From positions 2,108,001 through 2,172,000 of the forward strand of contig NZ_CP136600.1 in the NCBI RefSeq assembly GCF_032911225.1: 64,000 nt of DNA. The letters run 5' to 3'. Shown here in pieces: positions 1-64,000 of the stretch. The stretch's first letter is position 1, and each line of letters starts with the position of its first letter. The notes under the pieces are model-generated. The model was not told where the DNA came from. It made no database searches and worked only from the letters and a program-made list of their open reading frames with translations. This DNA is from Thalassotalea fonticola (GTDB lineage Bacteria; Pseudomonadota; Gammaproteobacteria; Enterobacterales; Alteromonadaceae). The position numbers were made by a program, and so were the translations under genes.

Positions 1-2173
1 AGGTTTTATCAGTGGCAGGTTGTTTACTTATCCTATCTTCAACCAACTCAACACCAATAAATAAGCCAAGGCCACGCACATCGCCAATCAGTTTAAATTC
101 TTGCTGCAGTTGGGCTAATTGTTGTTGAAAATAGTTACCGGTCTCTAACGCATGCTGTTGTAACTTTTCGTCTTTGATCACATCAAGCACGGCTGTGCCA
201 ATGGCGCAAGAAACAGGGTTACCACCGAAGGTATTGAAATATTCCATACCGGTAACAAATGCATCGGCGATGGCTTGGGTGGTGATCACTGCGGCCATTG
301 GATGACCATTACCGATAGGTTTACCTAAGGTGACAATATCTGGCGTTACGTTTTGTGTTTCAAACGCCCACATATGTGTGCCAACACGGCCAAAACCGAC
401 TTGTACTTCGTCAGCTATACAAACGCCGCCTGCGGCTCTAACCTGGGCATAAACTTCAGTTAGGTAACCTTGTGGCATAATAATTTGTCCGGCCACACCT
501 TGTAATGATTCACAAATATAAGCACCAGGGTGTTTCCCTTGGGCAGTCAATTTGGCGATTTCAGCTTTTACACTATCTGCATATGCAGTTGCTGTTTGCG
601 CAGTATCACCTAAATACTCACCACGGTACGGATCTGGTAATGTCACTTTATGTACATTAGGTTGTGCACCTTCACCACCTGGGCCATCAAACTTGTACGG
701 GCTGGCTTCAATACAAGCGTTGGTGTTACCGTGATAAGCGCCATCTACAACTAACAGCTCTTTTGAGTTGCTGTAACAACTCGCTAGACGAAATGCTAAT
801 TCGTTGGCTTCACTGCCTGAGTTAACAAACATACAGACAGATAATTCATCAGGCATGGTGGCTAGTAATTTATCGGCATAGTTCACTAAGTTGTCATGTA
901 AATAACGGGTATTGGTATTAAGTTTGGCTAATTGTGCCTGCCCTGCAGCAACCACTTTTGGGTGACAGTGACCCACATGACACACATTGTTGACCATATC
1001 TAAATACGGTGTGCCTTGTTCGTCATATAAATAAGCCCCCTGACCACGAACAATTTTTAATGGTTGCTGGTAACTCAAACTAAGCGTTTTACCCAGATGT
1101 TTTTGTCTAAAACTAGTGATCTCGGTTTTACTTTTACCGCTATCAACAGGTAATTCACAAGCTTGTTTTAATTGACAATAAACCGCAAACGGATTCAGGT
1201 TACGTAACTGCTCTAGTAATGCCCAAGCAGGCTTTACTGATACCAGCAGGTATTCATTTTCAGGTTGCTGCTGATAGGCAAGTGTTGAATTACACACCGT
1301 TGTACATAACCTTAATGCCACTAAAGAAAATAGAACTTCTAGCTCGACATCTTTTAGAGCACGTTCGTGGTGATAAGCCGCAACAATTGTTTTCAGTGCT
1401 GTTAATGGCTGTTGTTGGTCCATTAATGCATAAGCACTGGCAATCGCTAATTCATTAACCACATGGCTGTGCACCATATCGCCAAAATCAATTAAACCCG
1501 TTATGCTTTTCGGCTGATGCACATCATCAATTAACACGTTATAGTCATTGGCATCGTTATGAATAACACCTTGTGGCAATTGTGATAATACCGGCAACGT
1601 TTGGGTTTGATAAAGTTCAAGAAAATAATCAACCAATTCACGCTGCTCGGCTGCCAAACAATGCTTTTTGGTTTGGCAAATACCTAAACCTTGGGCCAGA
1701 TCCCAGTCAAGGTAGCGATAGGCGCCTTGATGATTAAAGTTGCTAAAGGCATTGTCTATTTTGCCAATAAACTTGCCAAGACTGGCCCATAGCTCGGCTC
1801 CATGAGCAGCGCTATCTGCATCGGCATAAAACACGCCAGGCAAATACGTTAATACGCGCAGAAAATATTTATCCTGGTGGCCATTTTCAATAACCGTTAT
1901 TAGCTGTTCATCGTTATTGCTAATAGCGTGTGGCACGGCAATTGACTGCTCGGTTAAATGCGCCATTGCCGCATTTTGCATGTCCAGCTCTAATTTAGAC
2001 TCGCCGCTATTGGCAATTTTAACTATGTAGTGCTCGCCAGAATCTGTGGTTAAGGTGAGGTTTTGATCACAATAACCAGGTAATGATTTCAACGTACCAG
2101 CTAACTGATAATGTTGTTGTAAAAATTTTGCAACTTCGACTTCAGAAAATTGTGTATTAACGGCGTTTGTCAT
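1..2173 (-). CDS. Kinase/class III phospho-lyase fusion (3' end outside window)
   Basis: I translated this from the minus strand; it starts at an ATG at 2173 and stays open to the window edge (about 724 codons seen). Residues about 20-290 form an APH/choline-kinase-type kinase with a Brenner motif [10 protein letters not shown] near residue 202 and a later DFGD. Residues about 320 onward form a class III PLP enzyme with DEVQVGFGR and [10 protein letters not shown]; the PLP lysine is about residue 618. [15 protein letters not shown] and [15 protein letters not shown] closely match the AGXT2L family, whose members are ethanolamine-phosphate phospho-lyase and 5-phosphohydroxylysine phospho-lyase. 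The likely role is to phosphorylate an amino alcohol and then eliminate phosphate and ammonia to give an aldehyde. The substrate (ethanolamine or 5-hydroxylysine) cannot be decided from sequence. It starts 2 bases after the lacZ stop, so the two are probably co-translated. Confidence 0.85.
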
Positions 2174-2175
2174 GA

Positions 2176-5394
<3,219 letters not shown>

Positions 5395-5561
5395 TTATAA
5401 TTTACACCTAACTAAAATATATTATTTATAATACAATTAAAAATAATATTTTCAAGAGCAAACAGAAAATAAATTTCTCATCAATAAACACAAGCTCTGG
5501 CAATAATTGTTAAACACTTGTAAATTGTTTTTAAAATAAGCTAGGTAATTACGTGTTTCTC

Positions 5562-5577
5562 ATTTATCATACAAATA
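5562..5577. promoter_or_regulatory. Candidate GntR operator, copy 1
   Basis: The reverse complement reads TATTTGTATGATAAAT. The identical 16 bases occur at 15231-15246 upstream of the TonB receptor. The core ATTTGTATGATAAAT is an imperfect dyad of the length bound by FCD-type GntR regulators. It lies 26 bases before the gntR start and 167 bases before the divergent lacZ start, which would suit autoregulation and lacZ control. This is inferred from position and repetition only. Confidence 0.5.
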
Positions 5578-5603
5578 ACACTTGAAAGGATTATTTACTT
5601 ATT

Positions 5604-6317
5604 ATGGCATCTGAACATCGCAATTTAACTCAGCAATTAGTGCACGAGTTAGGTAAAGACATACTGCAAGGAAAATTCAGCGTTGGTAATAAACTGCCAT
5701 CTGAAGCAGAGTTATGTTTGCAATATGATATTAGCCGTACAGCAACACGTGAAGCAGTAAAAATGCTCACCGCCAAAGGGTTAATTAGTTCACGTCCAAG
5801 GCAAGGCATTAAAGTTTTAGACTCAAAACATTGGAATTTATTTGATGTTGACGTGCTGAACTGGATTTTGATCGGCAAGCCTGATTTATATATGCTGCGT
5901 CATTTCCTTCAGCTCAGGTTGTCTATTGAGCCAGAAGCTGCCTATTTAGCAGCCCAGTACGCATCTGACGATGATATTAAAGCAATTGAAAATGCATTGG
6001 CACGAATGAAAAATGCCGAAGATGGTTATGATGATACTCTGGAAGCCGATATTGAATTTCATAAAAGTATATTAGCAGCAAGCAATAACCCATTTTTTAT
6101 TCAGCTTAAAACCTTTATTGAAACGGCGCTAAAAGTTAACTTACGTTTTACCAACCGTTTTAAAGCGATCACCATTGACGAGTATAAAGCGCACTTTGAT
6201 ATTTTTGATAATATTGCTAAAAGAAAGCCACAAGAAGCGCACGATGCCTCGTTAGAAACGCAAAAAATCACCTTAGGTTTAGTTGATGATGCGATAGCCG
6301 AAATGGATGATAAATAA
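5604..6317 (+). CDS. GntR-family regulator, FadR/FCD subfamily
   Basis: The 237-residue protein has an N-terminal winged helix (about 8-75) with the GntR signature NKLPSEAELCLQYDISRTATREAVKML. It continues into a helical FCD ligand domain (about 95-225) containing EADIEFHKSIL and a late His in YKAHFDIF, typical metal-dependent carboxylate-binding residues. FCD regulators usually sense sugar acids or other organic acids and act as repressors. It is divergent from lacZ, with a candidate operator at 5562-5577 in front of it, so a role in galactoside or sugar-acid control is likely. An AAAGGA at 5584-5589 supports the start, though the spacing is long. The effector is unknown. Confidence 0.88.
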   Translation: MASEHRNLTQQLVHELGKDILQGKFSVGNKLPSEAELCLQYDISRTATREAVKMLTAKGLISSRPRQGIKVLDSKHWNLFDVDVLNWILIGKPDLYMLRHFLQLRLSIEPEAAYLAAQYASDDDIKAIENALARMKNAEDGYDDTLEADIEFHKSILAASNNPFFIQLKTFIETALKVNLRFTNRFKAITIDEYKAHFDIFDNIAKRKPQEAHDASLETQKITLGLVDDAIAEMDDK

Positions 6318-6412
6318 GCCTTTTAATCTGAATTCAGGGTACGCAGTCATTATCCCTAGCTTAGGTTATTTAGATAGGCTCTTGTTGGTTTTGTAAGTAA
6401 AGCTAGACTTTA

Positions 6413-6889
6413 CTAATGCTGAAAATCTAGCATGACGCTGATCGACTGAGCAATATGTTCGATTTGATTCACATCGACCGGGGCGACAAAAATAGTATCA
6501 TCACCCGCCAATGTGCCTAATACGCCAACGGACTCCCCTTGTAAGTCCAACATTCTGGCAATTAGTGGCGCCCCGCCAATGCCGGTTTTAATAATAATTT
6601 GCATATTATTATGCTTAATACTTAATACCACGGTATGAATGGCTTGTTTCGTTCGCGGTGCTGACAACTCATCTTGCAGTAAGTAAACTATTTCGTTTCT
6701 GACATTGCGCTTTTTAACCGCACCAAGCTTGGTAAGTGTACGAGATATTTTTGCCTGGGTAATATTTCCAAAACCGTATTTTTGCAAGGCAATCGCTAGC
6801 TCGCCTTGAGAGCCATAACACTGTTCTTTTAACAGTTTTTTAAAGGCGATAAGAAAACTCTGTTCTTTGCTATTTCTGCTATTGGTCAT
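6413..6889 (-). CDS. ArgR-family regulator, probable pathway-local paralogue
   Basis: The 158-residue protein is full length for ArgR. The N-terminal winged helix has SQGELAIAL and ISRTLTKLGAVKKRN, matching the DNA-binding helix of E. coli ArgR. The C-terminal ligand domain keeps GTLAGDDTIF with the two Asp residues that bind arginine. It is the last gene of the gcdH-E1-acyltransferase operon, 23 bases after the acyltransferase, rather than next to mdh where gammaproteobacterial argR usually sits. I therefore infer a dedicated copy controlling this catabolic operon, possibly sensing lysine or arginine. It could be the only argR of the genome, which the window cannot show. Confidence 0.8.
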   Translation of the reverse strand: MTNSRNSKEQSFLIAFKKLLKEQCYGSQGELAIALQKYGFGNITQAKISRTLTKLGAVKKRNVRNEIVYLLQDELSAPRTKQAIHTVVLSIKHNNMQIIIKTGIGGAPLIARMLDLQGESVGVLGTLAGDDTIFVAPVDVNQIEHIAQSISVMLDFQH

Positions 6890-6912
6890 GGTATATTCAA
6901 TTTTAAGTTTTG

Positions 6913-7974
6913 CTAATTTACAACCTGCTTGCGCTGGTCTGCAAGTCCCATAGCTAAAATAAACGGCTCGGATTTTTGCAGACTAATAAAGTCACTTTTA
7001 CAGGTTAACTCTAGCCATTGCTGTTTAATCAAACTTTGCGCAACAGCGCCGCCTAAAGTAGAGCCTGGCCCTAAGATAATTAATTTATCAGGAGCAAATT
7101 CTTTTACCGCGACTTCAATGGCTTTAGTGAAATTATAAGGGGCAACGACTTGTGTGTCTAACGTATAATCATAAAGCTTGCCAAGATCAGTGCTATGAGG
7201 CTGCCAGATTTGCCCTAAACCATCGATTAGGGGAATATCAGGATTAGAGAACAAGCTTTTTGCCAGCATTGATTTTGCTTTATTGGCAGTATCCTTTAAC
7301 AACGGGGTATGAAACGCGCCGTGATTAAATAAATTCATTGGATATCTGTCTTGAACCACCGGTAATTTTGCTTCTAACGCAGCAAGCCCTTGCTTATTGC
7401 CGCCAAAAACAAGATAACCGCCAAGATGAATAGATATATAAACTTCACTGACCGGATCTTGATTAACGTCATCTAGCCATAGCTTGATTTGCTTGAACAC
7501 AGCACTGTTTTCACGCCAGTCATCATCACTAATAGGGTAAATTAACTGTCCGCCAATAACGCCATCAGTCATCATTGATCCCATGGTATTGATCAACTCA
7601 ATGGCAGCTTTCGGTTTTAACGCGCCAGCAACCGCCAGGGCAATATACCAGCCCATAGAATTTCCGGTAACGGCAACAATGTCGTATTCGTCTTGATTAA
7701 TGCTTTGGTAATCTGCCATTGCACAGGCATAAATAAGGGCTGATGCATTTTCACCGGCGGTATGTTTGCGCATACTGTACTTTGCCATCGCATCTAAGTC
7801 ACTAATACTGTCTTGCCCATGCTGTTGTCGGTAATCATCAATAACGTTAATTAACTCGGGCTTATCGGCATGTAATCGCTGCAAATAACCAAGCTCTTCT
7901 TTGTTGTAAGTACCACGACCAGGGCAGATAACGACCGCTGTTTTTTTCTGTTGGTTGCTATTAGTTGTACTCAT
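6913..7974 (-). CDS. FabD-fold acyltransferase-like protein with altered specificity residues
   Basis: The 353-residue protein has the malonyl-CoA:ACP transacylase fold. The nucleophile elbow is GNSMG (Ser106; FabD has GHSLG) and the catalytic His is in GAFHTPLL (His222). Two functional positions differ. The N-terminal PGQG oxyanion motif reads PGRG (Arg20), and the Arg that holds the malonyl carboxylate in FabD is Met131 in NTMGSMM. It is therefore unlikely to be a malonyl transferase; an acyl-CoA transferase or hydrolase for an uncharged or larger acyl group is more likely. It lies 8 bases after the E1 gene and 23 before the ArgR-like gene, so it belongs to the 2-oxoacid/glutaryl-CoA operon. 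Its reaction is unknown. Confidence 0.75.
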   Translation of the reverse strand: MSTTNSNQQKKTAVVICPGRGTYNKEELGYLQRLHADKPELINVIDDYRQQHGQDSISDLDAMAKYSMRKHTAGENASALIYACAMADYQSINQDEYDIVAVTGNSMGWYIALAVAGALKPKAAIELINTMGSMMTDGVIGGQLIYPISDDDWRENSAVFKQIKLWLDDVNQDPVSEVYISIHLGGYLVFGGNKQGLAALEAKLPVVQDRYPMNLFNHGAFHTPLLKDTANKAKSMLAKSLFSNPDIPLIDGLGQIWQPHSTDLGKLYDYTLDTQVVAPYNFTKAIEVAVKEFAPDKLIILGPGSTLGGAVAQSLIKQQWLELTCKSDFISLQKSEPFILAMGLADQRKQVVN

Positions 7975-7982
7975 AGTCGCAC

Positions 7983-10208
7983 TTACACCTTGTTATTTTT
8001 CATTATTAACGTTGCCGCAGCAACAATATCATCTGTAGCTGGCAGTACATGATATGCAGCCGAGCCCAGTGGAATAAAGCAGTCATTAGCACTTACTCGC
8101 ACCAGTTCGTTGCCAGTTACTGGCATTGCTTGCTGTTCATGTATCAAGGTGACTAACGCTTCACTGATAGAACCGGTTTTACGACATTCATCAACAATAA
8201 GAACATGCTTACATTGCTGCACCTGCGCAATAATACCTTGCTCATCAAGAGGTGCTAGCCAGCGTAAATCAATCACCCGACAACTAATCCCTTGTTCTGC
8301 CAAAATTTTCTCAGCCTGACGAGAAAGAAAATAGCCATTGCCATAAGACAAAATGCAGATATCTTGCCCTTCACCATAAACACTTATTTGTTGATTAATT
8401 TCAGTTTTTTCAGGCTCTGGCAGCTGGTAATTTGAGGTCCATAAGCCATCACCTTCCTGATGTAAATCTTTGGTCATATATAAGGCTATCGGCTCAAGAA
8501 AGATCACAATGCGTTGTTGCTCTTGAGCAAGCTTTACACAGCTGCGCATCATCTCTACGGCATCACTGCCATTTGATGGACAGGCAATAATTAAGCCAGG
8601 AATATCACGAAATACGGCAAAGGAATTATCATTATGGAAATGGCCACCAAAGCCTTTTTGATAAGCGAGTCCGGCGATGCGAATTACCATAGGGTTGGTA
8701 AACTGACCATTTGAGAAAAACGGTAAAGTGGCGGCCTCACCGCGAATTTGATCTTCGGCGTTATGCACATAAGCGAGAAACTGAATCTCTGCAATGGGCA
8801 AAAAACCATTATGAGCAAAACCAATAGCACCACCTAATATTGACTGCTCATCGAGTAAGGTGTTTATCACTCGGTTATGGCCAAAGCGATCAAATAACTT
8901 ACTGGTGACGTTATAAACCCCGCCTTTTTTACCGATATCTTCACCACACATCACAATATTTTCATGCTCAGCCATTAAATCCATTAAAGTCCAATTCAGT
9001 AACTTGGCTAAATGTTGTTTTTTATTTAAATTATGCTTTTCATGGGCAAATAATTGCAGCCTTTGTTCAGGGCTGACGCTATGTTGGTGAATATTTTCAC
9101 GTGCAGGAGGAACAATGCTTAGTGCGACTTGCTCAGCAGAAGCTAGTTTTTCTTTACTCGCTGCATATTCAGCAATACCGACAATTCGACGAGCTGTATC
9201 TTGGTAAATTTTTACAACTTGCTCGCTCGTTAAAATATTGTTTTCCACTAAAATACGGGCACTATGCAACAAAGGATCTTGTTGTTCATTTGCTTCAATA
9301 TCAGCAATACTGCGATAAACAAACTCTGCATCCGAGCCCGCATGACCAAGCAAACGTACCGTTCTAACATGCAAAAATACCGGTTTTCGCAACTCTCTGG
9401 CGATTTTTTCTGCTTGCTTTGCTTTATGATAGGTATCAACAATATCTAAACCATCACAAGCAATATAATGCAGACCAGCTCGGTCTTTATAATTTGCTGC
9501 AATCCAGCCATCAGGTGTTGATGTGGAAATACCAATACCATTGTCTTCACAAACAAACACAATCGGCATAGGTATCGATTGATATGCCGCCCAAGCCGCA
9601 CAATTAAATGCGCCTTGCGCAGTCGAGTGATTGCTTGAGGCATCACCAAAATTACAAATCACTACGCTGTCATTAGGTAATTCGCCAGCAAAATTTAAAC
9701 GCTCAGCTAAAGGAATACTAAAGGCCGTACCCATCGCTTTTGGTAAGTGCGATGCTATAGTACTGGTTTGCGGTGGAATAGACAGAGCCTTACTGCCCAG
9801 TACTTTATGACGCCCACCAGAGATAGGATCATCTTTAGAAGCTGCAAAAGAAAGCAACATATCGTATAACGCTGTTTGGCCCGGCACTTGTTTTGCCCGT
9901 TGAATAACAAACGCGCCACTACGGTAGTGCAAAAAGGCCATATCACTGGGCCGAAACGCTTTCGCATAAGCAGCATTTCCTTCATGACCGGCACTGCCAA
10001 TAGTATAAAAACTCTGACCTTTCTTCTGCATTATGCGTGATTGCAAGTCTAAATGACGGCTCATCACTTGGCTTTCAAATATATCAACAACATCACTATT
10101 GCTTAAGCCTGCTTGCGATGGCGTGAGATTGTTACTTGCTTTAGGAAAATTTTCAGTTTCGACAAACTTGATAAAATTTTCTTTTACTATTTTATTGCGA
10201 TCGACCAT
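7983..10208 (-). CDS. Fused alpha-beta 2-oxoacid dehydrogenase E1
   Basis: This 741-residue TPP enzyme decarboxylates a 2-oxoacid. Residues about 25-370 are an E1-alpha module with the TPP motif beginning GDASSNHS. Residues about 395-741 are an E1-beta module (MCGEDIGKKGGVYNVT, LLDEQSILGGAIGFA, AEIQFLAYVHNAEDQI). Such fusions are often named branched-chain or acetoin E1. The neighbouring glutaryl-CoA dehydrogenase suggests 2-oxoadipate, whose decarboxylation yields glutaryl-CoA. No lipoyl E2 or E3 is encoded nearby, so it must borrow them or use another acceptor. It follows gcdH after a 107-base gap holding a REP-like hairpin and precedes the FabD-like gene by 8 bases. Substrate assignment is inference. 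Confidence 0.87.
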   Translation of the reverse strand: MVDRNKIVKENFIKFVETENFPKASNNLTPSQAGLSNSDVVDIFESQVMSRHLDLQSRIMQKKGQSFYTIGSAGHEGNAAYAKAFRPSDMAFLHYRSGAFVIQRAKQVPGQTALYDMLLSFAASKDDPISGGRHKVLGSKALSIPPQTSTIASHLPKAMGTAFSIPLAERLNFAGELPNDSVVICNFGDASSNHSTAQGAFNCAAWAAYQSIPMPIVFVCEDNGIGISTSTPDGWIAANYKDRAGLHYIACDGLDIVDTYHKAKQAEKIARELRKPVFLHVRTVRLLGHAGSDAEFVYRSIADIEANEQQDPLLHSARILVENNILTSEQVVKIYQDTARRIVGIAEYAASKEKLASAEQVALSIVPPARENIHQHSVSPEQRLQLFAHEKHNLNKKQHLAKLLNWTLMDLMAEHENIVMCGEDIGKKGGVYNVTSKLFDRFGHNRVINTLLDEQSILGGAIGFAHNGFLPIAEIQFLAYVHNAEDQIRGEAATLPFFSNGQFTNPMVIRIAGLAYQKGFGGHFHNDNSFAVFRDIPGLIIACPSNGSDAVEMMRSCVKLAQEQQRIVIFLEPIALYMTKDLHQEGDGLWTSNYQLPEPEKTEINQQISVYGEGQDICILSYGNGYFLSRQAEKILAEQGISCRVIDLRWLAPLDEQGIIAQVQQCKHVLIVDECRKTGSISEALVTLIHEQQAMPVTGNELVRVSANDCFIPLGSAAYHVLPATDDIVAAATLIMKNNKV

Positions 10209-10254
10209 TTCTATTCCACGATTATGATGAGCTAAACCATTAATTTCAAAGATT

Positions 10255-10312
10255 TATACCCGTTACTATTCAACATGCAGGTTTCAGAGCGCTTTGAATA
10301 GTAAAGGATATA
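10255..10312. repeat. REP-like intergenic hairpin
   Basis: Perfect 11-base arms (10263-10273 and 10294-10304) enclose a loop containing GTTTCAG, flanked by TATACCC and GGATATA. It sits between gcdH and the E1 gene and may attenuate or stabilise the mRNA. The overall plan (TATACCC, arm, TTTCAG loop, arm) resembles the element at 18195-18264. Confidence 0.6.
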
Positions 10313-10315
10313 CAC

Positions 10316-11503
10316 TTAGAAAAATGCTTGAATACCCGTTTGTGCTCTGCCCAAGATTAAGGCATGTACATCATGGGTTCCTTCGTAGGTATTTACTGCC
10401 TCAAGGTTCATTACGTGTCTAATAATATGGAATTCATCGCTGATGCCGTTACCACCGTGCATATCTCGCGCCATGCGAGCTATATCTAATGCTTTGCCAC
10501 ATGAATTGCGTTTCACTAATGAGATAGCCTCGGGTGACAATGTACCTGCGTCCATTAATCGTCCCACTTGTAAACAAGCGAATAAGCCTGTGGTAATTTC
10601 AGTTTGCATATCAGCAAGTTTCTTTTGAATAAGCTGGGTGCTAGCAAGAGGTTTACCAAATTGGCTACGGTCTAGAGTATATTGGCGAGCGCCATGCCAG
10701 CAAAATTCAGCAGCGCCTAATGCGCCCCAAGAAATGCCGTATCTCGCTTTATTTAAGCAACCAAACGGACCAGATAACCCCTTGGCGTTTGGCAACATAT
10801 TTTCGCTTGGAACAAATACTTCATCCATTACGATTTCGCCGGTAATTGATGCTCTTAATGAAAACTTGCCTTCAATTTTAGGCGCAGTTAAACCAGGCAT
10901 GCCTTTTTCTAAAATAAAACCACGAATGACACCATCAAGTTTCGCCCAAACAATAAATATATCAGCGATAGGAGAATTAGTGATCCACATTTTATTGCCG
11001 GTTAAGCGATAACCGCCATCAACCACTTCGGCGCGAGTTAACATACTTGCTGGATCTGAGCCAGAGTTAGGCTCGGTTAAACCAAAACAACCAATCAGCT
11101 CTGCTGTTGCCAATTTAGGCAAATATTTCATTTTTTGCTCTTCACTACCATAGGCATAGATAGGATGCATTACTAAAGACGATTGCACACTCATGGCACT
11201 GCGGTAACCACTGTCAACGCGTTCAACTTCACGGGCGACTAGACCATAAGTAACGTAATTGGCACCGGCACAGCCGTACTTTTCTGGAATAGTTGCCCCA
11301 AGCAAACCAAGTTCACCTAGCTCTTTCATGATTTGTACATCGAATATTTCATTTCTGTTGGCTTCTAATACTCTGGGCATTAACTTGTCTTGGCAATATT
11401 GGTGCGCAGCATCACGAATCATGCGTTCTTCTTCGCTTAGTAATGAATCAAGTAATAATGGATCTTGCCAATTGAACGTTGGACGGCTTGCAGAACTAGA
11501 CAT
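10316..11503 (-). CDS. gcdH: Glutaryl-CoA dehydrogenase
   Basis: The 395-residue acyl-CoA dehydrogenase-fold flavoprotein oxidises and decarboxylates glutaryl-CoA to crotonyl-CoA, the late step of lysine/hydroxylysine/tryptophan breakdown. Family signatures are [32 protein letters not shown] and [17 protein letters not shown]; Glu374 in the last is the catalytic base. The length equals other bacterial GcdH. It is first in an operon with the E1, acyltransferase and ArgR-like genes and is divergent from a LysR regulator, an arrangement like gcdH with its LysR-type activator in pseudomonads. Electrons would go to ETF, which is not encoded here. Confidence 0.95.
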
Positions 11504-11644
11504 GATAAAACCTCAAAAAATGTTAATGAAATATTGGTTATAAAAATTAGAGAAATTCCATCTCGATGAGAATTACTTTAATTGCATTTATCCTTTGATA
11601 ATAATTAAAACCAAGGTAAAGTTAAAATATAGAATTTCTTTATC

Positions 11645-11667
11645 AGATATAGGCAAAACCTATATCT
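11645..11667. promoter_or_regulatory. Perfect inverted repeat, candidate LysR-type box
   Basis: AGATATAGG, CAAAA, CCTATATCT is a perfect 9-base inverted repeat. It contains the T-N11-A dyad (TAGGCAAAACCTA) typical of LysR-type regulators. It ends 27 bases before the lysR ATG and lies 142 bases from the gcdH start. Autoregulation plus gcdH activation would fit. Confidence 0.65.
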
Positions 11668-11694
11668 AAATTTAAAATATAAGTGTGCGCAGCG

Positions 11695-15377
<3,683 letters not shown>

Positions 15378-18098
15378 ATGCAACTAGCAAAACCAAAACT
15401 TAGTTATCTATCTATGGCAATTATGCTTAGCTTAGGCGCAACGAGTAATTCATTTGCCGCACAAGACCAAGCACCAGCCATTGACGAAGATGTAGAAACA
15501 ATTACCGTTACCGGTATTCGTGGCTCTTTAATACGCGCTATGGATCTGAAAAAATCATCTGACGGTATTGTTGATGCAATCTCAGCTGAAGATATTGGTA
15601 AATTTCCAGATCAAAACGTTGCTGAGTCATTACAACGTATTTCGGGTGTAGCAATCGATCGAGATGGCGGTGAAGGTCAGAAAATTAGTGTTCGTGGTTT
15701 AGGACCGGAATTTAACGCAGTATTAGTTAATGGCCGTACTATGGCCTCTGTAAGTGGTGGCCGAGCATTTAGCTTTGATACCTTGGCGGCAGAGTTAATT
15801 AACGGTGCTGAAGTTAATAAAACTCAAACAGCAAAATTACAAGACGGTAGCATCGGTGCAACCGTTAACATTACTACTCATCGCCCTCTAGATCTTAATG
15901 GTTTTAAAGCTGTTGCCAGTGTTAAAAGTACTTATGATGAGATGTCAGAAGAAAGCAATCCAACCTTCTCTGGTTTAATTAGTAATACTTTTGCCGATGA
16001 TAAGTTTGGTGTTTTAGCATCGTTTAGTTACAGCGATCGCGATACCCGTACTGATAATTCTTTAACCTACGGCTATTATGGCGGTACAACTTTAGACAGC
16101 CTTACTAGTGGTGAAGTTCTTGAAGATGTTTACATGCCACAAAACTACGATCAAATCGTTAAAACTGAAAATCGTGAGCGTACCAGCGGTACATTAGTGT
16201 TTCAATACAAGCCTTCTGACGATTTAGTGATCACCGCTGATGCTTTATACTCAGAGTATGACGTTAGCTACCGCGAAGATATTCTTGCCCATTGGTTTGA
16301 AGTAGGAAATACCGTTGCCGCAGAGCTTGATGAAAACCGTACTGTGGTACGTTTAACATCAGGTAATAACAGTGCAACTGATTACTTAAACCGTTTATCG
16401 GTAACAACGACTGAAACGACTGCATTTGGCTTTAATGCCGACTGGCAAATCACCAGCGATTTCAATTTAGCGGCTGATGTATCTTATTCAAAAGCTGAAT
16501 CTAATGGTGGTAATGGCACAACTGATACCGTAGCCGGTTTCTTTAATGGCTACACATTTGACAATTCACAGGGCGGCGTACCAACCTTAGATTTTGCTGA
16601 AAACCTGGATAAAAACATCTTAGGTGCTAACTGGGCAAGTATTTTTGGTGATGATATTGAAGATGAAATTTCTGAAGTTCGTCTTGACGCTGAATGGGTA
16701 CTTGATCAAGGCGTATTAAGCAAAGTTAACTTTGGTACGGCTTTCTCAGATCGTACTTTATCGACTATGCCGACTAACACTCACACAAGCATTCGTAATG
16801 GTTGGGGTGGCTATAATGTGCAATTACCGGCAAGCTTATTCACTGATTTCAATGCTGATGGTTTCTTATCGGCTGAAAGTGGTAACCCTACTAATGATTG
16901 GTTAATTTTCGATTCATATGAATACATGGCGTTCTTAGAAAGTGAAGCGGGTTATGGGCAATTAGATCCAGCCGATGCCGCGGCAATGAAAGATAGTCTT
17001 GATATGTACAATGGTCATACTGCACTTGATGTTAAAGGCCAATCATATGAAGTAAACGAAGAAACCACTGCGGTGTACTTTGATGCCTACTTCCAAGGTG
17101 AAATTGGCGAAATGCCTTGGCAAGTTGTTGCTGGTGTTCGTTACGTTGAAACAACAACGAAATCATCAGGCTACGGTGAAGAACTGCTTGACATGAGCGG
17201 CCCAGATGCTACCGGTAAATACGTACCAGTATTATCTGAAGATATTGTACCACTGAGTGTAACCAGTGATTATGATCATGTATTACCTAGTATCAACGCT
17301 AATATTGAAGTGGTTGAAGACGTATTTATCCGTACTGCGTTTTCAGAAAGTATTACACGTCCAACGTTGACTGAACTGTCACCAGCACTGTCTTACGGTG
17401 AAGGTAAAATTGACAGCTTAAACGCTTCTGGTGGTAACCCATACCTTAAGCCATATGAGTCAACTAACTTTGATTTAAGCTTAGAATGGTACTTTGATGA
17501 TGCAAGTTATGCCTCTGCTGCGTATTACACTAAAGATATCGATAATTTCATCGATGGTGGTAACTATAGTGAAACAGTTTCTGTACCAAGTGGTGACTTT
17601 GTCTACAATGTAAGTGGACCTGAAAACCTTAACTCAACAGAAATTGACGGTTTTGAAATTGCATTCCAACACACCCTAACTTACTTGCCTGCACCATTTA
17701 ATGGTTTTGGCATCATGGCGAACATGACATTTGTTGATAGTGAATCAGATGCTGATACAGCAGAAAAGCCATTACCGCTTCCAGGTTTAGGCGATTCACA
17801 AAACTTGGTAGTGTTCTATGAGCAAGATGCATTTCAATTTCGCGTAGCGTACAACAACCGTGATGAGTTTATGCAATCAACGTCTAACTGGGCTGGTGGT
17901 GATCCAATCTATGTTGATGATTACTCACAAGTTGATGTCAGTGGTAGTTATGATATTAACGATAACTTTACCGTATTCGTTGAAGGTATTAACGTAACTA
18001 ATGAAGTAACGAGAAAACGTGGTTTATTACCTAACCATACTATTTCGATTGCTGAAACTGGTGCTCGCTATTCTGTAGGTGTTAGAGCTAACTTCTAG
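15378..18098 (+). CDS. TonB-dependent outer-membrane receptor
   Basis: The 906-residue protein has a signal peptide ending near NSFA (about residue 28) and a TonB-box-like ETITVTGIRGSL. The plug domain (about 55-170) has the signature IGKFPDQNVAESLQRISGVAIDR and is followed by a 22-strand beta-barrel ending in ARYSVGVRANF. The plug signature belongs to the large Xanthomonas/Caulobacter-type receptor group, often linked to sugar or glycan uptake and to tryptophan-halogenase and SapC genes, both of which occur 4-6 kb downstream. A glycosidase lipoprotein is divergent from it and a GntR-box candidate lies upstream. The ligand could be an oligosaccharide or, given the next genes, a lysine-containing compound. 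A terminator follows it. Confidence 0.93.
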   Translation: MQLAKPKLSYLSMAIMLSLGATSNSFAAQDQAPAIDEDVETITVTGIRGSLIRAMDLKKSSDGIVDAISAEDIGKFPDQNVAESLQRISGVAIDRDGGEGQKISVRGLGPEFNAVLVNGRTMASVSGGRAFSFDTLAAELINGAEVNKTQTAKLQDGSIGATVNITTHRPLDLNGFKAVASVKSTYDEMSEESNPTFSGLISNTFADDKFGVLASFSYSDRDTRTDNSLTYGYYGGTTLDSLTSGEVLEDVYMPQNYDQIVKTENRERTSGTLVFQYKPSDDLVITADALYSEYDVSYREDILAHWFEVGNTVAAELDENRTVVRLTSGNNSATDYLNRLSVTTTETTAFGFNADWQITSDFNLAADVSYSKAESNGGNGTTDTVAGFFNGYTFDNSQGGVPTLDFAENLDKNILGANWASIFGDDIEDEISEVRLDAEWVLDQGVLSKVNFGTAFSDRTLSTMPTNTHTSIRNGWGGYNVQLPASLFTDFNADGFLSAESGNPTNDWLIFDSYEYMAFLESEAGYGQLDPADAAAMKDSLDMYNGHTALDVKGQSYEVNEETTAVYFDAYFQGEIGEMPWQVVAGVRYVETTTKSSGYGEELLDMSGPDATGKYVPVLSEDIVPLSVTSDYDHVLPSINANIEVVEDVFIRTAFSESITRPTLTELSPALSYGEGKIDSLNASGGNPYLKPYESTNFDLSLEWYFDDASYASAAYYTKDIDNFIDGGNYSETVSVPSGDFVYNVSGPENLNSTEIDGFEIAFQHTLTYLPAPFNGFGIMANMTFVDSESDADTAEKPLPLPGLGDSQNLVVFYEQDAFQFRVAYNNRDEFMQSTSNWAGGDPIYVDDYSQVDVSGSYDINDNFTVFVEGINVTNEVTRKRGLLPNHTISIAETGARYSVGVRANF

Positions 18099-18126
18099 TC
18101 TAAACTGATTAGATTAGCTTTAAAAT

Positions 18127-18166
18127 AAAGGGCTAATAATAAATATTATTAGCCCTTTATTTATAG
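18127..18166 (+). terminator. Rho-independent terminator after TonB receptor
   Basis: AAAGGGCTAATAATA pairs with TATTATTAGCCCTTT and is followed by ATTTAT. This long AT-rich stem lies 30 bases after the receptor stop, so the following lysine genes probably need their own promoter or read-through. Confidence 0.75.
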
Positions 18167-18194
18167 CAGTTCGCGTAATGATGTGATCATTATA

Positions 18195-18264
18195 CGGATT
18201 GGTATTATATACCCAAGCTACTTTAAGAGAGTAGTTTCAGCACGGAGAGGTGGCTTGGGTATAT
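18195..18264. repeat. REP-like intergenic hairpin
   Basis: Perfect 12-base arms ATATACCCAAGC (18207-18218) and GCTTGGGTATAT (18253-18264) enclose a GTTTCAG-containing loop. CGGATTGGTATTA at the left edge resembles the ends of the elements near 44533 and 53821. It lies between the TonB receptor and the saccharopine genes. Confidence 0.65.
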
Positions 18265-18295
18265 TCCTTAACATGTCATTTATAAGAAGTTTATT

Positions 18296-19366
18296 ATGAT
18301 CAAACCCCATATCTGGTTACGCGCCGAAACGAAACAAGATGAGCAAAGAACCGCTTTGACGCCTAATGGTGCGAAACAACTTATTGCTGCTGGTTTTAAA
18401 GTTAGCATTGAACAATCTCAGCAAAACATTTTTAATGATCATGATTACCGGAACGTAAACTGCAATATAGAAGCCGCAGGTAGCTGGGTTGATGCACCAA
18501 GTGATGCCATTATTTTAGGCTTAAAAGAATTACCTGAAGACACTTTTCCGCTTCATCATGAGCATATTTACTTTGCCCATGCCTATAAAGACCAACACGG
18601 TTGGCAAGCATTATTAAATCGCTTTAAAGAAGGTGCAGGTAAACTCTATGATCTTGAGTTTTTAGTTGATGAAAACAACCGCCGTATCGCGGCATTTGGC
18701 TATTGGGCCGGTTTCGCCGGTGCGGCATTATCAGTACAAGCTTGGGTTAATCAAAACCAAGAAATTAGCCCGCCGCTAGCAGACGTTGGCTCCTATGCAA
18801 ATAAAGAAACGTTACTAGCGGATTTAAACGCCGGACTGTCAATCTCAACTGAGAAACCTCGAATTTTAGTGATCGGTGCCAAAGGCCGCAGTGGCAGTGG
18901 CGCCGCGGATTTAGCCAAAGCATTAAACCTAGACGTTGTTGAATGGGATATGGCAGAAACTCAAAAAGGCGGTCCATTTATTGAAATTAACGATATGGAT
19001 ATATTGGTTAACTGTGTTTTGGTTAATAAAGATTTACCGCCATTTATCACTAAAGAAGTGCTAAACACTTTGACGCGCAAATTGGCGATTATTGCAGATG
19101 TAAGCTGCGATCCTTACGGCAGTTATAACCCCTTGCCAATTTATCAACAATGTACGACATTCAAACAACCCTGCATTGAAATTTGTGCTGGCAATACACC
19201 ATTAAACCTTATCGCAATTGATCACTTACCTTCCCTGTTGCCAAAAGAAAGTAGTGAAGATTATGGCCAGCAATTATTAACTCATTTATTAACACTTACT
19301 GATAAAACCCAAGGTGTCTGGCCAAAAGCCCTGAATCTTTATCAGCAAAAGATAGACTCTATATAA
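18296..19366 (+). CDS. Lys1-type saccharopine dehydrogenase (lysine-forming/lysine-2-oxoglutarate reductase reaction)
   Basis: The 356-residue protein aligns along nearly its whole length with fungal Lys1: LRAETK, ALTP, SWVDAPSDAIILGLKELPE, HEHIYFAHAYKDQ, LYDLEFL, FAGAALSV and DHLPSLLP. The catalytic Lys77 and His95 correspond to yeast K77 and H96. It interconverts saccharopine with lysine plus 2-oxoglutarate using a pyridine nucleotide. In fungi this is the last step of lysine synthesis. Here, next to an SDH partner and in the same window as gcdH and an E1, lysine breakdown is the likelier direction. It is 9 bases before the Lys9-like gene (one operon), and AAGAAG precedes the start. Confidence 0.92.
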   Translation: MIKPHIWLRAETKQDEQRTALTPNGAKQLIAAGFKVSIEQSQQNIFNDHDYRNVNCNIEAAGSWVDAPSDAIILGLKELPEDTFPLHHEHIYFAHAYKDQHGWQALLNRFKEGAGKLYDLEFLVDENNRRIAAFGYWAGFAGAALSVQAWVNQNQEISPPLADVGSYANKETLLADLNAGLSISTEKPRILVIGAKGRSGSGAADLAKALNLDVVEWDMAETQKGGPFIEINDMDILVNCVLVNKDLPPFITKEVLNTLTRKLAIIADVSCDPYGSYNPLPIYQQCTTFKQPCIEICAGNTPLNLIAIDHLPSLLPKESSEDYGQQLLTHLLTLTDKTQGVWPKALNLYQQKIDSI

Positions 19367-19375
19367 AGGTCCACC

Positions 19376-20545
19376 ATGACAACCACGACGAAACATACTA
19401 TTCACTGGCTTGGCGCCGGCTTATCCTCTAAACCTGGTATTGAATTACTGGCAAATAGTGAGCATCCACTTACCGTATGGAATCGCAGCTTGGCGAAAGC
19501 ACAAACTACGTTAGCTGATATATGTGCTAAGCTATCAATCAAACAACTCGATTGGCAAGTGTTGGCAGCAAGCATTAACCCTGGCGATGTTGTGGTGTCA
19601 ATGTTACCAGCTACGAAACATTTGCAAGTTGCACAGCTTTGTCTTGAAAACCAAGCCCACTTTGTTTCCAGTAGTTATATTTCACCACAAATGGCTGATT
19701 TAAATAACCAGGCCGCGGCGGCAAATTTATGTTTGGTCAATGAAATAGGCTTAGATCCGGGCATAGATCATTTATTAGCACATGATTTAATTGAAAAATA
19801 TCGCACCAGCGCCCAGTTCGATAAAACCAATGAGTTGTATTTTCGCTCATATTGCGGCGGTTTTCCAAAAGTTGCCAACGACTTTAAATATAAATTCAGT
19901 TGGTCACCATTGGGTGTATTAAAAGCACTAAGATCGCCAGCCAAATGGATCAATAACGGTGAAATAGTAACATCACAAGCACCTTGGCAGGCGCTGAGAG
20001 ATTATCAAATTAACTCAGCCGAGCAGCAAGAAACATTTCAAGCTTATCCAAACAGAGATTCAACGCCATTTATTCAGCAGTATCAGTTTCAGAGTGATTG
20101 GAATGTAAAAGAGTTTGTTCGTGGCACATTAAGACTTGCGGGTTGGTCAACAGCTTGGCAATATCTTTTTGATGAAATCGGTCAGTTATCAGATGCAGAA
20201 AGTGAACAAAGGTTAACTGAGATCAGCCAAGAATTAGAACAAAAATATTCTTATGATGCAGATGAAGCAGACCGAGTGGTACTTTGTGTCGAACTAGAAG
20301 CTAAAAATGCTGATAACAAGGTTTGGCATCAAAGCTATTTACTTGACTGTATAGGAAATGACTCAGGACAAGCGATGGCAAGATTGGTATCTATTCCAGT
20401 TGCCTTCGCCATTTTATCTATCCTAAGAGGTGAAATTAAACCAGGTGTTAGCGCAGCCGTACATGAGCCAGAGCAAGTAAAAGCCTGGCTAAGCAAGTTA
20501 ATTGATTTAGGCGAGAACATTGCCTGCCATAATCATCTAAATTAG
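19376..20545 (+). CDS. Lys9-type saccharopine dehydrogenase (glutamate-forming)
   Basis: The 389-residue protein has a Rossmann domain starting WLGAGLSSKPGIELL. It shows Lys9-like motifs: VVSMLPA, SSSYISPQM, VNEIGLDPGIDH, SYCGGFPK, YKFSWSPLGVLKALRSPAKW, YPNRDSTPF and VRGTLR. It would convert saccharopine to 2-aminoadipate semialdehyde and glutamate (or the reverse). It is somewhat shorter than yeast Lys9 (446 residues), mainly in the C-terminal half. Together with the preceding gene it makes a complete, unfused saccharopine module, unlike the bifunctional animal and plant enzyme. The next step, semialdehyde dehydrogenase, is not in the window. A good AAAGG site precedes the ATG. Confidence 0.92.
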   Translation: MTTTTKHTIHWLGAGLSSKPGIELLANSEHPLTVWNRSLAKAQTTLADICAKLSIKQLDWQVLAASINPGDVVVSMLPATKHLQVAQLCLENQAHFVSSSYISPQMADLNNQAAAANLCLVNEIGLDPGIDHLLAHDLIEKYRTSAQFDKTNELYFRSYCGGFPKVANDFKYKFSWSPLGVLKALRSPAKWINNGEIVTSQAPWQALRDYQINSAEQQETFQAYPNRDSTPFIQQYQFQSDWNVKEFVRGTLRLAGWSTAWQYLFDEIGQLSDAESEQRLTEISQELEQKYSYDADEADRVVLCVELEAKNADNKVWHQSYLLDCIGNDSGQAMARLVSIPVAFAILSILRGEIKPGVSAAVHEPEQVKAWLSKLIDLGENIACHNHLN

Positions 20546-20555
20546 CTGCTACAAG

Positions 20556-20591
20556 CAAGTTAATTAATCTATCTTTAGATTAATTAACTTG
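20556..20591 (+). terminator. Hairpin after the saccharopine pair
   Basis: CAAGTTAATTAATCT pairs perfectly with AGATTAATTAACTTG around a 6-base loop, 10 bases after the Lys9-like stop. There is no strong T-run, so it may be a weak terminator or an mRNA 3' stabiliser before nhaC. Confidence 0.5.
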
Positions 20592-20682
20592 TAATTTGAG
20601 GTGGTTATATTCAAAATCAGATAATAAGAGATATTCTAAAAATCAATAACTAAAAATATATCTTTAAAGAATTAAGAGAACA

Positions 20683-22200
20683 ATGATAATGAAATCTACA
20701 ACACGTGATCCCAGTTTAATTGATGCATTAATTCCCATTTTTTTTCTATTAGTACTGCTATCAATGGCAGTATTTTACTTTGGTGACAACTCATCCTCAG
20801 GACCCAATCAAATTGCATTAATGATTTGCGCCGGTATTGCGACCCTTGTCGGTTTAAAAAATGGCCACAAACGCAAACACATTGAAAAAAGTATCGTAAA
20901 AGGTATTAGTCTTACCCTTGGTGCTATTCTGATATTGCTAGCTGTAGGTACGTTAATTGGTACTTGGCTATTAGCGGGTACTGTGCCAACGATGATTTAT
21001 TATGGCTTACAAATTCTTAATCCCGATTACTTCTATGTAAGCTGCAGTATTATTTGTGCCGTAGTAGCAATCAGTATTGGCAGCAGTTGGACGGTTGCGG
21101 CCACCATAGGTGTTGCCTTGATGGGAGTGGCAAACGGCTTAAACATTTCTGCACCGATCACCGCCGGCGCGATTATCAGTGGTGCTTATTTTGGCGATAA
21201 ATTATCGCCGCTTTCTGATACAACCAATCTGGCACCGGCAGTAGCAGGCACCGAATTATTTACGCATATAAAACACATGACCTGGAGCACGATTCCAAGC
21301 TTTATTATTGCCTTGTTTATCTTCCTTATTCTTGGTTTTAACCATGAGACAAAAATTGTTGATGGCCAATTGGATGGTTTATTAACAAGCCTGCAAGCGG
21401 TTTATTTCATCGATTGGTACCTACTGCTGCCATTGGTCGTTACTTTAACTTTGGCCATTAAAAAAGTTCCGGCATTTCCAGCGATTGGTATTGGCGCAAT
21501 TACCGGCGCAATTTGGGCGATGTTATTTCAGCAAGATTTAATACTCGCCTACGCTAACAGTGAGCTTGGAAGTGTCAGTGCCAACATTACTGTTGTTTGG
21601 CAGGTAATGCATGAAGGACTGAAGTTAAACACCGAAAACGCAGTAATGAATGATTTGTTAAGTGGCGGCGGCATGGGGTCAATGCTAAATACCATCTGGT
21701 TAATTATTTGTGCGATGACCTTTGGCGCGATTATGGAAGGGGTTGGCTTATTGAAAAAAATTGTAGAAACGTTAATCCGTTTTTCACAGCGTGCCAGCTC
21801 ATTAATCACCACAACCATAATTACCGCCTTTGGTACTAACTGCATCGCAGCCGATCAATACATAGCGGTTGTTATGCCTGGTCGCATGTTTAAAGACGAA
21901 TTTACTAAACGTAACTTAGCTCCAGAAAATTTATCACGAGCATTAGAAGATGGCGGTACAGTGACTTCACCATTAGTGCCGTGGAATACTTGCGGTGCTT
22001 ACATGCAATCAGTATTGTTAGTTAACCCACTCGAATATGCAGTATTTTGTTTCTTTAATTGGCTTACACCAATAGTAGGTATCATCTGTGCGGTACTTGG
22101 ATACAAAGTGAAGACATTAGTGAATGAAGGCAAGGATGCAATGCTAGAGCCATTAAAAATACCGAAAAAATTAAGACGAGTTAAACGGGCTAGATCATGA
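20683..22200 (+). CDS. NhaC-family Na+/H+ antiporter-like transporter
   Basis: The 505-residue integral membrane protein has about 11-12 hydrophobic segments and NhaC-family motifs: SIGSSWTVAATIGVALMGVA, GAYFGDKLSPLSDTTNLAPAVAGTELF and SPLVPWNTCGAY. The family includes Na+/H+ antiporters and the malate/lactate exchanger MleN, so the substrate could be an organic or amino acid rather than Na+ alone. Position after the saccharopine genes makes lysine or a breakdown product a reasonable guess only. The stop overlaps the halogenase start as ATGA, so the two are translationally coupled. A second Met at 20689 is an equally good start. Confidence 0.85.
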   Translation: MIMKSTTRDPSLIDALIPIFFLLVLLSMAVFYFGDNSSSGPNQIALMICAGIATLVGLKNGHKRKHIEKSIVKGISLTLGAILILLAVGTLIGTWLLAGTVPTMIYYGLQILNPDYFYVSCSIICAVVAISIGSSWTVAATIGVALMGVANGLNISAPITAGAIISGAYFGDKLSPLSDTTNLAPAVAGTELFTHIKHMTWSTIPSFIIALFIFLILGFNHETKIVDGQLDGLLTSLQAVYFIDWYLLLPLVVTLTLAIKKVPAFPAIGIGAITGAIWAMLFQQDLILAYANSELGSVSANITVVWQVMHEGLKLNTENAVMNDLLSGGGMGSMLNTIWLIICAMTFGAIMEGVGLLKKIVETLIRFSQRASSLITTTIITAFGTNCIAADQYIAVVMPGRMFKDEFTKRNLAPENLSRALEDGGTVTSPLVPWNTCGAYMQSVLLVNPLEYAVFCFFNWLTPIVGIICAVLGYKVKTLVNEGKDAMLEPLKIPKKLRRVKRARS

Positions 22201-23753
22201 GTAATGAATTAAAACACATAGTAATTGTAGGTGGTGGTAGTGCTGGCTGGATAGCAGCTGGTACACTTGCAGCAGCACATCATGCCAATAAATCTGGCGG
22301 CATAAAAGTAACCTTAATTGAATCGCCCGACGTTAATACCATAGGAGTTGGCGAAGGTACTTGGCCAACCATGCGAAACACCTTAAGGAATATGGGCGTT
22401 TCGGAAACTGACTTTATGCGTGAATGTGACGCCAGCTTCAAACAGGGCGCTAAATTTGCCAAATGGGTAACTGGCGCCGATGACGATTTTTACTATCATC
22501 CGCTAGTGTTGCCTCAGGGCTATTTTGAAGTGGATTTATTCAAGCCTTGGAAAACGTCTAAATCTTCTAGTTCATTTTCAAATGCGGTATGTTATCAAGA
22601 ACAACTATGTGAACATGATTTAGCGCCAAAATTAATTTCAACACCGGAGTATGCCGCTGTTGCCAATTATTCTTATCATTTAGATGCAGGAAAATTTGCT
22701 GAGTTTTTAAAAAATCATTGTACTAAAAACCTCGGTGTTACTCATATTCTCGACCATGTCAGCAAGATAAATTCGGCTGACAATGGTGATATTGCTTCAG
22801 TAAGCAGTGTTAGCCATGGCGATATCAGCGGCGATTTATTTATCGACTGTACCGGTTTTTCTTCATTGCTTATTGGTAAACACTATAATGTGCCAAAGGT
22901 TTGCAAAAAAGATATTTTGTTTATTGATACTGCCCTGGCAGTACAAATCCCCTACGGAAGTGACGATAGCCCTATTGCTTCACATACCATATCAACCGCT
23001 CAGGAAGCTGGCTGGATTTGGGATATCGGCTTACCTACACGCCGTGGTGTTGGCCACGTATATTCGAGTAAACATACTAGCCAAGAACGCTCAGAACAAT
23101 TATTAAGAGAATATTTGGCACAATCGATTGGTGATAAAGCTAACGATTTAAGCTTTAGAAAAATAGATATTAACCCGGGTGTTCGGGAAAAATTTTGGGT
23201 TAATAACTGTGTTGCGGTAGGTATGTCGGCAGGTTTTTTAGAACCACTTGAAGCATCGGCTCTGGTAATGATTGAACTTGCCTGTGCCAGTATCAGTGAA
23301 CAATTACCGGCGAATCGTGAAACCATGGATATTGTCGCCAAATCGTATAATGATAAATTTCAATATAACTGGGATCGCGTTATCGATTTTCTTAAACTGC
23401 ATTACACGGCAAGTAAACGTGACGATACCGCCTTTTGGCGCGATAACCGTGACCCGGCAACAATTCCAGAAAGCCTGCAAGAATTAATGGCATTATGGCA
23501 GCACAGATCGCCTTCAGAGTACGATTTTCAACGCAAACGTGAAATGTTCTCTGCAGCAAGTTATCAATATGTGCTTTATGGCATGGACTATAACAATGCC
23601 GCTCCCGATGGTTTTATCAGTGATGACGTACAAATAAAAGCACAAAGAATGTTTGCAGAAAATGAAAAATTAACCAAACGGTATGTTGAAGCACTGCCAA
23701 CCAACCGAGAATTGATAAACAAAGTTCGTCAATTTGGTTTTAATAAGGTTTAG
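22197..23753 (+). CDS. Flavin-dependent tryptophan-halogenase-family protein
   Basis: The 518-residue protein has an N-terminal FAD fold GGGSAGWIAA (GxGxxG-type), then GVGEGTWP. Lys82 in ASFK aligns with catalytic K79 of PrnA/RebH, and Glu352 in FLEPLEASA aligns with PrnA E346. The WxWxIP motif appears as WIWDIGLP, and the PrnA chloride-binding Thr-Gly after that Glu is Ser-Ala. Such proteins are common beside TonB receptors and SapC genes; some relatives halogenate free indoles, while most have no known substrate. No flavin reductase is encoded next to it. It overlaps nhaC by four bases (ATGA) and precedes a SapC gene by 23. Confidence 0.88.
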   Translation: MSNELKHIVIVGGGSAGWIAAGTLAAAHHANKSGGIKVTLIESPDVNTIGVGEGTWPTMRNTLRNMGVSETDFMRECDASFKQGAKFAKWVTGADDDFYYHPLVLPQGYFEVDLFKPWKTSKSSSSFSNAVCYQEQLCEHDLAPKLISTPEYAAVANYSYHLDAGKFAEFLKNHCTKNLGVTHILDHVSKINSADNGDIASVSSVSHGDISGDLFIDCTGFSSLLIGKHYNVPKVCKKDILFIDTALAVQIPYGSDDSPIASHTISTAQEAGWIWDIGLPTRRGVGHVYSSKHTSQERSEQLLREYLAQSIGDKANDLSFRKIDINPGVREKFWVNNCVAVGMSAGFLEPLEASALVMIELACASISEQLPANRETMDIVAKSYNDKFQYNWDRVIDFLKLHYTASKRDDTAFWRDNRDPATIPESLQELMALWQHRSPSEYDFQRKREMFSAASYQYVLYGMDYNNAAPDGFISDDVQIKAQRMFAENEKLTKRYVEALPTNRELINKVRQFGFNKV

Positions 23754-23776
23754 AATATCAGCGGCCTGGAAATAAC

Positions 23777-24505
23777 ATGATGAAATTAGAAAAGTTAAAC
23801 AGTAATACTCATAAAAGCGCTAAAGTGTTACCTTTTGCCAGTGTTGCACCAACACCGATTATGCACATGGTACATACGGTGCCACAAGAGTTTAAACACA
23901 TTGCCCAACATTACCCTATTTTTTTTGCCAAAGACGGTGAAACCGGCCAATTTAATATTATTGCTTTGTTAGGCTTGGCAGCTAATGAAAATTTATTCAT
24001 TAAACAAGGACAGTGGCAAGGCAATTACTTACCATTGAATTTACAGAGTGAGCCGTTTTATTTAATTGAAGACAAACAAGAAGAAAATGGCCAATTAATT
24101 TCTAAGCCTGCGCTTGCCATTGATGTTAATAATGCTCGTGTTCAACAAGAGCAAGGTGAAGCAATCTTTAAGCAAGGTAGTGCCACACAATACTTACAAG
24201 AGCAAGCAAATTTACTGAGTCAGTTTGTTGAGGGCACTCGTTTCAACAATGAGTTTATAAAAGCACTGTTAGAGCAAAATTTATTAGAGTCGGTAAATTT
24301 AGATATTACTTTTGAAAATGGCGAAGATGTTAGCTTGCAAGGCTTGTACACTATAAATAAAGAAAGTCTGGTTCGAGTACCGAGCACAGTTCAACAAGAG
24401 TTTGAACAGTCAGGTTATGTCCAGTTAATCACCGACATACTTGCATCATTAAATAATGTTGAAGCGTTAATTGCGCTGAAAAATGAGCGCTTGAAAGCAC
24501 TTTAA
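23777..24505 (+). CDS. SapC-family protein
   Basis: The 242-residue soluble protein has family features such as HYPIFFAKDGETGQFNIIALLGL, ENLFI, YLPLNLQSEPFYLI and a C-terminal LIALKNERL. SapC relatives regularly accompany tryptophan-halogenase-like genes and TonB receptors in Alteromonadales and Caulobacterales, as here, but their biochemical role is unknown. The name comes from an S-layer-associated Campylobacter protein and should not be taken as a function. It ends the nhaC-halogenase-sapC operon, and a hairpin follows. Confidence 0.82.
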   Translation: MMKLEKLNSNTHKSAKVLPFASVAPTPIMHMVHTVPQEFKHIAQHYPIFFAKDGETGQFNIIALLGLAANENLFIKQGQWQGNYLPLNLQSEPFYLIEDKQEENGQLISKPALAIDVNNARVQQEQGEAIFKQGSATQYLQEQANLLSQFVEGTRFNNEFIKALLEQNLLESVNLDITFENGEDVSLQGLYTINKESLVRVPSTVQQEFEQSGYVQLITDILASLNNVEALIALKNERLKAL

Positions 24506-24535
24506 CCAGACTGAATTTTTACTTGTGAAAGAATA

Positions 24536-24576
24536 ACTAAGTTAATTCAGAATTGAAGTAACTTAGTATTCAATTT
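24536..24576 (+). terminator. Terminator-like hairpin after sapC
   Basis: ACTAAGTTA (24536-24544) pairs with TAACTTAGT (24559-24567), followed by ATTCAATTTTT. It lies between the convergent sapC and pilU genes. Confidence 0.5.
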
Positions 24577-24583
24577 TTAATAG

Positions 24584-25699
24584 TTAATCGCCATCTAAAG
24601 TAGCGCCTTTAAGACCACCTATGCCAGTTTGATCATTACTGCGAAGTTTGATCATTAAGCGTAAATCATTCGGTGAATCGGCATTATGCAAGGCGTCGGT
24701 GTAGCTGATCTCCCCTGCTTCGTATAAATCGAATAATGCCTGATCAAACGTTTGCATGCCTAATTCACGCGACTTTGCCATAACTTCTTTAATGTCACCA
24801 ACCGCACCTTTTTTAATAAGTTCAGATACATAAGGTGAATTTAGTAAAATCTCAATTGCCGCTTTACGGCCTAAGCCATCACGAGTTGGTACAAGTTGTT
24901 GAGCAACAATACCGCGCAAGTTTAAGGCTAAATCGAACTGCAGCTTTTCATGTTGCTCTGGCGGTACTAAATGCATAATCCGGTCAATGGCTTGGTTAGC
25001 ATTATTAGCATGCAACGTAGCAATACATAAATGGCCGGTTTCGGCAAAACTTAATGCGTGCTCCATAATATCTTGTGAGCGGATTTCACCAATTAAGATA
25101 ACATCAGGCGCTTGGCGTAATGAACTCTTAAGCGCAGCATCAAAAGACTCGGTATCCATGCCTACTTCACGTTGAGTGATCATCGATTTACCGTGTTCAT
25201 GAACAAATTCAACCGGATCTTCAATAGTAAGAATATGACCGCGAGCATTACGGTTACGATAACCAATTAATGATGCCATCGACGTTGATTTACCCGTACC
25301 GGTACCACCAACGAATAATAATAAACCACGTTTCGACATCACCAACTCTTTTAACACTGGTGGTAAACCAAGTTTTTCGGTATCCGGTATGTCAGTAACA
25401 ATGCGGCGCACAACCATGCCTGGCATTTCACGTTGCCAAAACGCAGAAATACGAAAACGGCCAATGTCATCTATCGCGATGGCGTAGTTACATTCTTTAG
25501 TTTCAGTAAATTCAGTAATTTGCTTTTCCGTCATTGAACTATGAACTAACGCTAAGGCGTCGTCAAAGCTTAATACTTTTTCATCAACCGGCTGTAATTC
25601 GCCATTAATTTTGGCACTGGCAGAAAGATTAACGGTGATAAATAAATCAGAGGCATCCTCTTTCACCATGGCTTGTAGTAATTGGTGTAAATACATCAA
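24584..25699 (-). CDS. pilU: Type IV pilus retraction ATPase, PilU-like
   Basis: The 371-residue secretion-superfamily ATPase has a PAS-like N-domain and then Walker A GGTGTGKST, Asp box LTIEDPVEF, Walker B PDVILIGEIR and His box GHLCIATLHANNA. The PilT AIRNLIRE motif is replaced by SPYVSELIKKG, as in PilU. It would work with PilT in pilus retraction at the inner membrane. It is 10 bases downstream of pilT in one operon, the usual order in gammaproteobacteria. The C-terminus carries a short GIGGLKGATLDGD tail. Confidence 0.93.
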   Translation of the reverse strand: MMYLHQLLQAMVKEDASDLFITVNLSASAKINGELQPVDEKVLSFDDALALVHSSMTEKQITEFTETKECNYAIAIDDIGRFRISAFWQREMPGMVVRRIVTDIPDTEKLGLPPVLKELVMSKRGLLLFVGGTGTGKSTSMASLIGYRNRNARGHILTIEDPVEFVHEHGKSMITQREVGMDTESFDAALKSSLRQAPDVILIGEIRSQDIMEHALSFAETGHLCIATLHANNANQAIDRIMHLVPPEQHEKLQFDLALNLRGIVAQQLVPTRDGLGRKAAIEILLNSPYVSELIKKGAVGDIKEVMAKSRELGMQTFDQALFDLYEAGEISYTDALHNADSPNDLRLMIKLRSNDQTGIGGLKGATLDGD

Positions 25700-25709
25700 A
25701 ATCCCTTAC

Positions 25710-26753
25710 TTAGTAAACCTTAAACTGGTTTTTATCAGCAGCTTTATGCATTGCATCTTCACGGGTGATAAGGCCACGGCTTAATAAGTTTTGTAAACAT
25801 TGATCCATCGTTTGCATGCCATGCGACATACCGGTTTGAATCGCTGAATACATTTGCGCTATTTTATCTTCACGAATAAGATTTCGAATAGCTGGCACAC
25901 CAATCATAATTTCATGAGCAGCAACTCGACCACCACCAACTTTTTTGATTAATGTTTGTGAAATAACCGCGCGTAAAGACTCAGAGAGCATTGAACGTAC
26001 CATGTCTTTTTCTTCACCTGGAAATACATCAACGATACGGTCAATAGTTTTTGGTGCTGAGGTTGTATGCAGCGTACCAAATACCAGATGACCAGTTTCT
26101 GCTGCAGTCATCGCTAGTCGAATAGTTTCTAAATCACGCATCTCACCAACAAGTATTACATCAGGATCTTCACGCAATGCTGAACGCAAAGCATTGTTAA
26201 AACTTAGTGTGTCGCGATGAACTTCACGTTGGTTAATTAAACATTGTTTATTCTCATGAACAAATTCAATCGGATCTTCAATAGTTAAAATGTGATCGCG
26301 CTTAGATTCATTAATATAATCAACCATGGCGGCTAATGTAGTAGACTTACCCGAACCCGTTGGCCCCGTAACAAGCACTAAACCACGTGGATTTTCAGAA
26401 ATTTGTCTGAAAATATCAGGACAACCTAGCTCATCTAACGACAAAATTTTACTTGGAATAGTACGAAATACCGCAGCTGGGCCTCGATTTTGGTTAAAGG
26501 CGTTTACACGAAAGCGCGCTAAATTAGGCACTTCAAAGGAGAAATCGACTTCTAAATTTTCTTCGTATTCTTTACGTTGACGATCGGTCATAATGTCATA
26601 CACTAAACCATTAACGTCTTTGTCTTCTAGCGGCGGGATGTTAACCTTACGTACGTCACCATCAACACGAATGGCTGGTGGCATACCAGTAGATAAATGT
26701 AAATCGGAAGCATTGTGTTCAACACTGAATGCTAAAAGTTCGGTAATATCCAT
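25710..26753 (-). CDS. pilT: Type IV pilus retraction ATPase PilT
   Basis: The 347-residue hexameric ATPase drives pilus retraction and twitching. Motifs are Walker A GPTGSGKST, Asp box LTIEDPIEF, Walker B PDVILVGEMR, His box GHLVFGTLHT and the C-terminal AIRNLIRED that is needed for retraction. It starts 36 bases from the divergent yggS, conserved neighbours in E. coli and Pseudomonas. Confidence 0.97.
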   Translation of the reverse strand: MDITELLAFSVEHNASDLHLSTGMPPAIRVDGDVRKVNIPPLEDKDVNGLVYDIMTDRQRKEYEENLEVDFSFEVPNLARFRVNAFNQNRGPAAVFRTIPSKILSLDELGCPDIFRQISENPRGLVLVTGPTGSGKSTTLAAMVDYINESKRDHILTIEDPIEFVHENKQCLINQREVHRDTLSFNNALRSALREDPDVILVGEMRDLETIRLAMTAAETGHLVFGTLHTTSAPKTIDRIVDVFPGEEKDMVRSMLSESLRAVISQTLIKKVGGGRVAAHEIMIGVPAIRNLIREDKIAQMYSAIQTGMSHGMQTMDQCLQNLLSRGLITREDAMHKAADKNQFKVY

Positions 26754-26789
26754 AAAATCCCTAATTTATAATTGTTATAGAAATAAAAA

Positions 26790-27473
26790 ATGACCAATAT
26801 CGCAGACAATCTCAAAGCAATACACCAAGATATTATTAACGCCTGCAATAATGCCAATCGCTCATCTGCTACTGTGAGCTTGTTGGCTGTAAGTAAAACG
26901 AAACCTATAAGTTTAATTCAACAGGCGTATGATGCCGGACAACGCCATTTTGGTGAGAATTACGTGCAAGAGACCGTTGATAAAGTACAACAGCTTGCCC
27001 ATTTAACTGATATCACCTGGCATTTTATCGGTCCGATTCAGAGCAATAAAACCCGACTCATTGCTGAAAATGTTGCTTGGGTCCATTCAATAGACCGGTT
27101 AAAAACAGCAAAACGCCTTAATGAACAACGTGATAGTAACATTATCCCGTTAAACGTTTGTTTACAAGTGAATATTAGTGGTGAAGAAAGTAAATCAGGA
27201 GCAACAATTGATGAAATTGCAGAGTTAGCTGAATTTATCAACAATTGTGCAAATTTAACCCTGCGCGGTTTAATGGCGATACCGGCAAAAGGCAACGATG
27301 AAACAACAAGACAAAGCTTTCGCAAAATGCAGACCTTGTTTAATCAATTACAGCACCAATATCCTAGTGTAGATACATTGTCGATGGGTATGAGCAATGA
27401 TATGAATATAGCCATCGATTGTGGCAGTAGTATGATACGTGTCGGCACTGCGATATTTGGTGCTAGGGATTAG
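26790..27473 (+). CDS. yggS: PLP homeostasis protein (YggS/PLPBP family)
   Basis: The 227-residue alanine-racemase-fold protein binds pyridoxal phosphate at the Lys in LLAVSKTKP. Further motifs are FGENYVQE, WHFIGPIQSNK, GLMAIPA and SMGMSNDM..AIDCGSSMIRVGTAIFG. It buffers PLP and affects amino-acid pools; it is not an enzyme. It is first in the conserved yggS-proC-yggT run. Confidence 0.96.
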   Translation: MTNIADNLKAIHQDIINACNNANRSSATVSLLAVSKTKPISLIQQAYDAGQRHFGENYVQETVDKVQQLAHLTDITWHFIGPIQSNKTRLIAENVAWVHSIDRLKTAKRLNEQRDSNIIPLNVCLQVNISGEESKSGATIDEIAELAEFINNCANLTLRGLMAIPAKGNDETTRQSFRKMQTLFNQLQHQYPSVDTLSMGMSNDMNIAIDCGSSMIRVGTAIFGARD

Positions 27474-27556
27474 GAACTAGAAACGAAGAGCATGAACGGT
27501 TCTCATATATAACACCACTTCCTGAATTTATTTCAGGATCTCAAACAGGAAGTAAC

Positions 27557-28372
27557 ATGAAAAAAGTCGCATTTATCGGCGCAGGTAATATGAACAGCAG
27601 CATCTTAGTTGGCATGGTCAATCAAGGTTTTAACGCTAATGACATTATGGTAAGTAACCCTAGTGCGCCGAAACGTGAAGCGTTGGCTCAGCAATATGGC
27701 GTACAGCAAAGCGAGGACAATATAGTTGCCGCTAATTTTGCTGATGTAATTGTGCTAGGCGTAAAGCCACATTTTATTAGGCAAGTTTGTCGTGAGATCG
27801 CCGCACAAGTTGATATATCCAATAAATGTTTTATTTCGGTGGCCGCAGGCATTAGTCTCGCACAAATGCAATCTGAGTTAGGTGATAGCACTGCCATTAT
27901 CCGCTGTATGCCAAATACCCCTTCCCAGCTTGGCATCGGGATGACAGGAGTGTTTGCCAATAGTGCAATTAAAGCTGATGATGAAGCGTTTACCAATTCA
28001 TTACTAAACGGAATTGGTAAAGTGTTATGGCTACAAAGCGAAGCAGAAATTGACGACTTACTGGCAGTTTCAGCCTCAGGTCCCGCATATTTCTTCGCCT
28101 TTATGGAAGCCATGCAAACCAAAGCAATGGAGTTTGGTTTTAGTGAACAAGTTGCCCGAGAACTCGTGCAGCAAACAGCAGTAGGCGCAGCACAAATGGT
28201 GATCCAAAATACAGATTCAATATCTACATTGCGAGAAAATGTAACTTCAAAAGGCGGCACAACCCAAGCCGCTCTGAATGTATTTGCTAATGGTAACCTG
28301 ATTAGTTTAGTAGGTGACTCTATGGAAGCGGCAAAACAACGTTCCATTGAAATTACAGAAAGTAACAACTAA
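27557..28372 (+). CDS. proC: Pyrroline-5-carboxylate reductase
   Basis: The 271-residue enzyme reduces pyrroline-5-carboxylate to proline with NAD(P)H. The Rossmann motif is IGAGNMNSSIL. Family segments include VILGVKP, CMPNTPSQLGIGMTG and the ProC signature SASGPAYFFAFMEAM with TSKGGTTQAAL. It follows yggS by 83 bases containing a small hairpin (27531-27547). Confidence 0.97.
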   Translation: MKKVAFIGAGNMNSSILVGMVNQGFNANDIMVSNPSAPKREALAQQYGVQQSEDNIVAANFADVIVLGVKPHFIRQVCREIAAQVDISNKCFISVAAGISLAQMQSELGDSTAIIRCMPNTPSQLGIGMTGVFANSAIKADDEAFTNSLLNGIGKVLWLQSEAEIDDLLAVSASGPAYFFAFMEAMQTKAMEFGFSEQVARELVQQTAVGAAQMVIQNTDSISTLRENVTSKGGTTQAALNVFANGNLISLVGDSMEAAKQRSIEITESNN

Positions 28373-28447
28373 GTTTACACTCCTTAGTGGCTCTTAGTAT
28401 ATGATTAGACATACTTATTTTTTTATTAGCTTTTATATGGAGTATTC

Positions 28448-28996
28448 ATGGAAGCGTTAGTGTATTTGCTAAATTTTGTTTTTGATGCCTATTTAATGAT
28501 TTTGGTGTTGAGAGTTTGGCTACAAGCGGTGCGAGCCGATTTTTATAACCCATTTAGTCAATTTGTAGTGAAAGCAACCAACCCGGTTGTGATCCCATTT
28601 AGAAAAATTATTCCTGGATTTGCCGGTATTGACATGGCGACATTATTGGTCGCGTTTATCATCGGCTGTATGAAATATTCAGTGCTGGCACTAATTGGCG
28701 GCCAGGCCATTGAAATAATGTCATTGCTGTTTATCAGCTTTCTATTTTTAATAAAACAAAGCGGTACTTTACTGTTTGTGATCATGCTGGTAATGGCATT
28801 AATGAGCTGGGTAGTACAAAGCCGCAGCCCTGCACAAATGGTATTTCATCAGTTAACCGAGCCATTTTTACGTCCTATTCGCCGTATAATGCCTGACTTA
28901 GGTGGCATAGATTTATCGGTATTAGTGGCATTTATAGCGCTAAACGTGATTAATATTTTCATCGGTAGTGTGATCCCAATTTGGCATTACCTATAA
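28448..28996 (+). CDS. yggT: YggT-family membrane protein
   Basis: The 182-residue protein is two tandem YggT repeats, each with the pattern NPVVIPFRKIIPGFAGID and PFLRPIRRIMPDLGGIDLS flanked by transmembrane helices (four or more in total). The family has been linked to osmotic tolerance and to membrane or division functions, but its mechanism is unclear. It keeps the conserved position after proC. Confidence 0.93.
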   Translation: MEALVYLLNFVFDAYLMILVLRVWLQAVRADFYNPFSQFVVKATNPVVIPFRKIIPGFAGIDMATLLVAFIIGCMKYSVLALIGGQAIEIMSLLFISFLFLIKQSGTLLFVIMLVMALMSWVVQSRSPAQMVFHQLTEPFLRPIRRIMPDLGGIDLSVLVAFIALNVINIFIGSVIPIWHYL

Positions 28997-29096
28997 TTTA
29001 TGTAATTTGGCCTACAGATAGTCGGTCTATTTTCATAGAGCGGCTATAATTAACTGTATTAATAGCATTTCAGGCACAGCCTATAAGAGAGGGCTT

Positions 29097-29540
29097 ATGT
29101 TTAAATTCTTCACTAAAAGTATATTATTGATTGTTGCAGTTCTAGGTTTTAGCAGTGTTGCCAGTGCTGAGAATATGAAAAAATTTGACGATATAGAAGT
29201 TCATTATATTGGGCTTCCCACCACAATTTTACAACCTGACATTGCTAAAACCTATGGTATTGAGCGCAGTCGTTACCGCGGTTTTGTTAATATTTCTGTT
29301 TTAGATACAAGTCAAGAAGGCAACCCGGCTCTTAAGGTTGGTATTTCAGGAAAGGCGACAAACTTGCTTGGCCAACCAATGACGCTAGAGTTTGAAGAGG
29401 TTAAAGAAGGCAGCGCCATTTATTATATTACTACGGTTAAGTATCCAAATGATGAGTTATATCGTTTTGATATCTTAATTAACAATAATGGCAAAGAACA
29501 TCGTTTACAATTCCAGCAAAAATTTTACATTGAGCAGTAA
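29097..29540 (+). CDS. Exported DUF4426-family protein
   Basis: The 147-residue protein has a signal peptide (cleavage near SVASA, residue 24) and one compact beta-rich domain (YIGLPTTILQPDIAKTYGIERSRYRGFVNISV). This matches the DUF4426 family, of unknown function, that sits between yggT and rdgB in many marine gammaproteobacteria in place of yggU. It is periplasmic and may be a small chaperone or binding protein. Confidence 0.8.
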   Translation: MFKFFTKSILLIVAVLGFSSVASAENMKKFDDIEVHYIGLPTTILQPDIAKTYGIERSRYRGFVNISVLDTSQEGNPALKVGISGKATNLLGQPMTLEFEEVKEGSAIYYITTVKYPNDELYRFDILINNNGKEHRLQFQQKFYIEQ

Positions 29541-29566
29541 AAATAGTTAAACATCTTATGTTAATA

Positions 29567-29597
29567 ATCAAAAAAGCGGTACAATGCCGCTTTTTTA
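29567..29597 (+). terminator. Rho-independent terminator after DUF4426 gene
   Basis: AAAAAAGCGG and CCGCTTTTTT pair around a short loop and end in a T-run, between the DUF4426 gene and rdgB. Confidence 0.8.
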
Positions 29598-29649
29598 ATA
29601 TCTAAAATTTAATTGCTTAGTTTAAATTCAATCATTACGGTATCCATCA

Positions 29650-30240
29650 ATGAACAAAATCGTTTTAGCTACAGGTAACAAGGGAAAAGTTAAAGAGTTC
29701 GCTGAAATTCTAAGTGAGCATAATATCGACATAGTGCCACAAAGTGATTTTAACGTCAGCGAAGTTGCAGAAACTGGCACTACTTTTGTTGAGAACGCCA
29801 TTATCAAGGCTCGTCATGCAGCAAAAATTACCGGTTTACCAGCAATAGCCGATGATTCAGGTTTAGAAGTTGACTTCCTTAAAGGAGCACCCGGTATTTA
29901 CTCTTCTCGTTATGCTGGCGAGAACGGTAATGACAGTGCTAATAACACTAAATTATTGGCCGCCCTGGATGGTGTTTCTACATCACATAGAACCGCTCGT
30001 TTTCAATGTGTCATTGTTTATATGCGCCACGCCGATGATCCTACGCCAATTATTTGTCAAGGCAGTTGGGAAGGCGAAATTACCACTGAACAGCACGGTG
30101 AAGAAGGCTTTGGCTATGATCCATTATTTTGGTTAACAGACCATGCCATGACCTCGGCGCAATTACCTAGAGAGCTTAAAAACCAATTAAGTCACCGCGG
30201 CAAAGCATTAGCCAAGTTATTGCAAAGCTTTAACACCTAA
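29650..30240 (+). CDS. rdgB: XTP/dITP diphosphatase RdgB
   Basis: The 196-residue Ham1-family pyrophosphatase removes dITP, XTP and ITP from the nucleotide pool. It has LATGNKGKVKEF for phosphate binding, the metal/catalytic ADDSGLEVD, and C-terminal SHRGKAL. The length matches E. coli RdgB. It is followed at 30 bases by hemW, as in E. coli. Confidence 0.97.
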   Translation: MNKIVLATGNKGKVKEFAEILSEHNIDIVPQSDFNVSEVAETGTTFVENAIIKARHAAKITGLPAIADDSGLEVDFLKGAPGIYSSRYAGENGNDSANNTKLLAALDGVSTSHRTARFQCVIVYMRHADDPTPIICQGSWEGEITTEQHGEEGFGYDPLFWLTDHAMTSAQLPRELKNQLSHRGKALAKLLQSFNT

Positions 30241-30270
30241 TACAATTTTTTAATTACAGAGACTGCCACC

Positions 30271-31428
30271 TTGTTAGTATCACCGCCATTATCTCTTTAT
30301 ATTCACATTCCCTGGTGTGTGCAAAAATGTCCTTATTGTGACTTTAATTCACATGCACTAAAAGCAGATATTGACGAACAAGCATACATTCGCCATTTAC
30401 TTGCTGATTTAGATAACGACATTGCTCGCTTTAATATTGACCGACCATTGTATTCCATTTTTATTGGTGGCGGCACCCCAAGTTTATTCAGCAGCGAGGC
30501 TATAGAGCAACTGTTAATAGAAGTATTTAAACGATTTAAACCTGACACTGACCCTAATTTTAAGGTAGAAGTAACACTTGAGGCGAATCCGGGCACAGTA
30601 GAAGCAGATAAATTTAAGGGTTTTTATCAAGCTGGAGTTAATCGAATTTCAATTGGCGTACAAAGTTTCGCTTCAGATAAACTGATCAAACTTGGCCGAA
30701 TACATGACAGTGAACAAGCCATACGCGCCGCCGAAATAGCCCAAGATTGCGGTATTAGCAGTTTTAATTTAGATTTAATGCACGGCCTTGAACAGCAGTC
30801 GGTTGCAGGCGCTTTAGATGATTTAAAGCAAGCGATTGCGTTAAAGCCAAAACACTTATCTTGGTATCAATTAACGATAGAGCCAAACACCTCGTTTTAT
30901 TCAAAACCGCCAACATTACCAGAAGATGATGTATTGTGGGATATTCAAGAGCAAGGCTTTAAGCTGCTCGAACAGGCGGGCTATAAACAATATGAAATAT
31001 CAGCATACAGTAAAGGCGATGAATTTCAGTGCCGACATAACCTGAACTATTGGCAAAATGGTGATTACTTGGGGATAGGCTGTGGCGCTCATGGTAAAAT
31101 AACTGTACCTAGCGAAAACAATATTTACCGAACGGTGAAGGTAAAGCACCCTAAAGGTTATATGGATGATACCAGAGTGCACCTTGATCACATTCACAGT
31201 GTGCCTGAGTCTGAACGGCCATTTGAATATATGATGAACCGATTACGTTTGTTTAAGCCATTTAGCATGAGTGATTACGAAGCTGCGACAGGCTTACCTG
31301 GTGATACAGTTATAGAAGCCTTACAAACAGCTAAAAATAAGAAGTTGGTTGACCAGAACAATGGTTATTGGCAAGTTACTCAGCATGGTCATCGCTACCT
31401 CAATGATTTACTCAGCCTGTTTATTTAA
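30271..31428 (+). CDS. hemW: HemW radical-SAM heme chaperone
   Basis: The 385-residue HemN-like protein has the radical-SAM cluster CVQKCPYC (CxxxCxxC), GGGTPSLF and VGVQSF-type segments. It lacks the second-domain features of a true coproporphyrinogen oxidase. HemW binds heme and helps deliver it to respiratory enzymes. The start is a TTG at 30271; no in-frame ATG lies before the conserved LYIHIPWC, so the TTG is needed. Confidence 0.95.
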   Translation: MLVSPPLSLYIHIPWCVQKCPYCDFNSHALKADIDEQAYIRHLLADLDNDIARFNIDRPLYSIFIGGGTPSLFSSEAIEQLLIEVFKRFKPDTDPNFKVEVTLEANPGTVEADKFKGFYQAGVNRISIGVQSFASDKLIKLGRIHDSEQAIRAAEIAQDCGISSFNLDLMHGLEQQSVAGALDDLKQAIALKPKHLSWYQLTIEPNTSFYSKPPTLPEDDVLWDIQEQGFKLLEQAGYKQYEISAYSKGDEFQCRHNLNYWQNGDYLGIGCGAHGKITVPSENNIYRTVKVKHPKGYMDDTRVHLDHIHSVPESERPFEYMMNRLRLFKPFSMSDYEAATGLPGDTVIEALQTAKNKKLVDQNNGYWQVTQHGHRYLNDLLSLFI

Positions 31429-31445
31429 CTCGAAATGATTTTAAT

Positions 31446-31961
31446 ATGAATATTCAACAAATAAGCTGCGAGCAACAATTAGAAATTGATCAAGACTTTA
31501 TGCGCCAAGCAATAGTACTTGCTGAACAAGCCGAAACCGAAGGTGAAATTCCTGTCGGTGCCGTGTTGGTTTGCAATGGCGAGGTTATAGCAAAAGGTTG
31601 GAACCAATCAATTCAACAGCATGATCCATCTGCCCATGCAGAAATGCAAGCAATTCGAAAAGCCGGACCAAATATGGAAAACTATCGAATGCTCGATTGT
31701 ACTTTATACGTCACTTTAGAGCCTTGTCCAATGTGCGCAGGTTTATTGGTGCACAGTAGAATAAAGCGCTTGGTTTTTGCTGCCAGTGATTTAAAAACAG
31801 GCGCATGCGGTAGCGTGTTTAACTTAGTCAATAATGAAAAGTTAAACCATCAACTAGAGGTCACATCAGGGATATTACAGCAAGAATGCAGCACTATGCT
31901 GTCTGCGTTTTTTAAGCGCAGACGCAAAGAAAAAAAAGCAAGTAAAGCGACTAAAATATAA
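31446..31961 (+). CDS. tadA: tRNA-specific adenosine deaminase TadA
   Basis: The 171-residue cytidine-deaminase-fold enzyme makes inosine at the wobble position of tRNA-Arg(ACG). Zinc ligands and the catalytic Glu are in HAEMQAI and PCPMCAG, and the family segment IPVGAVLV is present. The basic tail KRRRKEKKASKATK follows the usual end. It forms the tadA / mltF / purL neighbourhood known from E. coli. Confidence 0.96.
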   Translation: MNIQQISCEQQLEIDQDFMRQAIVLAEQAETEGEIPVGAVLVCNGEVIAKGWNQSIQQHDPSAHAEMQAIRKAGPNMENYRMLDCTLYVTLEPCPMCAGLLVHSRIKRLVFAASDLKTGACGSVFNLVNNEKLNHQLEVTSGILQQECSTMLSAFFKRRRKEKKASKATKI

Positions 31962-32210
31962 ACCGTTAACGAATTATATTTTTGTAATACTTTATTTAAT
32001 GATATTGCTATTAAGCAAAACCACTCTAAAGAACACTCGATAACGACTGTTTACTCTACGATTGCAGGCTCTTAACTGGCGACGGCGTTGGTTGGTCTTA
32101 CAAGATCTGGGTCTCATTATTTGCACCATTTTTTGGTTTATTGTGAATATAACCATCAAAAATGACAATTTGATGACATAACTCACTTATTATTCACTTA
32201 ATATGAATCA

Positions 32211-33641
32211 CTAATCTTCGCTAGTGTCGTTTTTACTTTCTTCTGCATCTATTTCGGCTTCTTTACTGCCACCTTTTTCTAAAAATAACAGCGTATCGTA
32301 ATAGGCGCGAATATTTTCCACATAACGGACCGGTTCATCACCACGAGCATATCCGTACTTAGTATTTTTATAATATTTTCGTTGTTTTAACAAGGGTAAA
32401 GATTCTTTCACGTCTACCCAGCGATCAGGATCGCCACCGCGACGCTCGGTGATCACTCTTGCATCTTCCATATGTCCCCAACCAACATTATAAGCGGCTA
32501 AAGCAAACCATTTTCGATCCGGGTTTTTAATACGTGCAGGAATACGGTTAATTAACTGTAAGAAATATTTCGCCCCGCCCTTTATACTCTGTTCAGCATC
32601 AAGCCGGCTTTTTACGCCCATTTGTTTTGCCGTTGGCAAGGTCAACATCATCATGCCTCGAACTCCGGTATAAGAACGAGCATGCGGCTCCCAATGAGAT
32701 TCTTGATAGCTGATTGCCGCTAAAAAACGCCAATCCATATCAACACCGTGACGTTCAAATAATGGTTTGTATTTGGGCAATTTACTTTCTACTGCTTCAA
32801 TAAACGTACGAGTATCAACATAGTTAAATTCTTGAATATGGCCATAATACTTATCTTCAAGTGTTAGGATAGTCCCATCATGATGAGCCTCACCAAAAAA
32901 TTCCACCAGCGAGGCAAGCAAAGCGTCATCGCCTTCTTTGCTTAATACCCAGGCAATCGGTTTTGGTTGTTGAATGGTAAATGCGACGCTTATTTCAGGG
33001 TAATAACGACGGTTAATTGCTAAGCTATTACTGTCAGCAATGGTAAAGTCCAGTCGCTCTTCAAGAACTTCCAGCAATAACTCATCGGAATCAAATTCAT
33101 CGGTTACCGTCCAGGATAAATTTGGATGTTCGGCTTGTAAGGCTTGCAAGTTTTCCGCATGGCTGGAATGCTCGGTTACTTTTAAGCTACCGGAAAAATC
33201 TTCTATTTTGCGAGGCCATTCTCGCCCCTGTTTGAATACTAACTTTTGACTAATATTAGAATAGCTGGGAGTAAATCGATATTTAGTCAGGCGCTCTGGC
33301 GTTACTGATAAACCGGCGGCAAGAATATCGACTTCACCTGTATCTATTTTCGGAAATAATTCATTTAAGGTATAGCTTGGTACTATTTCTAACTCAACCC
33401 CTAAATAATCAGCGTACGCTTGAGCTAGTTCGAATTCAAATCCACGCGGCCCTGTAGCACCAAGGTAATAACTATTAGGGCCAAACAATGTGCCGACTTT
33501 TAGCTTGCCGCGTTTAATAATTTGTTGCAGCCCTGAGGGTTCGCCTGGACCACTACAAGCGGTTAACAGAAAAGCTGCAACAAGTAATAAACTTGTTAAA
33601 GACGTCGCTATGTTTTTAAATTTATAGAGTATTTTTTTCAT
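32211..33641 (-). CDS. mltF: Membrane-bound lytic transglycosylase MltF
   Basis: The 476-residue lipoprotein (lipobox LTAC, Cys29) has an N-terminal SBP_bac_3-type binding domain (about 40-270) and a C-terminal SLT domain (about 290-440). The catalytic Glu is in [12 protein letters not shown], and GVRGMMMLT is the usual following motif. It cleaves peptidoglycan glycan strands to anhydromuropeptides at the outer membrane. It is divergent from purL, as in E. coli. The tail is Glu/Asp/Lys rich. Confidence 0.95.
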
Positions 33642-33742
33642 ATCAATTTCATTGTGAAGTCATTTTTACATTTTTTACAGTCTTTTTTTAATTTTGTTTA
33701 TAAACAATCTGTTTTACCCTTACTAATTCCTCTTAATTCTTT

Positions 33743-33748
33743 TATAAT
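33743..33748 (+). promoter_or_regulatory. Candidate -10 box of purL
   Basis: TATAAT is a perfect -10 hexamer followed by GCGCGCG, about 97 bases before the purL start. The -35 (TTACTA, 33720-33725, 17-base spacing) is weak. I see no purine-repressor-type dyad nearby. Confidence 0.45.
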
Positions 33749-33844
33749 GCGCGCGAAAAACCAACATTTTAAAGTAGCAATTCCATTGTATTTCAACGCT
33801 CATTTGTAGTTCTGAAATTTAATGGAATTGATATTAATATAACT

Positions 33845-36800
33845 ATGGTGACTACCTCTATGGAAATCTTACGCGGCGCACCTGCGCTTTCCGATTTCAG
33901 AATTAGTAAATTGCTTTCACAATGTGAGCAATTAAATCTTCCTGTAACAGACGTTTACGCTGAATTCATGCACTTTTCACACAACAGTGAAGTATTAAAC
34001 AGTGATGAATTAAACAAACTGGAAAAATTATTAACCTACGGCCCAACTATCGAAGAGCATGAGCCTGCAGGTACGTTACTATTGGTAACACCACGTCCGG
34101 GTACTATTTCACCTTGGTCTTCAAAGTCTACTGATATTGCTCACAACTGTGGTTTAACCAACATCATTCGTTTAGAACGAGGGATGGCTTACTACATTCA
34201 AACCAGCAGTGAATTAACTAATGAGCAAACATTGCAACTTAGCAATTTAATTCATGATCGCATGATGGAAGTAATTTTTACTGACATTAATGACGCAAAT
34301 ACCTTGTTTGCAACTGCTGAGCCAACTGAATATACCACTGTTGATTTATTAACTGGTGGCCGCAATGCGTTAGAAACAGCAAACGTTGAATTAGGTTTAG
34401 CAATATCAAGCGATGAAATTGACTATCTGTTAGAGAACTTCACCAGCTTAGGTCGTAATCCTACCGATATTGAATTATATATGTTTGCGCAAGCAAACTC
34501 AGAGCATTGTCGCCATAAAATATTCAACGCCGATTGGACTATTGACGGACAAAAACAACCTAAGTCATTATTTAAAATGATCCGTAATACCCACGAATTA
34601 AATGGTGATTACGTATTAAGTGCCTACTCAGATAACGCCGCGGTTATGGTTGGTTCAGAAGCAGGTCGCTTCTTTGCTAACCCAGAAACAAAAGCTTATG
34701 AGTATACGCAAGAAGACATTCAAATTTTAATGAAAGTTGAGACTCATAATCACCCTACTGCAATTTCTCCTTACCCTGGCGCAGCTACAGGTTCAGGTGG
34801 TGAAATTCGTGATGAAGGTGCTACCGGTATTGGTTCTAAACCAAAAGCTGGTTTAGTTGGTTTCAGTGTTTCAAACTTACGTATTCCTGGTTTTGAACAA
34901 CCATGGGAAACAGACTTTGGTAAGCCAGAGCGTATAGTTACTGCCTTTGATATTATGATGGAAGGCCCATTAGGCGGCGCAGCATTTAATAATGAATTTG
35001 GTCGTCCGGCAATTCTTGGTTACTTCCGTACTTATGAAGAAGAAGTACAATCGTTTAACGGCATGGAAGTTCGTGGTTACCACAAACCAATTATGATTGC
35101 CGGTGGTTTAGGTAACATTCGTGATGAACACGTACAAAAAGGCGATATTGTTGTTGGCGCCAGCTTAATTGCATTAGGTGGCCCGGCAATGAACATTGGC
35201 CTTGGTGGCAGCGCGGCATCTAGTATGGCGTCAGGCCAATCGGCTGAAAACTTGGATTTTGCTTCTGTACAACGTGAGAACCCTGAAATGGAACGTCGTT
35301 GTCAGGAAGTGATTGACCGTTGTTGGCAGTTAGGCGATGACAACCCTATTTTATTCATCCACGATGTGGGTGCTGGTGGTTTATCAAACGCATTCCCTGA
35401 GCTGGTTTCTGATGGTGGCCGTGGTGGTAACTTTGAACTACGTAACGTACCAAACGATGAGCGCAGCATGTCTCCGCTTGAAATTTGGTGTAACGAATCA
35501 CAAGAACGTTATGTTTTAGCAGTTGCTCCTGAGCGCATGGACGAATTCACTGCAATTTGTGAACGTGAGCGTGCACCTTTTGCGGTTGTTGGTTATGCCA
35601 CAGAAGAAGAGCACTTAACGGTTACAGATAACCATTTTGATAACAGCCCAATTGATTTATCTCTTGATATTTTATTAGGTAAAACGCCTAAGCTGCACCG
35701 AGACGTTGAGCGTTTAACACAAACAGGCGCCGAGCTTGAGTTAAATGATATTGCTTTAGCCGATGCCGCAGATCGTATTTTACGATTACCAACAGTTGCA
35801 GAGAAAACATTCCTAATCACCATTGGTGACCGTACGGTTACCGGTATGGTTAACCGCGATCAAATGGTTGGTCCTTGGCAGGTTCCAGTGGCCGACTGTG
35901 GTGTTACCGCAGCAGCACTAGACAGCTATCATGGTGAAGCGATGGCTCTTGGTGAAAGAACACCAGTTGCCCTATTAAACTTTGGTGCATCGGCTCGTTT
36001 AGCAGTAGCAGAGTCGTTAACCAATATTGCCGGTACTGACATTGGCGATTTAAACCGTATTAAATTATCTGCTAACTGGATGTCAGCTGCAGGTCACCCA
36101 GGTGAAGACGCAGGTTTATATGAAGCTGTTCACGCCATTGGTGAAGAGCTTTGTCCAGCGCTTGGTTTAACTATTCCAGTTGGTAAAGACTCGATGAGTA
36201 TGAAAACCAAGTGGACAGAGAACGGTGAAGACAAGTCAGTTACTGCACCTATGTCTCTAGTAATTACCGCTTTTGGTCGTGTAGAAGATATTCGTAAAAC
36301 TGTTACTCCACAGCTACGCACTGACAAAGGCGATAGCCGCATTGTTGCCATTGACCTTTCTAAAGGCAAAAATCGCCTAGGTGGTTCATGTATCGCTCAG
36401 GTTTATAAGCAACTAGGTCAAAATACACCAGACGTAGATAGCCCAGAAACATTGAAGAACTTCTTTATTGCAATGCAACGTTTAGTACGTGAAGAAAAAC
36501 TTCTTGCTTATCATGATCGCTCTGACGGTGGTTTATTTACTACCGTTGCTGAAATGGCATTTGCCGGTCACACTGGTGTTGATATCGACATTTCAAAACT
36601 TGCGGGTGATGATTTAAGCGTATTATTTAATGAAGAGCTAGGCGCGGTAATTCAAATTCGTGAAGACGACGTTGATGCTGTTCATGCACTAATTGATGAA
36701 CTTGGTATTACTGATTGCTTCACTGATATTGGCCGAATTAACAATGAAGACGTTATTCGATTTAGCCGTAATGGTGAAGAAGTACTCGCTAACTCTCGTA

Positions 36801-37765
36801 CTTATTACCGTACCGTTTGGGCTGAAACTACGTTTAAGATGCAGTCTTTACGTGATAACCCTGATTGTGCAGAGCAAGAGCATGCGCTTAAGTTCGACAC
36901 TGAAGATCCTGGTTTAAACACTGAACTAACATTTGATCTTAACGAAGACATAGTTAGCGATCTTATTGCTAAAGATGCAGTAGATGAAACGAACCCTAAA
37001 GTTGCAATTTTACGTGAGCAAGGTGTTAACTCTCATGTTGAGATGGCAGCAGCATTTGACCGCGCTGGCTTCTTAACCATTGATGTACACATGTCTGACA
37101 TTTTAGGCGGCCGTGTAGATTTAGCCGACTTTAAAGGCTTAGTTGCTTGTGGTGGCTTCTCTTACGGTGACGTACTAGGTGCTGGTGAAGGTTGGGCTAA
37201 ATCAATCTTGTTCCACGATGATGTTCGTGAAATGTTCCGCACATTCTTCCACCGTGAAGATACGTTCTCACTAGGTGTATGTAATGGCTGTCAGATGCTT
37301 TCTAACTTAAAAGAAATCATTCCTGGCAGTGAATTATGGCCACACTTTGTACAGAACAAATCAGAGCGTTTTGAAGCACGCTTTTCATTAGTTGAAATTC
37401 AAGAATCTCCATCTATCTTCTTTAAAGGTATGGAAGGTTCACGTATGCCAATTGCTGTGTCACACGGTGAAGGTCATGCAGAATTTAAATCAGAAGAGGC
37501 TATCGGCGCAGCTAACGATTCAGGCACAGTATCAGCACGTTATGTTGACAACTACGGTCAAGTTACTGAAACATATCCATCAAACCCTAACGGTTCACCA
37601 GATGGTATTACGTCACTAACGACCACAGATGGTCGTGTAACCATTATGATGCCACATCCTGAACGAGTATTTAGAACAGTTGCCAATTCTTGGCATCCGG
37701 ATGAGTGGTTAGAAGATTCTCCTTGGGTGAGAATGTTCCGCAACGCTCGTAAGTTTGTTGGTTAA
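33845..37765 (+). CDS. purL: Phosphoribosylformylglycinamidine synthase PurL
   Basis: The 1306-residue large-type FGAM synthetase of purine synthesis has an N-terminal PurS-like region, linker, two AIRS-like ATP-binding halves ([31 protein letters not shown] and [16 protein letters not shown]) and a C-terminal class I glutaminase (about 1045-1306). In the glutaminase the nucleophile is the Cys in [10 protein letters not shown] and the His-containing HGEGHAEF follows. The start may be the Met at 33860, since E. coli PurL begins MMEILRGSPALS and the same words follow here. Neither start has a clear Shine-Dalgarno sequence. Confidence 0.97.
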
Positions 37766-37784
37766 TCAACAATAAGAAACAAAA

Positions 37785-37808
37785 GAGGCACCGTAAGGTG
37801 CCTTTTTT
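37785..37808. terminator. Terminator after purL
   Basis: AGGCACC, GTAA, GGTGCCT is followed by TTTTT, 20 bases after the purL stop. Confidence 0.9.
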
Positions 37809-37841
37809 ATTCTCTATTTTTGCCCGTACTGAAATACGTTC

Positions 37842-38705
37842 TCATAGAGGATTGTATGCAGTAATAAACCATGCGCTCGACGGTGCCCAGACGCTGCCAT
37901 CTTCACGCTCAAATTTACCAATCACATCAGTAAGAGCTAATTCAACTTCAGGTTTGAGTCGTTGCCCTTCTTCTCCAGCTAAACGAATTATTTCACCACA
38001 TGGGCCTAACTCTAAAGCAAATTGGATAGCTTCTTCAATACTACGACCAATACATATCTCTGAATCAAAACGTTCAAACTGAACTCGCTCAAAGCCAACC
38101 GCTTGCAACATGTCGCTGACCATATCAGGACCAGACATAGAAAATGGGCCTGGGCCGCAATGTACAGCGTCGGTTTCTTCATGAGAGACCACTGGGACGA
38201 TTTCCTTAACGCACAACTCAGCATCATGAAGCCAAGGGTTGTCTTCTCTTTTTCGCCACACCACTTGGGTGAACTTAGCCCCCGGCTTTAACGAGGAACG
38301 AATATTTTTCAGCGCCAGACTTGGCATGTTAAAAAACATAGTGCCAAAGCGAGCAAAGGCTTCGTCATAAGGACCACCTAAATCATCTACTTCTACATCA
38401 GCAACAAAAAAATTAGTATTTTTTAGGCGCTCTTGCTCTGCCGAAAGCTGACATTCTTGGATAAAGTTCGTAGCGCAATCAACCCCATAGGACACTCCGT
38501 CAGCACCGATTAACTTCGCAATACGAATTGTACAATCACCAAAGCCACAACCAACATCTAACATTTTTCCGTCAGTAGGAGGTGGGTGTCGTTTAAATAC
38601 TTGTTCGCTAATAGCTGCATAGCCCTCGACAAAGAGAAATTTAAACCGGCTAAATTTTTTAAATAATACTGTATTCCATGCTTCTATCACCACATCATTG
38701 GCCAT
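37842..38705 (-). CDS. SAM-dependent methyltransferase
   Basis: This class I methyltransferase is about 287 residues. The SAM-binding motif MLDVGCGFGDCTIRIA and the acidic GVDCA lie in the first third, with FARFGTMFFNMPSLALKNIRSSLKPGAKF downstream (UbiE/COQ5-like fold). I chose the ATG at 38705 because GGGAGGT (38710-38716) sits just before it; a longer frame from 38744 lacks such a site. The substrate is unknown. It is a single gene, convergent with purL. Confidence 0.8.
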   Translation of the reverse strand: MANDVVIEAWNTVLFKKFSRFKFLFVEGYAAISEQVFKRHPPPTDGKMLDVGCGFGDCTIRIAKLIGADGVSYGVDCATNFIQECQLSAEQERLKNTNFFVADVEVDDLGGPYDEAFARFGTMFFNMPSLALKNIRSSLKPGAKFTQVVWRKREDNPWLHDAELCVKEIVPVVSHEETDAVHCGPGPFSMSGPDMVSDMLQAVGFERVQFERFDSEICIGRSIEEAIQFALELGPCGEIIRLAGEEGQRLKPEVELALTDVIGKFEREDGSVWAPSSAWFITAYNPL

Positions 38706-38709
38706 TATT

Positions 38710-38716
38710 ACCTCCC
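38710..38716 (-). promoter_or_regulatory. Strong ribosome-binding site deciding a start
   Basis: GGGAGGT on the minus strand is four bases before the ATG at 38705. It favours that start of the methyltransferase over the upstream Met at 38744. Confidence 0.75.
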
Positions 38717-38923
38717 ATAAAAATCGATTAAGCTCGAAAGACATAATAGCAACTAGTGTAGTTCATTTTTAAATAACAGTGTTTTTATGACGTACTGTAA
38801 ACTTAAGCTTCTCTGATTGGTTATAATATTATTCATCGCTGCTGAATATTCTGTACAACTCGGAAGTTTTTTGGTTTACGATAAATTTTAATTTAGATCT
38901 GACCCTATTATTTCAGCTATTCT

Positions 38924-39748
38924 TCATTTTTCGCTGTTAACCGAACTGCTAGGGTAAGACAGTAACTCCGTTATTTTTTCCCTAAATCCATGCTTCTGCT
39001 TCACCATTTTTATTAAATGCTGCCACTGATGAAAAGTGATCGTTAACGGATTATTACTATTTATTTGGCCAATGATACCGTAGTGACAAGGGTTGTCTTT
39101 ATCTTCAGCAACGAATGTTCCAAATAATTTATCCCAAATTATAAGCACACCGGCAAAATTTTTATCAAGATATGCTGAGTTCGTTGCATGATGAACCCGG
39201 TGATGCGATGGCGTGTTGAATACTTTTTCAAACCAACCTAATTTATCAACAACTTGGGTATGGACAAAGAATTGATAAGCTAAATTAATAGCCACTACCG
39301 TAAATACGGTACGAGGGTCGAAACCAATGATGATCATTGGTAGCCAAAACAACCACATACCAGCAACTGGATACATTAGGCTTTGTCTAAAGGCGGTTGA
39401 AAAGTTCATCTTGGTTGAGCTGTGATGCACAACATGTGCCGCCCAAAACCAATGAATATTATGTGAGGCTTTATGAAACCAATAATATAAAAAATCTTGC
39501 AGTAAAAAGGCAATGAATAAGCTTACAGGAGTTAAACTTATCTCCAACAAACGATATTGATGTAACCAATAAAAGAATGGCATCAGCAACAATAATGCAA
39601 TCGCATCAGTGCCTTGATGCAACAATGCCAAGACGCCATTAGCCAAACTATCTTTAATTTCATAAAAACCACCATGAGCAAAAAACTCATAGCATATAAA
39701 GGCTAAAAACAATGGGCTTAACGCCAATAAAATCACTTCGGAATTCAT
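38924..39748 (-). CDS. Fatty acid hydroxylase/sterol desaturase superfamily membrane protein
   Basis: The 274-residue protein has about four transmembrane helices and the di-iron histidine clusters of the superfamily: FHKASHNIHW, HVVHHSS and HHRVHHATN. Members hydroxylate or desaturate lipids or cleave ether lipids with O2; the substrate here cannot be named. AGGAGGT stands before the ATG at 39748. It is divergent from an AraC regulator at 175 bases, a likely regulator-target pair. Confidence 0.88.
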   Translation of the reverse strand: MNSEVILLALSPLFLAFICYEFFAHGGFYEIKDSLANGVLALLHQGTDAIALLLLMPFFYWLHQYRLLEISLTPVSLFIAFLLQDFLYYWFHKASHNIHWFWAAHVVHHSSTKMNFSTAFRQSLMYPVAGMWLFWLPMIIIGFDPRTVFTVVAINLAYQFFVHTQVVDKLGWFEKVFNTPSHHRVHHATNSAYLDKNFAGVLIIWDKLFGTFVAEDKDNPCHYGIIGQINSNNPLTITFHQWQHLIKMVKQKHGFREKITELLSYPSSSVNSEK

Positions 39749-39814
39749 CTTTAATCGACCTCCTATTTAACAAAAAAATAGTACATTGAATTTACCAGTC
39801 TTTGCTTAAACAAA

Positions 39815-39858
39815 ATTAATATCAGCTCATTCCAAGTGAATGAGCACAGTGAGTAACT
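39815..39858. repeat. REP-like hairpin between desaturase and AraC genes
   Basis: GCTCATTC and GAATGAGC form a hairpin around CAAGT, preceded by TTAATATCA and followed by ACAGTGAG. It resembles the other short intergenic hairpins of this window and lies in the divergent promoter region. Confidence 0.45.
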
Positions 39859-39923
39859 AGCTTATAAAAATAATTCATGGCAAACTTGTAAATTGATGAC
39901 CTCTTTTTCTCTTTAAGTGACAT

Positions 39924-40934
39924 ATGGATACAATAACGAATACCTATTTTTCAAGTGTACTTGAGTATTTAGAGAAAAATGGTATTGATAGAAATACGGC
40001 GTTATCTGCAATTCAATTTGAGCGCCATGATGAAGTTAATTTCAGAGATAAAAATAATAGAGTGCCATTAACCCAATACAATGCTCTGCTGCACTTCGCT
40101 AAAGCTTCATTATCTGAGCCATTATTTGGCTTTTTTTTAGGACAGGATATTCGTACTGCAGATTATGGTTTACTAGGTTATTTAGTTGAGTCTAGTGAAA
40201 ATTTGACTACTGCTATAAATGCCTTAATTCAGTACGACACCTTAGTTGCCGATATTGGCAAAGTGAAATTCTGTAAAAACCACAAATTTGCTGAAATTAC
40301 CTGGATACCAAATCATAGCTGTAATGAGCAAGTTGTATTGCGTAATATGACCGCGTGGGTTGCGGTCATTAGACAGTTAATTGGTGCGCATTTATCACCA
40401 ACAAAAGTTTGTTTTAGCCACCATTGGAAAGCTGAGCAAGAAGAAATTTTAGCTGCTTGGTTCCATTGTCCGGTAACAGGCAATTGCAAAACAAACAGAA
40501 TACAATTCCCCTTAAATTATTTGACGCAGCCATTTCGAACCGAAAACAGCAATATTCATCAAATGTTAAAACAAGAGTCTGAACAACAGTTAGATCAATT
40601 ACGTGAGCAAGAAAAGTTTTTCGACAAGGTGAATCAGTTTTTAATGGCTAAAACTGATTTGCAAGAATGTGACATTAAAAACACCGCAGCAAGTTTTCAC
40701 TTATCAACACGCACTTTACAACGCCGGCTAAAAGAAGATCAGGTTTATTTTTCACAATTGTTGGATCTGGAGAGACAAAGGCGATTAAAGCTATATCTAG
40801 GGAAAATGTCTTTGGGACAGATTTCAACAGAGTTAGGTTTTAATGAACAAAGTTCTTTTAATCGCGCTTTTTATCGTTGGTATCAATGTACGCCTTTAAA
40901 TTACTTAAAAGCATCTCTAGCATATAACGGCTAG
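39924..40934 (+). CDS. AraC-family regulator
   Basis: The 336-residue protein has an N-terminal arabinose-binding-type ligand domain of the OruR/ArgR AraC group (VPLTQYNALLHFAKASLSEPLFGFFLGQD, YGLLGYLVESSENL). The C-terminal double helix-turn-helix (about 235-330) includes STRTLQRRLKED and LGFNEQSSFNRAFYRW. It probably activates the divergent fatty-acid-hydroxylase-like gene. The effector is unknown. Confidence 0.88.
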   Translation: MDTITNTYFSSVLEYLEKNGIDRNTALSAIQFERHDEVNFRDKNNRVPLTQYNALLHFAKASLSEPLFGFFLGQDIRTADYGLLGYLVESSENLTTAINALIQYDTLVADIGKVKFCKNHKFAEITWIPNHSCNEQVVLRNMTAWVAVIRQLIGAHLSPTKVCFSHHWKAEQEEILAAWFHCPVTGNCKTNRIQFPLNYLTQPFRTENSNIHQMLKQESEQQLDQLREQEKFFDKVNQFLMAKTDLQECDIKNTAASFHLSTRTLQRRLKEDQVYFSQLLDLERQRRLKLYLGKMSLGQISTELGFNEQSSFNRAFYRWYQCTPLNYLKASLAYNG

Positions 40935-41007
40935 CTCCTAAGCTTTGGTATACATTAATAATTTTTCTCATCTATAGCATTAACCAACATTACCTAGGTG
41001 TTAAATG

Positions 41008-42186
41008 TTAAACCACTGCAATTGCCTTTTGCTCAGGTTTAGTATTCACCCATTGGCTAGCGAGTAATGAACAAGCGGCGATACCTGCACCAGCATAAAA
41101 GACTAAGCTTGGACTGTATAGCCATAACAAACCAAAGCTTGCCGGGATCACCACTGCTGCTATGTGATTTATTGAAAAGCTTACGCCAGCATTCGAAGCT
41201 ATATCTTTCGGATCTGCTATTTTTTGGAAATAGGTTTTGATCGCAATTGCCATGGCAAAAAATACGTGATCAATAACATACAAAGCTGCGGCAATATTCG
41301 CATTTTCAACTAAAGCATAACCGCTGAATACAAGAATTAATCCTATGTATTCAAATGTTAACGCTTTACGCTCACCAACTCGGCCAATCCATGCACCTAT
41401 TTTAGGCGCAATATAAATATTCAGTAAATGATTCAGCATATACAACAAGGTGATATCAGCCACTGAATAGCCAAATTTTTCAACCATCATAAAACCTGCA
41501 AAAACAACAAATATTTGCCTTCTTGCACCACTTAAAAATGTAAGTAAATAATAAAGTGAATAACGTTTACGAAGAATTATTTTTTTATGTTGAACCACTT
41601 TTTCAGGAAAATGCGGCATGAATAGCCACATCCATAACGTTATGGTTAGTCCTAAACCACCTAGAATTACATAAGCGTTGATAAACTCCATAGAAAAATA
41701 ACTGAAGGCCAACCAAATAAAACCGTATACAACTAGCGCAGCAATCGATTTTATCGAAATAAGTTTACCCAGTTTTTCGGGTGCTTCTTCTTTTGAGAAC
41801 CACTGCAAGCTCAGTGATTGATTCACCGTTTCATAATAATGAAAACCAATAGACATGATAACAGTTGTCGCATATAAGCCGTACTCTGAAGGGAAGTAGC
41901 CGGTTACAGCAACACCAATAGTTAATAAACATAACGAAGTTAACGCAAAGGTTTGCTCTTTCATTATTAATAATAAAAAAATTGCAGTAAAAGCTAAAAA
42001 GCCCGGAATTTCGCGCAGTGACTGCAACATACCGATTTCTGCGCCACTAAAGTTGGCAACTTCAATGGTGAAATTATTCAACATAGCCATCCACCCCGAA
42101 AAAGCTAAGGTCATAACTACAGATGATAAGACTAAAAACACAAACGGTGTTTTCCAAGGATGATGAATTTGAGATTGCACTGACAT
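41008..42186 (-). CDS. MFS transporter
   Basis: The 392-residue protein has about 12 hydrophobic segments and a loop of basic residues (HKKIILRKRYSLYY) near the middle, as in the major facilitator superfamily. No substrate-specific motif is recognised. It is divergent from the iodotyrosine-deiodinase-like gene (121 bases between starts), so it may import or export the substrate or product of that enzyme. Confidence 0.82.
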   Translation of the reverse strand: MSVQSQIHHPWKTPFVFLVLSSVVMTLAFSGWMAMLNNFTIEVANFSGAEIGMLQSLREIPGFLAFTAIFLLLIMKEQTFALTSLCLLTIGVAVTGYFPSEYGLYATTVIMSIGFHYYETVNQSLSLQWFSKEEAPEKLGKLISIKSIAALVVYGFIWLAFSYFSMEFINAYVILGGLGLTITLWMWLFMPHFPEKVVQHKKIILRKRYSLYYLLTFLSGARRQIFVVFAGFMMVEKFGYSVADITLLYMLNHLLNIYIAPKIGAWIGRVGERKALTFEYIGLILVFSGYALVENANIAAALYVIDHVFFAMAIAIKTYFQKIADPKDIASNAGVSFSINHIAAVVIPASFGLLWLYSPSLVFYAGAGIAACSLLASQWVNTKPEQKAIAVV

Positions 42187-42307
42187 AAATGCTGATAACT
42201 TTAGATAGGTAATTAGTGCTCATATTAGCAAATTTTTTACTTGATTGATAACCGTACAGCTAGTTATGCTAAGACAAAATGTATCTAAATAATAATGAGA
42301 ATATTCT

Positions 42308-42982
42308 ATGAAAGATCATGATAGTTCACCACTGAATGACTTTATTGAGTACCCCGCTGATGAAATGCTCAATCGTTCCGAAGATTTTTATAATGACATT
42401 AAGCGCCGTCATTCAGTGCGAAAATTTAGTGACCGAGACGTCGATAAAGCGGTAATAGAGAATTGCATCAAGGCCGCAGCTTCTGCCCCAAGTGGCGCAA
42501 ACCATCAGCCTTGGCATTTTGTTGCCATACATTCCAGTGAAATAAAGAAACAAATACGCGAGCAAGCTGAATTACATGAGCAAGGGTTTTATGATGGCAG
42601 AGCCGGTGAAGAATGGTTAGATGCTTTGAAACCATTAGGTACTGATGCGAGTAAACCCTATTTAGAAAAGGCACCTTGGTTAATTGCTATATTTAGTCAA
42701 AAGCGTGGCGGCTTAGATATTGAAGATAGAAATACTAACTACTATGTCCACGAATCGGTTGGAATCGCGACCGGATTTTTAATTAATGCTTTGCATAGTT
42801 CAGGTTTAGCAACACTTACTCACACGCCAAAACCAATGTCATTTTTAAATAAAATATGCCAACGTGGTGATAATGATAGAGCGTATATGTTATTAATTGC
42901 AGGCTACCCTGCTGCTGATGCCACTGTGCCCAAACATGCGCAAACTAAAAAGCCATTCGATGACATAGCAACATTTATGTAA
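42308..42982 (+). CDS. Nitroreductase-family flavoprotein resembling iodotyrosine deiodinase
   Basis: The 224-residue FMN protein reads RRHSVRKFSDRDV, VIENCIKAAASAPSGANHQPWHFVAI and later LTHTPKP and GYPAADATVPKH, very like vertebrate iodotyrosine deiodinase (IYD) without its membrane anchor. By hand alignment Glu91, Tyr95 and Lys116 occupy the positions of human IYD E157, Y161 and K182, the trio that grips the amino-acid part of a halotyrosine. That predicts reductive dehalogenation of halotyrosines rather than nitro reduction. A plain NADPH nitroreductase remains possible. It is a single gene divergent from an MFS transporter. Confidence 0.85.
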   Translation: MKDHDSSPLNDFIEYPADEMLNRSEDFYNDIKRRHSVRKFSDRDVDKAVIENCIKAAASAPSGANHQPWHFVAIHSSEIKKQIREQAELHEQGFYDGRAGEEWLDALKPLGTDASKPYLEKAPWLIAIFSQKRGGLDIEDRNTNYYVHESVGIATGFLINALHSSGLATLTHTPKPMSFLNKICQRGDNDRAYMLLIAGYPAADATVPKHAQTKKPFDDIATFM

Positions 42983-43065
42983 TACCTTTTAAAAGACGTT
43001 ACAAATCTATTGCCATGAGATATAGGATGTATTGAATGCCACGTTCGCATGGACGTGTTCGAGCT

Positions 43066-43106
43066 GTCCTTGGCGATTTGCATTCCTTCTTCCTTGAAGT
43101 AAAAAA
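43066..43106. repeat. Interspersed repeat, copy 1
   Basis: The stretch with TTTGCATT, TTCTTCC and TGAAGTAAAAAA matches 57105-57145 at 34 of 41 positions by hand; a shorter copy lies at 43876-43907. The preceding 43029-43065 is relatively GC rich (GCCACGTTCGCATGGACGTG) and may belong to the same element. Confidence 0.55.
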
Positions 43107-43130
43107 TACACGTTGATTAATAAATCAACG
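43101..43130 (-). terminator. Terminator of the cyclophilin gene
   Basis: CGTTGATT, AATA, AATCAACG forms a hairpin. Read on the minus strand it is followed by GTGTATTTTTT, 27 bases past the cyclophilin stop. Confidence 0.6.
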
Positions 43131-43156
43131 AGTATTCATGGTTATTTTAGTAACTG

Positions 43157-43816
43157 CTATCTTACTGCAATAGCCGCGGTCATAATCAACAGTTCTTCAC
43201 TCGGTTTACCGCTTTGGCTTCCCAGTTTTTCAAGTTCTTGCAAGGTATCCATACCATCAACGACCTGACCAAATACGGTATGACGTCCATCTAGAAAACG
43301 AGTTTCTTTAAAGGTAATAAAAAATTGTGAACCATCGGTATTTGGTCCGGCATTCGCCATAGATAACATGCCGGGTTTACTGTGGCTTGCGTCTTGATGA
43401 AATTCACCTTCATATTTAAAACCAGGGTTACCACGGCCGGTCCCCTGAGGATCGCCACCTTGCGCCATAAAACCAGGGATAACCCGATGAAATTTCAACT
43501 CATCATAAAAGCCCAATTTAGTTAGATATATTGTACTTGAAACATGCATAGGAGCGTATTGTGGAAATAACTCTATAGTTACCGGACCTTTATTTGTTAC
43601 CAGCTCCCAGAAGTATGTTTTGTTTTCTGCGAATGTTACTTGTGGAGGTTTAGGTAATTGCTCTTTCCATTTATCTGCTGATTTATCTATTTCTTGTTCC
43701 GCGATAAATGTATCAATAGATTTTATGGCTGGATCGTTATCAACCAAAGTACCAATAATTAAAGCGCCAATGGCAAATGCGTAAACGTAGCCAATTTTTT
43801 TAGTAAATGCTTTCAT
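43157..43816 (-). CDS. Membrane-anchored cyclophilin-type peptidyl-prolyl isomerase
   Basis: The protein is about 219 residues from the ATG at 43816; a TTG at 43846 would add ten residues but is less likely. An N-terminal hydrophobic helix (YVYAFAIGALIIGTLV) is an uncleaved anchor or signal. The cyclophilin domain (about 60-215) has FHRVIPGFMAQGGDPQGTGRGNPG, GPNTDGSQFFITF and LDGRHTVFGQVV, including the catalytic Arg of FHRV. It would speed proline isomerisation in periplasmic protein folding. It is close to PpiB in the domain but not in location. Confidence 0.9.
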   Translation of the reverse strand: MKAFTKKIGYVYAFAIGALIIGTLVDNDPAIKSIDTFIAEQEIDKSADKWKEQLPKPPQVTFAENKTYFWELVTNKGPVTIELFPQYAPMHVSSTIYLTKLGFYDELKFHRVIPGFMAQGGDPQGTGRGNPGFKYEGEFHQDASHSKPGMLSMANAGPNTDGSQFFITFKETRFLDGRHTVFGQVVDGMDTLQELEKLGSQSGKPSEELLIMTAAIAVR

Positions 43817-43875
43817 AATATTTTTCTTAATTTTTGAATCGCTCAAGTATATAAAATAAGTTTACAAACTTAAAG

Positions 43876-43907
43876 CATCCTTGGCAGTTTGCATTTCTTG
43901 TTGTTGA
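43876..43907. repeat. Interspersed repeat, short copy
   Basis: CATCCTTGGCAGTTTGCATTTCTTG is close to the core of the copy at 43066-43106 and lies between the cyclophilin and cupin genes. It is degenerate at its right end. Confidence 0.4.
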
Positions 43908-43915
43908 AATAATAA

Positions 43916-44446
43916 TTAAGGTATTTGCGCTAGTTTTTCATAGTTATTTAAAGTGAACGGAATTTCTTTACCACTTTCAAAGTCAAATAAAGAGCGTTCA
44001 ACAGTAGATAATTTACCAAGGTAAATGTGTAATGCGTGACTTGCAGTATTTTTTGCAGTAACCGTATGTATTTGTTTCGGGCTGAGTTTCTCGACTTCTC
44101 CTGCACCTAGACTTATTGATTGCACTTCTTTATATATACCATTGCTATTGTCAAAAAAAGTATGTTCTTCAGTACCTTGGTAAACACCAACGACGACGTG
44201 CATCTTATGATCATGAGCCGGGACAACTGTACTTGGTTCAAATCGACAATACCAAATAGAAACAGTGTCATCTTCAAACAACATTCTTTCACACTCTGCA
44301 ATTATCGGCATGTGATTAATAACATTCTCACAGTCAGCTACGGTATATTGCAGCAGAGATTCAGCTGCTTTAATGGGGTTTTGGCTAACCGCAGCTTGGC
44401 GGGCTTTAACAATAAATTGCTCTAAGTTAAAATTATTTACCGGCAT
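43916..44446 (-). CDS. Cysteine-dioxygenase-like cupin protein
   Basis: The 176-residue single-domain cupin has putative metal ligands in PAHDHKMHVVVGVYQGTEEH (HxH and later Glu/His) and IHTV. This pattern is that of the cysteine dioxygenase/double-stranded beta-helix superfamily. Many such bacterial proteins lack proven cysteine dioxygenase activity, and other thiol dioxygenases are possible. It has no obvious partners. Confidence 0.72.
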   Translation of the reverse strand: MPVNNFNLEQFIVKARQAAVSQNPIKAAESLLQYTVADCENVINHMPIIAECERMLFEDDTVSIWYCRFEPSTVVPAHDHKMHVVVGVYQGTEEHTFFDNSNGIYKEVQSISLGAGEVEKLSPKQIHTVTAKNTASHALHIYLGKLSTVERSLFDFESGKEIPFTLNNYEKLAQIP

Positions 44447-44532
44447 AAAAACTTTTCATCGACTATTAAAATTAAATTTTAACAAAACAACTTAATTAAA
44501 GTCTTAGCAACAATGTTAAATTCGAGGTCAAT

Positions 44533-44550
44533 TAATACCATTCTGCATAA
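44533..44550. repeat. REP-like half element
   Basis: TAATACCATTCTGCATAA is identical to the reverse complement of 53859-53876, the right arm of the hairpin near cinA. It lies just past the acpH stop. Confidence 0.55.
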
Positions 44551-44558
44551 GTACGTTT

Positions 44559-45140
44559 TTATTCTTTGCCGTTGGTTAGCATGTATATTTGTAATTGAGG
44601 GAAAAACTCTAAGAAGGCAGATTCATATTGCTCGTAGTGTAATTTTACTTCTTCAATTGCACCCGCTAAATTATTTTCAAAACGGATCCTTTTTGAAATT
44701 GAGTCTATCGCCTTACCGGTATGATCAATATCTTGATATGAGCTAAGCCAATCCTGACTAATCATTTTATCAACTGTAAAGCGCATTCTTTCGGGCATTA
44801 TATCGAGTACTAAACTAAGTTGCTGATAACTATGCTGACTAAACTCGTTGAATGATAGCTCACTAAATTTATCCCAATGACGCACTAAAAAATGATCAAA
44901 AACCACATCAGAGATAACCGCTGAAAAACGCCGTCGCTTAGTTGTTAATAACAACTTTAATGCTCTAACGCACGGATGATTATCGGTATATTTATCGATA
45001 ACTCGATGATTATAAATGCCATTAACAACAGGCAATGGTAATAAGCTTAAATCAACACCTTTGGTAAAGTCGCCCATTAGATTTCCAGCCAATGAGTATT
45101 TGGTCGGTTTGGCAAAATAAAGGTGCGCTAAATAATTCAA
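44559..45140 (-). CDS. acpH: Acyl carrier protein phosphodiesterase
   Basis: The 193-residue HD-type hydrolase removes 4'-phosphopantetheine from ACP. Signatures are MNYLAHLYFA, LMGDFTKG, YNHRVIDKYTD and VVFDHFLVRHW, as in E. coli AcpH (193 residues). It is two bases downstream of the GNAT gene, so the two are likely co-transcribed. Confidence 0.92.
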   Translation of the reverse strand: MNYLAHLYFAKPTKYSLAGNLMGDFTKGVDLSLLPLPVVNGIYNHRVIDKYTDNHPCVRALKLLLTTKRRRFSAVISDVVFDHFLVRHWDKFSELSFNEFSQHSYQQLSLVLDIMPERMRFTVDKMISQDWLSSYQDIDHTGKAIDSISKRIRFENNLAGAIEEVKLHYEQYESAFLEFFPQLQIYMLTNGKE

Positions 45141-45142
45141 GA

Positions 45143-45736
45143 TTACCGCAACCTATATAGTAAAGTTGCGTGATCTGAAATACCGGTAATTGATGATTTT
45201 CGATAGGCTATTTGTTTAAACCCTAATGATATATACAACTTTTCAGCCAATGGATTAGACTTGGCAACATCAAGTGACACTGACTGATAACCTTGAGCCT
45301 CCGCTTTGTTGATGGCCCAAGCAATTAATTGCTTACCTACCCCTTGACCTCGACATTGCTCTGCCACACCTAAGTGGGCTATATATAAGCTATGTTTTAC
45401 CGGTTTAGGCACAATACATTCAAAGCGTAAGCCCCTAATTGCAGCAAAAGGAAACCGCCAACGATAAAATTTCAGCATATCTAAAATACACCCCATTTCC
45501 ATGCTTTGCGCTTCATTACGGTCAAAACAGGCAATACTTGCCACTACCTGTTCATTAAGTAAGGCAACATGGTGGTTTTGAAAACCGAATTGACTTCGTC
45601 CTCTAGAAAAACTTTCCTGCAGAAACGGTTTTGATTGTTGAAAGACATAATCAAAAGCTGCTGGCCCAGAACTAAAGATATAATTAATTGTTGGGGTTGC
45701 ATCAGCAACTTGTGCTGCTCGAATAGTAATGGACAT
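45143..45736 (-). CDS. GNAT-family N-acetyltransferase
   Basis: The protein is about 197 residues. The acetyl-CoA motif is VAEQCRGQGVGKQLIAWA, followed by VAKSNPLAEKLYISLGF. I chose the ATG at 45736 (MSITIRAAQ) because the longer frame from 45784 would overlap the upstream small gene and adds a non-conserved leader. The substrate is unknown. It is the middle gene of an apparent zinc-ribbon/GNAT/acpH run. Confidence 0.85.
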   Translation of the reverse strand: MSITIRAAQVADATPTINYIFSSGPAAFDYVFQQSKPFLQESFSRGRSQFGFQNHHVALLNEQVVASIACFDRNEAQSMEMGCILDMLKFYRWRFPFAAIRGLRFECIVPKPVKHSLYIAHLGVAEQCRGQGVGKQLIAWAINKAEAQGYQSVSLDVAKSNPLAEKLYISLGFKQIAYRKSSITGISDHATLLYRLR

Positions 45737-45749
45737 AGTTACGAATAAA

Positions 45750-45980
45750 TTAGCCCATGTCGAGTTCAATATCAGTACAACCATTAGGACAAAATATCCC
45801 TGACTGATTCGGATTTTTATTTTCAGATTTGTTGTTACTGGGAGGAATTAAAATTAACGTTTGTTGACAAACTTTACATTTGACTTGCCGACCTAGCATA
45901 ACTTTTTTAATGATTGCCTTTTGGTCATTAAATGATTTGGCGGTAAGTTTATTAAGCTTTGAAAAATCTACAGCTGACAT
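45750..45980 (-). CDS. Small protein with possible zinc ribbon
   Basis: The 76-residue hypothetical protein has a helical N-terminus, then CKVCQQ and FCPNGC about 25 residues later, which gives a CxxC...CxxxC arrangement able to hold zinc. It ends GCTDIELDMG. I do not recognise the family. It is 13 bases upstream of the GNAT start, on the same strand. Confidence 0.6.
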   Translation of the reverse strand: MSAVDFSKLNKLTAKSFNDQKAIIKKVMLGRQVKCKVCQQTLILIPPSNNKSENKNPNQSGIFCPNGCTDIELDMG

Positions 45981-46007
45981 GATTTCTTCTATTGGCGTTA
46001 TTTGGCT

Positions 46008-46025
46008 ATTAGTATTAATACTAAT
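46008..46025. repeat. Perfect 18-base palindrome
   Basis: ATTAGTATTAATACTAAT is a perfect dyad, followed by CCTTTACATAATTA. The word TTAATACTAATC...ACATAA resembles the TAATACCATTCTGCATAA element ends. It lies between the RraB-like gene and the small zinc-ribbon gene. Confidence 0.5.
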
Positions 46026-46040
46026 CCTTTACATAATTAC

Positions 46041-46427
46041 TTAATTTAGATTATTCCCTTGCGGTAAACAATACCAACCATCATAAATACCATCAAACTT
46101 TCGAGCTTCAGTTTCCAACAGCAGTTGATAACTGATGATATTAGTATAACTTGCCTGCATTTCTGGATAAGCGGTAATTTCCCATGGGTATTCAGGGTTA
46201 GCCAAATATGGACAAAATGAAAGCTTTTGATTATTAGCCAAAAGCGAACGACCAAATTTTAATGCTAATTCTTGTGTTTGAAAAATTACCGAAAATTGAA
46301 TTTCTCTCGGTCTATTCAAATCATCACCTTCCTGCGCCATATGCCACAACATATTGCCATTTGGGTCGACTGGAAATTCAGCTGTATCTCTCTCAATATT
46401 ATAACTTTTATCGGTTCTATCCATCAT
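46041..46427 (-). CDS. RraB-like ribonuclease E regulator family protein
   Basis: The 128-residue acidic protein has DPNGNMLWHMAQEGDDLNRPREIQF and a C-terminal ETEARKFDGIYDGWYC, the pattern of RraB, which binds RNase E and limits its activity. The match is by motif memory and the protein is slightly shorter than RraB, so a related DUF695/RraB-fold protein is possible. The second Met, 3 bases downstream, may be the start. Confidence 0.68.
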   Translation of the reverse strand: MMDRTDKSYNIERDTAEFPVDPNGNMLWHMAQEGDDLNRPREIQFSVIFQTQELALKFGRSLLANNQKLSFCPYLANPEYPWEITAYPEMQASYTNIISYQLLLETEARKFDGIYDGWYCLPQGNNLN

Positions 46428-46506
46428 TTAACTACCTATTTTTATAAGTCATTAACTTTGAACATCCATCTCTGGTATATATAAAAGTTTAGCAGCTTTT
46501 TTAAAA

Positions 46507-46875
46507 TTAGTTAGTACTTGGCGCTACCCTAGACAGGGTAAAGGTTTCACCGGTTAGGATGTGTTGATAGGTAAATGAATCGTCATTTAATTGGCTGATT
46601 TGATAAACTTGATAATTATCTTCATCTTCCATATTCGCTGGGTATTGTTGATTATTGACGATTTCAGACTTAGTAATTGTAAAGTGAATATCGCCTACCA
46701 GCCCCCAGTCACCTTGCTCGCTGACCTCTTCGAGTAATGTACCATCAATGTTATAAGTATAAAAAGTAAAGACAAAACTACCGTCAGCAAAAAGCTGAGC
46801 AAATTCGCTAAAACTTTCTTCACCGCTCTTTTCACTACGATGCCAATGACCAATTAATTGTGTGCGATTAAACAT
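46507..46875 (-). CDS. Hypothetical lipocalin-like small protein
   Basis: The 122-residue protein has no signal peptide. LIGHWHRSEKSG, FADGSFVFTFYTYN, EQGDWGLVGDIHFTI and YQHILTGETFTLSRV suggest a small beta-barrel of the lipocalin-like type. The function is unknown. It is divergent from the S9 peptidase. Confidence 0.55.
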   Translation of the reverse strand: MFNRTQLIGHWHRSEKSGEESFSEFAQLFADGSFVFTFYTYNIDGTLLEEVSEQGDWGLVGDIHFTITKSEIVNNQQYPANMEDEDNYQVYQISQLNDDSFTYQHILTGETFTLSRVAPSTN

Positions 46876-46989
46876 AACGATGTTCTTTTTAACATTCTCT
46901 ATTTATTGAGCCATTATACTCGTATATTTTACACTTTACCGCTTAAAAACGGCTACCTGTCCAAGTTACTATTGATTTAGTTAAGTAAA

Positions 46990-47008
46990 GACTGTGATAA
47001 TCATTACA
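46990..47008. promoter_or_regulatory. Fur-box-like site upstream of S9 peptidase
   Basis: GACTGTGATAATCATTACA matches the 19-base Fur consensus at 14 positions, with GATAATCATTA intact. It is 24 bases before the peptidase ATG. It may be chance in AT-rich DNA. Confidence 0.35.
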
Positions 47009-47031
47009 AATTGATCACATAAAAATATTAT

Positions 47032-49866
47032 ATGAATTTATCTCTTATCGGTACACTGAAAAAATTAACATTTTCACTGACATTTACCTTAGCAATAGTA
47101 GCAAATATTAATGCCGAGCAACGACCGTTAGCAGTAACGGACATTATGAAGTTTAAGCAAATTGTTAAACCTCAATTAAGTGAAGACGGACAATGGCTTG
47201 CTTATAGTGCACAGCCCGATAGAGGGGATAGCACTTTTTATTTAAAAGCAATTAACAGCCCTAAACAATATCAAGTGGAAAATGGCACAAGTGGTGCTAT
47301 TTCAGCCGATGGCCGTTTTGCCGCAGTCACTATTCCCCCTACTTTGTTAGCAAAAGAGCAAGCAGATAAAAAAGCTAAAAAGAAACTTAAGAACAATCTG
47401 GAAATAATCACTTTAGCAAGTGGTGCACGAGTAACGTTCACTAAGGTTGAGTCGTTTCAATTAAGCGATAAATTTGGTTATTTAGCTTTTATAAGCGAAA
47501 TTCCTGAAGCTGAAGATAAATTAGCTGATGAAGCAACTACTTCTGAACCAGCTAACACTGCTGAGCAAAATGACGAAGAAGCAGAGATAAAATTATTTAA
47601 TAGCAAACGCATAAATAAAAGTTTAACCATTGTTAATCTTGAAACTGGGGAACAGCAAGTTATAGAACAGGTTGATGGTTATGCTTTTGCTGAAAAAACA
47701 CCAAATCTGGTTTACGCTATCTCAACTAAAGACGGTGTTGAAAACGCTCTTAAAGCGTTAAATGTAAAAACCAGCAAAACCAGCTTATTAGTTACTAAAG
47801 CTAATAGCAGTTTTAATGGTTTTAGCTGGAACAATGAAGGTAATAAAGTTGCATTTTTACAAGGCGATTTTAGTCAAGAAAATGATATTCGCAGCCATAT
47901 AGTAAAAATTTGGAAAAGTAACAACAATAAAATCAAAACCATCAAAACTAACGATAAACAAGCGGCTAATTGGTATATTCCAGAAACCAATAAATTAACT
48001 TGGTCGCTTGACGATGAACGTTTATTTTTTGGTTTCAAACCTGTTGTTGAAAAACTAGCAGAAATTGATACTAAACCAGAATCAACTGATGACCTGTACA
48101 ATATTGAAAAGTTAACTGAAGGTCGTAACTTACAAATTTGGCATGGTGATGATTCATTAATTAAAACTAATGAAAAATACCAACTAGGCAAAGATAAAAA
48201 GTCATTCTTCACCGCTGTTTTCCATGTAGATGACAATAAGCTTGTACGCTTAGCCGACAAAAAAGTAATTTCAGTAAAAGCTAGCAATAACGAAAACGCA
48301 GTAATTGCCAAAACAGATTTAAATTATCGTAAGTTAAGAACTTGGGAAGGTTTTTTTAGCGATATCTATATAGTTGATTTAGATAACGGTAAAAAATCAC
48401 TGGTGACTAAAAAGCTAAGTAGTTACAGCAATGTAAAACTAAGTGAGTCGGGTCGTTATGCCGCGTTTTATGAAAACGAAAACATTTGGATTTATGATCG
48501 AAACAATAACAAAAAGCGCAATATCACCAAGAATTTACCGGTAAGCTTTGCTGATGAAGATCATGATTATCCTAGTAAAGTTCCTGGTTACGGTATCGCT
48601 GGCTGGTTAGAAGATGATGATGGCGTTTTAGTGTATGACAAGTTTGATATTTGGTTATTACAAACGGATGGCGATGATGCAAAATGTTTAACCTGTGCAG
48701 TTGGTCGTCCTAACTCATTACAATTTAGAGTAAATAAACTTGATGATGAGCAAGACTACTTCAGCGATGAAGAAAGTTTATTGTTAACCAGTTATTCTGA
48801 TGAGCTGAAACACTTTGGTTTTTATCAACTTAATTTAGCCAATGAGCAATTAACAAAACTGTTGGAAGAGAATAAAAAATTCAAGTTTATCGCGAAAGCA
48901 AAACATGCCGATAAATTATTGTATACCCGTGAAGACTTTAATGAGTACCCTGATATCTGGGTTGCAGATTTAAACCTTAGCAACAATAAAAAAATAACCA
49001 ATGTTAATCCGCAAAAAGATGACTTTTTATGGGGGCAGTCTGAATTAGTCGAATGGCGTTCAAACATGGGAGTAAAACACCAAGGCGTATTGATTAAACC
49101 GGCAAATTATGTAGAAGGTATGCAATACCCTGTAGTTGTTTATTACTATCGCCGTTTTTCACAGCGCATGTATGAATTTAATGCGATGAAGGTTAATCAT
49201 AGGCCTAACTTCCCATTTTATACATCAAATGGTTACGCCGTATTCTTACCCGATGTACACTTTGAAGTAGGTACTCCAGGGCACTCGACTAATAAGTCTA
49301 TTTTACCGGGCCTGCAAAAAATCATCGACATGGGTGTTGCCGATCCAAAAGCAATTGGCTTACATGGCCACAGTTGGAGTGGTTACCAAACATTGCACGC
49401 GATTACTGAAACCGATATATTTGCCGCAGCAGTATCTGGAGCACCAGTATCGAATATGACCAGTGCATACTCTGGTATTCGTCTAGGAACGGGCTTAGCT
49501 AGACAGTTCCAATATGAGCAGGGGCAAAGCCGAATTGGCGCCAGCATGTTTGAGCGTAGAGACCTGTACATAGAGAACTCGCCAGTATTTTTTGCTGACC
49601 GTATTAATACGCCATTACTAATGCAATTTGGTGATGTTGATGATGCTGTACCTTGGCAACAAGGTGTAGAAATGTATATGGCAATGCGACGTCTAGAAAA
49701 AAATGTGATTTTATTGCAGTACGAGGGTGAACCACATCACTTGAAAAAGTACCCAAATAAAGTCGACTATACCATCAAGATGAAGCAGTATTTTGATCAC
49801 TACTTAAAAGGTGCTCCGGCAGCTAAATGGATGGTTGAGGGTGAAGCATACCGAGAGAGTAAATAA
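47032..49866 (+). CDS. Prolyl-oligopeptidase-family (S9) serine peptidase, exported
   Basis: The 944-residue protein has a signal peptide (about residues 1-29), a long beta-propeller (about 40-690) and a C-terminal alpha/beta-hydrolase domain. The nucleophile is Ser781 in GLHGHSWSGYQT, the Asp is likely in FGDVDDAVPW and the His in GEPHHLKK, completing an S9 triad. Family members usually have GHSWGG; here the second Gly is Ser. It probably cleaves short peptides in the periplasm. The next gene, a GNAT, starts at the base after its stop. Confidence 0.9.
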   Translation: MNLSLIGTLKKLTFSLTFTLAIVANINAEQRPLAVTDIMKFKQIVKPQLSEDGQWLAYSAQPDRGDSTFYLKAINSPKQYQVENGTSGAISADGRFAAVTIPPTLLAKEQADKKAKKKLKNNLEIITLASGARVTFTKVESFQLSDKFGYLAFISEIPEAEDKLADEATTSEPANTAEQNDEEAEIKLFNSKRINKSLTIVNLETGEQQVIEQVDGYAFAEKTPNLVYAISTKDGVENALKALNVKTSKTSLLVTKANSSFNGFSWNNEGNKVAFLQGDFSQENDIRSHIVKIWKSNNNKIKTIKTNDKQAANWYIPETNKLTWSLDDERLFFGFKPVVEKLAEIDTKPESTDDLYNIEKLTEGRNLQIWHGDDSLIKTNEKYQLGKDKKSFFTAVFHVDDNKLVRLADKKVISVKASNNENAVIAKTDLNYRKLRTWEGFFSDIYIVDLDNGKKSLVTKKLSSYSNVKLSESGRYAAFYENENIWIYDRNNNKKRNITKNLPVSFADEDHDYPSKVPGYGIAGWLEDDDGVLVYDKFDIWLLQTDGDDAKCLTCAVGRPNSLQFRVNKLDDEQDYFSDEESLLLTSYSDELKHFGFYQLNLANEQLTKLLEENKKFKFIAKAKHADKLLYTREDFNEYPDIWVADLNLSNNKKITNVNPQKDDFLWGQSELVEWRSNMGVKHQGVLIKPANYVEGMQYPVVVYYYRRFSQRMYEFNAMKVNHRPNFPFYTSNGYAVFLPDVHFEVGTPGHSTNKSILPGLQKIIDMGVADPKAIGLHGHSWSGYQTLHAITETDIFAAAVSGAPVSNMTSAYSGIRLGTGLARQFQYEQGQSRIGASMFERRDLYIENSPVFFADRINTPLLMQFGDVDDAVPWQQGVEMYMAMRRLEKNVILLQYEGEPHHLKKYPNKVDYTIKMKQYFDHYLKGAPAAKWMVEGEAYRESK

Positions 49867-50409
49867 ATGATAAACGTTGAAAATTCTGAGCGCTTAAGCT
49901 TTCGTCTTATGGATGAAAACGATGGTGAGTTATTATTTGAATTAGATCAAGACCCAGAAGTAATGAAGTTTATTAATGGTGGTAAATCCTCTACTTGGGA
50001 TGATATTAACAATAGATTTATTCCACGGTTGAATGCGTACCGTAAGCCAAGCGAAGGCTGGGGTTTATGGCAAGTAAATATTACTGATAGCGATGAATTT
50101 ATCGGTTGGGTGTTAGTTAGACCGGTAGATTTTTTTAATGAACAGCCATTATGGAATGATCTAGAACTAGGATGGCGCTTTAAGCAAAATTCTTGGGGTA
50201 AAGGTTATGGTTTTGAAGCAGCGCAGCAAATAAAAAACGCCTTAGCTCAACTAGGCAAGGCCGACTTTTTCACCGCACTTGCTGATGATGGAAACCTTGG
50301 CTCTATCAACATAATGAAAAAGCTTGGCATGACTTATTTGAAAACGGATTTGCATAAAGATCCGTTGGGCGACGTAGACGTGGTTTATTATCAAATGAAA
50401 GCGACTTAA
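49867..50409 (+). CDS. RimL-type GNAT acetyltransferase
   Basis: The 180-residue protein has SERLSFRLMDENDGELLFELDQDPEVMKFI at the start and the acetyl-CoA motif WGKGYGFEAAQ, then ALADDGNLGSINIMKKLGM. This is the RimJ/RimL-like GNAT group acting on amino groups of proteins or small molecules. It begins immediately after the S9 peptidase stop and so is co-translated with it. A terminator follows. Confidence 0.85.
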   Translation: MINVENSERLSFRLMDENDGELLFELDQDPEVMKFINGGKSSTWDDINNRFIPRLNAYRKPSEGWGLWQVNITDSDEFIGWVLVRPVDFFNEQPLWNDLELGWRFKQNSWGKGYGFEAAQQIKNALAQLGKADFFTALADDGNLGSINIMKKLGMTYLKTDLHKDPLGDVDVVYYQMKAT

Positions 50410-50416
50410 GAAACAA

Positions 50417-50445
50417 AGAAGGGGCTTAAAGCCCCTTTTTATTTT
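50417..50445. terminator. Bidirectional terminator
   Basis: GGGGC, TTAAA, GCCCC with flanking A- and T-runs lies between the convergent GNAT and DUF2960 genes. Confidence 0.85.
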
Positions 50446-50460
50446 CTATTATTTGTTGCG

Positions 50461-50709
50461 TTAAGCTTCTTCTTCACGAACAAACTTAATTTCTGAAAAG
50501 CCCATACGAGCAAATTCTTTTTGGCGGAAGTTTTTCGAAATTCCCTGCCCTCTTGACGTTAATGCGAGTTGTTGCTCCATCGCAAGAAAGCTTTTTATAT
50601 CTACATTTTCAGCTGCTGCTGCAGCTTCATACATATCGTGAAACAAACTGAATGAAAATGGTATGGTTTTACGCTTACCTTTAAACACGTATGTAACTTG
50701 CCTAGCCAT
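50461..50709 (-). CDS. DUF2960-family small protein
   Basis: The 82-residue conserved protein has MARQVTYVFKGKRKTIPFSFSLFHDMYEAAAAAE and EFARMGFSEIKFV, matching the DUF2960 family found in Vibrio, Shewanella and relatives. The function is unknown. It is 13 bases downstream of the esterase and co-directional. Confidence 0.82.
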   Translation of the reverse strand: MARQVTYVFKGKRKTIPFSFSLFHDMYEAAAAAENVDIKSFLAMEQQLALTSRGQGISKNFRQKEFARMGFSEIKFVREEEA

Positions 50710-50722
50710 AAAAATTACCTTC

Positions 50723-51382
50723 TTAGTTTAGTTTTTTCTGCAACCAAGCCGACACATCTGCAATTTGTTCTGCACAAACAGCATGTGGCATAGGATAAGT
50801 TTGGTAACTTGGATTAAAGCCTTTACTTTTAAGCGCGTTTACTGCCTGTTCACCTAAAACAGGGCTAACCACAGGATCTTGAGTACCGTGCATAACCGCA
50901 ATATCAATACCTTTATTGGCAGCTGACACTTCAATGTCATCTTTAGTAGCAAAGTAAGTAGACATTGCCATTAAACCAGCCAGTGGCTTATCAAAGGTTA
51001 GTGCAGCTTGATAACCTACAGCACCACCTTGTGAAAAACCGGCAATAACGATTCTGTCTGCCGGAATGCCACGAGAAATTTCGCGTTCAATCAAATTATG
51101 CACCGATTGTGCTGATGCATTTAGCTGCTCACTATCAACTTTGCGGTCAATACTCATGTCTAAAATATCATACCAAGCAGGCATTACCACGCCGCCATTG
51201 ATAGTTACCGGTATTTTAGGAGAGTGTGGGAATACAAAACGAATAGGCAATGAATCGGGTAAATTTAATACTGGCACAATCGGCTCAAAATCATGGCCAT
51301 CGGCGCCTAAACCATGTAACCAAATAACACTAGCCGTAGCAGCTGATTTTGGTTCAACTTCAACACAATTTAAATAAGTCAT
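50723..51382 (-). CDS. Carboxylesterase/phospholipase-family hydrolase
   Basis: The alpha/beta hydrolase is about 219 residues. Motifs are IWLHGLGADGHDF, nucleophile AGFSQGGAVG, the Asp in MHGTQDPVVSP and the His in YPMPHAVC, as in the PF02230 esterase/acyl-protein thioesterase group. The likely substrates are small esters or lysophospholipids. The Met at 51385 is an alternative start one codon upstream. Confidence 0.9.
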   Translation of the reverse strand: MTYLNCVEVEPKSAATASVIWLHGLGADGHDFEPIVPVLNLPDSLPIRFVFPHSPKIPVTINGGVVMPAWYDILDMSIDRKVDSEQLNASAQSVHNLIEREISRGIPADRIVIAGFSQGGAVGYQAALTFDKPLAGLMAMSTYFATKDDIEVSAANKGIDIAVMHGTQDPVVSPVLGEQAVNALKSKGFNPSYQTYPMPHAVCAEQIADVSAWLQKKLN

Positions 51383-51520
51383 CAATTTTTCTAATAAGTT
51401 AACATTGCCAGCATTATATCAGCAAAAAACAACGACAACACCATACGGGTTAACTCTTATAAATTTAAATACTTCTGCATTTTAAAAACATGATACAACA
51501 TAGTGTTGGCAAAACAACAA

Positions 51521-51541
51521 AGCCTGCTTAGTTAGCAGGCT
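51521..51541 (-). terminator. Terminator of DUF4097 gene
   Basis: AGCCTGCT and AGCAGGCT pair around TAGTT. On the minus strand a TTTGTTGTTTT tract follows, 28 bases past the DUF4097 gene stop. Confidence 0.75.
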
Positions 51542-51568
51542 CATTGTTCACGCTATTAAATTAACGTT

Positions 51569-52333
51569 TTACTTTTTTAGGATTCGAATAGAACCGTTAA
51601 CGCTTTCGACTTCTATATCACTGCTAGAGTCGCCGAAGCTGCCTTCTAGATCGTTACCGTAATATTTGCCTTTAGTTCCCGCTAAACCAAAATCAGTTTT
51701 AATGGCGCCATTACCAGTACTTGCTTCTACATTTGCACCAAAATTTTCAGGTACATATAAATGAATAGCACCATTTACCGTTTCAACTTCAATTTCAATA
51801 TTTTTCGCGTTGTCAGCAAACGTTAACTCTACACCACCATTAACAGAATCAACTTCTACATCAGATGCTAAGCCAGTTGCTTCGACCGAGCCATTAACCA
51901 CATCGGCATTAAGCTCACCTGATACATTGCTTATTGTTAGTGAGCCGTTTACTAATTCTATGTTACGTAAATCAATATTTACTGGTACCATAACGGTATA
52001 GTTAACACTTCCACCATTACTATTCTTTCCCCATTCACCTTCTTGTTCAAGATAGTCTGTTTCTACGGTTATACGATCGCCATTTTGTTTCATGCTGACA
52101 TCTATGCGATCACGTGACTTTTGATTAGCGGCGGTAATTTCTGCAGTTACTTTTACTGAGTTTTGTTGCCAGGCTTCGATCGCAACATCACCATTAACAT
52201 TATCGAGCACTAATTGACCTTTGCCACTTAGTTCAAAGGTTTTCTCAACAGTATCTTCAACATTTGCATGAGCACCAAAAGCGAGCATAGCGGTTAGTGC
52301 AATTATCGGCGAAAATTTATTTAGCGTATTCAT
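51569..52333 (-). CDS. Exported DUF4097-type beta-repeat protein
   Basis: The 254-residue protein has a signal peptide (about 23 residues, ending FGAHA). A right-handed beta-helix-like repeat then recurs around VNG: DNVNGDV, VNGSLTI, DVVNGSV, DSVNGGV, VETVNGAI and ESVNGSI. Such DUF4097 adhesin-like domains are common exported proteins of unknown role, sometimes linked to envelope stress regulation. It is a single gene. Confidence 0.8.
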   Translation of the reverse strand: MNTLNKFSPIIALTAMLAFGAHANVEDTVEKTFELSGKGQLVLDNVNGDVAIEAWQQNSVKVTAEITAANQKSRDRIDVSMKQNGDRITVETDYLEQEGEWGKNSNGGSVNYTVMVPVNIDLRNIELVNGSLTISNVSGELNADVVNGSVEATGLASDVEVDSVNGGVELTFADNAKNIEIEVETVNGAIHLYVPENFGANVEASTGNGAIKTDFGLAGTKGKYYGNDLEGSFGDSSSDIEVESVNGSIRILKK

Positions 52334-52529
52334 TTAAAATCCTTCAAATTACTTTAGGTTCTGTTGATCTTTCAACTGCCCCTTATATGTTTATTTATGT
52401 TTTGTTTATCTGTTAATTAAGATGCAAGGTAAAACAAAAAGGTTTAAACACATTTAAAATTTTTTTTAGCCCACTCAAAGTGATACATTACCTTATTCTA
52501 CAAACTATTAAAAAGAAGGGCAGTTATTA

Positions 52530-53816
52530 ATGTTAAATGTGCAGTTATTACTTACTGGTAACGAATTAATGAGTGGGGATATTGTTGATACGAATTCAGT
52601 ATTTATTGCCCGTGAGCTGAAAAATCTGGGTGTAGAGCTTACCCGCAAAGTTACTGTTGGTGATAATATGCAATTACTAACTGAGCAAATGGAACAGCTC
52701 AGTAAAGACGCAGATATACTGATTATAAATGGCGGTTTGGGGCCAACCGTTGATGATATGACCGCCCAAGCCTTGTCAGAAACAACTAAGCAATCACTAG
52801 CGATACACCCAACAGCATTAGAACAAGTAAAAGCATGGTGTGTAAAACGCAGTTATCGATTAACAGGGCCGAATTTGAAGCAAGCTTTACTACCTACAGG
52901 TTGTGATATCGTACATAACCCAATTGGCAGCGCGCCAGGTTTTTCTATTAATCATAACAGCTGTCAAATAATTTGTACTCCTGGTGTACCTGTTGAATTA
53001 AAAGCAATGCTGCGAGAAGAAATTTTACCTAATATTGCAGAGCAGTTACCCGAAGAGCTGCAAACCGTTACGCAAAAGCTTAAGGTGTTTGGTATTGGTG
53101 AATCCGGTTTACAAAAAATGGTTAATGATAGCTACCCTAATTGGCCAGAAGAAATCGAACTTGGGTTCCGTGCAACCATGCCACTTTTAGAGGTAAAGTT
53201 AACCAGCAGAAGTCATACCTCAACAACCCTTAGAGATGAGTGGTACAGTAAAATCAAGGGGCTATTAGGCCAACATATCGTCAGTGAAAACGGCGACTCT
53301 ATCGCAGCGACAGTGGTTAAATTATTGAAGCAAAACGGTAAAACAATTACCACAGCAGAATCTTGCACCGGCGGAATGATCGCCGCTCAGCTGACTGGCG
53401 TAGCTGGTTGTTCAGATGTTTTTGAAGCTGGATTTGTGACTTATTCGAATCGAATGAAAGAAAAATTAGTTAATGTAAATGCACAAACCTTAGAACAATT
53501 TGGTGCAGTAAGTGAGCAAGTAGTAAAAGAAATGGTTAGCGGTGCTTTGGCCGTGAGTGCAGCTGACTATGCAGTTTCAGTGTCGGGTGTTGCCGGTCCT
53601 GATGGTGGCACAGAAGATAAACCTGTTGGCACAGTATGGCTTGCATGGGCTAATAAACAGCAAGTGTTCACTAAGAAGTTGTACTTACCCACACATCGAA
53701 TTCATTTTCAAAATTTTATCGCCAACACTGGCTTAGATTTAATTCGTCGATTAATTTTAGGTTACCATGATGAACCACGTTATTTTGTCGAGCGCCAATT
53801 CAATTCAAAAACATAG
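52530..53816 (+). CDS. CinA-like protein (COG1058 + PncC amidase)
   Basis: The 428-residue two-domain protein has an N-terminal molybdopterin-binding-like/ADP-ribose pyrophosphatase-type domain (about 1-170: TGNELMSGDIVDTNS, INGGLGPTVDD). The C-terminal nicotinamide-nucleotide amidase domain (about 265-420) has TTAESCTGGMIAAQLTGVAG and VSGVAGPDGGTEDKPVGTVW. It would salvage NMN formed by ligase reactions and clean up damaged nucleotides. The length is usual for full CinA. Confidence 0.92.
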   Translation: MLNVQLLLTGNELMSGDIVDTNSVFIARELKNLGVELTRKVTVGDNMQLLTEQMEQLSKDADILIINGGLGPTVDDMTAQALSETTKQSLAIHPTALEQVKAWCVKRSYRLTGPNLKQALLPTGCDIVHNPIGSAPGFSINHNSCQIICTPGVPVELKAMLREEILPNIAEQLPEELQTVTQKLKVFGIGESGLQKMVNDSYPNWPEEIELGFRATMPLLEVKLTSRSHTSTTLRDEWYSKIKGLLGQHIVSENGDSIAATVVKLLKQNGKTITTAESCTGGMIAAQLTGVAGCSDVFEAGFVTYSNRMKEKLVNVNAQTLEQFGAVSEQVVKEMVSGALAVSAADYAVSVSGVAGPDGGTEDKPVGTVWLAWANKQQVFTKKLYLPTHRIHFQNFIANTGLDLIRRLILGYHDEPRYFVERQFNSKT

Positions 53817-53820
53817 TTAA

Positions 53821-53876
53821 ACCAATCTGCATAAAGATATGGTCAACTCAGTCATTCTTTATGCAGAATGGTATTA
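53821..53876. repeat. REP-like hairpin after the cinA-like gene
   Basis: Arms ACCAATCTGCATAAAGA (53821-53837) and TCTTTATGCAGAATGGT (53856-53872) pair at 16 of 17 positions. The right end, TTATGCAGAATGGTATTA, is repeated exactly (reverse strand) at 44533-44550. It starts 4 bases after the gene stop. Confidence 0.65.
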
Positions 53877-54046
53877 TGTATTGTTAACAATTAGTTAAAT
53901 TGACTAAAAATAATTGATTAAATTAACATTTAACCTTTTAAACTTATCAGAAAAAGGCATAACACACTGAAAATTATATAAAATATATTATTGGCAAATA
54001 TTTTGCTTTAATAGCTATTAAGTACAATAAAATTATGGAACAACTC

Positions 54047-54892
54047 ATGAAAAAATCACTAATTGTAAATTTAACAGCAAGCCTATTACTGAGTACAACA
54101 CTGTTAAGCACCGCAACAATTGCGCACGAAAAAGGCCATGGATCTGATTCAAAATCTGGCAGTTACTCGTTTAATAGCGACGAATGCTCTATAGATGTTA
54201 ACTACGGTGTGGTGGTTGAAGGTGATAACATTCGCTTTATCAATAACGATGAAACCTATGTACAGATCAACAATAATCAGCAGCTGTTTGTTGAAGGTAA
54301 GTTAGTCGATTTGAGTGAGCGACAACAAGCGCTAGTTGCTGAATATTCTGAGCAAATAAATAGGCAAGTACCTGAAGTTGTAACTCTTGCTGAAGATGCA
54401 GTTGAAATTGCCTTTCAAGCTGTTAGTCATGTTGTTATTGGTTTAAGTGGTGACAACGAAAAAAGCAAAGCACGTGTTGATAGCATTTTTACCAAGATTA
54501 ATAGCGAAGTTGAAAAACGCTTCAATGAAAAAGATGGTAGCTACTTTATCGCAGAGCAAGACTTTGATGAATTTGATGAATTTATGGAAGAAGAGCTAGA
54601 AGATGAAATTGAAGAGCTAATAACTGATTCTGTCGGTGATATTCTGATTGCCGTTGGCAGTGCAATGAACAGTGAAGAAGGAAATTTTGAAGAAAATATG
54701 GAAGCTTTTGGCGAACGTATGGAAAATATGGGCAAAGATATAGAAATGGCTGTTGAGGGTAAAGCTGAAGAACTGGGCAAGCAAGCCGAAAAGCTATGTC
54801 ATAACCTAAAAAGTTTAGACCAACTCGAAACCGAATTATCCAATAGTATTAATGAGCTTAATGACTTTAATTTACTTACCGTAAGCGACTAA
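54047..54892 (+). CDS. Exported DUF2884 (YggN-like) protein
   Basis: The protein is about 281 residues from the ATG at 54047, preceded by GGAAC; the track start at 54035 adds four residues before the signal peptide. The signal peptide ends near TIAHE. CSIDVNYGVVVEGDNIRFIN, YVQINNNQQLFVEGKLVDLSERQQALV and an acidic stretch of Glu/Asp (about residues 180-200) match the YggN/DUF2884 family. It is periplasmic, of unknown function. Confidence 0.78.
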   Translation: MKKSLIVNLTASLLLSTTLLSTATIAHEKGHGSDSKSGSYSFNSDECSIDVNYGVVVEGDNIRFINNDETYVQINNNQQLFVEGKLVDLSERQQALVAEYSEQINRQVPEVVTLAEDAVEIAFQAVSHVVIGLSGDNEKSKARVDSIFTKINSEVEKRFNEKDGSYFIAEQDFDEFDEFMEEELEDEIEELITDSVGDILIAVGSAMNSEEGNFEENMEAFGERMENMGKDIEMAVEGKAEELGKQAEKLCHNLKSLDQLETELSNSINELNDFNLLTVSD

Positions 54893-54905
54893 GTATATTT
54901 AATTT

Positions 54906-54946
54906 AAAAAGAGGCTGCTAATTAACTTTAGCAGCCTCTTTTTTTG
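54906..54946. terminator. Bidirectional terminator
   Basis: GAGGCTGCTA and TAGCAGCCTC pair with A- and T-runs outside, between the convergent YggN-like and malic enzyme genes. Confidence 0.88.
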
Positions 54947-54948
54947 TT

Positions 54949-56658
54949 CTATATCGTTGAACGCTTATAAGCTCGATATTCTGGTTTCCAGAAATTCGCT
55001 TCAATATTGGCTAATAATTGTTTCTCAGTAATTTCTAAAGCTAATCCTTGCTGCATAGCAAGCTTGCCTATCGCAAATGCTATGCTTCTACTAATACTGG
55101 CAATTTCAGTCAGCGGTGGTAACAATTCACCTTTACCAGTATTAGCCAGTGGAGATGCATTCGCTAGTGTTTCACTGGCTAGCATTAACATTTCGTCACT
55201 AATAAACTTAATATTTGCGGCTAAAACCCCTAAACCAATACCGGGAAAAATATAAGAATTATTACATTGAGCGATGTGAAATGTTTCGCCGTTATATTCA
55301 ACAGGCGAAAATGGACTGCCGGTGGCGATAACTACATTACCTTCAGTCCAATTAATCACTTGTTCTGGCGTGGCTTCCACTTGCTTGGAAGGATTAGATA
55401 ACGGAAAAATTATTGGTTTATCGGTACCCTCAGCCATCGCTTTGACCACTTGTTCAGTGAATAGTCCGGCTTGACCTGAAACACCAATAAGAATGTCTGG
55501 TTTAGCACATTGCATTACATCTAAAAGAGCAGCATATTCACCTGAGAATTGCCAATTTGAAATGACGTCAGTTTGCTGGACAAGTTTCTGCTGAAAATCT
55601 CGTAAATCAGCCATACCATCAGTTAATAAACCATATCTATCAACCATGAAAACTTGTTTGCGGGCTTGTTCGTCGGTTAACCCTTCTGAACACATTTGCG
55701 CGATAATTTGCTCAGCAATGCCACACCCAGCAGAGCCTGCACCAACAAAAGCTACCTTTTGCTGTGAAAGCGGCTTGCCTTTAATACGGCACGCCGCCAG
55801 TAAAGTACCCACAGTGACTGAGGCCGTACCTTGAATGTCATCATTAAAGCAACAAATTTCATTACGATAACGCTGTAACAATGGCATTGCATTTGGCTGA
55901 GCAAAATCTTCAAACTGTAATAATACATTTGGCCACCTACGAGTTACCGCCTTAATAAACAGATCGACAAAATCGTTATATTCTTCTTGGCTAATACGTT
56001 TATGACGAGCGCCCATATACATAGGGTCGTTTAGCAATTTTTCATTATTCGTACCAACATCAAGCATGATTGGCATGGTATAAGCCGGACTAATGCCACC
56101 ACACGACGTGTACAATGAAAGTTTACCAATTGGAATGCCCATACCGCCAATACCTTGATCGCCTAAACCAAGAATACGCTCACCATCAGTAACAACAATT
56201 ACCTTAACTTTATGCTTGGTGGCATTATGAAGAATGTCATCTATTTGATGCCTTTCAGCATATGAAATAAACAAACCACGATTACTGCGGTAAATATCAG
56301 AGAATCGTTCACAAGCATCACCAACCGTTGGTGTGTAGATGATTGGCAGCATTTCATCTAAATGAGACTGTACTAACGCATGAAATAAAGTTTCATTTTT
56401 ATCTTGAATATTGCGTAAGTAAATATGCTTATTTATCGGGGTTTGAAAACTAGAGTATTGCATATAAGCACGCTCAACTTGCTCTTCAATAGTTTCAAAG
56501 CGCGGCGGGATCAAACCAGTTAAGTTGAAGCTTACCCGTTCACCACTGGTAAATGCACTACCTTTATTTAATAAAGGCGTTTCAAGTAATGTCGGGCCTG
56601 CATAAGGTATATATAACGGATGTTTTGGCTGTTGTTCTTTACTCATAGATCCACGCAT
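54949..56658 (-). CDS. maeA: NAD-dependent malic enzyme
   Basis: The 569-residue enzyme decarboxylates malate to pyruvate with NAD. The N-terminal malic domain has [17 protein letters not shown] and the catalytic region [21 protein letters not shown]. The NAD-binding domain has [17 protein letters not shown]. Length and motifs match E. coli MaeA (565). The true start may be the Met at 56646 (MSKEQQP). Confidence 0.96.
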
Positions 56659-56821
56659 AGTTTGGTTAACTTAAGAAAAACATGAACTGCACAAAAGTGG
56701 TGCAAATCATCGAGGCTGGCCATTGTACTGAGTTTTTACAGATTTATCTATTCATCTAACAGTTAACATAATAAAGAAAATTAAATTTATATTTCACATT
56801 GTGAAATGTCCTTATTCATAT

Positions 56822-57022
56822 TCAATCAGCTTCATCTATCCACGCCAATTGAATGGCTTCAAGTACCCTTTCACCACAGTGGTTGGCATCATCATCAAAC
56901 CTTTCAAGATCGAGCACCCACTGCCTGAGCTCGGTAAAGTGCAATTGGGTAGGATTTACATCAGGGTGTTCTTCAATTAAATCTAAAGCAATCTCAAGTG
57001 AATCTATCCATTTCAGACCCAT
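56822..57022 (-). CDS. iscX: IscX
   Basis: The 66-residue acidic protein aligns with E. coli IscX throughout: MGLKWIDSLEIA, PTQLHFTELRQWVLDLERFDDD and ERVLEAIQLAWIDEAD. IscX binds IscS and iron and tunes Fe-S cluster assembly. It normally ends the isc operon; here it stands alone, on the same strand as and downstream of the desulfurase fusion, separated by a terminator. Confidence 0.95.
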   Translation of the reverse strand: MGLKWIDSLEIALDLIEEHPDVNPTQLHFTELRQWVLDLERFDDDANHCGERVLEAIQLAWIDEAD

Positions 57023-57104
57023 AGTATTTCCTCAATAATTTTTAATTTAACTAAAGTGTATACTATATTTTTAGGTTTTCCCCCTAGGCTACAAACCTAA
57101 ACCC

Positions 57105-57145
57105 GTCCATAGTGGTTTGCATTATTTCTTCCATGAAGTAAAAAA
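57105..57145. repeat. Interspersed repeat, copy 2
   Basis: GTCCATAGTGGTTTGCATTA and the following TTCTTCCATGAAGTAAAAAA match the copy at 43066-43106 at 34 of 41 positions by hand. It lies directly beside a terminator, as the first copy does. Confidence 0.55.
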
Positions 57146-57167
57146 ACGCCGAAAGGCGCTTTTTTTG
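57146..57167 (-). terminator. Terminator of the desulfurase fusion gene
   Basis: CGCC, GAAA, GGCG with flanking A- and T-runs forms a short GNRA-loop hairpin about 70 bases past the fusion stop. Confidence 0.75.
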
Positions 57168-57236
57168 GCTAGGGATGGCCTATATGACAAAAATGCATGG
57201 AGCAATTTTTTGTTCTTAATTGAGAACTGGTTGCAA

Positions 57237-59549
57237 TTAGCTGTATAAGGCAAAACCACCTGGAACATGGTAAACATTCTCAAAGCCCATACGTTTTAAT
57301 GTTTTAGCCGCAGCATCACTACGACTGCCACTGCGGCAAATACAAACAAACGCTGAATGTTGTTTTTGCTCATGGAATGTATGCACAAAATCAGTAAGCT
57401 GTGTAAGCGGAACATTCACTAACTGCTGTTCGGCAATGTTAACATCGCTGTAAGCTTCAAATTCGTGTGGTTCGCGTACATCAAGTACCATTACATTATC
57501 ATTCTCGATTAAGAAAGATGTTAATTGCTCTGGCGTTACATCAATTGATGGGTCAATAGACTCTTTAATGCTACCACAGTATGTTGGCTCATCACTTGCT
57601 GTTATTTCTTTATCAATTGCCGCTTTTTCATCAACAAAAACTGTACTATCAATGGCGTCTTTAATAACTTTCGATAATAGCGGAGTATTTGCTGATTCAA
57701 GTGCTAACGTTGTAGTAAATAGCTGTTTGTAATCGTGTGCAGGGCAAATCAATGTATCTTCATTGATTACAGCTGATAATTCTTTAATTGACGAGTAAAG
57801 CGCAGTGCTATCGCTAACATCAAAATCACTTCGGCCAATGCCACCAATTTGAATGGTATCGCCAGAGAATACATAATCAATATCATCCGCAGCTAATTTA
57901 CCTGCAACAGCAGTTCCTAAAAGATAAGCAACGCTATTGTTGGTATGACCTGGTAATGCGACTTTAACTAACACTTTTTCACCAATACTAATTGCCGAAG
58001 CAACACTATCATTAGCAAGAGTCACTTGTGTAGTTGTAGCATTGTTCCAACCTAATTGGTCAAAATCACCGGCAGGAACTTTTTCGCCTAACAATTCACG
58101 TAGAATAGCAGGAGTATCGGCTTGCTCATCATGCTTGTGAGTCGCTAAAATGGCTTTAATGCTATAGTTTTGACAAGACACTAAAGTATCAAACTTAGCC
58201 ACCAACTCAGGTACCGGATCAATTAAAACAATTTCTTTTGCATCTTGATCGATATAACACCAAGTGCATTGTTGGTCATAGATCCACTGTTGCAGACCGT
58301 TAGCTTTTGAATCAAAAGTCTCATCAGCATCAGATAAAATTAAACAACTGTGACGCATGGCAGCAACTGCATTTTTAATTGCACTACAGGCTTGATCAAT
58401 TTCTTCTTGAGTTGAGGCCGGGCCGAACGACATACGAATGGCACCTTCGCTTTGCCAAGTTGATTTACCCATAGCATCAAGAACAAAACTTCCCGTTACT
58501 TTCGAACTACAAGCTGAGCCTGCGCTTACACGAATACGGGCAGCATCAAATAAATTCATAATGTCTTTACTTGATAAACCTTCAACAGAAAAGTTTAACG
58601 TTGTTGGCAATGAATAGTTAAAGTCATGGTTATAAACAATTGTCGGGAATACTTCTGCTAATGTTTCAGCCAGTTGCGCACGATATGCAACTAATACCTG
58701 ATGAGACTTAAATGTGTCATCATTCTCGTCTGCTAATAATTTGAAAATAGCATTTAAAGAAGCAATGCCAGGTAAGTTTTCTGTACCTGAACGTAAACCA
58801 CCTTCTTGTCCACCGCCTGCGATAATTGGCGTGTAAGGCGCTGTTTCACGAACATATAAAAAACCGATACCTTTCGGGCCATATAATTTGTGACCACTGA
58901 ACGGGGCATAATCAATCGTTGTATTTGATAGCGCTAATGGAATTTTTCCCAACCCCTGCACACAATCAACCATCCATAATACATCGCTATTATTAGCGCG
59001 AATGACGGTTTCTAAACCAGCTAAGTCTTGAAAAACCCCGGTTTCATTGTTAGCGATCATGGTACAGATCATTAATGCGTTTGGCACATTCGCAGCAATA
59101 AAATCAAAATCTAAGATGCCGTTTTCATCAACCGGGATAGCGACAACTTCCGCGCCAATATTTAACATTTTATTCCAATGTTTAAGCGTTTCCGGAACAG
59201 CTTTATGCTCAGTAGCACCGTAAAGTAATACTGGCTTTGTAATATTGTGAGCAGTTTCTCGCGCAGCGTTTAATGCTGAGATAATTGAGGTTTGAATACC
59301 TTCGGTTGCACCACTGGTAAAAATAATTTTACCATCTGTTGCACCTGTTACCTGGCGAGCCAATGTACGAGTTGAATCAAGAATGTATTTAGCTCGAATA
59401 CCGGTCATATGACTAGAGCTCGGATTACCGTAGCATAGGTTCATCGTGTGAATTGCAGCTTCAGCTGCTTGTGGTAACACCGGCGTAGTTGCGTTGTTAT
59501 CCAAATACACCTCGTTTTTCTGAGGTTGGATATCAGTTAAATTTAACAT
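57237..59549 (-). CDS. Cysteine desulfurase / ETHE1-like MBL / rhodanese triple fusion
   Basis: This 770-residue protein has three sulfur-handling domains. Residues about 12-400 are a NifS/IscS-type desulfurase: LDNNATTP, SGATEG, PLP Lys221 in FSGHKLYGPKG, RSGTEN, and persulfide Cys347 in VSAGSACSS. Residues about 425-625 are a metallo-beta-lactamase domain like persulfide dioxygenases. His471, His535 (PGHTNNS) and Asp564 (SGDTIQIGGIGRSDF) fit the mono-iron triad, while the second half of HxHxDH is changed (HKHDEQ). LICPAHDY closes the domain. Residues about 670-770 are a rhodanese with Cys738 in CRSGSR. It would release sulfur from cysteine, then oxidise or pass on persulfide within one chain. 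It is a lone gene, with no isc/suf genes except iscX downstream. Confidence 0.92.
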   Translation of the reverse strand: MLNLTDIQPQKNEVYLDNNATTPVLPQAAEAAIHTMNLCYGNPSSSHMTGIRAKYILDSTRTLARQVTGATDGKIIFTSGATEGIQTSIISALNAARETAHNITKPVLLYGATEHKAVPETLKHWNKMLNIGAEVVAIPVDENGILDFDFIAANVPNALMICTMIANNETGVFQDLAGLETVIRANNSDVLWMVDCVQGLGKIPLALSNTTIDYAPFSGHKLYGPKGIGFLYVRETAPYTPIIAGGGQEGGLRSGTENLPGIASLNAIFKLLADENDDTFKSHQVLVAYRAQLAETLAEVFPTIVYNHDFNYSLPTTLNFSVEGLSSKDIMNLFDAARIRVSAGSACSSKVTGSFVLDAMGKSTWQSEGAIRMSFGPASTQEEIDQACSAIKNAVAAMRHSCLILSDADETFDSKANGLQQWIYDQQCTWCYIDQDAKEIVLIDPVPELVAKFDTLVSCQNYSIKAILATHKHDEQADTPAILRELLGEKVPAGDFDQLGWNNATTTQVTLANDSVASAISIGEKVLVKVALPGHTNNSVAYLLGTAVAGKLAADDIDYVFSGDTIQIGGIGRSDFDVSDSTALYSSIKELSAVINEDTLICPAHDYKQLFTTTLALESANTPLLSKVIKDAIDSTVFVDEKAAIDKEITASDEPTYCGSIKESIDPSIDVTPEQLTSFLIENDNVMVLDVREPHEFEAYSDVNIAEQQLVNVPLTQLTDFVHTFHEQKQHSAFVCICRSGSRSDAAAKTLKRMGFENVYHVPGGFALYS

Positions 59550-59810
59550 CTTAAAATTCTACTCTTACTAATAATGGCGTCTATTCTACTAACTTATATC
59601 TAATAACACTAGGTTATAAGAGCGTAAAAAATTGTTAATTTAGTCAATTTTTAACCTTTTATATCACTAATTCCTTACGAGAAGATGACATACAAAAATA
59701 TAAACAACCTTTGATGTGTAAAACAATTGTTAAAAATAAAGAAAAATCTGAATCTTTGCATATACTTAAATCAATCAATAAAAAAATACTGCTGAATCTA
59801 GGGAAAAACA

Positions 59811-60923
59811 ATGGAATATAAATTTCAATTTGCAGCAATCGCTGTATTTACTGGTTTATTAATCTCACAACAAGCCAATGCCATAGAAGTATTTAGTAAT
59901 GACAAAACTTCAGTTTCAACTAGAGGTTGGTTGCGTCTCACCCTGCAAAGCACCGAGGACACTGATGAAATAACAGATTCTGGCTCTCGTTGGGGATTAG
60001 ATTTCAAACATAATATAGAAGGTGACTGGACTGCCGGCGTGACCGCAGAATGGGCAACCAATTTTGAGAAAAATGCCAACTTAACTCTTAGTGGTGACAG
60101 CAGTGGCCCATCAGGAAGTAGTGGCGATGCCTTAACGTCTCGTCTTGGCTATGTGCACTTTACCCACGATAAATGGGGGGCTTTCGGCGTTGGTAAACAA
60201 TGGAGTGTGTTTTATGATGTCGTCGGCGTAACCGATGTTTTAAATTATTACGGTGGTAACGCAACGGGGGTATATAACTTAGGTACCGATGGTGGCTTAT
60301 CAGGAACAGGCCGTGCGGAACAAGCGATCACTTGGCGCAAAGCCTTTGGTAATTTTAATGTTGGCGTGCAAATGCAAGCACAAGATGAAGCGGTAATTAT
60401 TAATGACCCGGGAGGTCCATTCGATGGCGAAGAAATTGCTACCATGGGCAATGGCTTTGGCGCGGCAGTAAGTTACAAATGGAATGATTTCGGCGTGGGC
60501 GCAGCAGTGAACACCAGTGAAATTGATACTGTTTTCGGTAGTGCCGATGATACAAGTAGTGGTGTTAGTGCAACCTATGGTGACTCTAGTTTAGGTTTTC
60601 ATGCAGCTCTTGCATTTGTAGTCTCTGAAAACCATGAGTTAGATAATAATGGTGACTTTATCGATGCCATTGGCTCTGAAGTTTATTTGAAATATACCAT
60701 GCCCGGTAGAATTGGTCTTTATGGCGGCATGAATTTTTTAGAGGCAGATGAGTCGGGTAATGACTTTGAAATGTATTACAACTATATTGGCGCCGAGTAC
60801 AAATTCGAAAATAGTTTTGGACTTATTTATGTCGAAACTAAAATACATGACGACAGAAATGACGATGGCAGTGATGGCAGTGATGATTCAGAGCTAGCGC
60901 TTGGTGTTCGTGTAAATCTTTAG
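59811..60923 (+). CDS. Gram-negative general porin
   Basis: The 370-residue outer-membrane beta-barrel protein has a signal peptide ending QANA (about residue 24). DKTSVSTRGWLRL, TSRLGYVHFTHDKWGAFGVGKQWSVFYD and a terminal aromatic-poor strand LALGVRVNL match the OmpC-like porin family of marine bacteria. It is paralogous to the convergent porin at 61032-62156 (shared LSGDS..., TSRLG, GKQW, GRAEQAI, FGNFNVGVQMQ). It diffuses small solutes; specificity is unknown. Confidence 0.92.
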   Translation: MEYKFQFAAIAVFTGLLISQQANAIEVFSNDKTSVSTRGWLRLTLQSTEDTDEITDSGSRWGLDFKHNIEGDWTAGVTAEWATNFEKNANLTLSGDSSGPSGSSGDALTSRLGYVHFTHDKWGAFGVGKQWSVFYDVVGVTDVLNYYGGNATGVYNLGTDGGLSGTGRAEQAITWRKAFGNFNVGVQMQAQDEAVIINDPGGPFDGEEIATMGNGFGAAVSYKWNDFGVGAAVNTSEIDTVFGSADDTSSGVSATYGDSSLGFHAALAFVVSENHELDNNGDFIDAIGSEVYLKYTMPGRIGLYGGMNFLEADESGNDFEMYYNYIGAEYKFENSFGLIYVETKIHDDRNDDGSDGSDDSELALGVRVNL

Positions 60924-60947
60924 TCATTATGCTCTGTCCCTTCCTTG

Positions 60948-60981
60948 AAAAAAAGCCTTCTCAAAGAAGGCTTTTTTTATT
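60948..60981. terminator. Terminator between convergent porins
   Basis: AAGCCTTCT and AGAAGGCTT pair around CAA with A- and T-runs on both sides. Confidence 0.88.
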
Positions 60982-61031
60982 AACTTTGTATCCCGTGTCC
61001 CGTACTGAAATAGGCTTACCCTATTAGGAGT

Positions 61032-62156
61032 TTAAAACGAAAATCGTGCGCCAATGGCTAATATATCATCGTCATTCTCTGTGCCGTCGAAGTTTGTTGA
61101 TTCGTCGAGCTTATACTCTGAATGAATACGGAATTTATCAGAGAAATGATACGCAACGCCAGCTACCATGTACGCTTTTTCGTAATCATCACCGTCATCA
61201 GAGCTTACCGAGTTGTAACCTCCTAGAATTTCTAAATCATTAGCAAAACGATAAGTAACCATAGCTTCAACACCGGTAGATTCAGCAACCATATCACCTT
61301 GTTCATTAAACTCATGATTTTCAGCTTCAGTTGCTACAACTGCGGCGTATAAACCTTGCTGACCCAGAGTACCGTACGTCACACTTACAGCAGTTAAGGT
61401 GTCATCCAATTCTTCTGAAATTAATGAATTCAAGCCGGTCATTTCAACAGAAGCTTCGTTATAACCAACACCAACACTTAGACTAAATGGTAGGGCATAA
61501 GTTAAAGCAACACCATAGGAGTTATCGTAAATTAGCTCTAAATCATTATCAGGGATACCTGGTAATAACTCATTCAGCGGGACCACTTCTTCAGTACCTT
61601 GCATTTGTACACTAACATTTAAGTTACCGAAGCTGTTGTTGTATTGAATCGCTTGTTCTGCACGACCTGCTCCAGTGTAACCACCGTCACCTAAAGCAAA
61701 TGAGCCTGCACCATCACCACCAAACACATAAAAGTTATCCGTTACACCTGTTACGTTGTAAATTGAGCCCCATTGCTTACCAAGCGTCACAGAACCCCAT
61801 TTCTCATGCCCCATACCAACAAAACCTAAACGACTAGATAAAGTGTCAGACGCTTCACCTTGGGCTAAATTAGAGTCACCATTTAGCACTAAGTCAGAGT
61901 TGTTGCTCACTAGGCTCACTGCCCATTCAGCTTTTGCAAAGGCAGACCAGCCATTGTTTAATTGGTGTGAAAATGTAAAGTTGATACGAGAGTTACCGTT
62001 ACTTACTTCGTCGGTGCCATCCGCCATTACATAGTTAGCACCAAAGAATCCACCTAGTTCTAAGCTGCTTTTATCATCTTTGAATAATTCCATAGCAGAT
62101 ATTGAAGGTGAAGTTAGTGCAATAGCCGTTGAAGTTGCAATAAGTTTAAGTTTCAT
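61032..62156 (-). CDS. Gram-negative general porin, paralogue
   Basis: The 374-residue porin has a signal peptide ending SISA (about residue 21), then MELFKDDKSSLELGGFFGANYV. LSSRLGFVGMGHEKWGSVTLGKQWGSIYNVTGVTD and GRAEQAIQYNNSFGNLNVSVQMQG parallel the neighbouring porin, and it ends ILAIGARFSF with the C-terminal Phe needed for Bam-dependent assembly. The acidic loops suggest cation preference. The pair probably arose by duplication and inversion. Confidence 0.93.
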   Translation of the reverse strand: MKLKLIATSTAIALTSPSISAMELFKDDKSSLELGGFFGANYVMADGTDEVSNGNSRINFTFSHQLNNGWSAFAKAEWAVSLVSNNSDLVLNGDSNLAQGEASDTLSSRLGFVGMGHEKWGSVTLGKQWGSIYNVTGVTDNFYVFGGDGAGSFALGDGGYTGAGRAEQAIQYNNSFGNLNVSVQMQGTEEVVPLNELLPGIPDNDLELIYDNSYGVALTYALPFSLSVGVGYNEASVEMTGLNSLISEELDDTLTAVSVTYGTLGQQGLYAAVVATEAENHEFNEQGDMVAESTGVEAMVTYRFANDLEILGGYNSVSSDDGDDYEKAYMVAGVAYHFSDKFRIHSEYKLDESTNFDGTENDDDILAIGARFSF

Positions 62157-62370
62157 ATTTAACCCTTAAGTTGTATGTAATGGCTCATAAAATGTGTTTA
62201 TGAACAATAAGTAATAATTTGTTTGTGCTATTGATAATTGTTTTATAACAGGGAGAATTGCGTAAAAATAGAGCGTTTTACAACTTAATACACTCAAAAA
62301 CAACATCTTCTGAATTTAACTACTGGCTAGTTACAGACATTGCTAACAACTTGTAAAAACTAGTTTTTTA

Positions 62371-62384
62371 TTGACATTAATCAT
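62371..62384. promoter_or_regulatory. FNR/DNR-like box upstream of nnrS
   Basis: TTGACATTAATCAT matches TTGAT-N4-ATCAA at 8 of 10 fixed positions and lies 71 bases before the nnrS start. The surrounding 62157-62455 holds no gene. NnrS genes are usually controlled by NO-sensing FNR/CRP-family regulators, which supports the reading. TTGACA could instead be a -35 box. Confidence 0.4.
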
Positions 62385-62455
62385 TAACAAAACTAAACAT
62401 TTGAAGATCTTTAAGCTAAAATAATAGCCATAAAATTCAGGCCAGAGGCTGAGCT

Positions 62456-63658
62456 ATGCAAATTACCGATCTTGCTCAAGAACAAAAAATCACTCCACTC
62501 TTTCGCTTAGGCTTTCGCCCTTTCTTTGCCTTTGGTGCTCTTTTCAGTTTGTTATCAATACTTATTTGGGGCGGCTATTTAGCAGGAAAAATATCTCTTA
62601 ATTTATATGGCGGAGGGACATTTTGGCACATGCACGAAATGATCTTTGGTTTTGTCTGTGCCATCGTAGTTGGTTTTTTACTCACTGCAGTACAGAATTG
62701 GACTGGACAAAGAGGTCTATCGGGCAAGCCGTTATTATTGTTGTTTTTGCTGTGGTTCGCTGGCCGTTTAGTTATGCTCTTTCCAGATATATTAGGCCAA
62801 CAATTAAGCGGACTCATTGATATCGCTTTTTTACCGGTAGCAGCAACTCTACTTGCAATGCCTATTATAAAAGTAAAACAAACTCGCAATATGTTTTTTG
62901 TGCCACTGTTATTACTCTTTACATTAGCCAATATTATGATGCACCTATCTATAACTGATAGCAGTGTAAATCAGATTATGCCGTCCGCTTATATTGCAGT
63001 GATGCTGGTAACACTTTTGATGTCAATTATGGCAGGTAGAGTAACGCCAATGTTTACTGCAAATGGCACGCAAACAACTAAAGTACAACCTATTCCAGCA
63101 CTAGAGTTAACCACCAATGTCAGCTTGTTTTTATTGGTGCTTAGCTATTTTGTTCATCCGTTTGTTGAAATTCCAAATACCATCAAAAGCGCATTATTTT
63201 TAACTGCCGGGATCAGTCAAATGTTTCGTTGGCTGCGTTGGAGGCCTTGGATCACATTTGGTGTGCCACTACTTTGGTCTTTACATAGTGCGCTGTTCTT
63301 TATTTGGTTTGGCTTGATTATGCTTGGTATTGGTCATATATTTGACACATTCCCACTAAACCATGTTTGGCACTTACTTACCATTGGCGGTATGGGCGGA
63401 TTAATTTTAGCAATGATTTCTCGTGTTACCTTAGGCCATACCGGCAGAGCTTTACAGCCACCAAAAATAATGAATTTTGCGTTCATTTTAATGTTAATTG
63501 CAACGATGAGTCGAGTATTTGGACCTTGGTTTATGCCGGAAAGTTACAGTGCATTTATCAATTTCAGCGTGCTATGTTGGTTTTCTTCGTATGGAATATT
63601 TGTTATAAAATATGGTCCTATGTTACTTACCCCTCGTAAAGATGGACGTCCAGGTTAA
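62456..63658 (+). CDS. nnrS: NnrS-family heme/copper membrane protein
   Basis: The 400-residue protein has about 12 transmembrane helices and NnrS motifs: FRLGFRPFFAFGALFS, GGTFWHMHEMIFGFVCAIVVGFLLTAVQNWTGQ, FPLNHVWHLLTIGGMGGLILAMISRVTLGHTGR. Conserved His residues bind heme. NnrS protects against nitric oxide stress. It is followed after 46 bases by a D-2-hydroxyacid dehydrogenase gene. Confidence 0.93.
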   Translation: MQITDLAQEQKITPLFRLGFRPFFAFGALFSLLSILIWGGYLAGKISLNLYGGGTFWHMHEMIFGFVCAIVVGFLLTAVQNWTGQRGLSGKPLLLLFLLWFAGRLVMLFPDILGQQLSGLIDIAFLPVAATLLAMPIIKVKQTRNMFFVPLLLLFTLANIMMHLSITDSSVNQIMPSAYIAVMLVTLLMSIMAGRVTPMFTANGTQTTKVQPIPALELTTNVSLFLLVLSYFVHPFVEIPNTIKSALFLTAGISQMFRWLRWRPWITFGVPLLWSLHSALFFIWFGLIMLGIGHIFDTFPLNHVWHLLTIGGMGGLILAMISRVTLGHTGRALQPPKIMNFAFILMLIATMSRVFGPWFMPESYSAFINFSVLCWFSSYGIFVIKYGPMLLTPRKDGRPG

Positions 63659-63704
63659 AACCAAGGAAAAGTTCTCAAAATTGAATAATTTGAAAGGAAT
63701 ATAA

Positions 63705-64000
63705 ATGCGCGCTGTTTTTCTAGATCGTAGCACGATCAGTGCAGATATTGATTTATCAGCTATTGAAGATCAAGTAACAAATATTAGCTATTTTGAACAA
63801 ACGGCTACTGAAAAAGTAATTTATCGAGCAAAGTTTGCTGAAATAATAATAACCAATAAAGTCATAATTTCTGCCGACATAATCTCCAAGCTACCAAAGT
63901 TAAAACTGATTTGTATTGCCGCCACTGGGACTAATAACATTGATTTAGATGCTGCGAAAGCTGCAGGCGTGGGCGTATGTAATGTTAGTGGCTATTCAAA
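63705..64000 (+). CDS. D-2-hydroxyacid dehydrogenase (3' end outside window)
   Basis: I translated this from the ATG at 63705 with GAAAGGA upstream; 98 codons are visible. MRAVFLDRSTISADIDLS, IIITNKVIISADII and LKLICIAATGTNNIDLDAAKAAGVGVCNVSGYS match the N-terminal substrate domain of D-isomer-specific 2-hydroxyacid dehydrogenases, close to glycerate/hydroxypyruvate reductase (HprA). The NAD-binding domain lies beyond the edge. Confidence 0.85.
   Translation, partial: MRAVFLDRSTISADIDLSAIEDQVTNISYFEQTATEKVIYRAKFAEIIITNKVIISADIISKLPKLKLICIAATGTNNIDLDAAKAAGVGVCNVSGYS

Follow-up and report, generated by a model that had tools for sequence, protein, structure and literature searches.

A cysteine desulfurase-rhodanese fusion of Thalassotalea fonticola with a persulfide dioxygenase-like domain in between

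Within the window, the 64,000-nucleotide stretch of Thalassotalea fonticola DNA analysed here, a single gene codes for a protein in which a cysteine desulfurase, a metallo-beta-lactamase (MBL) fold domain related to persulfide dioxygenases (PDOs) and a rhodanese follow one another, and we consider it reasonably probable that this protein is a cysteine-degrading persulfide relay from desulfurase to rhodanese with an optional outlet through PDO oxidation. The open reading frame of the three-domain fusion is confirmed. The conserved core of its family is desulfurase plus rhodanese, with a middle enzyme that is repeatedly altered, shrunk or deleted in the members examined. The triple fusion is a natural variant built of known parts, which unites on one chain two known two-domain kinds, desulfurase-rhodanese and dioxygenase-rhodanese.

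Domains and active sites of the fusion protein

The preliminary description had placed three domains on one chain and knew of no characterised triple fusion. All three domains were recovered, and no paper on such a triple fusion was found in the openly available literature. The gene and its sites are listed below, with residues of the Acidithiobacillus PDO (AcPDO) as reference for the middle domain, whose ETHE1-like part together with the C-terminal segment covers residues 420-668.

57237..59549, minus strand: fusion gene, 770 aa, ATG to stop (open reading frame and translation)
58350..59510, minus strand: cysteine desulfurase domain, residues 14-400, class I NifS/IscS-like (profile and fold matches)
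58887..58889, minus strand: K221, PLP lysine, Lys in 216/216 members
58509..58511, minus strand: C347, desulfurase catalytic cysteine, Cys in 216/216 members
57666..58292, minus strand: ETHE1-like metallo-beta-lactamase-fold domain, residues 420-628 (fold alignments)
58137..58139, minus strand: H471, iron ligand by homology to AcPDO H57 (alignment)
58122..58127, minus strand: E475-Q476, replacing the AcPDO Asp-His pair D61/H62 (alignment)
57945..57947, minus strand: H535, iron ligand by homology to AcPDO H113 (alignment)
57858..57860, minus strand: D564, iron ligand by homology to AcPDO D130 (alignment)
57546..57665, minus strand: PDO C-terminal segment, residues 629-668, carrying K642 and C658 (alignment and spacing)
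57246..57545, minus strand: rhodanese domain, residues 669-768 (Pfam, fold alignment)
57336..57338, minus strand: C738, rhodanese catalytic cysteine in a CRSGSR loop, Cys in 215/216 members, the remaining row being truncated

The desulfurase has the marks of class I enzymes, with the PLP lysine in GHK, the cysteine in an SGSAC loop, a histidine in TEHK, and the Asp and Gln. H115, K116, D195, Q198, H220, K221, R340 and C347 are the same in all 216 aligned members, and we assume roles in the desulfurase site for H115, K116, D195, Q198, H220 and R340. Its scores stay below every NCBIfam equivalog cut-off shown (228.9 of 643.2 bits for IscS, 281.5 of 530.75 bits for NifS) and, unlike the NifS and IscS desulfurases, the window protein is fused, lies outside an isc operon and is probably transcribed alone. 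A selenocysteine lyase was considered and rejected. The lyase approaches IscS in fold score and in identity (32-34%); K116 follows the active-site histidine as in IscS, at a position where selenocysteine lyase has Asp. At the other end, the CxxGxR loop of single-domain rhodaneses is found as CRSGSR at C738, with a Pfam score over the cut-off; in the very divergent member L053 Pfam did not find the rhodanese, yet the cysteine loop aligns.

Desulfurase and rhodanese together are what defines the two-domain desulfurase-rhodanese fusions, in which no domain stands between the two, whereas here the MBL domain does. A natural bifunctional example is CD-Rhd of Pseudorhodoferax sp. Leaf274 (WP_056898193.1, 54 kDa), for which the available text proposes a sulfur relay from desulfurase C334 to rhodanese C466, gives H2S and transferred persulfide as the measured products, with sulfite from cysteine not reported in that text, and describes it as more efficient than any other characterised desulfurase, with the top activity in the paper's desulfurase table (PMC8931425). 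Its use in the CyReB sensor is described in the accessible part of another paper (PMC12319549). CD-Rhd shares its layout with the MBL-less family members of 510-553 residues, two of which (L146 and L147) have their cysteines at C338 and C478-479 against C334 and C466 (PMC8931425), a likeness of layout. The Pseudorhodoferax protein was not returned by the protein and plasmid searches, no row of that name standing in the 120-row match lists, where most rows are nameless.

The MBL domain has the fold, the iron triad and the Arg/Asp pair of type I PDOs (human ETHE1, 4chl; Myxococcus xanthus, 4ysb; AcPDO) as well as their His, Tyr, Lys and essential Cys position, at about 22-28% identity to type I PDO structures in fold alignments, and it differs from them in a Glu-Gln where THxHADH has Asp-His and in being embedded between two enzymes. 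According to the available text on AcPDO, H57, H113 and D130 form the triad, D61, H62 and H171 are part of a second-shell network, R139 is paired with D141, GSH binding is predicted for Y173 and K212, C87 and C224 are essential, and the D61A and H62A variants have no detectable activity at wild-type-like melting points (PMC6060420). The window protein has the 2-His-1-carboxylate triad (H471, H535, D564), and the Arg/Asp pair, GSH site and essential cysteine are present as R573, D575, H605, Y607, K642 and C658, which match AcPDO R139, D141, H171, Y173, K212 and C224; K642 and C658 were mapped by alignment and by spacing to BpPRF, and AcPDO R190 and C87 lie outside the residue mapping. The motif THxHADH reads THKHDEQ. 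All key residues had been described beforehand as apparently intact. Every residue then named is present, but the statement went too far, since E475/Q476 stand here in place of the D61/H62 pair that AcPDO requires.

Two fusions of PDO and rhodanese invite comparison. BpPRF (PDB 5ve3-5ve5) has no desulfurase domain and an intact HxHxDH; in fold alignment the MBL-rhodanese half of the window protein is collinear with it, and the two domains seem to be placed differently relative to each other (rmsd 14.8 over 290). Structure 3r2u we take to be the other, CstB, the type III PDO-sulfurtransferase of Staphylococcus aureus. According to the accessible text, type III PDOs have Phe or Tyr where the motif ends in His and are still listed as PDOs, and CstB prefers bacillithiol and CoA persulfides (PMC6060420). 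CstB consists of MBL and rhodanese and, like the window protein, is without the last motif His; it differs in that only this His is said in that text to be replaced, the Asp seeming to be kept, and in having no desulfurase.

Spread of the family and fate of the middle domain

Of 7997 candidates scored in a protein search, 2754 proteins reached E <= 1e-60. The best 120 of the 2754, window protein included, were aligned with 50 further loci and 46 non-duplicate Massilia-side members, making 216 members in an uneven sample of top database matches and hand-picked loci. A domain search for the architecture and its spread had been proposed at the outset, and the fusion does recur. Matches to the fusion family were found in 16 of the 59 genomes of the family (own genome counted), far better than IscS-type matches and in 13 of the 16 spanning at least residues 13-699, and in 32 of 295 genomes of the order. 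In the family of a Massilia, searched with that genome's own 653-aa member, 59 of 195 genomes have a match, and 49 of these 59 loci were read. The class-level draw gave 1 of 274 genomes, the window's own, a weak count because the draw was thin (about 1-2 genomes per family, three candidates scored in each) and members exist in Kangiellaceae and Massilia. Named carriers include Thalassotalea, Shewanella, Pseudoalteromonas, Psychrobium, Kangiellaceae, Duganella and Massilia.

Among the 216 members, the MBL triad occurs with an intact Asp/His pair in 97 and without the pair in 50, the group of the window protein, whose named members are mostly Thalassotalea and kin; the triad is absent in 65 and the whole MBL domain is gone in 4. 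The Massilia-side additions (n=46) comprise 42 members with no triad and 4 without the domain. A motif check of the 65 rows with no triad found no hidden intact MBL site, and one of them, P0046, still has PGHT and a THxY. The whole domain is missing from four members found in genomes and from nine of the database that were checked. The 728-aa relic P0125 and the 511-aa MBL-less P0122 are 84% identical over the aligned 78% of the query.

Triad absences are read as losses because the relics still align to the MBL domain and stand-alone PDOs keep intact motifs. On a desulfurase-domain tree of 170 rows, absence of the triad needs 6 changes, 5 of them forced by well-supported branches, and the smallest well-supported set that holds the window protein has 56 rows, 50 with the triad only and 6 with no triad. 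A second tree of this domain has 86 rows, a selected subset to which 15 more database proteins and two IscS were added. It needs 5 changes for triad absence and 2-5 for deletion (2 forced), and deletion forms are nested in it among relic forms. Taken together, the trees, which are quick ones with long branches flagged and an unreliable IscS root on a very long branch, require at least 4-5 separate changes for the absent triad. The analysis suggests that at least some desulfurase-rhodanese enzymes arose by loss of the middle domain. The family presents a natural series of full site, triad only, relic and domain gone, in which one can examine directly what residues a PDO requires, what the rhodanese passes on, and why bacteria gain or lose the oxidation step in cysteine breakdown. 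To call the MBL domain optional may understate its role in Alteromonadales, the triad being present in 147 of the 216 sampled members.

Inside the window's group, selection has maintained the iron triad and most of the residues by which PDOs bind substrate. At 55% mean identity of the MBL domain, H471, H473, H535, D564, R573, H605 and Y607 are found in all 50 triad-only rows, D575 and C658 in 49 each and K642 in 48, and C658 is present in 146 of 147 triad-bearing rows against 3 of the 69 others. Against the nearest relative, the MBL domain has a dN/dS of 0.057, the desulfurase 0.025 and the rhodanese 0.016, rough values with dS at about 1 or above, and the MBL value reaches 0.17 in other pairs. 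By these measures the MBL domain evolves faster than its neighbours, yet is not free to decay. The replaced pair behaves differently: position 476 is Gln in 43 of the 50 rows, while 475 is freely variable (Q14, E11, H8, G6, N4, A3 and others). With triad and substrate residues kept under selection and the Asp/His pair replaced, we regard iron binding by the window MBL domain as likely and oxygenase activity as about an even bet.

An apparent trade between two second-shell acids was also seen, with Asn at 575 in 80 of the 97 members that have the Asp-His pair and Asp there in 49 of the 50 without it. The 475/575 pairs in the 147 triad-bearing rows are D/N in 80, D/D in 18, other/D in 48 and other/E in 1, and no row among them lacks an acid at both positions. 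An acid at 475 or 575 is therefore kept in 147 of 147, as if the second-shell network had been rewired and not lost.

Proposed sulfur route and its alternatives

In the relay that we favour, the desulfurase would convert cysteine to alanine and leave a persulfide on C347, as its residues and fold predict. The sulfur would pass from C347 to rhodanese C738 and from there to glutathione or another thiol, a relay of the kind published for the two-domain desulfurase-rhodanese in the text available. In members with an intact MBL site, glutathione persulfide would then probably be oxidised to sulfite at a single iron, as the kept PDO residues suggest. Rhodaneses can combine sulfite and sulfur into thiosulfate, a reaction that the rhodanese of the fusion could add. 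The oxidation step would be an optional outlet, the outer catalytic cysteines being kept and the middle enzyme repeatedly altered or discarded. We infer a role in cysteine breakdown, and conversion of cysteine to sulfite by the fusion is plausible. For the window protein itself, sulfite or thiosulfate is named as a possible product only, because the D61/H62 pair is replaced, the core is desulfurase plus rhodanese and the characterised two-domain fusion, in the accessible text, yields H2S and persulfide.

We give somewhat less than an even chance to activity at every one of the three sites in the window protein, with the one chain moving cysteine sulfur via persulfide to sulfite or thiosulfate. 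The conservation of the triad and of R573, D575, H605, Y607, K642 and C658 in 48-50 of 50 triad-only rows argues for it, as do the collinearity with BpPRF and the listing of type III enzymes as PDOs in spite of the same missing His. The AcPDO variants argue against it, since loss of either residue abolished activity at wild-type-like melting points and both positions are changed here; so do the free variation at position 475 and the six rows that group with the 50 and have also lost the triad. The more specific proposal, that the 50-member group is a novel PDO type with a mononuclear iron working without the Asp/His pair, fed in cis by its own desulfurase and rhodanese and turning cysteine into alanine and sulfite, we hold to be rather unlikely.

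The MBL domain of the window protein could also be a catalytically dead spacer in a desulfurase-rhodanese that delivers persulfide or H2S, a possibility that we place below even. Loss of the pair that the accessible AcPDO text makes essential is consistent with it, as is the repeated full loss or deletion elsewhere with the outer domains intact, and another PDO, a stand-alone one that most resembles 4efz and the type II enzyme 4ysk, is encoded elsewhere in the genome. A mere spacer would, however, hardly keep its ligands and GSH-site residues in 48-50 of 50 rows at 55% mean domain identity, or a low dN/dS.

Genomic surroundings and the Fe-S question

Features around the fusion gene, and the corresponding slot in three relatives in which no fusion was found, are as follows.

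56822..57022, minus strand: iscX (PF04384), sole copy found in the genome
57140..57165, minus strand: hairpin ending in a T run, terminator-like, z -3.2, between fusion and iscX (hairpin scoring)
62456-63658, window: nnrS
L107 1781-3792; L110 1295-3378; L111 2283-4330: slot with Lrp-type regulator and class V enzyme

A desulfurase for Fe-S assembly, partnered with the neighbouring IscX, is improbable. iscX does begin 214 bases downstream of the fusion on the same strand, followed by the NAD-malic enzyme gene (maeA), and the fusion-iscX pair is also present in L076, a locus of another family. However, among 15 iscX stretches from relatives maeA adjoins iscX in 14 (nnrS is in the stretch in 9, one of them weak), and 13 of the 15 come from family genomes in which the genome search found no fusion; iscX is present in 6 of 16 genomes with the fusion and in 13 of 43 without. 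The hairpin, which a consensus terminator scan did not list, separates the two genes. The genome has a separate IscS far from the window (C1:4544826-4545968, 761.5 bits, over the NCBIfam cut-off), so the fusion is neither in an isc operon nor the sole IscS. A route other than Fe-S assembly had been expected from the start, and Fe-S assembly is not indicated here: iscX appears to be a neighbour by old synteny and not part of the function of the fusion. An Fe-S role via IscX was rejected as the main reading because maeA-iscX is an old neighbour pair, and an operon with iscX was rejected for this locus because of the hairpin and T run. With an IscS and a type II PDO encoded separately, the cell need not depend on the fusion for Fe-S supply or for the bulk of its PDO activity. 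Very improbable is a glyoxalase-II-like dinuclear hydrolase in place of an oxygenase, to which the best NCBIfam match of the MBL domain points, GloB, under its cut-off (54.9 vs 200.8 bits).

In three relatives in which no fusion was found, it looks as though a different desulfurase had taken its place: the slot before iscX is occupied by an Lrp-type regulator and by a PLP enzyme of class V, about 510 aa long. The slot lies between nnrS and iscX in L107 and L111, and nnrS was not seen in the L110 stretch. Two of the three class V enzymes were scanned and have SufS, below cut-off, as best NCBIfam match.

Beyond an Lrp regulator and, in some, iscX, no neighbourhood common to the relatives was found. 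Of 63 loci of at least 9 kb, 14 have an Lrp/AsnC regulator divergently oriented beside the fusion, namely 11 of 11 Duganella, Massilia and Pseudoduganella loci and three loci of one other family, and we count this in favour of the relay reading. Against it, the locus studied here lacks the regulator, and none was seen in the other 49. These divergent regulators presumably resemble the cysteine-sensing DecR. In the available text, the E. coli regulator YbaO/CyuR/DecR is activated by cysteine (PMC7373191).

As common neighbours, cysK, TauE and nqr were rejected, being lineage-specific (L073/L074, L078 and L051-L053, respectively). An nqr set precedes the fusion in three genera (L051 587-9834, L052 and L053). 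In L051 the set comprises nqrA-F, which score above the NCBIfam cut-offs, an ApbE-like gene that does not reach its cut-off, and nqrM (Pfam), with the fusion 25 bases on; in L052 and L053 the gene clusters of L051 were recognised by similarity. The fusion members of these three loci are all without the MBL triad. A gene of the TauE/SafE sulfite-exporter family (PF01925; L078 10554-11426) is divergently oriented to a fusion whose MBL site is intact, at a distance of 467 bases. In L073 (6171-7139) and L074 (10693-11661) a cysK gene that scores above the NCBIfam cut-off precedes the fusion by about 1 kb on the same strand. In the window, two mutually similar porin genes (Porin_4; 59811-60923, plus strand, and 61032-62156, minus strand) lie between the fusion and nnrS, and a gene for a DUF2884 protein (54035-54892, plus strand) adjoins the malic enzyme gene.
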